A stretch of DNA of 34,554 nucleotides. It comes from Thermocrinis sp. Its GTDB lineage: Bacteria > Aquificota > Aquificia > Aquificales > Aquificaceae. Within the stretch, counting starts at the first letter, position 1. Each line of letters begins with the position of its first letter. Positions 1 to 34,554 of this stretch are shown piece after piece. Both the position numbers and the translations under genes were made by a program. The stretch covers positions 1-34,554 of the forward strand of contig JAPYWH010000012.1 in assembly GCA_028276475.1 (NCBI GenBank), read 5' to 3'. Below the pieces are notes generated by a model. That model made no database searches. It was not told the origin of the DNA and saw only the letters and a program-made list of their open reading frames with translations.

Positions 1-85
1 CGTTAAAAAGTATGACAGAGCCTTTGAGGAGTTCAACAGAGAGGTGCAAAGACAGGGGCTCATCCCTACCGAAGTCCAAGTTTGA
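1..85 (+). CDS. nuoB: C-terminus of probable NADH-quinone oxidoreductase subunit B (partial)
   Basis: Only the last 27 codons are present, reading from base 2 and ending in TGA at 83-85. The peptide is charged and contains RAFEEFNRE and ends GLIPTEVQV. It lies 9 bases before nuoCD, and in NDH-1 operons the gene before nuoC is normally nuoB, whose product carries cluster N2 in the peripheral arm. The C-terminal tail itself is not diagnostic, so the identity rests mainly on gene order. The 5' part lies outside the window. Confidence 0.55.
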   Translation, partial: VKKYDRAFEEFNREVQRQGLIPTEVQV

Positions 86-94
86 GGTGTTATT

Positions 95-1852
95 ATGCCC
101 TGGATGAACAAGGTTTCCGCAGATAGGATAAAGCAAGAGTTCAAAGAGGTAGAGGTAGAACACACCGAGCACACCACCAACCTACATGTGAAAAAGGAAA
201 AACTTTTGGAGCTTCTTAGCTTTCTCAAAAACAAAGAGGGCTACAGGCACTTTATAGACTTTTCCTGCATAGATTTCCCCAACAGAAAGGAACGCTTTCA
301 GGGAGTATACATACTCTATAACCCCGATGAGAACGAGAGGGTGATCGTAAAAACCTGGGCGAAGGATGGAAAATTGTCCTCCGTTCAGAACTTATGGGCA
401 TGTGCCAAGTGGGCAGAGAGGGAAGCGTACGATATGTTTGGTGTGGAGTTTGAAGGACACGAAAACCTCCGGCGCATGTTCATGTGGGAGGGCTATCCTT
501 ACTTTCCTCTCCGAAAAGATTTTCCTCTGGAGGGCATTCCTGAGGTAGAACTGCCCTCCCTTACGGAGCTTATGCACGGAAGGACAGAACCACCCAGTCA
601 TGACTATGAACTGTTGCATACCCGGATTGCCACCCTTGAAGACTTAGAAAGAACGGAAAAGGCGAGGCTTCAGAAAAAAGCCCAGCTTGTTTTAAACTGG
701 GGACCACTGCACCCGGGAACCCACGGCACCATATGGTTTTTGTTTGACTTGGATGGAGAGAACGTGGTCCAGTGTGATGTGATCCTGGGACAGCTTCACC
801 GGGGAATGGAGAAGATCGCAGAAAATCTTTACTACTTTCAGTTTCTGCCATACACAGACCGTATGGATTACATATCCGCCATCTGCAACGAGCTGGCTTA
901 CGTGAGCGCAGTAGAAAAGCTCTTGGGTGTGGATGTGCCCGAAAAGGCAAGGTATATAAGGACCATGTTTGCAGAACTGCAAAGGATAAACTCACACCTC
1001 CTTTGGCTTGGCACGGGTGCGTTAGACCTTGGAGCGCTGACGGTCTTTTTGTATGCCTTTAGGGAAAGGGAAAAGATCATGGACATCATAGAAGGGAACG
1101 CGGGCTATAGGCTAACTTCTGCCTTTTTGAGGATCGGTGGAGTACATTATGACTTGGCGGAGGGAACCTTGGATGTGGTTAAGGCTTTCATCAAAGATTT
1201 TCCTCAAAGGTTAAAGGAATACCATCAGCTTCTTACAAGGAACAGGATATGGCTCAGAAGGACCAAGGATGTGGGAGTGATCACCAGGGAGGATGTTTTT
1301 AACTATGGTTTGACAGGACCGGTTGCCAGAGGTTCTGGCGTGCCCTACGACATAAGAAAGCTTGAGCCTTACGCCGCTTACGACGAGGTGGAGTTTGACG
1401 TGCCCGTGGGAGAAGTGGGAGATGTCTATGACAGATACTTGGTGCGTATGGAGGAGATGGTTCAGAGCCTACGGATCGTAGAACAGTGTGTAAGCAAGCT
1501 GGAAAAACTTCCAAAGAGTGCCCCCTACATAAACAAAGAGCATCCTGCAGTTATGGCACCCAAGGAAGAAGTATTTAAGGACTTAGAGGACATGGTTAAA
1601 AACTTTAGGATCGTGGTGCATGGAGAGAAGGCTCCCAAGGGAGAGGTTTATGTTAGCGGGGAAAACCCAAGGGGAGAGTTGGGCTTTTACATATACTCCA
1701 CAGGGGACTCAAAGCCTTACCGCCTTAGGATCAGGTCTGGTGCCCTTTATAACCTTTCCATCTTTCCCAAGCTCATTGAGGGCAGGACCATTGCGGACGC
1801 CATAGCCCTCTTGGGAAGCTTGGACCCCGTGGTGGGAGAAACGGACAGGTAG
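95..1852 (+). CDS. nuoCD: NADH-quinone oxidoreductase, fused subunits C/D
   Basis: This 585-residue protein joins the 30-kDa (NuoC, about residues 20-160) and 49-kDa (NuoD, about 190-585) subunits of complex I. NuoC is recognisable by WAEREAYDMFGVEFEGH and the proline-rich LRKDFPLEG segment. NuoD is recognisable by NWGPLHPGTHG (His206), LGQLHRGMEKIAE and the terminal GETDR. The NuoD part forms the quinone pocket with NuoB. NuoC-NuoD fusion is known from several bacterial lineages, including E. coli and Aquificales. The ATG at 95 follows GAGGTG at 85-90. The quinone-site loop reads GPLHPGTHGT rather than the commoner GPQHPxxHG, a modest deviation. It is co-transcribed with nuoH, 10 bases downstream. 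Confidence 0.95.
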   Translation: MPWMNKVSADRIKQEFKEVEVEHTEHTTNLHVKKEKLLELLSFLKNKEGYRHFIDFSCIDFPNRKERFQGVYILYNPDENERVIVKTWAKDGKLSSVQNLWACAKWAEREAYDMFGVEFEGHENLRRMFMWEGYPYFPLRKDFPLEGIPEVELPSLTELMHGRTEPPSHDYELLHTRIATLEDLERTEKARLQKKAQLVLNWGPLHPGTHGTIWFLFDLDGENVVQCDVILGQLHRGMEKIAENLYYFQFLPYTDRMDYISAICNELAYVSAVEKLLGVDVPEKARYIRTMFAELQRINSHLLWLGTGALDLGALTVFLYAFREREKIMDIIEGNAGYRLTSAFLRIGGVHYDLAEGTLDVVKAFIKDFPQRLKEYHQLLTRNRIWLRRTKDVGVITREDVFNYGLTGPVARGSGVPYDIRKLEPYAAYDEVEFDVPVGEVGDVYDRYLVRMEEMVQSLRIVEQCVSKLEKLPKSAPYINKEHPAVMAPKEEVFKDLEDMVKNFRIVVHGEKAPKGEVYVSGENPRGELGFYIYSTGDSKPYRLRIRSGALYNLSIFPKLIEGRTIADAIALLGSLDPVVGETDR

Positions 1853-1862
1853 GAGGGACAAA

Positions 1863-2873
1863 ATGACGGAGTTCTGGGTTAGTTTGCTAGTCACAGTAAT
1901 AAAAGTCCTTGTGGTGCTGGGTGTTTTTTTAGGAGTGGGAGCCTATTTGACTTGGTTTGAAAGGAAGTTGGCAGGACACATACAGGCAAGGCTCGGTCCC
2001 AAGCTGGTGGGTCCCTTTGGTCTGCTTCAACCTTTGGCAGATGGATTAAAGCTCTTGACCAAGGAATCCATAGTTCCCGCCGGTGCGGACAGGGTAGTTT
2101 ATTATCTGGCGGTAATCTTGGCATTAGTGCCAGCCCTTATGCTCTTTGCGGTCATCCCCTTTGGTCCAAGCTTTAAGCTTTTTGGGGTGGAGGTCAAGCC
2201 CATAGTGGCTGATGTGAACATTGCAGTGCTTCTTGTCTTTGCCTTTGGTTCTCTGTTGGTTTATGGAACCATATTCTCCGGGTGGGCTTCCAACTCCAAG
2301 TATGCCTTTATAGGCTCTTTGAGAAAGGCGGCGGTGATCATAGGCTATGAGGTAGTCCTTGGCTTTTCTGTGCTTGGAGTGATCCTACTGGCGGGCACGA
2401 TGAGTACCACGGGCATAGTTCAGGCTCAGATAGAAAGAGGTGTGTGGTTTATAGTCTATCAACCCGTTGCCTTTGTGTTGTATCTTTTTTGTATGCTGGC
2501 AGAGTCGGGTAGGGTTCCCTTTGATATCCAAGAGGCGGAGGCGGAGTTGGTGACGGGCTACAACGTAGAATACGGTGGTATGCGCTTTGGCGTTTTCCCG
2601 TTGGCGGAGTGGTATTTGAACGTGATGGCGCTGTCTGCCATTGCGGTGGTGCTCTTTTTGGGTGGTTGGTCTGGTCCCCGCATATTTGGACCCTTGTCTC
2701 CTTACCTTTGGTTTTTAATAAAGATGTTCGGACTTGTCTTTTTTGTCCTTTGGCTACACTGGACGCTACCGAGGTTTCAGGCAAAGGACATTACAGAAAT
2801 TGGCTGGAAGGTCATGCTTCCTTTGGCAGTTCTAAACGTGGTTATAACCGCCTTCGTTTATTATTTTGTTTAA
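1863..2873 (+). CDS. nuoH: NADH-quinone oxidoreductase subunit H
   Basis: NuoH (336 residues, normal family length) is the membrane subunit that links the peripheral arm of complex I to the proton-pumping arm and lines the quinone tunnel. About eight hydrophobic helices are visible. Family signatures are LTWFERKLAGHIQARLGP near the N-terminus, GPFGLLQPLADGLKLLTKE, and AESGRVPFDIQEAEAE with VTGYNVEYGGMRFG, the conserved acidic loop. The ATG follows AGGAGG at 1852-1857. The stop at 2871-2873 is one base before the next gene, which is not nuoI but a biotin carboxylase. The rest of the membrane-arm genes are therefore not contiguous here. Confidence 0.95.
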   Translation: MTEFWVSLLVTVIKVLVVLGVFLGVGAYLTWFERKLAGHIQARLGPKLVGPFGLLQPLADGLKLLTKESIVPAGADRVVYYLAVILALVPALMLFAVIPFGPSFKLFGVEVKPIVADVNIAVLLVFAFGSLLVYGTIFSGWASNSKYAFIGSLRKAAVIIGYEVVLGFSVLGVILLAGTMSTTGIVQAQIERGVWFIVYQPVAFVLYLFCMLAESGRVPFDIQEAEAELVTGYNVEYGGMRFGVFPLAEWYLNVMALSAIAVVLFLGGWSGPRIFGPLSPYLWFLIKMFGLVFFVLWLHWTLPRFQAKDITEIGWKVMLPLAVLNVVITAFVYYFV

Positions 2874-2874
2874 G

Positions 2875-4302
2875 ATGTTTAAGAAAATTCTCATAGCGAA
2901 CCGAGGTGAGGTAGCACTCAGGATCATAAGGGCTTGTGAGGAACTTGGAATAAAGAGTGTTGCCATCTACTCGGAAGCAGACGCCAAGTCTTTGTATGTG
3001 AAAAAGGCAGACGAGGCATACCTGATCCCGGGGGACCCAATAAGGGCATATTTGGACTATGTTAGGATCGTAGATTTAGCTAAGTCGGTGGGTGCGGATG
3101 CTATACACCCGGGCTATGGCTTTTTGGCGGAGAACGCAGACTTTGCCCGGTATTGCACAAGCAAAGGCATAACCTTCATAGGTCCATCTCCAGAGCATAT
3201 AGAACTTTTTGGCGATAAGGTGAAGGCAAAGAGAAAGATGGCTGAACTTGGCATTCCCACGATCCCCGGCTCTCCAGACCCACTTAGAAACTATGAGGAC
3301 GCTCTACACTACGCAAGGGAAATAGGATTCCCTGTCATTCTAAAGTCAGCTTATGGCGGTGGTGGGAGAGGGATGAGGGTAGTTAGGTCCGAGGAGGAGC
3401 TTCCAAGACTCTTTGAATCGGGCTATAGGGAGGCGGAAACGTTCTTTGGAAAAGGGGACCTCTTCGTGGAAAAGTATTTGGACAATCCCAAACACATAGA
3501 GGTGCAGATCCTCGGAGACAAATACGGAAATGTGGTCCACCTTGGAGAGAGAGACTGCTCGGTGCAAAGAAAACATCAGAAGATCATAGAGATCACCCCA
3601 TGCCCTGTTCTTCCCAATTCCATAAGGAACAAAATGCTTGGGCTCTCGGTTAGGGCAATGATGCAGGTGGGATACGAAAGTGCGGGGACCCTTGAGTTTT
3701 TGGTGGACCTGAAAACAGGACAGTTTTACTTCATAGAAATGAACACACGCCTTCAGGTGGAACACACCATAACGGAGATGGTCACTGGCATAGACATAGT
3801 GGAAACCATGATAAGGGTTGCCATGGGAGAACCCTTGCCTTTTACACAAAACGAGGTCACCTTCAGGGGCTATGCCATGGAGTTTAGAATAAACGCAGAA
3901 GACCCAAGGAGAAACTTTGCACCCGCACCCGGTAAAATAACCGCCTACTACTCCCCCGGAGGACCGGGTGTGCGAATGGACGCGGGTGTGTATAAGGACT
4001 ATGTGATCCCACCATACTATGATTCTATGATCGCCAAGCTTAGCGTGTGGGCTCTGAGCTGGGAAAGGCTTTTAGCGAGGGGCAAAAGGGCAATAGACGA
4101 GTTTATAGTCCGTGGTGTTCCCACCAACATACCCCTCCACAGGGAGATCATCAGGGACCCAGATTTCAGAAGTGGATACTTTGGCATAAGGTTCTTAGAG
4201 GAAAAGCTTTCCACCTACGACTTTGAAATTGAGGGCGAAAGGGACCCAGAAAACATAGCCTTGGCAATATCCACCGCCATAGCCGCCTACTACGGACTGT
4301 AA
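2875..4302 (+). CDS. Biotin carboxylase subunit (AccC/PycA/CfiB family)
   Basis: This 475-residue ATP-grasp enzyme carboxylates biotin on a separate carrier protein, using ATP and bicarbonate. It has the N-terminal KILIANRGE motif, the glycine-rich ATP loop GGGGRGMR (161-168), ERDCSVQRKHQK (225-236) and the metal/catalytic EMNTRLQVEH (288-297). There is no biotinyl (MKM) domain, so it needs a partner subunit not found here. In Aquificales such free-standing subunits serve pyruvate carboxylase, acetyl-CoA carboxylase or the 2-oxoglutarate carboxylase (CfiB) of the reductive TCA cycle. The IAAYYGL C-terminus resembles CfiB, but I cannot decide between these. I chose the ATG at 2875; the in-frame TTG at 2866 lies inside nuoH. 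The 3' end overlaps the opposing lipoprotein gene by 13 bases. Confidence 0.9.
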   Translation: MFKKILIANRGEVALRIIRACEELGIKSVAIYSEADAKSLYVKKADEAYLIPGDPIRAYLDYVRIVDLAKSVGADAIHPGYGFLAENADFARYCTSKGITFIGPSPEHIELFGDKVKAKRKMAELGIPTIPGSPDPLRNYEDALHYAREIGFPVILKSAYGGGGRGMRVVRSEEELPRLFESGYREAETFFGKGDLFVEKYLDNPKHIEVQILGDKYGNVVHLGERDCSVQRKHQKIIEITPCPVLPNSIRNKMLGLSVRAMMQVGYESAGTLEFLVDLKTGQFYFIEMNTRLQVEHTITEMVTGIDIVETMIRVAMGEPLPFTQNEVTFRGYAMEFRINAEDPRRNFAPAPGKITAYYSPGGPGVRMDAGVYKDYVIPPYYDSMIAKLSVWALSWERLLARGKRAIDEFIVRGVPTNIPLHREIIRDPDFRSGYFGIRFLEEKLSTYDFEIEGERDPENIALAISTAIAAYYGL

Positions 4303-5042
4303 AGAACCTCAACGCCCTGGCTTTCTTTTCCGTGGATGCTCCTTACCTTGACCCTGTATAGGGTCTGTTGGTCCCTTCTCTTGAGCTCAAAGATGTATCC
4401 TGTGGTTGTTCCCACCTCTTTGTCTCCTTCAAAAATGACAAACTCTTTAAAAAATCTGTCCGGCTCGTAGGACCAAAGCAGATAAACCCTATCTCCCAAA
4501 ATTCTGTATTCAAGCCTTTCCACATCCCTTATTGGTGGATGGGGTAAAGGTTCCAAGCAGAACTTAACGGGCTTTGAATAATCTTTACCCTTTTTGCCCA
4601 CCACAAAATAGCACCTTTCCACATAGTCCCTTTCTAATTCAATGCCCTGGGATGTTTTCTTTCCACTCCAAGGGTCCTCCAAGCTAAAATACAGCTCGTA
4701 GCTATCAAAACCCTCGAAGCCCACCTTTGCCCTATCCTCCCGATACTCTATCTTTACCGTCGGCTCTTGTTCTAAAAGCCCACCCACGCACTGATTGGAG
4801 CTCTTGCCCTCTAATCTTTTAACCTTAAAACAAAAGCCCTGTGCGGACTTTTTAACCCATCCCAATTCTTTCTTTTCAAAACCCTCCGGGATAACCTCCC
4901 CCTCCAAGCTTCTGAGATAGACAATCTCTCCTAAGCGTTTTACCTCTACCCTTGGTGGTTCTAAGGGTTTTGTGCTTGCCCTTATTCCACAGGAGTAGAG
5001 AAAAAATACAAAAACACTCCCAAACAAAAAGGGTCTGAGCAT
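4290..5042 (-). CDS. Putative lipoprotein with fibronectin-III-like C-terminus, function unknown
   Basis: This protein has 250 residues. It begins with a lipoprotein-like signal: MLRPF, a hydrophobic stretch and LYSC with Cys18 as the probable lipidated residue. The mature part starts with a PLEPPRVEVKRLGE segment. The C-terminal 90 residues (RILGDRVYLLWSYEPD, then GYIFELKR and YRVKVRSIHG) look like a beta-sandwich of FN3 type. A periplasmic or outer-membrane anchored location is inferred. I do not recognise the family. It lies 14 bases after the DUF3501 gene and has no clear Shine-Dalgarno, so it is probably the last gene of the rubrerythrin transcript. It converges with the biotin carboxylase gene. 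Confidence 0.7.
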   Translation of the reverse strand: MLRPFLFGSVFVFFLYSCGIRASTKPLEPPRVEVKRLGEIVYLRSLEGEVIPEGFEKKELGWVKKSAQGFCFKVKRLEGKSSNQCVGGLLEQEPTVKIEYREDRAKVGFEGFDSYELYFSLEDPWSGKKTSQGIELERDYVERCYFVVGKKGKDYSKPVKFCLEPLPHPPIRDVERLEYRILGDRVYLLWSYEPDRFFKEFVIFEGDKEVGTTTGYIFELKRRDQQTLYRVKVRSIHGKESQGVEVLYSP

Positions 5043-5056
5043 TAAAAAAGTTTATA

Positions 5057-5644
5057 TCATTCGCTTTGGAGGTCCTTTACAAGCTCCGCCTTTACCTCCT
5101 CTGGCATCTCTACCATTGCCTTGTAGTTGGGATGGTTGACCTCCACCCTAACGGGCAATTCTGCAAAGTCCTTTGCCTGTTCTGGAGTAAGGTTCAGTTT
5201 AAGGAAATGCACCACTGCCGCTTTGCCATACTGGTAGTCCTCTTTGCTTCTTTCGTCTGCCTCCGCCCTAACGCTGTGCTTGTTTCCAATGTGGAACCAA
5301 AGGTGGTCGTGGATTCCCACAAGCTCTGGCAGTAGTCTTTTCCTTTCATCCTCGTCTGGAATTTCTATGAACATGGTTATAGACAGCTGATTTTTTTCTG
5401 GGATAAGCTCGTTATAAACATCTATCTCTTGCTGGATCTCCTCATCCCTCACCATCCTCTCCGCCCTTATCATCTCCTGAATCTGAAACCAAACCGTATC
5501 TCTGTTCTCAAAAACCAAATGGACAAGGTCTCCCACAAAGAGCCTTCTCTTTTTCTTTGTCTCTATGATCTCTCTACGTTTTTGTTCCCTTACCTTCTCG
5601 TATTCATAGATGTTTAGTATTTCCCCAAACTCAATCTTTTTCAT
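5057..5644 (-). CDS. DUF3501 family protein
   Basis: This is a soluble 195-residue protein matching DUF3501 as I know it: an N-terminal EKVREQKRREIIETKKKRR helix, then VGDLVHLVFENRDTVWFQIQEMIRAERM, a middle LIPEKNQLSITMFIEIPDEDERK strand region, and LWFHIGNKHSVRAEADERS. The biochemical function is unknown. DUF3501 genes often sit beside rubrerythrin and Fe-S oxidoreductase genes, and that pairing holds here. A link to peroxide or oxygen defence is therefore reasonable but inferred. The ATG at 5642-5644 follows AAGGAG (complement of 5652-5657). A hairpin separates it from rubrerythrin upstream. Confidence 0.85.
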   Translation of the reverse strand: MKKIEFGEILNIYEYEKVREQKRREIIETKKKRRLFVGDLVHLVFENRDTVWFQIQEMIRAERMVRDEEIQQEIDVYNELIPEKNQLSITMFIEIPDEDERKRLLPELVGIHDHLWFHIGNKHSVRAEADERSKEDYQYGKAAVVHFLKLNLTPEQAKDFAELPVRVEVNHPNYKAMVEMPEEVKAELVKDLQSE

Positions 5645-5671
5645 CTTACCGCTCCTTTGGTGTGTTAGAAG

Positions 5672-5692
5672 GAGGGACCGCGAGGGTCCCTC
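5672..5692 (-). terminator. Intercistronic hairpin between rubrerythrin and DUF3501 genes
   Basis: GAGGGACC (5672-5679) and GGTCCCTC (5685-5692) form an 8-bp perfect stem with a 5-base loop. It lies just after the rubrerythrin stop codon. No T tract follows on either strand, so it is more likely a partial terminator or an mRNA-stabilising element than a full stop signal. It could let rubrerythrin be made in excess over DUF3501. Confidence 0.5.
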
Positions 5693-5700
5693 TGGAGTGT

Positions 5701-6132
5701 TTAGGCTTTGAGGCTTTCCAATGCCTTTTGGAACCTTCCTGCGTGGGACTTCTCTGCCCTTGCAAGGGTCTCAAACCACTCCGCTATGTCGTCAAAGCCC
5801 TCTTCCCTTGCGGTCTTTGCAAAGCCCGGATACATCTCGGTGTATTCGTAGGTCTCTCCCGCTATTGCTGCCTCCAGGTTTTGCTCCATGGTGCCTATTG
5901 GCATGCCGGTAGCTGGGTCTCCACCGCCGTACTTTTCCAAGAACTCAATGTGTCCAAAGGCGTGCCCCGTTTCGCCCTCGGCGGTTTCCCTAAAGATGTT
6001 TGCTATGTCGGGGTACCCCTCAATGTCTGCCTTTCTGGCAAAGTAGAGGTACCTCCTGTTGGCTTGGGACTCGCCCGCAAAGGCGTGCTTGAGGCATTCC
6101 AAGGTTTTGGTGCCTGCTAGGCTCTTGCTCAT
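5701..6132 (-). CDS. Rubrerythrin, short form without rubredoxin domain
   Basis: This 143-residue four-helix diiron protein probably reduces hydrogen peroxide in the cytoplasm. Expected diiron ligands are visible: Glu21 in the first helix (GESQANRRY), Glu54 and His57 (ETGH), Glu93 and Glu96 (GETYEYTE), and Glu127 and His130 (EKSH). The C-terminal rubredoxin domain with its CxxC pairs is absent, so an external electron donor is needed. This resembles the sulerythrin/erythrin short form. The ATG follows a strong GGAGGTG, and a very strong promoter lies upstream, so high expression is likely. It is followed by the DUF3501 and lipoprotein genes. Confidence 0.93.
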
Positions 6133-6167
6133 GGCTTCACCTCCTTAAAGGGTTTTAGTTAATATAT

Positions 6168-6196
6168 ATTATATGCAAATTTTTCTCATTTGTCAA
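6168..6196 (-). promoter_or_regulatory. Strong sigma-70-type promoter of the rubrerythrin operon
   Basis: On the minus strand, TTGACA (complement of 6191-6196) and TATAAT (complement of 6168-6173) both match consensus exactly with an ideal 17-base spacer. The -10 box ends about 35 bases before the rubrerythrin ATG, leaving room for a short leader with the Shine-Dalgarno at 6138-6145. Confidence 0.9.
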
Positions 6197-6269
6197 GGGG
6201 TATCGGAGACTGTTCTAAAAATCCAAATCCATCGACAAACAAGAGTTTTAAGGCTAAAATCTAACCCTG

Positions 6270-6951
6270 ATGTTTATCAGCCTTCAGTTCAAGCTTGAAC
6301 TGAAAAAAGAAGACAGAGAAAAACTCATAAAGCTTATGCAGAAGCAATCCTCCGCCATCCGAACCGCATACAACATGTTAAGGGAGTTGCAAAAAGAGAA
6401 AATAAGAAACCTACTCACTCAAATATACCAGAAACTAAGACAGTTATTTCCTGACATGCCGAAGAAAAAGACTTCACCATTGGAACGCCAAAAAGTTCTT
6501 GCAAAAGCTAAAGAGGGTGGCAAGATTAAAGGGGGTGGAAGTGATAGGGATCAATCCCGCCTACACATCAGTCATAGGCATGCTAAAGTATGCACCACAG
6601 TTAAGCATAGACAAAGACATAGCATCCGCATATGTGATAGGCAGGAGAGAACTGGGATTTAAAGAAGACACGCCTGAGAGTTATGAAAAGCTTTTGAAGG
6701 ACAGAACATATCTGGAGTTTGCACTGAAAAGGTATGAAGAAGGAGAAAAGGAACTTAAAGAACTTATAGAGAAGGAAAGCAATGAATACAAGAGAAAGGC
6801 ACTAAAAAGCGAACTAAAGAATGTCCAGAAAGCAAAGAAGCTATTGACCAATTTCATACAAAGCCTTCAGAGTGATCCAAACGGACGTAAGGGAACCGAT
6901 GGAAGGAATTCCGAGCAGGGAGAGAATAAGAAGGTCTCTCAATCCGCTTAG
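6270..6951 (+). pseudogene. Decayed tnpB / OrfB of an IS200/IS605-type element
   Basis: Two reading frames carry the two ends of a TnpB-like protein. The first starts at 6270 with LQFKLELKKEDREKLIKLM and QSSAIRTAYNMLRELQKEK, a typical TnpB N-terminus. The second (+1 frame, open from about 6439 and ending at TAG 6949-6951) carries KRVARLKGVEVIGINPAYTS, then LKYAPQLSIDKDIASAYVIGRR, the C-terminal RuvC-like part seen in TnpB proteins of thermophiles. The middle of the protein, including the first catalytic Asp and the Glu of the RuvC site, is missing, and the two parts are out of frame. It cannot encode an active nuclease. No tnpA lies nearby. There is no clear ribosome binding site before 6270. 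Confidence 0.8.
6283..6304. repeat. 22-bp perfect palindrome at the 5' end of the tnpB remnant
   Basis: The half-site TTCAGTTCAAG is followed directly by its exact reverse complement, centred between 6293 and 6294 on an AAGCTT core. It lies inside codons 5-12 of the remnant. Imperfect hairpins near the ends of IS200/IS605 elements are bound by TnpA, so this could be a left-end structure, but its position inside the coding frame is unusual. Confidence 0.75.
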
Positions 6952-6970
6952 CAAGTTCTAAAGGTAGCCC

Positions 6971-7110
6971 TCCTCTTCCCTATCCTTGGACGAATTCTAC
7001 CAAGGGATTTGTCCCCTCTGAAACCCATATTGGTGGAAGGGGTGTGGGATAGGGTGAGGAGTAGGTCAGCTCCTTTAGAGGTTGGAGGGGCGTCCCAATG
7101 AGGGATTTTT
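6971..7110. other. Self-complementary stretch after tnpB: candidate element right end / guide-RNA scaffold remnant
   Basis: This stretch lies between the tnpB stop and the end of pncA. TCCTC-TT-CCCTATCC (6971-6985) pairs with GGATAGGG-T-GAGGA (7047-7060), leaving a small bulge. Inside it are a hairpin TTGG/CCAA (6986-6989 with 7000-7003) and a stem CCCCT/AGGGG (7013-7017 with 7038-7042), giving a branched fold. At 7093-7110 a short TCCC/GGGA hairpin is followed by five T. In IS605-type elements the guide RNA covers the 3' end of tnpB and the right end, so this position fits. Transcription and function are not shown by the sequence. Confidence 0.5.
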
Positions 7111-7702
7111 AAACAGCCTCAATCATATCCTCTAATGTTATAGCAACTGCGCCAGCCCTTTGCATCTCCTCTATAGCCCGGGCGGAATCGCCGGGTTTCA
7201 CATCCACACCTTTTATGGCGTCTACTAACAAAAAAACAAAGTAGCCCAAATTTATGCCACCAAGGACTGTGTTTTTCACACAATAGTCTGTGGCTACGCC
7301 ACCTACAAATATCCTCTTTATCCCTCTCTCTCTTAAAAGATCGTCCAGAATTGTTCCCTGAAAGCCCGAGTAGGCGTCAAAGTCCCTGCTGGTGCCCTTT
7401 GAGATGATGAACTTGTTGTCTGTAGGGATTTTTAGGTCCGGATGGAACTGGGCACCTTCTGTGTCCTGCACGCAGTGTGGTGGCCAAATACCACCGTGTC
7501 CCTTAAAGGATATATGGTCCTTTGGGTGCCAGTCCCTTGTGAAAAAAACGGGCAGGTTTGCCTCAGAAAACCTTTCAATGTATTGGTTGAGAGGTGCCAC
7601 CACCTTGTCTCCCTCCGGCACTGGCAAGGCACCGCCGGGCATAAAGTCCCTTTGCACATCCACAACTATCAGCGCATCAAAGGGCGTGAGCCTCAGCTTC
7701 AT
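7109..7702 (-). CDS. pncA: Nicotinamidase (isochorismatase fold)
   Basis: This 197-residue enzyme hydrolyses nicotinamide to nicotinate and ammonia for NAD salvage. The catalytic triad Asp15 (VVDVQRDF), Lys102 (ISKGT) and Cys141 (GGVATDYCVKNT) is intact. The zinc ligands Asp57, His59 (RDWHPKDH) and His76 (WPPHC) are also present. Spacing matches archaeal and bacterial nicotinamidases, which separates it from other isochorismatase-like hydrolases. The ATG follows AAGGAGG eight bases upstream. It is the last gene of the long minus-strand operon starting at 11455, 23 bases after the glycosyltransferase gene, and it ends against the tnpB-associated structured DNA. Confidence 0.92.
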   Translation of the reverse strand: MKLRLTPFDALIVVDVQRDFMPGGALPVPEGDKVVAPLNQYIERFSEANLPVFFTRDWHPKDHISFKGHGGIWPPHCVQDTEGAQFHPDLKIPTDNKFIISKGTSRDFDAYSGFQGTILDDLLRERGIKRIFVGGVATDYCVKNTVLGGINLGYFVFLLVDAIKGVDVKPGDSARAIEEMQRAGAVAITLEDMIEAV

Positions 7703-7725
7703 GGCTAAACCTCCTTAGTTTAAAT

Positions 7726-8565
7726 TTATCTCCTCCAAAACCTAAAGCCTCTTTTGAGCAGGCTCCAAAGCCTCCGTGGGTTCGCCAAGAGGGCTGGCTT
7801 TTTAAAAATCGCATGTGTGCAAAGCTCCCAGCCAAGCCTTAGCTCTCCAAACCTCATGGCGGTTTCTCCCACATGAAAGAGAAAGTAAGGAAGGTATTCC
7901 TTTGGCACTCTGTCTTTGTAGTCCTCATAGACCTTATAGGTAGCTATCCAAAATTTCTTGCCTTTGCTGGTCCTTTTGGGATGCTCCCTTATAAAAACCT
8001 TATCCTCGTCAAGGATTTTTAAACTCAGCCCTTCCAAGTAGGACCTAAGAAATAACTCCCAATCTTCCCTCATCACGTATTCGTCCTTATAGCCCAAAAA
8101 GGCAGACCTTTTGAAGGCTGTGGCTGACGGATAACCCACCATCCCAGAAAAAACAAGCTCGAGGGGGTCCTCTGGAAGTTTTTTCCTTGAAACCCTTAAA
8201 AGGTTCCCTTCGGAGTTTATAAAACTTCTCGGAAAGCTATAAACTATCTGGTTGTCCTCTAAATGCTTTAACACAGACTCAATGTAATCCTCCCTCCAAA
8301 GGTCATCGTGGTCCAAAAAGAATATGAACTCTCCCTTAGAAAGTTCCACTCCCTTGTTGCGGGAGTATGCCCTCTCCATGTTCCTTTCGTTCCTGTGATA
8401 GATCACGGGATATTTTTTAACAACCTCCTGCGTTCTGTCTGTGCTGGCGTCATCTATTACGATTATCTCTTTGCGTGGGTGGGTCTGAGATAAGGCACAT
8501 TCAATAGCCCGGTGGATGTATTCCTCTCCGTTATAAACGGGTATGATTATGGATGCTAAGCTCAC
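7726..8565 (-). CDS. Family 2 glycosyltransferase
   Basis: This 279-residue protein has a GT-A fold. The N-terminus ASIIIPVYNGEEYIHRAIECAL and IDDASTDRT form the nucleotide-binding half. LDHDD (Asp85-His-Asp87) is the metal-binding DxD-type motif, and MREDWELFLR supplies a likely catalytic acid. It transfers a sugar from a nucleotide-sugar donor to an unknown acceptor. The C-terminal 60 residues are basic (FRFWRR end), which suggests loose membrane association. There is no transmembrane segment. The start overlaps the dehydroquinate synthase stop by 4 bases, so translation is coupled, though the neighbours are unrelated in pathway. The substrate cannot be read from sequence. Confidence 0.88.
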   Translation of the reverse strand: MSLASIIIPVYNGEEYIHRAIECALSQTHPRKEIIVIDDASTDRTQEVVKKYPVIYHRNERNMERAYSRNKGVELSKGEFIFFLDHDDLWREDYIESVLKHLEDNQIVYSFPRSFINSEGNLLRVSRKKLPEDPLELVFSGMVGYPSATAFKRSAFLGYKDEYVMREDWELFLRSYLEGLSLKILDEDKVFIREHPKRTSKGKKFWIATYKVYEDYKDRVPKEYLPYFLFHVGETAMRFGELRLGWELCTHAIFKKPALLANPRRLWSLLKRGFRFWRR

Positions 8566-9539
8566 TTTTCTATAATAGTCTCTTCCACCTTCATGCCAAA
8601 GTGTCTGCCCTCGGATTCTATGTATCCGAGCACTTCATCCCCCTCCTTCAGCTCCGCCACCGATATGGGTGTGCCGTCTGGTCTTGTTAGCCTTATGGTT
8701 TCTGCGTTCTGCAACACCGCACTAATTTTTTTATTGTCTGCCTTTCCCTCTACCAAGAGCATGGGTCTTCTTTCCACCTTAGCCCTTCCCACATAAACAA
8801 CCCTTCCCCTTCCCTTGTAGTCATAGACCATTACCTCATCCCCTGCCTTTAGCTCGCAGAGATACTTAGTTTTGTTGTTGGGAAGTCTTATATACATATG
8901 CACCGCACCCGCATTAACCCTAAAAGGTCTGGACGCCACATAAGGGTTCTCCTCCGTCTCCGCATGCACCAAGAACATGCCCCCAGAAGAGTTTCCCACC
9001 AACATGCCCTCTCCCCTGTTTAAGAGGGATGTGGTATCCACACAGACCCTGTCTCCCAAGCCCAAGGGCAAAATCCTTGTGATCTTTACCACAACAAAGG
9101 GAAGGGTTTCCTCTTCCTCTTCTAAAACCTTTCCCACTTTTTTTATGACGTTTATGTCTTTGCTCTTCAGGACCACTCCCTTTACGCCTTTCTCTAAGAT
9201 CTTTATTGCAGTTGTTGCTTCCTCTTCATTTTTTACCACCGTGTAAAGTTCTTCCCTCTGGGCTATTAGGTTTTCCAAAGGAATGATAGTCCAGTCGGTG
9301 GTTTCCACCACTACCTTCACATTGGGTGGATACTTTCCCGCCCTTTCTTCATCTTCCTTGCCCTTTATTAGCACATACTCAAAGTCCTTCCCTTCCTTAA
9401 AAACCTCAATTCTCCCTAACCTTTTGACCTCCTCTTCCTTATCTGGGTCGTTTAGAATGATTGCCTTCGCCCCCGCCTCAATGGCGCTAGTAATTAGCTT
9501 TTTATCATACTCTTCCGCCCAGTACCAAAACTCTTTCAT
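8562..9539 (-). CDS. 3-dehydroquinate synthase type II (DHQS family)
   Basis: This 325-residue protein belongs to the archaeal-type dehydroquinate synthase family. That enzyme makes 3-dehydroquinate from 2-amino-3,7-dideoxy-D-threo-hept-6-ulosonate using NAD, an alternative to the DAHP/AroB entry to the shikimate pathway. Recognisable segments are [76 protein letters not shown] and [19 protein letters not shown]. Length and the order of motifs are normal. It sits 8 bases after hemC and overlaps the glycosyltransferase gene. Whether it replaces AroB depends on genes outside the window. Confidence 0.88.
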
Positions 9540-9547
9540 GGAAAAGA

Positions 9548-10459
9548 TTATAAACCATAGATCTCTTTCAGTATTTCCTCTCCTCCTTCTCTTAATAACC
9601 TCTGGGCGAGCCTTTTGCCCACCTCCTCCGCTTCTTGCAAGCCACCCTCTTCATAACCCTCCAAGAACCTTTCGCCCTCCAAGTCCGAGATGAAACCCTT
9701 TATTTTTATACGATCCCCCTCTATCCAAGCGTAAGCCCCTATGGGCACCTGACAGCCTCCTTGCAATTCCCTTAAAAAAGCCCTCTCACACACAGCCCTG
9801 AGCCAGCTTTCCTGGTGATTGAGCACTTTTACAAAGTTAATAACCCTCTCATCCTCAGCCCTGGTCTCTATTGCCAAACTACCCTGTCCCACTGCAGGGA
9901 TAAAATCCTCCAAAACCTGGCTAACTTCACCAGAAAAGCCCATCCTCTTTACTCCCGCATAAGCTAAAACTATGGCATCATACAGCCCTTCCTTTAGCTT
10001 TCTCAGGCGTGTATCCACATTTCCCCTCAGGATTTCCACCCTTAGGTCCCTTCTTCTTCTCTTTATTTGCACCTGCCTGCGTAAGGATGAAGTGCCTACC
10101 ACCGCACCAGAGGGCAACTCCTCCAACTTTTTGCCATTTCCTGATATTAGCACATCGTATGGCTCCTCCCTTTCCGTTATGGCAGAGAGGGTTAGTCCTT
10201 CGGGTATTATCATGGGCACATCTTTTAGGGAATGCACCGCCAGGTCTATTTCACCCGCAAGGAGGGCATTCTCTATCTCCTTTACAAAGAGCCCCTTTCC
10301 GCCGATCTTTGCCAAGGGTGCGTCCAAGATTTTGTCCCCGGTGGTTGTAATGGGCACAAGCTCCACCTTGCAACCCAAAGCCTCTAACTTTTCTTTAACA
10401 AAGTTTGCTTGCCAAAGGGCTAATTTGCTCTTTCTGGTGCCAAGCCTAAGCAGGGTCAT
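9548..10459 (-). CDS. hemC: Porphobilinogen deaminase (hydroxymethylbilane synthase)
   Basis: This 303-residue cytosolic enzyme joins four porphobilinogens into hydroxymethylbilane in tetrapyrrole synthesis. It starts with [15 protein letters not shown] and has the catalytic Asp80 in HSLKDVP, the substrate-binding arginines in [17 protein letters not shown], and Cys236 in [13 protein letters not shown] as the dipyrromethane cofactor attachment site. All three domains are present at normal length. The ATG overlaps the stop of the preceding DUF190 gene as ATGA. No other heme gene is in the operon, so co-regulation with the fluoride-channel genes may be incidental. Confidence 0.96.
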
Positions 10460-10782
10460 GCCCTAATCACCCTAACCTTCTCCATGGTTATAAGCCCATC
10501 TTTAACCATCTGGGCTATCTCAGGTAGCACTTGGTCAATTTTCTCCTGGCAGTCTATGATTTCCACCACTATAGGAAGGTCCGAGGAAAGCTTGAAGGGA
10601 CTTGCCTTGTGTAGCACGGAAGACTTGCCATAACCCAATATGCCCCTGAAGACGGTGGCACCCGCTATGCCCCTATTCCTGCAAAATTCCACCAGATGCT
10701 TGTAAAGGGGCTTTCCTTCGTGCTTATCATCCTCTCCAAAAAATATGCGCACCAAAACCGCCTCTTCGCACCTCATAGCCAT
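10456..10782 (-). CDS. DUF190 family protein (PII-like), downstream copy
   Basis: This small 108-residue protein has the DUF190 pattern: [51 protein letters not shown], and a closing [10 protein letters not shown] strand. The family has a ferredoxin-like PII-related fold and is often coded beside crcB. Its molecular role is not established; a regulatory or accessory role to the fluoride channel is inferred. The start at 10782 overlaps the end of crcB by 10 bases; an alternative ATG two codons in (10776) fits equally well. It is clearly paralogous to the gene at 11132. Confidence 0.85.
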
Positions 10783-11147
10783 CTACCCAAATTGTAGCCC
10801 AAAAAGGTCAAAAATAAACCCACAAGGTTTGTGCCCATAAAGTAGGCAAAAAACTTTAAATACTCCCCGTTTACTATTAGGTTAAAACTCTCGTAAGAAA
10901 AGGTGGAAAAGGTGGTAAAACCACCCGCCAACCCCGTTATCAAAAAAGCCCTGAGTTCTACGGATATATCCAACTTTTCCACCAAGTAGGAGAAGAAAAA
11001 GCCAATAAAAAAGGCACCCGTTAAATTGACCATCAAGGTTCCCACAGGAAATTCTACACCGAACTTTTTTTGCAAAAACTTTGAAAGATAAAACCTCAAT
11101 AGGGAACCAATAGCCCCACCTATTGCTATGGCTAAGAAGATACCCAT
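10773..11147 (-). CDS. crcB: Fluoride ion channel CrcB/Fluc
   Basis: This 124-residue membrane protein has four hydrophobic helices. Fluc channels work as antiparallel dimers that let fluoride leave the cell. Signature segments are GGAIGSLLRFYLS, PVGTLMVNLTGAFFIGFF with the pore Asn, and the conserved GLAGGFTTFSTFSYE around the sodium site and phenylalanine box. One complete copy is present, as expected for homodimer formation. It is flanked on both sides by DUF190 genes and overlaps each (16 and 10 bases). No fluoride riboswitch is recognisable upstream. Confidence 0.93.
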   Translation of the reverse strand: MGIFLAIAIGGAIGSLLRFYLSKFLQKKFGVEFPVGTLMVNLTGAFFIGFFFSYLVEKLDISVELRAFLITGLAGGFTTFSTFSYESFNLIVNGEYLKFFAYFMGTNLVGLFLTFLGYNLGRWL

Positions 11148-11455
11148 ACGTGTGCCCTTTCAATGGTTATGAGCCCTTTTTTTACATACTTTGCGAGCTC
11201 CTCCAAAAGGCTATGGACCTTCTCTTCCCTTTCCACAAACTCCACCACCACAGGAAGGTTGTAAGATAGCACCTCAATGCCCTCGTAGTGATACTCGCCC
11301 GTGGTTCCGTAGCCCATTATTGCCTTCAAAACCGTTGCACCACCCACACCCTTGCTTTTTAAAAGCTTTAAAAGCTTAGAATATAACCTTTCTCCCTCAA
11401 GTTCATCATCCTCCCTCATAAAGATCCGCACCAAGAGATAGTTGCCCTCAACCAC
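11132..11455 (-). CDS. DUF190 family protein (PII-like), upstream copy
   Basis: This 107-residue DUF190 protein leads the operon: LLVRIFMREDDELEGERLYSKLLKLL, GGATVLKAIMGYG, LPVVVEFVE and KKGLITIERAHVW. It is a paralog of the copy at 10456 with the same motifs but clearly diverged. The start is a GTG at 11453-11455. There is no good Shine-Dalgarno, and only 25 bases separate it from the divergent coaE start. It overlaps crcB by 16 bases. Function is unknown; a paired or heteromeric regulator of CrcB is one possibility. Confidence 0.83.
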   Translation of the reverse strand: MVEGNYLLVRIFMREDDELEGERLYSKLLKLLKSKGVGGATVLKAIMGYGTTGEYHYEGIEVLSYNLPVVVEFVEREEKVHSLLEELAKYVKKGLITIERAHVWVSS

Positions 11456-11480
11456 AAGGAAATTGTATCATATATTTTTA

Positions 11481-12086
11481 ATGCTTAGAATAGCCCTAAC
11501 TGGCAACATAGGTTCTGGAAAATCCACCGTAGCGGAGTTTTTCAAGGAGTGCGGTTTTTATGTCTTTGATGCAGACCGTATAATAAAGGGATTTTATGAA
11601 GAGAGGGGAAAGGTGTACGAAGAGGTTCTTAAAGCCTTTGGGTATGAAATATTAGACCGAGGGGGAAACATAAACACAAAAAAGCTTGCGGACATTGTTT
11701 TTGCAGACAGAGAAAAGCTCTTGCTTTTGGAAAGGATCACCCACTCTGCCCTTTATGAGCGATTGGAGGAGGAGTTTAAAAAACTGCCCGAGCACGCCGT
11801 AGCAGTGGTGGAGGCGTCCTTGGTTTTGGAGAAAAAAACACAAGACAGGTACGACTTTGTGGTTTTGGTTTATGCACCCTATGAGATTTGCAAACAGAGG
11901 GTCCTTGCCAAAGGCATGTCCCTGGAGGACTTTGAAAGAAGATGGCAAAAGCAACTTCCACCTGAAGAGAAGCTAAAAAAAGCCCACTATGTGATAGACA
12001 ACAGCCAAAGCCTTGAAAGGACAAGGGAGAGGGTCTTTGGGTTGTGTAAAGTCTTTAGGAACCTTGTCCTTTTTCAGAGAGGGTGA
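11481..12086 (+). CDS. coaE: Dephospho-CoA kinase
   Basis: This 201-residue P-loop kinase phosphorylates the ribose 3'-OH of dephospho-CoA, the last step of coenzyme A synthesis. It has Walker A GNIGSGKST near the N-terminus, the acceptor-site FDADRI segment, a lid region with QRVLAKGMSLEDFERRWQKQ, and YVIDNS near the C-terminus. I chose the ATG at 11481, which gives the normal MLRIALTGN start; a TTG extension to 11442 would run into the divergent DUF190 gene. No Shine-Dalgarno is visible. The 3' end overlaps the convergent ttuA gene by 32 bases. Confidence 0.93.
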   Translation: MLRIALTGNIGSGKSTVAEFFKECGFYVFDADRIIKGFYEERGKVYEEVLKAFGYEILDRGGNINTKKLADIVFADREKLLLLERITHSALYERLEEEFKKLPEHAVAVVEASLVLEKKTQDRYDFVVLVYAPYEICKQRVLAKGMSLEDFERRWQKQLPPEEKLKKAHYVIDNSQSLERTRERVFGLCKVFRNLVLFQRG

Positions 12087-12969
12087 GCCTTTGCTTTAGC
12101 CTACAGACAGAGCATACATCCGCAGAAGTGGGCTCACCGCAGATGGAACATGGCTTTAGCTCAAGTTTTTCCTCCCGCCTGAGAAGGGGTTGAACCTTTC
12201 TCAAAAACTCTAAGTAGAACCTGAGCTTGGTGCCGGGGCTCTTTTCCTCTATCTGAGAGAGCAAAAGCTTATGCTCAATTGAAGAAGCATCCACCGAGTA
12301 GGGGCACTCTTCCTCCACAAAGTCTATGTTTGAAAGAAGGGCATACAGGGCACTTTCCTTCTCTGTGATAAAGCACAGGGGTTTTACCTTTTTCACAAAG
12401 CCATTGCCCTCCTTTAAAACTGGATACTGCCTTTGCAGGTAGCCTAAGTTCCAGGAAAGGACGTTTCCCATAAGGGTGGCGCTTTCATCGTCCAAGTTGT
12501 GCCCTGTGGCGATCACCGAAAAACCAAGCTCTTTGGCACTTTTGTTCATGTAATACCTTTTGAGATTTCCACACACAGAACAGGCAGGTCTTTTTTCCAT
12601 CTCCTTTAGGGTTGGTATATCTTCCACCAAATCCTTGAGCCTTATCACATGCAGGTTCCTTCCTAAGCCCTGGGCAAACTTCTTGGCTTTTTCCTCCGAT
12701 AGCTTGGAATACTCTCCTATGCCCAAGTTTATATAGAGCCCATCCGCCTGGTAGCCAAGCTTATGGAGGGCATGCCAAAGAGAAAGGCTGTCCTTCCCAC
12801 CAGATACCGCCACTAAAACCCTATCTTCCCTTGAAAACATCCTAAACTCTTTTATTGTCCTTTCCACCCTCCTTTCAAACCACTCAAGGTAATGCCCTTT
12901 GCACAGGGCAAGCCTATGGTGGGGCAAATAGACAACCGCCTTTTGGGAACACTTGGCACACCTTTTCAT
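12055..12969 (-). CDS. ttuA: tRNA 2-thiolation enzyme TtuA (tRNA-m5U54 2-sulfurtransferase)
   Basis: This 304-residue enzyme of the TtcA/TtuA group adenylates U54 and replaces its oxygen with sulfur, giving heat-stabilising s2T in tRNA. It has an N-terminal zinc finger (Cys4, Cys7, Cys23, His26), the PP-loop SGGKDS (56-61), Cys130 and Cys133 (CSVC) with Cys222 as probable [4Fe-4S] ligands, GHNLDDE, and a C-terminal four-Cys zinc finger (274, 277, 286, 289). The iron-sulfur cysteines fall at the numbering I recall for Thermus TtuA. The sulfur-carrier gene lies 12 bases upstream in the same direction, which supports TtuA over TtcA or TilS. Confidence 0.9.
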   Translation of the reverse strand: MKRCAKCSQKAVVYLPHHRLALCKGHYLEWFERRVERTIKEFRMFSREDRVLVAVSGGKDSLSLWHALHKLGYQADGLYINLGIGEYSKLSEEKAKKFAQGLGRNLHVIRLKDLVEDIPTLKEMEKRPACSVCGNLKRYYMNKSAKELGFSVIATGHNLDDESATLMGNVLSWNLGYLQRQYPVLKEGNGFVKKVKPLCFITEKESALYALLSNIDFVEEECPYSVDASSIEHKLLLSQIEEKSPGTKLRFYLEFLRKVQPLLRREEKLELKPCSICGEPTSADVCSVCRLKQRLTLSEKGQGS

Positions 12970-12981
12970 AAGTTTTTAATC

Positions 12982-13191
12982 TTAACCCTGCCCTCCCGAA
13001 ATAGCATTTATCACCCGCACTTGGTCTCCCTCCCTTATGTAAAAGTCCTCCTCCACCACCTCTCCATTGACCACCACAAAGGCATACTCCCTTGAGAGGT
13101 TCATAGCCTTTAAGAGGTCCTTTGCTTTTACTTTGTTTTCTTCAAACTCCAAATCTAATTCCTTTCCTCTGTATTGAACCCGCAGTTTCAT
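12982..13191 (-). CDS. ttuB: Ubiquitin-like sulfur carrier TtuB (MoaD/ThiS family)
   Basis: This 69-residue beta-grasp protein probably carries a C-terminal thiocarboxylate that TtuA uses as sulfur donor. Seen are MKLRVQYRGKELDLEF, a helix with KDLLKAMNLS, AFVVVNGEVV, REGDQVRVINAISGG and then two more residues, Gln-Gly, before TAA. Carriers of this type normally end exactly at Gly-Gly, so the extra tail is odd. The ATG at 13189-13191 is preferred because upstream codons to 13242 read into the dyad and look non-coding. It shares a 167-base intergenic region with the divergent sigma-54 operon. Confidence 0.85.
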   Translation of the reverse strand: MKLRVQYRGKELDLEFEENKVKAKDLLKAMNLSREYAFVVVNGEVVEEDFYIREGDQVRVINAISGGQG

Positions 13192-13215
13192 AATGAATAT
13201 TTTCACCCAAAAGGC

Positions 13216-13237
13216 TGTTGCATCATATGTTGCAACA
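13216..13237. promoter_or_regulatory. Inverted repeat, probable upstream activator site
   Basis: TGTTGCA (13216-13222) and TGCAACA (13231-13237) form a 7-bp perfect dyad with an 8-base spacer. Its centre is about 85 bases before the -24 element, a usual distance for a sigma-54 enhancer-binding protein. The operon's own last gene encodes such a protein with a Fis-type HTH. The site also lies 25-46 bases upstream of ttuB. Confidence 0.6.
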
Positions 13238-13306
13238 CGCAACGCTATCTAAAAGGATACCCTTTCAAAAAGCTTAAAAATAGAGCCTTTTAAAACCGTA
13301 CCCTTT

Positions 13307-13322
13307 TGGCACCATTTTTGCA
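13307..13322 (+). promoter_or_regulatory. Sigma-54 (-24/-12) promoter
   Basis: TGGCAC (13307-13312) and TTGCA (13318-13322) match the RpoN consensus, with GG and GC exactly 10 bases apart. Transcription would start near 13333, giving a leader of about 26 bases that contains AAGGAGGTG before the ATG at 13359. Confidence 0.9.
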
Positions 13323-13358
13323 CGTGTATAAAGTGAAAAACCTTTAAGGAGGTGAGCC

Positions 13359-13700
13359 ATGGCAACGCTAAGCAAGCTCAAAGAGCTTATGTCCATACCC
13401 GGCGCTGTTGCAGCTGGGGAATTTGCAGATGATGGTAGGCTGATTGCCTACTACGGCGACATTGACGAGAAGTCTGCCGAGATCGCAGCCATGATGTGCG
13501 CCGCCAACAAGCTCATGGGCAACATGCAGGCAAAGGGCTGGAGTGCATACACTGGTGAAGGGGGCTTCTACCCTGTAGTTGGCTTTGCTGTAGCCGGTGG
13601 AAAATACGCCGCCTGCATAATGGGCAATGTGGGTGTTTTTGTGGAGCTTTCTAAGGCTGACTTTGACAAGGTCTTTGAAACCTTGTCCAAATACATCTAA
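13359..13700 (+). CDS. DUF2173 family protein, first tandem copy
   Basis: This 113-residue soluble protein belongs to the DUF2173 family, whose function is unknown. It contains GAVAAGEFADDGRLIAYYG, the highly conserved EIAAMMCAAN (Cys47) and YAACIMGNVGVFVEL (Cys86). The alpha/beta pattern of strands around a Met/Ala-rich helix recalls small roadblock-like domains, but that is only an impression. It is the first gene after a sigma-54 promoter and has a perfect AAGGAGGTG at 13346-13354, so strong conditional expression is expected. It is 15 bases ahead of a paralog. Confidence 0.88.
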   Translation: MATLSKLKELMSIPGAVAAGEFADDGRLIAYYGDIDEKSAEIAAMMCAANKLMGNMQAKGWSAYTGEGGFYPVVGFAVAGGKYAACIMGNVGVFVELSKADFDKVFETLSKYI

Positions 13701-13715
13701 AAGGAGGTGAGAACC

Positions 13716-14051
13716 ATGGCAGACTTGGACAAACTCATGGGTGTAAAGGGAGTTTGGGCTGCGGGAGAGTTTTCTCCCGATGGCAAGCTACTTGCCTACA
13801 AGGGCAACATATCTGAAGAGCACGCAGCGATGGCTGCGATGATGTGCGCCGCCAACACAATGATGGCAGAGATGCAAACTCAGGGCTACACTGCCTTCTC
13901 TGGTCAAGAATGGACACCTCTGATAGGCTGGGCTCTGACCGGTCCCAAGTATTCGGTTTGCGTGGTGGGCAATGTGGGCGTCTTTGTTAACAACGACGAA
14001 GTGTCCTTTAACGAAGTCTTTAAGGCTTTAAGGGAAGTGGCGGGTAAGTAA
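13716..14051 (+). CDS. DUF2173 family protein, second tandem copy
   Basis: This 111-residue paralog of the preceding gene shares the layout GVWAAGEFSPDGKLLAYKG, AAMMCAAN (Cys44) and YSVCVVGNVGVFV (Cys82). The ATG at 13716 follows AAGGAGGTG; the GTG at 13707 is part of that Shine-Dalgarno and is rejected. Both cysteines are retained in both copies, so they are probably functional (metal, redox or disulfide). The two proteins may form a heteromer. A terminator hairpin follows within 10 bases. Confidence 0.88.
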   Translation: MADLDKLMGVKGVWAAGEFSPDGKLLAYKGNISEEHAAMAAMMCAANTMMAEMQTQGYTAFSGQEWTPLIGWALTGPKYSVCVVGNVGVFVNNDEVSFNEVFKALREVAGK

Positions 14052-14059
14052 AACCATGC

Positions 14060-14082
14060 GGGGGCACGCCCGCCCCCTTTTT
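14060..14082 (+). terminator. Rho-independent terminator inside the sigma-54 operon
   Basis: GGGGGC (14060-14065), a six-base loop and GCCCCC (14072-14077) are followed by five T (14078-14082). It lies between the DUF2173 pair and the SCP2 gene, only 14 bases before the next ATG. It probably lets most transcripts stop after DUF2173 while some read through. Confidence 0.85.
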
Positions 14083-14095
14083 AAAGGAGGAGAAA

Positions 14096-14485
14096 ATGCA
14101 TAAGTTCCTTTCGGAAGATTGGATAAAGGCTTACAAAGAGAAGTGGAATAAAAATCAAAAGCTCAAAGAGGAGCTAAAGGACTTTTCCGCCAGCATAAAG
14201 TATTACATAGAGGGAAAAGAGGGAGACGCAGTCCATCTTATAGTGAAAAATGGGGAGGCAGTTGAAGCAGGAAGGGCGGACTCAATGGATTACGACTTTG
14301 AACTCTGGGCAAGCTTGGATAATTGGAAAAAGCTCGCCATGGGAGATATGGGACCAAAGGCTGCCATGCTAACCAAAAGGCTAAAGTTTAAGGGTTCCAT
14401 GATCACCGCCATGAAGTATATGTCCGCCCTTGAGGGCAGTTTAAAGATGATGGGCAACATTCCCACCGACTGGGACATAAAATAA
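14096..14485 (+). CDS. SCP2 sterol-carrier-like protein
   Basis: This 129-residue protein resembles the SCP2 sterol-transfer fold: a helical N-terminus, then IKYYIEGKEGDAVHLIVKNGEAVEAGR, DSMDYDFELWASLDNWKKLAMGDMGPKAAMLTKRLKFKGSMITAMKYM. That central run matches the family's DFxLxxSxxxWxxLxxGxxxPxxAxxxGxLKxxG layout. SCP2 proteins bind hydrophobic ligands such as acyl chains, and the ligand here is unknown. The ATG follows AAAGGAGG. It lies between the intra-operon terminator and the activator gene, so it is probably expressed by read-through. Confidence 0.82.
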   Translation: MHKFLSEDWIKAYKEKWNKNQKLKEELKDFSASIKYYIEGKEGDAVHLIVKNGEAVEAGRADSMDYDFELWASLDNWKKLAMGDMGPKAAMLTKRLKFKGSMITAMKYMSALEGSLKMMGNIPTDWDIK

Positions 14486-14491
14486 AACTTA

Positions 14492-16045
14492 ATGGACTTT
14501 GAGGTCTTTGAAAGTTTTTTTGAGGGGGTCCTTGTCTTAGACCAAAAGTTAAGGGTAGTTTATGCAAACTCATCTGCCAAAGAGATTTTAGGAGACAAGT
14601 TAAAAATAGGGGAAGGGTGCAAGGGGCTCTTTTCTATTTGCGAAAGCTGTCCTGCAAAGTTTGTAAAGGAGGAGGGAGAGGGTGTTCAGGTTTATGATGT
14701 GGAGACTGCGTCTGGCAGGCATGTGTGTTGGAGCATGAGCTTTGTAAAGAATGCCTACTTTGTGGAAACCTTCAGGGATGTTAGCAATGTGGTCCATTGT
14801 ATAGTGGAGGCAGAAAGGCAAAGGGCACACAAGGAAGCCATACTCAACTCCATAGTGGAAGCCATCCTTGTGGTGGATAAAGAGGGCTATGTGCTGGAGC
14901 ACAACCAAATAGCCCACAGGATGCTATGCAGGCAAGAGGAAGAGAGCTTGGTAGGTAAAAACATAAAGGAGCTTATAGAACTCTCCTTGGAGGAGCTACC
15001 GCCGGAGGGTGAAAGGGCGGATGTTTATGTGGAAACACCCTGCGGAAAGCAGAAGGCTTCTGTGTTGGTGTCCCCTATGAGCTCCGGCTTTGGGTATGTG
15101 GTATCTTTGCATCCCATCCAAGAAGTGCTAAGCTGCACCCTCGGGGAAGAAAACGCCCTTGTTTTCAAAAGCAAGGCTATGCAAAAGGTCCTTGAGCTTG
15201 CCCAAAGCGTGGCGGAGTACGATACCAACGTGCTAATAGAGGGAGAGACGGGAACGGGTAAAAACCTCTTGGCTAAATACATACATTACCTTTCTCCCAG
15301 AAGGGACAAACCCTTTGTGAAGATCAACTGTAGTGCAATACCGGAGGGGCTCTTAGAGGCGGAGCTCTTTGGCTACGTGAAGGGCGCATTCACCGGTGCC
15401 ATAAAGGACAAACCCGGAAAGGTAGAATTGGCAGAGGGAGGAACGCTACTTTTGGACGAAATAGGAGACATGCCCATGAGCCTTCAGGCAAAGATCTTGC
15501 ATTTAGTTCAAGACAGGGAGTTTGAGAGACTTGGAGACACCAAATTCCGCAAAGCCAGCGTTCGGATCATAGCCAGCACCAACAAAAACTTATGGGAAAT
15601 GGTTCAAAGGGGCAAATTTAGGGAAGACCTATACTACAGGCTGAGCGTGATAAAGATAACCATTCCACCTCTGAGGGATAGGAGGGAGGATATTCCCATA
15701 TTGGTGGAACACTTTCTTCAGAAGTTCTCCAAAAAATACAACAGAAGGCTAAAGGGGATCTCCCCCGAGGTAATGAAAATGCTACTTTCTTATCCCTTTT
15801 ACGGAAACATAAGGGAGCTGGAGAACATAATAGAGAGGGCGGTTATTACTGCGAAGGGTTCCATGATAAGGGTGGAGGACCTCCAGTTGGACCACCAAGG
15901 GCGGGAGGAAGAAGAAAAGGAGAGGATCAAAAGGGTTTTAGAGCAGGTGGGAGGAAACAAGAGCTTGGCGGCTAAAATGCTTGGCATACACCGAACCACT
16001 CTCTGGCGTAAGATGAGGGAGTACGGTTTGGAAAATTTGGTATAA
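14492..16045 (+). CDS. Sigma-54-dependent transcriptional activator, PAS-AAA+-Fis
   Basis: This 517-residue enhancer-binding protein has a PAS-like N-terminus (about 5-100) containing Cys43, Cys50 and Cys53, a second PAS (about 112-205), an AAA+ domain (about 222-455) and a Fis-type HTH (about 487-511). Walker A is GETGTGKN (251-258), the sigma-54 contact loop GAFTGA is at 298-303 and Walker B LLLDEIGD at 319-326. There is no response-regulator receiver domain, so it senses a cytoplasmic signal directly; the Cys cluster suggests metal or redox sensing. It lies 6 bases after the SCP2 gene with no Shine-Dalgarno, implying low expression. It most likely controls this operon. Confidence 0.93.
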   Translation: MDFEVFESFFEGVLVLDQKLRVVYANSSAKEILGDKLKIGEGCKGLFSICESCPAKFVKEEGEGVQVYDVETASGRHVCWSMSFVKNAYFVETFRDVSNVVHCIVEAERQRAHKEAILNSIVEAILVVDKEGYVLEHNQIAHRMLCRQEEESLVGKNIKELIELSLEELPPEGERADVYVETPCGKQKASVLVSPMSSGFGYVVSLHPIQEVLSCTLGEENALVFKSKAMQKVLELAQSVAEYDTNVLIEGETGTGKNLLAKYIHYLSPRRDKPFVKINCSAIPEGLLEAELFGYVKGAFTGAIKDKPGKVELAEGGTLLLDEIGDMPMSLQAKILHLVQDREFERLGDTKFRKASVRIIASTNKNLWEMVQRGKFREDLYYRLSVIKITIPPLRDRREDIPILVEHFLQKFSKKYNRRLKGISPEVMKMLLSYPFYGNIRELENIIERAVITAKGSMIRVEDLQLDHQGREEEEKERIKRVLEQVGGNKSLAAKMLGIHRTTLWRKMREYGLENLV

Positions 16046-16046
16046 T
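16041..16046 (+). promoter_or_regulatory. -10 box of the tRNA-Asn/min transcript
   Basis: TATAAT overlaps the TAA stop of the activator gene and lies 11 bases before the tRNA 5' end, a fitting position. I see no convincing -35 hexamer 16-18 bases upstream, so this promoter is only partly supported. Confidence 0.5.
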
Positions 16047-16057
16047 TTTATATTGCA

Positions 16058-16130
16058 TCCGGGGTAGCTCAACGGGCAGAGCGGGTGGCTGTTAACCACC
16101 AGGTTGGGGGTTCGAGGCCCTCCCCCGGAG
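16058..16130 (+). tRNA. tRNA-Asn (anticodon GUU)
   Basis: A full cloverleaf can be drawn: acceptor TCCGGGG/CCCCGGA, D stem GCTC/GAGC, anticodon stem GGTGG/CCACC with loop CTGTTAA (GTT at 16091-16093), variable AGGTT and T arm GGGGG-TTCGAGG-CCCTC with one G-U pair. The discriminator is G. CCA is not encoded; the next bases are CATTG. The G-rich stems suit a thermophile. minC begins 10 bases after the 3' end. Confidence 0.95.
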
Positions 16131-16140
16131 CATTGAAAAA

Positions 16141-16704
16141 ATGATTGAGATAAAGGGCATAACTTTACCAGTGCTCTTGATCAGGCTCTCCGAGGGAGCG
16201 GAGGAATCGGCGGTATTTGAACAGGTAGAGAAAATACTTAACTCCAAGCTCTCTGAGGGTGCCTACTTCTTAGTGGAGGGGGACTCCCCCTTGGCAAAAA
16301 AAGTTGAAGAGTTTTTAACGAAGAAGGATGTAAGGAACATTAAGAAGCTTGAAAAGGTCTTAGAAAAGAATGCTCCGGAGCCAAGGCTCTTGGTCATAGA
16401 AAAACATCTCAGGTCGGGGCAAAGGATAGAGCACAATGGGGATGTGTTGGTGCTTGGGAATGTGAATAAGGACGCCCAAATTGTGGCAACGGGAAACATA
16501 ATAGTCATGGGTACTCTCAGAGGCATTGCTATAGCGGGAGCCCTCGGAGATGAAAGTGCTGTAGTGGTAGCCTTAAGGATGGAGCCACAACAGATAAGAA
16601 TAGGCAGAAGGATCGCCATATCTAACGAGGAGGAGAGGGTATCCCCTGGCTATCCTGAGATTGCAAAAGTGGAAGATGGTGCTATAATTCTTGAAAGGGT
16701 GTAA
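16141..16704 (+). CDS. minC: Septum site-determining protein MinC
   Basis: MinC (187 residues) blocks FtsZ assembly away from mid-cell when brought to the membrane by MinD. The N-terminal domain (about 1-85) is followed by a short linker and the C-terminal right-handed beta-helix, seen in HLRSGQRIEHNGDVLVLGNVNKDAQIVATGNIIVMGTLRGIAIAG. It is slightly shorter than the E. coli protein but complete. It is first of minCDE, followed 2 bases later by minD. The only Shine-Dalgarno-like sequence, GGAG at 16127-16130, is the last four bases of the tRNA-Asn. Confidence 0.93.
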   Translation: MIEIKGITLPVLLIRLSEGAEESAVFEQVEKILNSKLSEGAYFLVEGDSPLAKKVEEFLTKKDVRNIKKLEKVLEKNAPEPRLLVIEKHLRSGQRIEHNGDVLVLGNVNKDAQIVATGNIIVMGTLRGIAIAGALGDESAVVVALRMEPQQIRIGRRIAISNEEERVSPGYPEIAKVEDGAIILERV

Positions 16705-16706
16705 AG

Positions 16707-17495
16707 ATGACAAAGGTTTTTGTGGTTACATCGGGCAAAGGGGGTGTAGGAAAGACAACCATAACCGCCAACCTCTCAGTAGCCCTTGCAAAAATGGAAA
16801 AGAAGGTCTTATGCATCGATGCAGACATAGGGCTAAGAAACCTTGACATGATCCTGGGTTTGGAAAACAGGATCGTTTATGATGTGCTGGATGTTCTTGA
16901 GGGAAGGGTGGATTTTCAAAAGGCTTTGGTCAAGGACAAAAGGGGCTTTAGCCTGTGGCTTTTGCCCGCCAATCAAACTAAAAACAAGGATGCTGTAGAC
17001 CCAGAAAAGTGGCTAAAGCTCGTTGAGGATATAAAAAGTTCAGGGCAGTACGATTACATATTCATAGACTCTCCTGCGGGAATAGAGAGGGGCTTTCAGA
17101 TCGCATCTTCCCCCGCGGACAGTGCCTTGGTGGTGGTAAATCCTGAAGTATCCTCTGTAAGGGATGCGGATAGGATCATAGGAATGTTGGAAAACATGGG
17201 AAAGAGCGACTACAAGCTGATAATAAACCGAATAAGATGGGATGCGGTGGAAAAGGGTCAAATGCTTTCTGTGGAGGATGTAGTGGAAATCCTGAGGGCG
17301 CCCCTCTTAGGTGTTGTGCCCGAAGAACCAAAGCTTGTGGATTTTACCAACAGAGGAGAACCCATTGTTTTGGAAGACTATCCCGCGTCAAAGGCACTCA
17401 TGGATATAGCAAGGAGAATAGCTGGAGAAGAGGTTCCCATGGTATATCATGGGCAGAAGAAGGGACTCTTTGAGAAGCTGTTTGGGAGATGGTAA
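16707..17495 (+). CDS. minD: Septum site-determining ATPase MinD
   Basis: MinD (262 residues) is a membrane-associated ATPase that recruits MinC and is released by MinE. It has the deviant Walker A KGGVGKTT near the start, switch I-type DADIGLRNLDMILGLE, and YDYIFIDSPAGIERGF as Walker B. The C-terminal amphipathic helix KKGLFEKLFGRW is the membrane-targeting sequence. Length is normal. Its end overlaps the first possible minE start, so the genes are translationally coupled. Confidence 0.96.
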   Translation: MTKVFVVTSGKGGVGKTTITANLSVALAKMEKKVLCIDADIGLRNLDMILGLENRIVYDVLDVLEGRVDFQKALVKDKRGFSLWLLPANQTKNKDAVDPEKWLKLVEDIKSSGQYDYIFIDSPAGIERGFQIASSPADSALVVVNPEVSSVRDADRIIGMLENMGKSDYKLIINRIRWDAVEKGQMLSVEDVVEILRAPLLGVVPEEPKLVDFTNRGEPIVLEDYPASKALMDIARRIAGEEVPMVYHGQKKGLFEKLFGRW

Positions 17496-17737
17496 TGATC
17501 TTGGACTTTTTATTTGGACGCAATAAAAGCAAAGATGAGGCAAAGAGGAGGCTTACCCTTGTGCTTGCCTATGAAAGGAAAGGACTTCCACCCAATTTTA
17601 TAGAAAGGCTGAGGGATGACCTGGTGTATGTTTTCTCTAAATATTCCCAGTTTGATGTTAATAGAATTGAGGTAGATATAAAAAAGGAAAGGGAGGGCTT
17701 TGAGGAGCTCTGGATCAGCATACCCTTTAAACAATGA
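17495..17737 (+). CDS. minE: Cell division topological specificity factor MinE
   Basis: MinE (80 residues) stimulates MinD ATPase and so restricts MinCD to the poles. The N-terminus MILDFLFGRNKSKDEAKRRL is the membrane-binding and anti-MinCD helix; LVLAYERKGLPP is the MinD-contact strand/helix, followed by the dimerisation domain ending PFKQ. I prefer the ATG at 17495, which aligns with other MinE starts and has GGGAG at a better distance; ATG 17489 would add two residues. The 3' end overlaps the HAD gene by 4 bases. Confidence 0.92.
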   Translation: MILDFLFGRNKSKDEAKRRLTLVLAYERKGLPPNFIERLRDDLVYVFSKYSQFDVNRIEVDIKKEREGFEELWISIPFKQ

Positions 17738-18531
17738 AGGGGAAGATCTTTTTGATAGACCTTGACGGCGTCTTGGTGGGGGATAAAAAGCTTAACCCTA
17801 TAAAGGGGGCAAAGGAGTTCGTTGAAGCATTAATGTCTAAAGGTATCCCCTTTAGGGTGGTATCCAACAACTCCACAAGACCACCCTCTGAAATCGTAAA
17901 GATTTTAAGGGAAAAGGGTTTAGAGTTGGAAGAGGGGCGCTTTGTGAGCCCCCTTAAAGTTCTGCCAAAATATCTGAGGTCCATAAACATCAAAAGGGTC
18001 TTACTCATAGGTATGGAACCAGTGAAGAGGTATCTTATGGAAGAGGGCATTGAGGTGGTTGAAGACCATAAGGTTCAAGGAGTCGTGGTAGCCCAGGACA
18101 GGAGCCTTGACTTTCATAAGCTAAAGCTGGCTGTCTCTGCGGTCTTTTTGGCATCCGCCAAGATCATTCCAGTGAACTTGAGCAGGATCGTAAAGGACGA
18201 CGATGGGCTTTACTTCCCCGGTGCGGGCAGTGTGGCATTAATGCTAAAGCACGCCACCAACTACCCGGATGAACTTCCAAACCTTGGAAAACCTTCAAAG
18301 GAGTTTATAGACTATGCCCTAGATGGGCTTGAGGGAGAGGAAGTTTATCTCATAAGCGACGACATATACACAGACCTCTTTGGTGCCAAGGCGCTAGGTA
18401 TAAAGACCATCTTTATGACCACGGGCAAATATACAAGGGATGAGTTAAAAAGGGCGAACTTTGAGCCAGACCTTACCTTTGATGCCCTTGAGGAGTTGAT
18501 GGAACATTTTGGTTTAAAATCTTCCTTTTAA
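17734..18531 (+). CDS. HAD-IIA family (NagD-like) phosphatase
   Basis: This 265-residue protein is a HAD-superfamily hydrolase of subclass IIA. Motif I is LIDLDGVLVGD (Asp nucleophile 9 and Asp11), motif II is VSNNSTR, and the C-terminal metal site is LISDDIYTDLFGAKALGIKTIFMTTGKY. NagD-like members dephosphorylate sugar phosphates, nucleotides or p-nitrophenyl phosphate; the natural substrate cannot be read here. The ATG overlaps the minE stop (ATGA), and the stop overlaps the carB2 start (TAATG), so it is tightly coupled to both. Confidence 0.88.
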   Translation: MKGKIFLIDLDGVLVGDKKLNPIKGAKEFVEALMSKGIPFRVVSNNSTRPPSEIVKILREKGLELEEGRFVSPLKVLPKYLRSINIKRVLLIGMEPVKRYLMEEGIEVVEDHKVQGVVVAQDRSLDFHKLKLAVSAVFLASAKIIPVNLSRIVKDDDGLYFPGAGSVALMLKHATNYPDELPNLGKPSKEFIDYALDGLEGEEVYLISDDIYTDLFGAKALGIKTIFMTTGKYTRDELKRANFEPDLTFDALEELMEHFGLKSSF

Positions 18532-20132
18532 TGAAAGTTATCATTCTTGGTAGTGGTCCAAACCGAATAGGTCAAGGTATAGAGTTTGACTATGCCTGCG
18601 TCCAAGCCATCTTTGCCCTAAGGGAAGAGGGCGTTCAGACGGTTATGGTAAATTGCAACCCGGAGACCGTCTCCACCGACTACGATACCGCAGACAGGCT
18701 GTATTTTGAGCCCATCGTCCTGGAAAACGTCCTTGAGATAATAAGGAGGGAAAAACCCGACGGACTTCTGATCCAGTTTGGAGGGCAAACACCCTTAAAG
18801 CTTTCCATACCTTTGAGGAACTTAAAAGTTCCCATCTTGGGCACAGACCCAGAGAGCATAGACATAGCAGAGGACAGGGAAAGGTTCAGGGACCTTATAA
18901 ACCAACTTGGATTAAAACAGCCAGAGAGCCTGACTGCAAGAACTAAAGAAGAAGCCCTGACGCGTGCAAAGGAGCTGGGCTACCCACTGCTTGTGCGACC
19001 CTCCTATGTGCTCGGAGGCAGGGCTATGAGGATCGTCTACGAAGAGGGGGATCTTGTGGAGTATTTGCAAGAGGCGGTGGAGGTTAGCTACCAAAGACCC
19101 ATCCTTTTGGACAGGTATCTTTCCCACAGCGTGGAAGTGGATGTGGATGCCCTCGGAGATGGTGAAGACTTTTTGATAGGTGCGGTTATGGAGCACATAG
19201 AGGAGGCTGGTGTCCATTCGGGAGATAGCGCCGCGTCTATTCCTCCCTACACCCTTGGAAAGGATACGGTGGAGGAGATAAAGAGGCAAACCAAACTCAT
19301 AGCCAAAGCCCTAAAGGTAAAGGGGCTCATCAACCTTCAGTTTGCGGTAAAGGATGGAGAGGTGTATGTTTTGGAGGTTAATCCGAGGGCTTCTCGGACT
19401 GTGCCCTTTGTCAGCAAGAGTATAGGCTATTCTTTGGCAAAGCTTGCCGCCAAGGTGTGCGTGGGAAAAAGGCTAAGGGAACTTGTGCCCGAGGTATTTG
19501 AAAGGCTTGAAAAAGGCAATGTCCATTACTGCAGTGATTTCCTACCAAAGGAGTGGAATTACTACACCGTTAAGGAAGTAGTTTTTCCATGGAACAGATT
19601 TCCTGAGGTGGACCCCCTTTTGGGTCCGGAGATGAGGAGTACGGGGGAGGTGATGGGCATAGACAGAAAGTTTGGTCTTGCTTATTACAAAGCCCAGCTT
19701 GCATCTGGTAGTAGGTTGCCCACAGAGGGCAGAGTTTTCATAAGCGTGGCAGACAGAGACAAGCCCAAAGTGTTTGGGTTGGCAAAGGGATTTTTGGACC
19801 TTGGCTTTGAGGTACTTGCAACCGCAGGAACCTACAGATTTTTAAAGGAAAGGGGATTGAATGTTAAGCAGGTTTTAAAGGTCTCCGAGGGAAGACCAAA
19901 CATAGTGGATATGATCAAAAACGGAGAGGTGCAGGCAGTTATAAACACACCCACCGGCAGAAGGGCAAGGTCTGATGCATACCACATCCGCAGGGCGACA
20001 GTCCAGCAGGGCATTCCCTACACCACAACTGTAAGAGGGGGCTACGCCATGTTAGAGGCAATAAGGTGCTATTTAGAACACAACAAAAGCCTTGAGGTCT
20101 ATTCCCTGCAGGAGGTTTTTGGTGAGGTATAG
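18531..20132 (+). CDS. carB2: Carbamoyl-phosphate synthase large chain, C-terminal half
   Basis: This 533-residue protein corresponds to the second half of bacterial CarB (about 1,070 residues). It begins at LGSGPNRIGQGIEFDYACV, the hallmark of the second synthetase unit, and continues with the ATP-grasp (RPSYVLGGRAMRIVY, LEVNPRASRTVPFVSKSIG). It ends with the MGS-like allosteric domain (VFISVADRDKP to TTTVRGGYAML). This half phosphorylates carbamate to carbamoyl phosphate for pyrimidine and arginine synthesis. The first half must be coded elsewhere; a carB split into two unlinked genes is known in Aquifex. It is a complete gene with its own start, not a truncation. Confidence 0.93.
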   Translation: MKVIILGSGPNRIGQGIEFDYACVQAIFALREEGVQTVMVNCNPETVSTDYDTADRLYFEPIVLENVLEIIRREKPDGLLIQFGGQTPLKLSIPLRNLKVPILGTDPESIDIAEDRERFRDLINQLGLKQPESLTARTKEEALTRAKELGYPLLVRPSYVLGGRAMRIVYEEGDLVEYLQEAVEVSYQRPILLDRYLSHSVEVDVDALGDGEDFLIGAVMEHIEEAGVHSGDSAASIPPYTLGKDTVEEIKRQTKLIAKALKVKGLINLQFAVKDGEVYVLEVNPRASRTVPFVSKSIGYSLAKLAAKVCVGKRLRELVPEVFERLEKGNVHYCSDFLPKEWNYYTVKEVVFPWNRFPEVDPLLGPEMRSTGEVMGIDRKFGLAYYKAQLASGSRLPTEGRVFISVADRDKPKVFGLAKGFLDLGFEVLATAGTYRFLKERGLNVKQVLKVSEGRPNIVDMIKNGEVQAVINTPTGRRARSDAYHIRRATVQQGIPYTTTVRGGYAMLEAIRCYLEHNKSLEVYSLQEVFGEV

Positions 20133-21435
20133 GTATAGACCCTACTCCTATGAGCGTCCCAAAAGACCCATTTTCTTAAAACTCATAAGAAGGCTCGCAG
20201 TTCTTTCTCTGTTATTTTTGAGCTTCTATGCCCTCTTTCTCTCCCTTGGGGGAAGACCCCAGTTGGAGGGTGTGGAGTCTTTAAAGTTCATCCCAGCGGA
20301 GGGGGAGTATAACCTAAAGGTGAAAAACGGCAAAATAAAATCCGCCAGGCTGTACGTAGAGCAGGAGGGAAAGGGCTACAAAGTTTTTGAGGGGAATTTC
20401 CCAGAGGGGACAGATTCTTTGAAGATAAGCATAAACGCCAAATCCTTGGGAATAAAGGAGGGAGATGCCAAGGTCAAGCTATGGGTGAGCGCTGGCTTCC
20501 TTAGAGAAAGGGAATACACCATTGACGCAAAGGCAGACCTAACTCCACCCTCTTTAGAAATTTTCTCCTATCCTACAAGCCTAAGGGAAGGTTCCGTGGG
20601 CGTTCTGAAGGTTAAAAGCAACGGTGCGGAGGTATCTTTGGAATGGGATGGCAAAAAGGTTTTAATGACCCCAGTTTCTCCGGAGGGTTATGTTGCCCTT
20701 TTCCCGGCTACTTTGGGTGTGGAGGGCATGGACCTACGTATAACTGCCAAAGACCAGGCGGGCAACTCAGCCCAAAGAACTTTAAGGATAGCCATCAAAA
20801 GGGCAAACTTTAAAAAGGAAAGGATAGACCTAACCGATGACTTTATAAACTCGGTGATCTATCCCCTCTTGGGAGAACAAGCCAAAGGGTTAGACCCTGT
20901 CTCTGCCTTTAAGATGGTAAACGAAGAGTGGAGAAAAAGGGATGTAAATAAGCTCTCAGAAATAACTCAAAAGAGCGAGCCTGTAAAACTTTGGAAGGGT
21001 GCCTTTATACAGCTACCAAACAGCAAGGTGCTCTCAATCTATGGCGTTGAAAGGTTCTATTACTACAAAGGACAGCAGGTTAGCCAAAGCAGGCATATGG
21101 GCTACGATTTTGCCTCGGTAGAAAGGGCACCTGTTCCCGCTTCCAGCGATGGAGTCGTTGCCTTTGTGGGCACATTGGGTATATACGGCAATGTGGTTTT
21201 GATAGACCACGGGCTTGGGCTCTTTAGCCTTTATGGGCACCTTTCGGAGAGTTCCGTCAAGGAGGGGCAGTATGTAAAGAGGGGGGACATTATAGGAAGG
21301 ACGGGCACAACGGGGCTTGCCCTGGGGGACCATCTTCACTTTGGCATCTTGGTGCACGGGCAAGAGGTGGACCCTATCTACTGGTTTGATCCCAAGTGGC
21401 TCAAAACAAACATAGACATCGCCTTTGAAAAATGA
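20122..21435 (+). CDS. Membrane-anchored M23 (LytM-type) metallopeptidase
   Basis: The protein has 437 residues, a very basic N-terminus (RYRYRPYSYERPKRP) and one transmembrane helix at about residues 22-43. A beta-rich periplasmic region of about 240 residues follows. The C-terminal M23 domain has Zn ligands in HMGYD and HLHFG plus the LYGHLS motif, so the site looks intact. It probably cleaves peptidoglycan cross-bridges during growth or division. I chose GTG at 20122, six bases after AGGAGG; a TTG at 20092 lies deep in carB2. It overlaps carB2 by 11 bases and the next gene by 4. Confidence 0.88.
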   Translation: MRYRYRPYSYERPKRPIFLKLIRRLAVLSLLFLSFYALFLSLGGRPQLEGVESLKFIPAEGEYNLKVKNGKIKSARLYVEQEGKGYKVFEGNFPEGTDSLKISINAKSLGIKEGDAKVKLWVSAGFLREREYTIDAKADLTPPSLEIFSYPTSLREGSVGVLKVKSNGAEVSLEWDGKKVLMTPVSPEGYVALFPATLGVEGMDLRITAKDQAGNSAQRTLRIAIKRANFKKERIDLTDDFINSVIYPLLGEQAKGLDPVSAFKMVNEEWRKRDVNKLSEITQKSEPVKLWKGAFIQLPNSKVLSIYGVERFYYYKGQQVSQSRHMGYDFASVERAPVPASSDGVVAFVGTLGIYGNVVLIDHGLGLFSLYGHLSESSVKEGQYVKRGDIIGRTGTTGLALGDHLHFGILVHGQEVDPIYWFDPKWLKTNIDIAFEK

Positions 21436-22076
21436 TAAGGAAACTGAGAAGGGAGCTCGTTATACTTCTTCTGCCCTTCATATCCTTACTTCTCAGGTTG
21501 TGGGCAAGGACCATAAGGTGGCAGAACAGGTATGACTTTGAGAAGGACAAAGGGAAAATATACGCCCTATGGCACGGATACGCCTTAGCCTTGGCTTTTT
21601 TTGGCTTAGACAGGGGTATAGTGGTCTTGGTTAGCCGGTTCAGGGACGGAGACATAGCGGACGGTCTTCTAAAGAGATTTGGCTTTGAAACTGTCAGGGG
21701 CTCTGCGGAGGAAGGAAGGGAAGGAAAGGGAGGAAGGTCTGCCCTTTTAAAGCTCATGGAACTTTTGAAAGAGGGCAAAAACGTAGCCATAACGGTGGAT
21801 GGTCCCAAGGGACCTCCCTTTAAGGCAAAGGATGGAGTTATTTTCTTAGCCCAAAAGACCGGTGCGGTGATCATCCCTGCCTGTGTAAAGTTTGAAAAGT
21901 TCTTCCGACTCAACACCTGGGACAGACTTGTAATTCCCTATCCCTTCACAAAAGCCCAACTTTTAGTGGGCAAAGAGATAAAGGTAAATCCAGAAGACAC
22001 TTTAGAAGATAAAAGAAGGGAGTTAGAGGAGGAGCTATTGACGCTTGAGAGGAGGTCTTTGGGCAACCCCGGATAA
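21432..22076 (+). CDS. DUF374 family lysophospholipid/lipid A acyltransferase-like protein
   Basis: This 214-residue protein matches the DUF374 group of acyltransferases: a hydrophobic N-terminus (VILLLPFISLLLRLWART), KIYALWHGYALAL, VLVSRFRDGDIADGLLKRFGFETVRGSA, and the characteristic AITVDGPKGPPFKAKDG followed by GVIFLAQKTGAVIIP. It is probably membrane-bound and acylates a lipid or lipid A precursor, but the substrate is unproven. The ATG overlaps the M23 gene stop. Its last 139 bases are also coding on the opposite strand. Confidence 0.85.
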   Translation: MIRKLRRELVILLLPFISLLLRLWARTIRWQNRYDFEKDKGKIYALWHGYALALAFFGLDRGIVVLVSRFRDGDIADGLLKRFGFETVRGSAEEGREGKGGRSALLKLMELLKEGKNVAITVDGPKGPPFKAKDGVIFLAQKTGAVIIPACVKFEKFFRLNTWDRLVIPYPFTKAQLLVGKEIKVNPEDTLEDKRRELEEELLTLERRSLGNPG

Positions 22077-22477
22077 GCCTTTATGAACCTACCCCTTTCG
22101 TCAAAAAGATAGGTGGAGGGAAGAAAGACGATCCGGTAGTATTCGTTGAACTTCACCTCTGGGTCAAGAACGGTAAGAAATTTAGGGCTGATGCCTATAT
22201 CTCTGTAGGATTTGACCACATCCTCCCGCACCATGGCTACCGCATAAGATATGATGTAAAGGTCTTTTCTTTTTTCTGCGAGCTCATTGAGAAGTTTTAA
22301 CTGCTCCGAGTGTCCCGCACAGGTCCTACTCCACACATAGAGAATTATCTTCTTTCCCTTAAACTGATTTAGAGATACCTTACTCCCATCTAAGGTCTCA
22401 AGGGAGAGGGGAGGGATGACCTCCCTTTGGGTGCAAGAGACAAAAAGCAAGGTCAAAAGAAGTCCAATTAGCCTCAA
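21938..22477 (-). CDS. Thioredoxin-fold (TlpA/AhpC-like) lipoprotein
   Basis: This 179-residue protein has a signal ending in LFVSC (Cys15), suggesting a lipoprotein. The TlpA-like domain follows: PPLSLETLDGSKVSLNQFKGKKIILYVWSRTCAGH, then VREDVVKSYRDIG and FLPSTYLFDERGRFIKAYPG. The active site is Cys53-Ala-Gly-His56, so only one of the two thioredoxin cysteines is kept. The fold should end near residue 140. The last 40 residues, rich in serine, are antisense to the acyltransferase gene. It overlaps thrC by 4 bases. Confidence 0.78.
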   Translation of the reverse strand: MRLIGLLLTLLFVSCTQREVIPPLSLETLDGSKVSLNQFKGKKIILYVWSRTCAGHSEQLKLLNELAEKRKDLYIISYAVAMVREDVVKSYRDIGISPKFLTVLDPEVKFNEYYRIVFLPSTYLFDERGRFIKAYPGLPKDLLSSVNSSSSNSLLLSSKVSSGFTFISLPTKSWAFVKG

Positions 22478-23703
22478 GCCCTAACCAAAATTTTCTCTTT
22501 GAAGTCCGAAAGGGTCGGCTTGATCTTTATAGTTTCCTTTAGATGACCTTCCAAGACCTCCAAGGTTTTGTAGCCATTGCCGGTGATGTATGCTACCACC
22601 ACCTCATCCTCTTTGAAGGCACCCCTTTCTGCCAACTTTTTGAGGACTGCGATGGTAGTTCCTCCTGCGGTTTCGGTGAAGATGCCCTCCGTTTCCGCCA
22701 GCAGTTTAATGCCTTCTATGATCTCTTCGTCTGTGGCAGTTTCCCAATCTCCCCTGCTTTCTTTGGTAACTTGAAGGGCATAGATGCCGTCCGCCGGGTT
22801 GCCTATGGCTATGGACTTGGCTATGGTGTTGGGCTTCACGGGTTTTATGTAGTCCCTACCTTCCCTCCAAGCTTGGGCAATGGGACTGCAACCTTCCGCC
22901 TGGGCACCATACACCCTGGTGTTCATTTCATCTATTAGACCCACGAGCTTTAACTCCTTCAGTCCTTTCCATATTTTTGTTACTAAAGAGCCAGATGCAG
23001 CAGGAGCAACTACCGCATCCGGCGCCCTCCAACCCAGCTGTTCTACCACCTCAAAGGCAAGGGTCTTGGAACCCTCCGCATAGTATGGTCTTATGTTTAT
23101 GTTGACAAAAGCCCAGTATAGCTCGTTGGCGATCTCAGAACACAGCCTATTCACATCGTCGTAGTTGCCCTCCACCGCTACCACCGTGGGAGAGAAAACC
23201 AAGCTACCATAGATCTTTTGAGACTCAAGGTTTGCAGGTATGAACACAAAACAATTTAGTCCAGCTTGGGCACAGTGCGCCGCCACCGAGTTGGCAAGGT
23301 TGCCCGTAGACGCACACGCTGCGGTGTCAAAGCCGAACTCCACCGCCTTTGAAAGGGCAACGGAGACCACCCTGTCTTTGAAGGAAAGGGTGGGATGGTT
23401 CACCGAGTCATCCTTTATGTAGAGGTTCTTAAGACCGAGGGCTTTACCTAAATTTTCAGCCTTCTTCAAAGGTGTGTATCCTGCAGTAAGCCCTACCTTT
23501 GGCTCCTCCACGGGCAAAAGGTCTATGTATCTCCAAAGGCTCTTTGGTCCTCTTTCTATCTTCTCCCTGGAGATGTTCTTCTTTATCTCCTCGTAATCAT
23601 AAACCACCTCCGAGGGTCCAAAGCAAAACTCACACACATGGATAGGTTCAGCAGGATACTCCTTTCCACACTCTCTGCACTTCAAACCCTTCACCTTTGC
23701 CAT
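22474..23703 (-). CDS. thrC: Threonine synthase
   Basis: This 409-residue PLP enzyme converts O-phosphohomoserine to threonine. An N-terminal zinc ribbon (Cys9, Cys12, Cys24, Cys27) precedes the fold. TAGYTPL, the PLP lysine Lys109 in HPTLSFKDR, ASTGNLANS and the glycine-rich APAASGSLVTKIWKG are all present, with ETAGGTTIAVL near the C-terminus. It is the short class of threonine synthase common in archaea and thermophiles. It lies 9 bases after the SDH-protease gene and overlaps the thioredoxin-like gene. Confidence 0.95.
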   Translation of the reverse strand: MAKVKGLKCRECGKEYPAEPIHVCEFCFGPSEVVYDYEEIKKNISREKIERGPKSLWRYIDLLPVEEPKVGLTAGYTPLKKAENLGKALGLKNLYIKDDSVNHPTLSFKDRVVSVALSKAVEFGFDTAACASTGNLANSVAAHCAQAGLNCFVFIPANLESQKIYGSLVFSPTVVAVEGNYDDVNRLCSEIANELYWAFVNINIRPYYAEGSKTLAFEVVEQLGWRAPDAVVAPAASGSLVTKIWKGLKELKLVGLIDEMNTRVYGAQAEGCSPIAQAWREGRDYIKPVKPNTIAKSIAIGNPADGIYALQVTKESRGDWETATDEEIIEGIKLLAETEGIFTETAGGTTIAVLKKLAERGAFKEDEVVVAYITGNGYKTLEVLEGHLKETIKIKPTLSDFKEKILVRA

Positions 23704-23712
23704 GGGATAAAA

Positions 23713-24573
23713 TTATAACTTCTTTTCCGTTCTGTAGGGCACGGGTATATACTGCACAGAAGGCACCTGAGCACCCATGGGCTGAGGGTAAAGCTCCATC
23801 AGTTGATAAACCTCTTCTGGCACTTCGGTAGATACATTCAAGCCAAGTTCTTTCAGTTTATCAACCCCTAGGGGAAAATCGTGGGTGTATTTGCCGGTGG
23901 CAAGCTCTTGGGCTATAGCCTTAGCCTTTTCCTCTTCCATACCATTTTCCATCAAGAGCCAAACCACATAATTCACCATCTGATCTATTGCCTTTTGGGC
24001 TACATCTGCCATTATCAATGTATGGTCTTCTATGTCTTTTAGCTCCTTCTTCTCCAAAACCTTCAGTATGGACGCAGCGGGTATGCCCTGCAGTTGTGGG
24101 TCCACTGGACCGAGCACCGCGTTGGGGTCCATTATAATTTCGTCCGCTGCGAGGGCTATTAAAGTGCCACCAGACATGGCATAGTGGGGAACTATTACCC
24201 TCACGGGACCTTTGTGCCTGACGAGGGCGTTGGCGATCTGGGTGGATGCAAGGGCTAAACCTCCGGGCGTGTGAATGATAAGGTCTATGGGCATATCTGG
24301 TGGTGTAAGCCTTATAGCCCTTAGAACTTGCTCTGAGTCCTCAATGTTTATGTATCTTATGAAAGGTATTCCAAAAAATCCTACGCTCTCTTGTCGGTGT
24401 ATGAGGGTTATCACCCTGCTTTTTCTCTTCTCCTCAAGGGTGGAGATGAGGGCTTCCCTTGCCTTGTTAAGGCTGTACCTGCGTAGTGCGGGCATCAAGA
24501 AGAGGAAAAGGAATATGAACCAAAAGATAAGGCTCAGAAGGCTGTATATGGGGTTAATTACACCCGGCTCCAT
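23713..24573 (-). CDS. SDH-type membrane serine protease (ClpP/crotonase fold)
   Basis: This 286-residue protein has one N-terminal transmembrane helix (about 11-30) and a ClpP/SppA-like domain. IIHTPGG (99-105) gives the oxyanion loop, Ser134 in YAMSGGT is the likely nucleophile, and DPNAVLGPVDPQL follows. This is the serine dehydrogenase proteinase (SDH/DUF114) family found in archaea and thermophiles. A role in membrane protein turnover is inferred. The ATG at 24573 has no Shine-Dalgarno and faces the divergent pel promoter. It is the first gene of the minus-strand group with thrC. Confidence 0.86.
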   Translation of the reverse strand: MEPGVINPIYSLLSLIFWFIFLFLFLMPALRRYSLNKAREALISTLEEKRKSRVITLIHRQESVGFFGIPFIRYINIEDSEQVLRAIRLTPPDMPIDLIIHTPGGLALASTQIANALVRHKGPVRVIVPHYAMSGGTLIALAADEIIMDPNAVLGPVDPQLQGIPAASILKVLEKKELKDIEDHTLIMADVAQKAIDQMVNYVVWLLMENGMEEEKAKAIAQELATGKYTHDFPLGVDKLKELGLNVSTEVPEEVYQLMELYPQPMGAQVPSVQYIPVPYRTEKKL

Positions 24574-24582
24574 ACTATAATC

Positions 24583-24610
24583 TTAACATATAACATCCCT
24601 GGAGTATAAT
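24583..24610 (+). promoter_or_regulatory. Sigma-70-type promoter of the pel operon
   Basis: TTAACA (24583-24588, five of six to consensus) and TATAAT (24605-24610) are 16 bases apart. The -10 lies 42 bases before the chosen pelB ATG. No operator-like dyad is evident around it. Confidence 0.7.
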
Positions 24611-24652
24611 GTGTTTGTTAATATTATAGTAAAGTATAACAAAAAGGATGGG

Positions 24653-27472
24653 ATGAATACTTATAAGCTTGCAGGAAAGATAGCGCAAGATAAGTTAATT
24701 ATCGTGCTTTCCCTTTTACCCTCAGCGATCCTTTTTGCTAAAGAAAAAAGCCCAAAAGATAAGCTTGTTGAACAAAGTTTTGTAAACCTAAACCCAACTT
24801 ACCAAAGAGGTGCTCCATACAAAACAGAGGAAAAATACTACCAGCTTTTAGTTCAGAGCTTTTTGGGTGCCAACGACCTACAAAACGCCCTAAGGGTGCT
24901 TGAGGATGCGGTTAAAAGATTTCCACAAAATCCCAAATGGTGGGAGCTATACGGACAGGTGCTAATTTGGAACAATATGGGAGCCAAAGCGGGAGAAGTT
25001 TTTTACGAAGGTTACAAAAACACAAAAAACAAAGAACTTGCCAAAAAAGCCTTTGAAATCTCCCTCGCCTTTAACAGGATAGATATTGCCAAGGAACTTA
25101 TGGAAGTAGTTTCCGTTCCTCCCAATGTAAAGGTCTATATCTACGACCAATTGGGAGATGTGGAAGGACTTTTAAAGTTTTCATACACTCTAAAAACCAA
25201 AGACATGCTTTTAATGAGGGCACAAATACTCAATGCGTTGGGAAGAAAAAGAGAGGCAGAAGAAACTATTGATGAATATATAAAACTATATGGAAAGGAT
25301 GAAAAAAGCGTGCTACTTCTGGCAAACATCTATTATTCGGGCAGGAAGTTTGAACAAGCCTTAAAGGTTTTAAAGGACTTTTTGCCAAGTGTCAAAGAGG
25401 ATAATGTGGAATTTTACAGAACCCTCAGCGACCTTGCTTGGATGCTCCAAGATTACGACGCCACAGCTTTAGCTTCCGAACAGTTAATTAGCCTTTCCAA
25501 GGGTGAGGTGGCGGATTACATCAGACTATCCGAAATATACTTTAGAAAGGGTTCAAAAAGGGCGGTTTTCCTTGCGCTGGAAGGCTACAAAAAGTTTGAG
25601 AATATAATACTTCTGAAAACCGCTTTTTACTATTCTTACGCTTTGGGATTATACGATCAAACCGTTGCCATCTTTAAAGACCACAGAGACAAGCTACAAG
25701 ATGACGTAAATACCGTGTTTTCCTATTTGCTTGCTCTACAACAGCTTGGTAAAAAGGAAGAAGCCCTTGAAGAGTTAGAAAAAATTTTGGCAAAGGCTAA
25801 AACTCCCGAGCTTGTCTCCTTTTACATCTACTCCCTGGTGGAAGCCCAACGGGTGGATGAGCTAAAAAGGGTTCTAAAGGAATACGAAACATACACAAAG
25901 AACCCTTTGGTAGCCCAAGCCTATGCGGTAGCGTATATATCCCTACAGCAGGGTCAAACCGCCCTCAGCTATTACAAACTATCTGGTTCCCAGGATCCAT
26001 TACTCTATGCAGACATTATTAACGTGATGGGTATGGAGGAGGAAGCCAAAGCTATAAAGCTAAAAGCATACAGAGGGCTAAAAAGTGGTGGAGTGCCTTG
26101 GGATGATCTGGAGAAATTGAGGTTATACCTCTCTTTGGCTATGGAGTTTGAAAATCCAGAGGTCTTTGAAAGAAAACTCCAAAGGGCAAAGGAAGTTCTT
26201 TCTGACGCAGTTTGGAAAGATATATACTTTGCCTATCTCTTTTCAAAAGAGCAGAGGGAGAGGGCAATTCTACAGCAAAGGTTATACAAGTATCCACTAA
26301 AGCCTTGGATGTGGCTAAATTTAGCCCTTTGGCAGGACGATAGGTATCTGGCACTACAACTCTTAGAAAGTGATCCAGAAGCCCTTCCCATAAGGGACAG
26401 GGTGGAAGCTTTAAGGCGAGTAGGTCAGCCAAGGAGAGCCTTAGAGCTTGCCTTCAAGGGTCTGGAGGAAAACCCGTATGACTACCAACTTTACAAACAG
26501 TTCAGAGACTTGGCGGTGCAGGAATCAAACAGGGTAAGCTTGGAAGCATCCCATCAAAAGAGAGAAGCTTACGGACAGTTTGTTGAAAGACTGGAGGTAG
26601 AAACTAAATTGGGAGACACCAACTACTCCGTTGGGTTTAGGTCTTCCACCTTTCAACCCACATATAAAAAGGATCAAGCCATAAGACAAAAGGTAGGGGG
26701 TTATCAAGCAGAGATCTACCTACGCAGGCGGTTTGATAGGGGATACATTGGCTTTGGAATAGGACAGTTGGAAAGGCTCAGGTCGGTGATGAATTTCCGT
26801 CTCTTTGGAGAATCCTACCTATTTAGCGGATTATCGGCGGGCTTGGAGGTTGGATACAGACAGCCCAGCACAGAAAGCCTTTACCTTGAGCTTGGCGGTT
26901 TAAAAAACTACGCTAAGCTTAGCTTAACGTTTAATCCTTACAGTAGGCTTGGCTTTTACTCCAGCTTAGAGGTCAATGAGTTTTACTCGCAGGATATAAA
27001 AAGGTTGGGAACGGGCTTTTTTGCATACAATCAAGCCCAATACAAGCTAAAAGCTGGCTACCCTGACTACGCATTAAGGGCATTCCTTAGCTACGGCAAT
27101 TACAGGGAAAAGGCGGGTAGCGAGGGAGTTATAGAGCAACTTTCTCCTTTTACCACTTTTAGGGTGCTACCGGAGAACTACTACGCGGTCGGTCTGGGAT
27201 TTTCCTTTGGCTTTGAACACAAAGACTCATACACACGCTTTTGGAGACCCTTTTTTGATGCAAGCTTAGCTTACAATTCCCTTGGCAGTTTGGGTATATC
27301 CACAGAAGTAGGTTTGGGTGGTGCGGTTTTTGGAAGAGACAATTTCTCTGTGGGACTATCCTTCAGTAAGAATACGGGTGGGACAAAGGAAACTGTAATA
27401 GGTCCCTATCTTATCTACAGATACTACTTTATTCACACTCCAAAGCTAAGAAAAGTAGAGGAGAGTAGATAA
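24653..27472 (+). CDS. pelB: PelB-like outer-membrane TPR/porin for Pel polysaccharide export
   Basis: The protein has 939 residues. A signal peptide (LIIVLSLLPSAILFA) is followed by about 570 residues of helical TPR-like repeats (for example ALRVLEDAVKRFPQNPKWWELYGQ and EALEELEKILAKAKTPEL). The last 300 residues alternate polar and aromatic residues as in an outer-membrane beta-barrel. PelB has this exact design: the periplasmic TPRs bind PelA and guide polymer to the barrel. It is shorter than the Pseudomonas protein (about 1,190). Sequence similarity is not obvious, so the name rests on architecture and the pelC-G neighbours. ATG 24653 is chosen over GTG 24611 because it gives a proper signal peptide. 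Confidence 0.85.
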   Translation: MNTYKLAGKIAQDKLIIVLSLLPSAILFAKEKSPKDKLVEQSFVNLNPTYQRGAPYKTEEKYYQLLVQSFLGANDLQNALRVLEDAVKRFPQNPKWWELYGQVLIWNNMGAKAGEVFYEGYKNTKNKELAKKAFEISLAFNRIDIAKELMEVVSVPPNVKVYIYDQLGDVEGLLKFSYTLKTKDMLLMRAQILNALGRKREAEETIDEYIKLYGKDEKSVLLLANIYYSGRKFEQALKVLKDFLPSVKEDNVEFYRTLSDLAWMLQDYDATALASEQLISLSKGEVADYIRLSEIYFRKGSKRAVFLALEGYKKFENIILLKTAFYYSYALGLYDQTVAIFKDHRDKLQDDVNTVFSYLLALQQLGKKEEALEELEKILAKAKTPELVSFYIYSLVEAQRVDELKRVLKEYETYTKNPLVAQAYAVAYISLQQGQTALSYYKLSGSQDPLLYADIINVMGMEEEAKAIKLKAYRGLKSGGVPWDDLEKLRLYLSLAMEFENPEVFERKLQRAKEVLSDAVWKDIYFAYLFSKEQRERAILQQRLYKYPLKPWMWLNLALWQDDRYLALQLLESDPEALPIRDRVEALRRVGQPRRALELAFKGLEENPYDYQLYKQFRDLAVQESNRVSLEASHQKREAYGQFVERLEVETKLGDTNYSVGFRSSTFQPTYKKDQAIRQKVGGYQAEIYLRRRFDRGYIGFGIGQLERLRSVMNFRLFGESYLFSGLSAGLEVGYRQPSTESLYLELGGLKNYAKLSLTFNPYSRLGFYSSLEVNEFYSQDIKRLGTGFFAYNQAQYKLKAGYPDYALRAFLSYGNYREKAGSEGVIEQLSPFTTFRVLPENYYAVGLGFSFGFEHKDSYTRFWRPFFDASLAYNSLGSLGISTEVGLGGAVFGRDNFSVGLSFSKNTGGTKETVIGPYLIYRYYFIHTPKLRKVEESR

Positions 27473-27528
27473 TGAGCAAACATTCTTCTTTTCAAAGAGA
27501 AGTTTTAAACTGTAAAAGGAGGTGAAAG

Positions 27529-28014
27529 ATGAAAAGGGTATATTTTGCAGTCTTGGTTCTCTTCCTGATTGTAGGCTGTGCACGGGTTGTAAATCAAACG
27601 CCTACTCTCCCTATAAAGGGAGAGCCCTATGCGGTGCTACCCTTTGAAAACTACACAGAGACACCCTATGCAGGTTACAGGGTTGCATCCATTTTAGAGG
27701 GAGTGCTTGCAAGCAAGGGCTACAACCTGATCCCAAGGGTTTGGTCCATAAAGGAAAGGGAACTTGCAGGAGAGGAGATTGAAAAGTTAAAGGAAAGTGC
27801 AGTAAAGAACGGGGCAAAATACGTAGTGTATGGTTCCGTCAATGAGTTCAGATACAAAACAGGCTTGGACGGCGAGCCGGCGGTAAGTATAACCATCTTT
27901 GTCTATGATGCAAAAGAAAACAAAGTTGTTAAAAATGTTGCGGTATCGGGTAGTGGTTGGGTGCATGAATCATTGGGAACACTCGCCCAAAAGCTTTTAA
28001 ACCGAGCTTTCTGA
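27529..28014 (+). CDS. pelC: PelC-like outer-membrane lipoprotein
   Basis: This 161-residue lipoprotein has signal and lipobox LFLIVGC. The mature part reads YAVLPFENYTETPYAGYRVASILEGVLASKGY, then KNGAKYVVYGSVNEFRYK and VSITIFVYDAKENKVVKN, a CsgG/TolB-N-like alpha/beta fold as in PelC. PelC forms a dodecameric ring under PelB that funnels the cationic polymer to the barrel. It has a strong AAAAGGAGGTG before the ATG, so it may be made in excess, as a ring subunit should be. It overlaps pelD by one base (TGATG). Confidence 0.85.
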   Translation: MKRVYFAVLVLFLIVGCARVVNQTPTLPIKGEPYAVLPFENYTETPYAGYRVASILEGVLASKGYNLIPRVWSIKERELAGEEIEKLKESAVKNGAKYVVYGSVNEFRYKTGLDGEPAVSITIFVYDAKENKVVKNVAVSGSGWVHESLGTLAQKLLNRAF

Positions 28015-29186
28015 TGCAGGCTTTTAGGCTTGGTGAAAGAATAACGATTGAAAAGGTTATATTCGTAGAAATTTTTCTATTAATCGCTTCTTTATTAGCT
28101 TTGGGTTGGTATTTCAACCGAGAAGACCCACTCTTTATAAAAAGTAGATATGACTTAATAAACCTTCTAGTGGTTGCCCTTTCCCTTTACTATGGATACT
28201 CTGGAGCTATTGTGCTAATATCTTTGCTCTCCGCGGGATACTTTTTCTTTTACCAACCGTTTCCTTTAAACGATCTCTTGCAGAACCTCCTTTTTGCCCT
28301 TTTGTCTTCTGAGTTTAGATACATATGGGATAAAAAAATAAAGCTTGCACTTGCAGATAAAACCTACGCAGAACAGATGGCGGAGCTTTATCGAAGACAG
28401 CTATTTAGCTTAAAGTTTGAATACGACCTGCTGGAAAGACAGTTTGTGCTTTCTCCCTACAGCGTAAGGAATATTTTGGAAAGGTTTAAAGTTCCCTCTT
28501 CAAAGGCTTTCATGGAGCTGATATCAGACTTCTTTGGCGTTATATCCGCAGAGCTTTACAAGCACGAAGATGGAAAGCTCATTTCTTTGGAAAAGTTGGG
28601 TGGCGGTGTGAAGATAGATGAAGAAGACCCTTTGATACAGGAAGCCTTGGAGCTGAACACATCCTTTTATATTCCACCTAAAGACATACTGAGAAAGGCT
28701 ATTAGCGAGGAGCTTAGCTTTATAGCCCTTGTGGTGGCAGAATCTTACGCGGGCAAGTTTTTACTCGCAATAAAGGATATGGATTTCTTAAACATAAACG
28801 AGGAAGTGCTATCCTACATAATGGTTCTTTTGGAATATTACGGAGACAGCATAGCCTTTGAAGCTTCAGGTTTTTCGTGCACAAAGTTTTGCGATAGAGA
28901 GTTTGAACTGCAAGCTTACAGGATGCGATCGCTAAAAGAACGCCTCGGAATAGACTCCTTTGTGGTTGTTTTTGAGTGCCCTCCCGAAAGAAGGGAAGAA
29001 GTGGTTAAGCTAAGGAGTATGGTTAAAGGTTTGGACAGGGTTTGTATAAACGAAGACAAAGTGCTTGTCCTTTTACCTATAACGCCAAAGGAAGGAGTTG
29101 AAAGATTTTTGGAAAGGATAAGTAAAAACATGGACTTTGTGAAGGTAAAAGACATAAAACCCATTGAGGAGTTCTGCAATGTTTAG
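28014..29186 (+). CDS. pelD: PelD-like inner-membrane regulator (TM-GAF-degenerate GGDEF)
   Basis: This 390-residue protein has four transmembrane helices in the first 100 residues, a coiled linker (YAEQMAELYRRQLFSLKFEYDLLERQF), a GAF domain (about 150-285) and a short degenerate GGDEF domain (about 295-385). PelD in Pseudomonas binds c-di-GMP through an RxxD I-site and switches on polymerisation. Here no RxxD is present in the GGDEF part; Lys338-Gly-Leu-Asp341 occupies the expected place before the VLVLLP strand. The protein is about 65 residues shorter than the Pseudomonas one. It overlaps pelE by 8 bases. Confidence 0.85.
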   Translation: MQAFRLGERITIEKVIFVEIFLLIASLLALGWYFNREDPLFIKSRYDLINLLVVALSLYYGYSGAIVLISLLSAGYFFFYQPFPLNDLLQNLLFALLSSEFRYIWDKKIKLALADKTYAEQMAELYRRQLFSLKFEYDLLERQFVLSPYSVRNILERFKVPSSKAFMELISDFFGVISAELYKHEDGKLISLEKLGGGVKIDEEDPLIQEALELNTSFYIPPKDILRKAISEELSFIALVVAESYAGKFLLAIKDMDFLNINEEVLSYIMVLLEYYGDSIAFEASGFSCTKFCDREFELQAYRMRSLKERLGIDSFVVVFECPPERREEVVKLRSMVKGLDRVCINEDKVLVLLPITPKEGVERFLERISKNMDFVKVKDIKPIEEFCNV

Positions 29187-30147
29187 TGATTATATAAAAT
29201 TGCTACTCGTTATATTGTTAGAAACGACAGGATCGTATACACTGATGCGATATTCAGCTGTGTTTGGATTTACAAACTATCTGTTTTCTCACTTTATTGC
29301 GTCACTCTTGCTTGCCACAATGGTGGCTGGGGTTTTAAAAATCTTTTATAAATACCCTTACAGATATGCTTTAATCCTTAGCTTTTCTATCTTTTTCTTC
29401 CTCGGACCCTTTGCAGTTTTGTTTGGTGTGGTAAGTGTTTTGATCTATACAAAAATTTCAAAGGTACCAGCTCCTGTAAAAGAGGTCAATTACGAGATAG
29501 TCTTTAGTGTTAGGGTTCTTGCGGAAGAAAGAAGGCTCGGAGAAGGAAGCTTAAGATTCGAAAAAGTGAGAGACTTAGAAAGCGTGGTGTATTTCACCAA
29601 GTTCTACCATCCTCTGACGGTAAGATTTTTTAAGGAACTTCTTTTTTCTGATAACGACGAACTAAGACTGCTTGCCAACAGTTATCTAAAAAACGCCGAA
29701 AAATACCTTCAGGAGCTAATATACGAATTAGAAAAAATTCTGGAAAGTCAGGAGCTAGGGAAGGATGTTAAATTTTTTGTGTGCAGGGCACTGGCATTTC
29801 TAAATTGGGACGTTTATTACTTAGGTTTTATGGAAGAAAAAATAGCAAAAAAGTACCTGGATAATGCTAAAGAGTACGTCATAAAAGCTTTAGAAATCAA
29901 AGAGGATCCCAGTCTTTATCTACTGATGGGAAGAATAGAGCTGAGTTCAGGAGATTATCAAAGGGCGTATGAACATTTCAAGAGGGCTTTGAATTTGGGT
30001 ATGGAACCCGTCAAGGTTTTACCTTACCTGTTGGAGGCTTTATACGAGCTCCGTAATTTCAAAGAACTGAAACAGTTTTCAGAAAAATACAGAGGAACCT
30101 ATTCAGTTAATCCCAAAAGAATGGCTCTGATCTCAGCATGGGTATAA
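29179..30147 (+). CDS. pelE: PelE-like inner-membrane TPR protein
   Basis: This 322-residue protein has two to three hydrophobic helices in the first 100 residues (LLLVILLETTG, IASLLLATMVAGVLKIF, FFLGPFAVLFGVVSVLIY). A cytoplasmic helical domain follows, with a recognisable TPR unit near the end (PSLYLLMGRIELSSGDYQRAYEHFKRAL). PelE is thought to scaffold PelD, PelF and PelG. The ATG at 29179 follows GAGGAG; a TTG at 29164 is inside pelD and rejected. Base composition looks more AT-rich by eye than the housekeeping genes. It overlaps pelF by 10 bases. Confidence 0.85.
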   Translation: MFSDYIKLLLVILLETTGSYTLMRYSAVFGFTNYLFSHFIASLLLATMVAGVLKIFYKYPYRYALILSFSIFFFLGPFAVLFGVVSVLIYTKISKVPAPVKEVNYEIVFSVRVLAEERRLGEGSLRFEKVRDLESVVYFTKFYHPLTVRFFKELLFSDNDELRLLANSYLKNAEKYLQELIYELEKILESQELGKDVKFFVCRALAFLNWDVYYLGFMEEKIAKKYLDNAKEYVIKALEIKEDPSLYLLMGRIELSSGDYQRAYEHFKRALNLGMEPVKVLPYLLEALYELRNFKELKQFSEKYRGTYSVNPKRMALISAWV

Positions 30148-31643
30148 AGCTCGTAGATAAACAAACTAATATAGATGTGCTCTTTATAGCGGAGGGAACC
30201 TATCCCTTTATAAAGGGAGGAGTATCCACTTGGATCCATCAAATAATCACCGGTATGAGAGACCTAAACTTTGGAGTGCTCTTTCTTGGCTCAAGACCCG
30301 AAGATTACAAAGGTGTTGGCTACGAGCTCCCGGACAACCTGGTCTATCTTGAGGCTGTGTATATGTTTTCAGAGGAGGAAAATGTTCAAACAAAAAAAGC
30401 CAAAAGGGAAAGTGAAAGGGTAAAACTTCTAAAGATATTTCTTGACGACAAAGCCTTCGAAGAGCATTGGCAGGAGATTGTTAGCTTTTCTTACTTTAAT
30501 GAAGTTTCTTACGAGGACTTTTTGTATAGCAAAAGCTCTTGGGAGCTAATGGAAGAACTCTACGAAGAGTTGGAAATTGATGTTCCCTTTGTGGATTACT
30601 TTTGGACTATGAGAAACCTTTTTGCACCTCTGTTTGTGGTGGCAAAACTTGGGATGAGCCTGGACAAAAAAGAAATAGGCTTAATTCACAGTCCATCAAC
30701 GGGTTATGCGGGCTTTTTGGGTAGTCTGATGAGTAGAGAATATAAAATACCCTTTGTCCTTACGGAACATGGGATCTACACAAAGGAGAGAAAGATAGAC
30801 ATTCTAAACGCAAAGTGGATAGGAGTTCAATACAGGTACCTATCCAAGAAATACGACATAGACACCCTCAGAAAGCTTTGGATAAAGATGTTCGTAAATC
30901 TTGGGAAAATATCATATTACACCGCTGTGGAAGTTTTTTCACTATTTGAAGATGCAAGAAAACAGCAGATAGGCTGGGGCTGTCCGCCTGAAAAGACAAG
31001 GGTTATACCAAACGGCGTGGATGTGGATAGACTTTCAAAGCTTTTAGAAAAAAGACCAAAGGAAATTCCGAAGGTGGTTTCTCTGATAGGAAGGGTTGTA
31101 GCCATAAAAGATATAAAAACCTTTATAAGGGCTATGAGTCTGCTGTGCCAACAGCTACCCGAGGCGGAGGGTTGGGTGGTGGGTCCCGAGGACGAGGAGC
31201 CCGAATATGCCCAAGAGTGCCGAGAGCTTACCAAAATACTTGGAGTTGAGGATAGGGTAAAATTCTTAGGCTTTCAAAAGATAGTTGATATTCTGCCCAA
31301 AACGGGGGTATTTACACTGACCTCCATAAGCGAGGGTATGCCTATGACGGTTTTGGAAGCTATGGCAAGCGGTGTGCCCTGTGTCACTACTGATGTTGGT
31401 TCCTGTAAGCAACTTATCTACGGAGGGCTGAGTCAAGAAGACATAGAAATAGGTAAGGCGGGAGAGGTGGTTCCCGTGGGTGATTCAATAGGGCTTGCAA
31501 AGGCATACTACGAACTTTTGACTAACGAAGAAATTTGGAAAAACTGTCAAAGGGCTGGGCTTGAGAGGGTCCAAAGGTTTTACCGCTTTGACAAATTTAT
31601 AGAAAACTACAGAAGTGTGTATAAAAATTATTTAGGAAAATAG
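30138..31643 (+). CDS. pelF: PelF-like family 4 glycosyltransferase (Pel polymerase)
   Basis: This 501-residue cytosolic GT4 enzyme extends the Pel chain. The N-terminus IAEGTYPFIKGGVSTWIHQII is typical of PelF. A Rossmann C-domain has PEKTRVIPNGVDVDRL, VVSLIGRVVAIKDIKTFIRA and the EX7E motif Glu399/Glu407 in SEGMPMTVLEAMASG, all retained. Length matches the family. It is the most strongly conserved gene of the locus and confirms its identity. It is followed two bases later by pelG, and PelD, PelE and PelG would tether it to the membrane. Confidence 0.94.
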   Translation: MGIKLVDKQTNIDVLFIAEGTYPFIKGGVSTWIHQIITGMRDLNFGVLFLGSRPEDYKGVGYELPDNLVYLEAVYMFSEEENVQTKKAKRESERVKLLKIFLDDKAFEEHWQEIVSFSYFNEVSYEDFLYSKSSWELMEELYEELEIDVPFVDYFWTMRNLFAPLFVVAKLGMSLDKKEIGLIHSPSTGYAGFLGSLMSREYKIPFVLTEHGIYTKERKIDILNAKWIGVQYRYLSKKYDIDTLRKLWIKMFVNLGKISYYTAVEVFSLFEDARKQQIGWGCPPEKTRVIPNGVDVDRLSKLLEKRPKEIPKVVSLIGRVVAIKDIKTFIRAMSLLCQQLPEAEGWVVGPEDEEPEYAQECRELTKILGVEDRVKFLGFQKIVDILPKTGVFTLTSISEGMPMTVLEAMASGVPCVTTDVGSCKQLIYGGLSQEDIEIGKAGEVVPVGDSIGLAKAYYELLTNEEIWKNCQRAGLERVQRFYRFDKFIENYRSVYKNYLGK

Positions 31644-31645
31644 CC

Positions 31646-33019
31646 ATGGCGGGTATTTCTTTAGAGTTAAGAAGGCTTTACAGAGAGGGAAAGCTGGGAA
31701 GAGTCCTTTTGGCGGTGGGCTACTCTGCGGTTTTGGGAACAGGCAATTGGCTCTTTGCCATACTCAGCATTTTTATATCCGCCTACATAGCGGAAAAGCT
31801 TTGGGGAGCAAGCGATACTTTAATCAAATACCAGATCTACATCACCTACAGCGTTTCCTTGAGCCTGATTCTCTCGGGCTTTTTCCAGCTTTCCTTTACA
31901 AGGTATATATCCGACAGGCTCTTTGAAAAGGAGTTTGAAAGGGTGCTTCCAAACACCCACGGTGTGGCAATACTGACCGCAAGCTACAGCTTCTTGATAG
32001 CCCTTCTGCTGTCTTTTTTCTTCTTTAAGGGATATCCGTACTATTACCATGTGCTATTCAGCTTTACCGTTGCTACCCTTTCCGTTCTTTGGGTAGTGAA
32101 CGCTTTACTTACTGGATTGAAGAGCTACAAGCACATACTCGTATCTTTTGCTATCTCGTACTCAATAGCAGGGCTTGGGGTAATTTTTCTATCAAGCCTT
32201 GGATTAATCTGGCTTATGCTTAGCTTTTATTTTAGTCAGACCTTACTGATATTTTTAATACTTTTCAGAGTTGCAAGGGACTATAGGTCTTCAAAACTTT
32301 TGGAGTTTGATTTTTTGAAAAAGGATAGGCTTTACAAAAGCTTGATGCTAACCGGATTTTTCGCTAACTTAGGTCTTTGGATAGACAAGTATGTGTTTTG
32401 GTACAGTCCGCTGACAGAAACTCCAGTATTGTGGAACATGAAGGCGTCTGTCATTTACGATGTGCCCTTTACCCTGGCTCTTATTTCAATAGTGCCCGGT
32501 TTTGCGGTGGCTTTTCTGAAGATTGAGTTGGAGTTTTTTGATAACTACGACGCATACTACAAGGCGGTCAGAACTTGGGGAAGGTTGGATGACCTTTACA
32601 GGCTCGCAAACAAGATGATAGAAAGTGCCCGCTCAGCCTTTTTTGAAACTCTGAGATTTCAAGCCCTTACCGCCATACTGCTCATCTTCATTCACGAGTA
32701 CATATTTAGGTTTCTTAAACTGCCCACCGCCTACATTCCACTGTTTGAGATCTTTCTCGTTGCCAATGTATTCCTGATGGGATACATAGTTATTTATGCC
32801 CTTCTTTCTTACTTTGACCTAAGGAGGGAGCTGGTTAAAACGACTTTTACTTTTGCCTTGCTAAACTTTGTCTTTACACTCCTAACTCAATTTCTGGGAG
32901 CATACTTTTACGGTTATGGCTATATGTTTGCCTTAATGTTTTCTATGATATTGGGTATGGAATACCTAAGGAGGTTCTTGAATGATGTTCATTATAGGAC
33001 TTTTGCTCTTCGTGAGTAG
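31646..33019 (+). CDS. pelG: PelG-like polytopic membrane protein (Wzx/MATE-like)
   Basis: This 457-residue protein has about twelve transmembrane helices. The N-terminus SLELRRLYREGKLGRVLLAVGYSAVLGTGNWLF, then LSLILSGFFQLSFTRYISDRLFE and WIDKYVFWYSP are typical of PelG, which is thought to move the growing polymer across the inner membrane. The ATG directly follows the pelF stop. The last 38 bases overlap pelA in another frame. No frameshift or missing segment is seen. Confidence 0.92.
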   Translation: MAGISLELRRLYREGKLGRVLLAVGYSAVLGTGNWLFAILSIFISAYIAEKLWGASDTLIKYQIYITYSVSLSLILSGFFQLSFTRYISDRLFEKEFERVLPNTHGVAILTASYSFLIALLLSFFFFKGYPYYYHVLFSFTVATLSVLWVVNALLTGLKSYKHILVSFAISYSIAGLGVIFLSSLGLIWLMLSFYFSQTLLIFLILFRVARDYRSSKLLEFDFLKKDRLYKSLMLTGFFANLGLWIDKYVFWYSPLTETPVLWNMKASVIYDVPFTLALISIVPGFAVAFLKIELEFFDNYDAYYKAVRTWGRLDDLYRLANKMIESARSAFFETLRFQALTAILLIFIHEYIFRFLKLPTAYIPLFEIFLVANVFLMGYIVIYALLSYFDLRRELVKTTFTFALLNFVFTLLTQFLGAYFYGYGYMFALMFSMILGMEYLRRFLNDVHYRTFALRE

Positions 33020-34554
33020 TTTGCTGGCGCAGGAATTAAAATGTGTGCTACTTTACTATCACCACAAGCCTTTGCCCGATGATGTGCTTTATGCCTACGA
33101 TTGGGTCGTGCTGGATGCGGACAACCCTTATATGGAGGTTTTGAAGGAAAAGGACTTTTATCAAAAAAAGAGGGCAAAACTCATAGGTTATATGAGCGTA
33201 GGAGAGATAGAAACCTACAGGGATTACTACAAAGACCTTAAAAAGTATTCCATCGGGACAAATCCCATGTGGAAGTCTTTGGTGGCGGATGTGAGAAACA
33301 AAGAATACAGACAGTTCCTCTTGGAAGCGGTGGCAAAAAGGATTGCGGACAGAGGTTTTGATGGGTTCTTTTTGGACACCTTAGATTCATACCAGCTTTC
33401 CGCCAAAAAAGAAGAGTGGAAAGACTTTCAGGACGCCCTTGTGGATTTTGTAAAGGAGCTAAGGAAAAGGTATCCCGACAAACTGATAGTTTTAAACAGG
33501 GGCTTTGAGTTTATAGATAGGGTTAAAGACGACGTAAATGGCGTTTTGGTGGAGAGCCTTTTTAGTGGGCTTGATGCAAAAAAAGGATACAGAACAGTTT
33601 CTGAAGAGGAAAGAAAGTGGCTACTGGACCAGCTAAACAGGATAAAGTCCTATGGCATTCCTATCATAGTGGTGGATTACGCAGACCCAAGGGACAAAAA
33701 GAAGGCAAAGGAGCTCGTTAGAAAGATCGCAGAGCTTGGATTTGTTCCATACGTGGCAGATAGGGATCTTTCAAGGGTTGGATATTCTCTCTGTTCTTTA
33801 ATTCCAAGAAAGATTGCCATCCTCTATAGTTCAAAGGAAAATCCGGTAGCCCAGTATGAACCCACTCACAGGTTCACATCTATGGTGCTTGAATACCTGG
33901 GCTTCGTGCCAGAGATGTTTGACATAGAAGAGGGGTTGCCCGAAATTTACCCAGAGCTTGGCTATGCGGGCGTAATGGTTGGTTTTTTAGGAAAGATTGA
34001 CGAAAAATTAATCGATTGGTTGATAAAGGCAAAGGAAGAGGGTTTAAAGCTATTCTTTTTGAATTCATTGCCCTACGATGAAAAATTTTATAGAGCCTTT
34101 GGAATAAGGGCGGAAAGGAACAGAGAGAGGTCTATAAATCCTTTTAGGCTAATAAGACCGAAGGAAAACAGGGGCTTTGAGGCACCAATAAAAGTATCCT
34201 ATACGGATACTCTGTTAATTGCAGAAAAGGGAACACCCATGGTTGAGGTGGAAAACTCCCTCGGACAAAAACACCATCCTTTTGCCCTCTTTGATTGGGG
34301 AGGATACGCAGTTAATGAGTCCCTTTTGAACTCAGAGGAGTTGTGGAGCTTTGACCCTTTTGAGGTGTTTAAAAAGGTCTTTGGGACCACCCTTTTGATT
34401 CCTGACCTTACCACCCAAAACGGTGGGAGAATACTTACCGCCCATATAGATGGAGATGCCTTCTTTGGAAACGCAGAATTTGACCCTTCCAAAACCACGG
34501 GAGAGGTAATAAGGGACGAAATAATAAAAAGATATCCCATTCCGCATACTGTTT
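32982..34554 (+). CDS. pelA: PelA-like hydrolase/deacetylase (partial, continues beyond window)
   Basis: The first 524 residues are present and the frame is open at the window end. A signal peptide (IIGLLLFVSSLLAQ) leads into a glycoside hydrolase domain (about 20-260). Asp132 in DGFFLDTLDS and Glu191 in VLVESLFSG match the spacing of the PelA hydrolase acids. A middle region (about 265-480) follows, then the start of a polysaccharide deacetylase domain with H488-I-D-G-D492, the metal-binding signature. PelA cleaves and deacetylates Pel in the periplasm. The ATG follows AAGGAGG at 32968-32974 inside pelG. Confidence 0.9.
   Translation, partial: MMFIIGLLLFVSSLLAQELKCVLLYYHHKPLPDDVLYAYDWVVLDADNPYMEVLKEKDFYQKKRAKLIGYMSVGEIETYRDYYKDLKKYSIGTNPMWKSLVADVRNKEYRQFLLEAVAKRIADRGFDGFFLDTLDSYQLSAKKEEWKDFQDALVDFVKELRKRYPDKLIVLNRGFEFIDRVKDDVNGVLVESLFSGLDAKKGYRTVSEEERKWLLDQLNRIKSYGIPIIVVDYADPRDKKKAKELVRKIAELGFVPYVADRDLSRVGYSLCSLIPRKIAILYSSKENPVAQYEPTHRFTSMVLEYLGFVPEMFDIEEGLPEIYPELGYAGVMVGFLGKIDEKLIDWLIKAKEEGLKLFFLNSLPYDEKFYRAFGIRAERNRERSINPFRLIRPKENRGFEAPIKVSYTDTLLIAEKGTPMVEVENSLGQKHHPFALFDWGGYAVNESLLNSEELWSFDPFEVFKKVFGTTLLIPDLTTQNGGRILTAHIDGDAFFGNAEFDPSKTTGEVIRDEIIKRYPIPHTV

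Follow-up and report, generated by a model that had tools for sequence, protein, structure and literature searches.

The window analysed here, a stretch of 34,554 nucleotides from a Thermocrinis sp. genome, encodes a TtuB-like sulfur carrier which continues for two residues, Gln-Gly, beyond its Gly-Gly motif. We suggest, with a probability of roughly 0.78 and on the basis of sequence comparison, that translation yields an inactive TtuB precursor which a JAMM-type peptidase would trim to Gly-Gly before activation by the E1-like enzyme. Peptidase trimming had been one of two explanations offered in the first-pass annotation, and it now has indirect support: the genome encodes a JAMM peptidase, the extra residues (hereafter the cap) occur almost only in two carrier classes, and the carriers read from the two lineages in which no JAMM was found are uncapped.

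The ttuB-like gene and its neighbourhood

Table 1. Positions of the carrier gene, its terminal codons and the ttuA homologue in the window
Feature	Position	Strand	Remark
ttuB-like sulfur-carrier gene	12982..13191	-	ATG at 13191; 69 codons; product ends NAISGG-QG
Gly-Gly codons (GGA GGG)	12991..12996	-	no variation among the aligned sequences of the order
Cap, Gln-Gly codons (CAG GGT)	12985..12990	-	first cap-position codon of close relatives: TAG, TGG or CAG
ttuB stop codon (TAA)	12982..12984	-	in G003, a close relative with GG-stop, the same TAA lies two codons later
ttuA homologue (tRNA-5-methyluridine(54) 2-sulfurtransferase)	12055..12969	-	304 aa; start about 22 nt past the GG codons

At its 3′ end the gene reads ATT TCG GGA GGG CAG GGT TAA, that is I-S-G-G-Q-G-stop. 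The GGQG terminus described earlier is thus confirmed in the minus-strand frame, and a congener (G006) encodes the same GGQG. Since relatives share the frame of the cap, a sequencing error as its origin is ruled out.

Several lines of evidence place the product close to TtuB. The Pfam models ThiS (PF02597) and SAMP2 match above cut-off, and the NCBIfam models all stay below their own cut-offs. The AlphaFold2 model has a mean pLDDT of 91.4, with 66 over the last nine residues, and shows a beta-grasp fold near known TtuB: the TtuB chains 5ztb_E and 5gha_H are the Foldseek matches at ranks 3 and 4 (27% identity, E about 1e-3). The model also resembles Pyrococcus furiosus SAMP2 bound to JAMM1 (5lda), and this complex is the best PDB match by sequence as well (E = 5e-9). 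In the sequence search the protein matches SAMP2 but does not match Thermus thermophilus TtuB at E ≤ 0.1. The gene partner is as expected for TtuB, as a ttuA homologue follows directly downstream. Its product matches P. horikoshii TtuA (5mko, E = 1e-80) and TtuA 5gha (E = 1e-79) and scores 314 bits on the NCBIfam TtuA equivalog model, below the cut-off of 450. A single ThiF-family match in the genome (contig C67) provides the E1-like activating enzyme. The terminus departs from TtuB, as GGQG is encoded instead of Gly-Gly and trimming would be needed to expose the latter. The protein is a putative thiocarboxylate-forming sulfur donor to U54 of tRNA.

Further along the window a CrcB-family gene lies between two same-strand DUF190 (P-II-like) genes (10456-11455). 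Divergent from ttuB, a tandem pair of DUF2173 genes precedes an SCP2-like gene (13359-14485).

Distribution of the cap among relatives and carrier classes

We searched 61 genomes of the genus, family and order and found TtuB in 48 of them; a phylum-wide set of 136 genomes was searched as well. When the C-termini are aligned across the order, as had been proposed, the Gly-Gly is invariant and the tail varies in length and sequence: 12 TtuB have no residue after GG, 12 have one, 19 have two, three have three and two have four. Thus, 36 of the 48 carry a cap and the other 12 stop at Gly-Gly. The motif in front of the tail is NAISGG, once SAISGG, and the tails include QG, QV, WG, KF, LL, VL, YI, T, V, A and TQGA.

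The cap varies even within the genus. TtuB ends in GGQG in G006, GGQV in G005, GGWG in G001 and GG-stop in G003, and in the two more distant congeners in GG-stop (G002) and GGKNL (G004). Among the five closest genus genomes, three have CAG directly after the GG codons, one has TGG and one TAG; the TAA two codons further on is shared by all five. As the TAG of the GG-stop form is one base away from CAG or TGG, the cap can be gained or lost by a single base change. The TtuB of the uncapped congener, whose stop is one base from a cap codon, is 94% identical; judged from these sequences, the cap is therefore dispensable in this genus. The first-pass annotation had further supposed that a precursor form adds a control step to tRNA thiolation. 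The ease of gain and loss argues against the cap as an essential control step. By parsimony the cap state changed at least nine times, a minimum that is all we quote since the TtuB proteins are short and the tree is rough.

Although variable, the tails are always short. All 73 non-zero tails among 102 loci (duplicates included) have at most four residues; by comparison, the next in-frame stop lies that close in 36% of cases, a figure which is indicative only owing to duplicates and shared ancestry. Both collections together contain 76 distinct TtuB sequences, 51 of them capped. In none of these 51 is the residue directly after GG a G, P, D or E, as against 16% of the downstream codons.

Why a tail exists at all could have its reason in gene packing: the GGAGG of the Gly-Gly codons would be the Shine-Dalgarno sequence of ttuA, the cap would be translated spacer and the ttuB stop would overlap the ttuA start. 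Ten loci from three genera (g7, g15, g16) fit, as their two to three cap codons end in TTGA, where TTG is the ttuA start as extrapolated from the alignment and GGAGG lies about 6-9 nt upstream. The wide spacing in the window, however, leaves no overlap between ttuB and the ATG of ttuA. Moreover, caps are about as frequent without ttuA closely downstream (17/23) as with it (19/25), which contradicts translational coupling as the general and sole cause of caps. We consider this explanation rather improbable as an account of the cap; it can be compatible with trimming. L006, L008, L012, L014, L019 and L020 are individual loci in which the extrapolated TTG overlaps the ttuB stop and has GGAGG at the spacing of a Shine-Dalgarno site.

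The trimming reading also draws on the other sulfur carriers of the same genomes. We assigned four classes by eye and read their C-termini. Caps are present in 36/48 TtuB and 48/53 CysO/SAMP1-like carriers, and in only 1/48 MoaD and 0/36 ThiS; the sole MoaD cap (G019) is one residue long. The window genome follows this pattern: TtuB is capped with QG and the CysO-like carrier with F, and the glycines at the ends of MoaD and ThiS are bare. The CysO-like protein clears the cut-off of the SAMP1 model (61.3 vs 60 bits) and matches PDB 3dwg (E = 1e-19). That entry, listed as culture filtrate antigen, is presumably CysO of Mycobacterium tuberculosis; this relative of the second capped carrier ends in a bare GG in the solved chain. 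One CysO-like cap in the set starts with Glu. The cap is not needed in either class, since 12/48 TtuB and 5/53 CysO-like carriers are uncapped though JAMM is present. Of 47 genomes none has lost the cap from both TtuB and the CysO-like carrier, but such a mutual exclusion is not significant (P = 0.21).

Three records deserve mention. In G002 (L303:2715-3265) the CysO-like and TtuB genes are convergent and their ends overlap by 4 bases. The ttuB frame of S. yellowstonense SS-5 is broken in the draft contig (L155), and a record titled Acidobacteria (L112) bears a ttuB resembling those of this order.

The JAMM peptidase and the lineages without it

A search for a JAMM-type peptidase gene, suggested along with the trimming idea, was successful in the same genome. 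The Prok-JAB protein of 138 aa (92.7 bits) is encoded on contig C51, by eye between asd and hisIE, and thus is not clustered with ttuB (contig C6). It carries the E, HxH, S, D motif, and ExCG...HxHx7SxxD is kept in all 30 JAMM loci read. The best NCBIfam match is desampylase, below cut-off (77.5 vs 130 bits). Among PDB entries 2kcq is best (E = 6e-24) and 5lda third (E = 7e-8), so that 5lda is the one solved complex which matches both TtuB and JAMM.

JAMM scores above the Pfam cut-off in 47 of the 48 TtuB genomes. The remaining genome (G024) gave no match in the Prok-JAB search, yet its TtuB and its CysO-like carrier are both capped. Its congeners G008, G017 and G030 do have JAMM, in G017 split across two contig ends, and an assembly gap is likely in G024. 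Genus g10 has retained JAMM in the absence of both TtuB and a close TtuA, and the four genomes read all encode a capped CysO-like carrier. This fits a second JAMM substrate.

The phylum-wide set provides the contrast. In families f4 and f5 (24 genomes) Prok-JAB finds nothing in nine genomes and gives weak matches of about 25 bits or less in the other 15, two of which barely reach the cut-off. We inspected five weak loci, four from f5 and one from the window genome. Pfam identifies the f5 match of G122 and that of the window genome as RadC, and we judged G123, G125 and G132 by eye to be RadC-like. Within the reach of the phylum search and of the four weak f5 matches inspected, no JAMM other than the RadC type was found in f5. 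TtuB homologues occur in 19 of the 22 genomes of f5, with 20 matches (L315-L334), and all 20 end uncapped in ATS[KR]G-stop, the penultimate Gly itself being replaced. Strong TtuA matches are present in 20 of the 22 genomes, closely downstream at 4 of the 20 TtuB loci. Genus g12 has no JAMM above cut-off and no TtuB match; TtuA homologues are present and its MoaD ends in GG-stop in all six cases read. We note that the contrast involves two clades, each of which is in effect one observation, and that the tiny Fisher P values overstate independence.

Another protease or a general carboxypeptidase might instead trim the short tail to Gly-Gly, with JAMM acting on conjugates only. Exopeptidase nibbling needs short tails, and those of TtuB indeed have at most four residues; in addition, the aberrant TtuB conjugates of a T. 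thermophilus JAMM mutant speak for a role as deconjugase (PMC3980101, partial text). But such a protease predicts neither the uncapped carriers in two JAMM-less lineages nor the nearly cap-free MoaD and ThiS in the same genomes, and in our view this explanation is unlikely.

Still less probable is that TtuB no longer serves TtuA and that free sulfide or another carrier does so, which would render the cap irrelevant. TtuA incorporated sulfide in vitro and may serve organisms without TtuB (PMC6225789, partial text), some TtuA organisms lack TtuB (PMC7138817, partial text), and genus g12 combines TtuA homologues with the lack of any TtuB match. However, NAISGG is strongly conserved, ttuB closely precedes ttuA in 25/48 genomes, and genus g10 is devoid of both TtuB and close TtuA. 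Finally, the other explanation of the first-pass annotation, activation of the terminal Gly of Gln-Gly without trimming, suits the Gly end of the window TtuB but is rejected for the family, because 48 of the 51 distinct capped TtuB do not end in Gly (3/51 do) and the GG is invariant; we give it practically no credence.

Proposed maturation and relation to known systems

We propose that trimming by JAMM proceeds in the following steps, in which we infer the cleavage, the pairing of peptidase and substrate and the order of events. Expression of ttuB would yield the capped precursor. A zinc peptidase of the JAMM type, whose gene lies on another contig, would cut after Gly-Gly and release Gln-Gly. 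This would leave Gly-Gly open to adenylation by the single E1-like enzyme found in the genome. A sulfur donor would turn the adenylated end into a thiocarboxylate, and finally TtuA would hand the sulfur to U54 of tRNA. The same JAMM probably trims the CysO/SAMP1-like carrier with its Phe cap, and MoaD and ThiS would be made ready to use.

By analogy with T. thermophilus a cap should block two events at the TtuB C-terminus. There the C-terminus is coordinated directly by the Fe-S cluster of TtuA (PMC7138817, partial text) and TtuC adenylates the C-terminal Gly; deletion of the JAMM gene led to aberrant TtuB conjugates and to about 50% less thiouridine (PMC3980101, partial text). That system agrees with ours in fold, TtuA partner, one E1 and a genomic JAMM, but its TtuB is adenylated at the C-terminal Gly and the available part of the paper mentions no cap. 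Rpn11 of Caldiarchaeum subterraneum is no longer cleaved when Glu follows GG or when Val replaces the penultimate Gly, and the variant Cys79Gly, with Gly after GG, is cleaved faster (PMC6043591, partial text). As TtuB caps never begin with Gly, the match to Rpn11 is partial.

One may go further and speculate that the cap acts as a gate. One E1 faces four carriers; MoaD and ThiS would always be open, and TtuB and the CysO/SAMP1-like carrier usable only after JAMM action. JAMM activity would then set the sulfur flow to tRNA thermostabilisation and to the CysO-like route, and loss of JAMM would let a carrier lose cap and diglycine, as in the Ser-Lys-Gly family of f5. This extension is doubtful and we offer it tentatively. 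If trimming itself is confirmed, JAMM maturation of capped carriers extends to the tRNA 2-thiolation of thermophilic bacteria, and the capped, uncapped and peptidase-less relatives form a comparative system in which to study how one bacterial JAMM processes ubiquitin-like precursors. A bare GG-stop would also be an unsafe mark for recognising such sulfur carriers.

The principle of capped carriers with a JAMM partner is already known, QbsE and HcyS/HcyD being partner names in such systems. Sulfur carriers with a capped C-terminus typically need a protease, for which QbsD is cited as a case, and PtmS2 (MV) and PtmS3 (C) are capped alongside two exposed carriers; thioplatensimycin was no longer produced once ptmS1, the gene for the JAMM, had been deleted (PMC6006322, partial text). 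As far as these partial sources go, the likeness to QbsD (thioquinolobactin synthesis) and to PtmS2/PtmS3 with PtmS1 comprises the diglycine with one or two extra residues, the genomic JAMM peptidase and the cap-free carriers in the same genome. Unlike the carriers for an antibiotic (PtmS) and a siderophore (QbsD), the carrier here is one of tRNA thiolation, and unlike ptmS1 and ptmS2, which are clustered, the peptidase gene is distant from the carrier gene. In P. furiosus SAMP2/JAMM1 (5lda) homologues of both partners are solved, and CsJAMM of C. subterraneum cleaves SAMP precursors (PMC6043591, partial text); both systems are archaeal, unlike ours, and 2kcq, not 5lda, holds the solved JAMM nearest in sequence. 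In the literature searched, with most subscription papers outside the search and the sources available in part, we found no description of a capped TtuB. Thus, what is new appears to be the extension to TtuB, together with the class- and peptidase-linked cap pattern in this phylum.

JAMM peptidases are also linked to fused carriers. In 2006 it was proposed that JAB domains release the C-terminus of such fusions (PMC1779556, partial text), and DRJAMM of Deinococcus radiodurans cleaves a MoaD-MoaE fusion (PMC8832034, partial text). DRJAMM thereby resembles the peptidase suggested here, as a bacterial JAMM which exposes the C-terminal Gly of a carrier, but its substrate is a fusion and not a capped TtuB. 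In our collection two loci, L298 (G033) and L299 (G029), encode a MoaD/ThiS-like domain ending in ALAGG fused to a PAPS-reductase domain in an open reading frame of about 400 aa (Pfam was run on the G033 protein). The internal diglycine of this fusion could be a JAMM cleavage site.

Follow-up and report, generated by a model that had tools for sequence, protein, structure and literature searches.

A lysine replaces the I-site arginine in PelD of Thermocrinis

The pel Operon and Its PelD

The window analysed here, a 34,554-nucleotide stretch of a Thermocrinis genome (1.30 Mb, 68 contigs), carries a pel operon on the forward strand in the order pelB, pelC-like, pelD, pelE-like, pelF, pelG and pelA-like. 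pelB (24611..27472), encoding a TPR region and an outer-membrane barrel, matches PF24604 (E=3.5e-43). It is followed by a putative gene for a PelC-like lipoprotein (27529..28014), named from its position and signal sequence since it has no Pfam match, and then by pelD (28014..29186). The pelE-like gene (29164..30147) was assigned by position and encodes a transmembrane and TPR protein with weak TPR matches, while pelF (30138..31643) encodes a glycosyltransferase recognized by NCBIfam NF038011 (E=2e-173) and pelG (31646..33019) matches PF16933 (E=1.5e-110). The last gene, pelA-like (32982..34553; PF03537), encodes a GH114 hydrolase and is cut by the contig end; in the complete genome of a Thermocrinis relative (G053) the pelA-like GH114 protein has 898 residues. 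Thus, the PelB, PelF and PelG families lie in order around pelD, which sits next to pelE-like, pelF and pelG. The operon is patchy within the genus: pelG and a true pelD were not found in two near-complete Thermocrinis genomes (G051, G052), each with 5–7 GGDEF proteins. Thermotoga maritima, used as a control genome, likewise gave a match to the PelG family PF16933 above the cut-off.

The pelD reading frame encodes 390 amino acids comprising a transmembrane region, a GAF-like domain and a degenerate GGDEF domain. The PelD_GGDEF family PF16963 scores 26.8 bits, just below the cut-off of 27. Homology to the PDB PelD sequence extends over the GAF and GGDEF regions, both with the single sequence (phmmer, E=7e-5) and with a profile built from 23 Aquificota PelDs (E=1.5e-22). 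We modelled the protein with AF2 from a 7-sequence alignment (mean pLDDT 77, pTM 0.53). The model places helices at residues 12–34, 48–60, 62–79 and 85–143, the N-terminal transmembrane helices preceding mixed folds that match 4euv, and in the PDB it comes closest to the P. aeruginosa PelD structures 4euv, 4etx and 4dn0 (E from 1e-9 to 6e-11), two of which, 4euv and 4dn0, contain bound c-di-GMP. No GG(D/E)EF motif occurs in the sequence. A GGDEF domain of about 94 residues, from Phe297 to the end, is present, so the protein does not belong to the GGDEF-less class IV. The closest public relatives are from Thermocrinis MAGs (89–92% identity). Homology, operon and alignment together identify the protein as a genuine PelD.

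A Thermocrinis MAG, Bin P10, has a PelD open frame of 534 amino acids (L047:2956-4557) that contains a second, in-frame copy of the transmembrane region of about 125 residues. The two copies are 93% identical in DNA and reflect either a genuine tandem duplication or an artefact of assembly.

Lysine at the I-site

In both the phmmer and the profile alignments, Lys338-Gly-Leu-Asp341 (29025..29036) falls on the I-site of P. aeruginosa PelD, R367-G-L-D370 (4euv/4dmz), directly before the shared VLLP strand. The first-pass annotation had proposed, from the sequence alone, that KGLD stands here in place of RxxD and that the last 100 residues contain no RxxD. The alignment with Pseudomonas and other thermophile PelDs bears out the first proposal, and a pattern search extends the second to all 390 residues, so that the RxxD of an I-site receptor is missing from the protein altogether. 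We considered whether another Arg/Asp pair might occupy the I-site and rejected this, as the protein has no RxxD at all and no gaps interrupt the alignment near KGLD.

To see how unusual the lysine is, we aligned 51 PelDs, obtained from a PelD profile search of 136 Aquificota genomes, to which we added a small Pseudomonadota sample (four plasmid-borne PelDs and one P. aeruginosa structure sequence). Site 338 is arginine in 46 of the 46 PelDs from outside Thermocrinis and lysine in all five from Thermocrinis, which as near relatives count as one evolutionary event. Asp341 is invariant (51/51). In an earlier set with 34 outsiders, site 338 was among only four fully invariant columns of 23 near-invariant ones. 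Such absolute conservation elsewhere suggests that lysine is not freely tolerated at this position. A maximum-likelihood tree places the arginine-to-lysine change on a single stem with support of 100/100, a long one at 1.68 changes per column.

AAA encodes Lys338 in the window and in all four relatives whose codons were read; the codons that follow show synonymous differences between species. Among the five Thermocrinis species dN/dS for the GGDEF domain of PelD is 0.07–0.24, a sign of purifying selection on a domain that is not decaying. A sequencing error or a pseudogene was rejected as the source of Lys338 on these grounds: the same codon in five species, and purifying selection. Genus-wide drift from arginine to lysine was rejected as well. 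Across seven Thermocrinis genomes, 29 of 29 I-sites in canonical GGDEF domains have retained arginine, so that the lysine is a peculiarity of PelD rather than part of a compositional trend in the genus.

Other Ligand Residues and the Shortened Domain

The second arginine of the ligand site is retained. Arg368 (29115..29117) aligns with R402 of P. aeruginosa PelD, and this position is arginine in all but one of the 51 PelDs, the exception having lysine. On the GAF side, P. aeruginosa R161 contacts the ligand but is not essential. Its equivalent is probably Arg152 (28467..28469), judged from its distance to the SHD motif, a constant 16 residues. All five Thermocrinis proteins have EYD (28419-28427) instead of SHD, a motif that precedes the GAF domain in nearly all other PelDs. 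Binding of c-di-GMP by P. aeruginosa PelD is unaffected by the S145A/H146A changes in this motif.

Arg342 (29037..29039), the residue after the I-site Asp, is found in 5/5 Thermocrinis and 0/46 other PelDs, where the position is nearly always hydrophobic. Its codon varies synonymously (AGG/AGA) among Thermocrinis. In the AF2 model it starts a strand, 342–346. Arg342 is possibly a compensating or neighbouring basic residue. The PelD of another Aquificota genome of the same family (G057, locus L055) is a mirror-image variant of the Thermocrinis protein, keeping RTLD with lysine at the R402 position and lysine at Asp+1; its sequence is very divergent (branch 2.3).

The first-pass annotation had also judged the GGDEF domain shorter than usual, correctly: 49–50 residues follow the I-site Asp in the five Thermocrinis, compared with 58–102 (median 70) in 35 other PelDs. 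In the window the 49 residues after Asp341 (29037..29183) form the shortened part; what is missing is C-terminal, and all other PelDs of the set have longer tails. In the AF2 model the helix, strand and loop carrying KGLD are kept and are followed by two strands, a helix and a strand, the last helix of the domain being a 5-residue stub. The shortness of the domain does not argue against binding, given that the PelD construct 170–403 of B. cereus ATCC 10987, with 37 residues after D366, binds c-di-GMP with a Kd of 103 nM (PMC7112168).

c-di-GMP Enzymes in the Genome

The first-pass annotation had suggested looking for diguanylate cyclases in the genome. Four canonical GG(D/E)EF cyclase domains are encoded there, each of them with RxxD. 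Alongside these are one degenerate GGDEF-EAL protein, EAL domains both full and partial, and a PilZ protein; a search for HD-GYP (PF13487) found none. With cyclases and EAL proteins encoded, a genome devoid of c-di-GMP was ruled out as an explanation. The degenerate GGDEF-EAL protein (L005, G000:C44:9411-10589) has KSGSF as its GGDEF motif and RKSN as its I-site, and the same degenerate cyclase domain occurs in a relative (L089).

Discussion

The P. aeruginosa PelD (4DMZ, 4DN0, 4EUV) and the Thermocrinis protein share the pel operon context, the transmembrane, GAF and degenerate GGDEF regions, the I-site Asp and the second Arg. They differ in that Thermocrinis has Lys for Arg367, Arg for Val371 and 49 instead of 85 residues after the Asp. 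In chemical terms, a lysine in place of arginine would retain the positive charge and a single hydrogen bond, without the two-pronged guanidinium contact with guanine.

In P. aeruginosa, R367, D370 and R402 are required for c-di-GMP binding and Pel production (PMC2170427), as are the equivalents R363, D366 and R395 in B. cereus (PMC7112168), and alanine at the RxxD arginine abolishes binding in both proteins (PMC2170427, PMC7112168). A lysine mutant at this arginine was not found in the literature on those binding mutants, nor did the literature searched describe a PelD in which the RxxD arginine is missing but the GGDEF domain is retained. The B. cereus PelD resembles that of Thermocrinis in its short tail (the Thermocrinis tail is longer than that of the construct), whereas it has RxxD and belongs to a Gram-positive operon, pelDEADAFG. 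The only KxxD I-site found in the literature is that of Alr3599, a cyclase of Anabaena, which c-di-GMP still inhibits with a Ki of 16 uM, against 2.4–3.7 uM for RxxD, making it about five-fold less sensitive than its RxxD sisters (PMC13075795). Alr3599 likewise has Lys for Arg in the motif, but it is an active cyclase and its I-site is inhibitory.

On balance we favour the view that Thermocrinis PelD still senses c-di-GMP through an altered I-site and activates PelDEFG, most likely with lower affinity. c-di-GMP would be sensed through the I-site of the degenerate GGDEF domain, and the PelDEFG complex would be activated as a result. With KGLDR instead of RGLD followed by a hydrophobic residue, Lys338 would take the place of Arg367 at the guanine, perhaps helped by Arg342; affinity would be lowered rather than lost, and more c-di-GMP would be needed, that is, the threshold would be higher. 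The fixation of lysine in five species, the retention of Asp341 and Arg368, purifying selection, and the cyclases and EAL proteins all support retained sensing. On the other hand, the change from SHD to EYD, the shortest tail of the set and the long stem branch count against this view, as PelD function may have shifted. The first-pass annotation had left three readings side by side: independence from c-di-GMP, response to another nucleotide, or weak binding. Weak binding is the best supported, given the conservative change, the other ligand residues kept, the c-di-GMP enzymes and the KxxD precedent; for the other two no positive evidence emerged.

If the I-site no longer bound c-di-GMP, PelD would be a constitutive scaffold for PelE, PelF and PelG, and Pel would be controlled by expression alone. 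The loss of an otherwise invariant arginine, the shortened tail and the changed SHD motif would fit such a loss, and a c-di-GMP-independent PelD does exist in streptococci, where the GGDEF domain is missing altogether and cyclases are absent from the genomes (PMC7112168, PMC12345266). The streptococcal class IV protein is alike in departing from c-di-GMP binding by sequence, but Thermocrinis keeps both the domain that streptococci lost entirely and the cyclases. Since Asp341, Arg368 and Arg152 have also survived a long branch, and the domain is under purifying selection in a genome with c-di-GMP enzymes, we consider loss of binding unlikely. A switch of the I-site to another nucleotide, such as c-di-AMP, cGAMP or ppGpp, appears highly improbable: the change itself is all that speaks for it, the genome and neighbourhood as examined give no pointer to another ligand, and the guanine-reading Asp, the second Arg and the c-di-GMP enzymes are retained.

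The opposite outcome, in which Lys338 and Arg342 together restore an I-site of normal affinity and the shifted basic residue compensates for the lost arginine, draws on the occurrence of Arg342 in Thermocrinis alone, where five of five species have it, with synonymous codon changes; the G057 protein, with lysine at the R402 position, also has a basic residue at Asp+1. However, Arg342 begins a modelled strand, and because side chains along a strand tend to alternate between its two faces, it may face away from the ligand. Such compensation seems quite unlikely to us. We regard as very unlikely a bolder version, namely that KGLDR and the truncated GGDEF domain form a rebuilt site in which Lys338 and Arg342 are a coupled pair changing what PelD reads, in threshold or specificity, in hot-spring biofilms.

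In Thermocrinis, a genus of hot-spring bacteria, the lysine at the PelD I-site thus probably weakens the c-di-GMP switch for Pel, a biofilm sugar, rather than removing it. The I-site arginine is otherwise invariant among PelDs from many Aquificota genera and a few Proteobacteria. A natural lysine, fixed in a single genus whose c-di-GMP enzymes are retained, provides a ready test of the need for RxxD in a degenerate-GGDEF receptor, and also of whether I-site affinity tunes biofilm thresholds.
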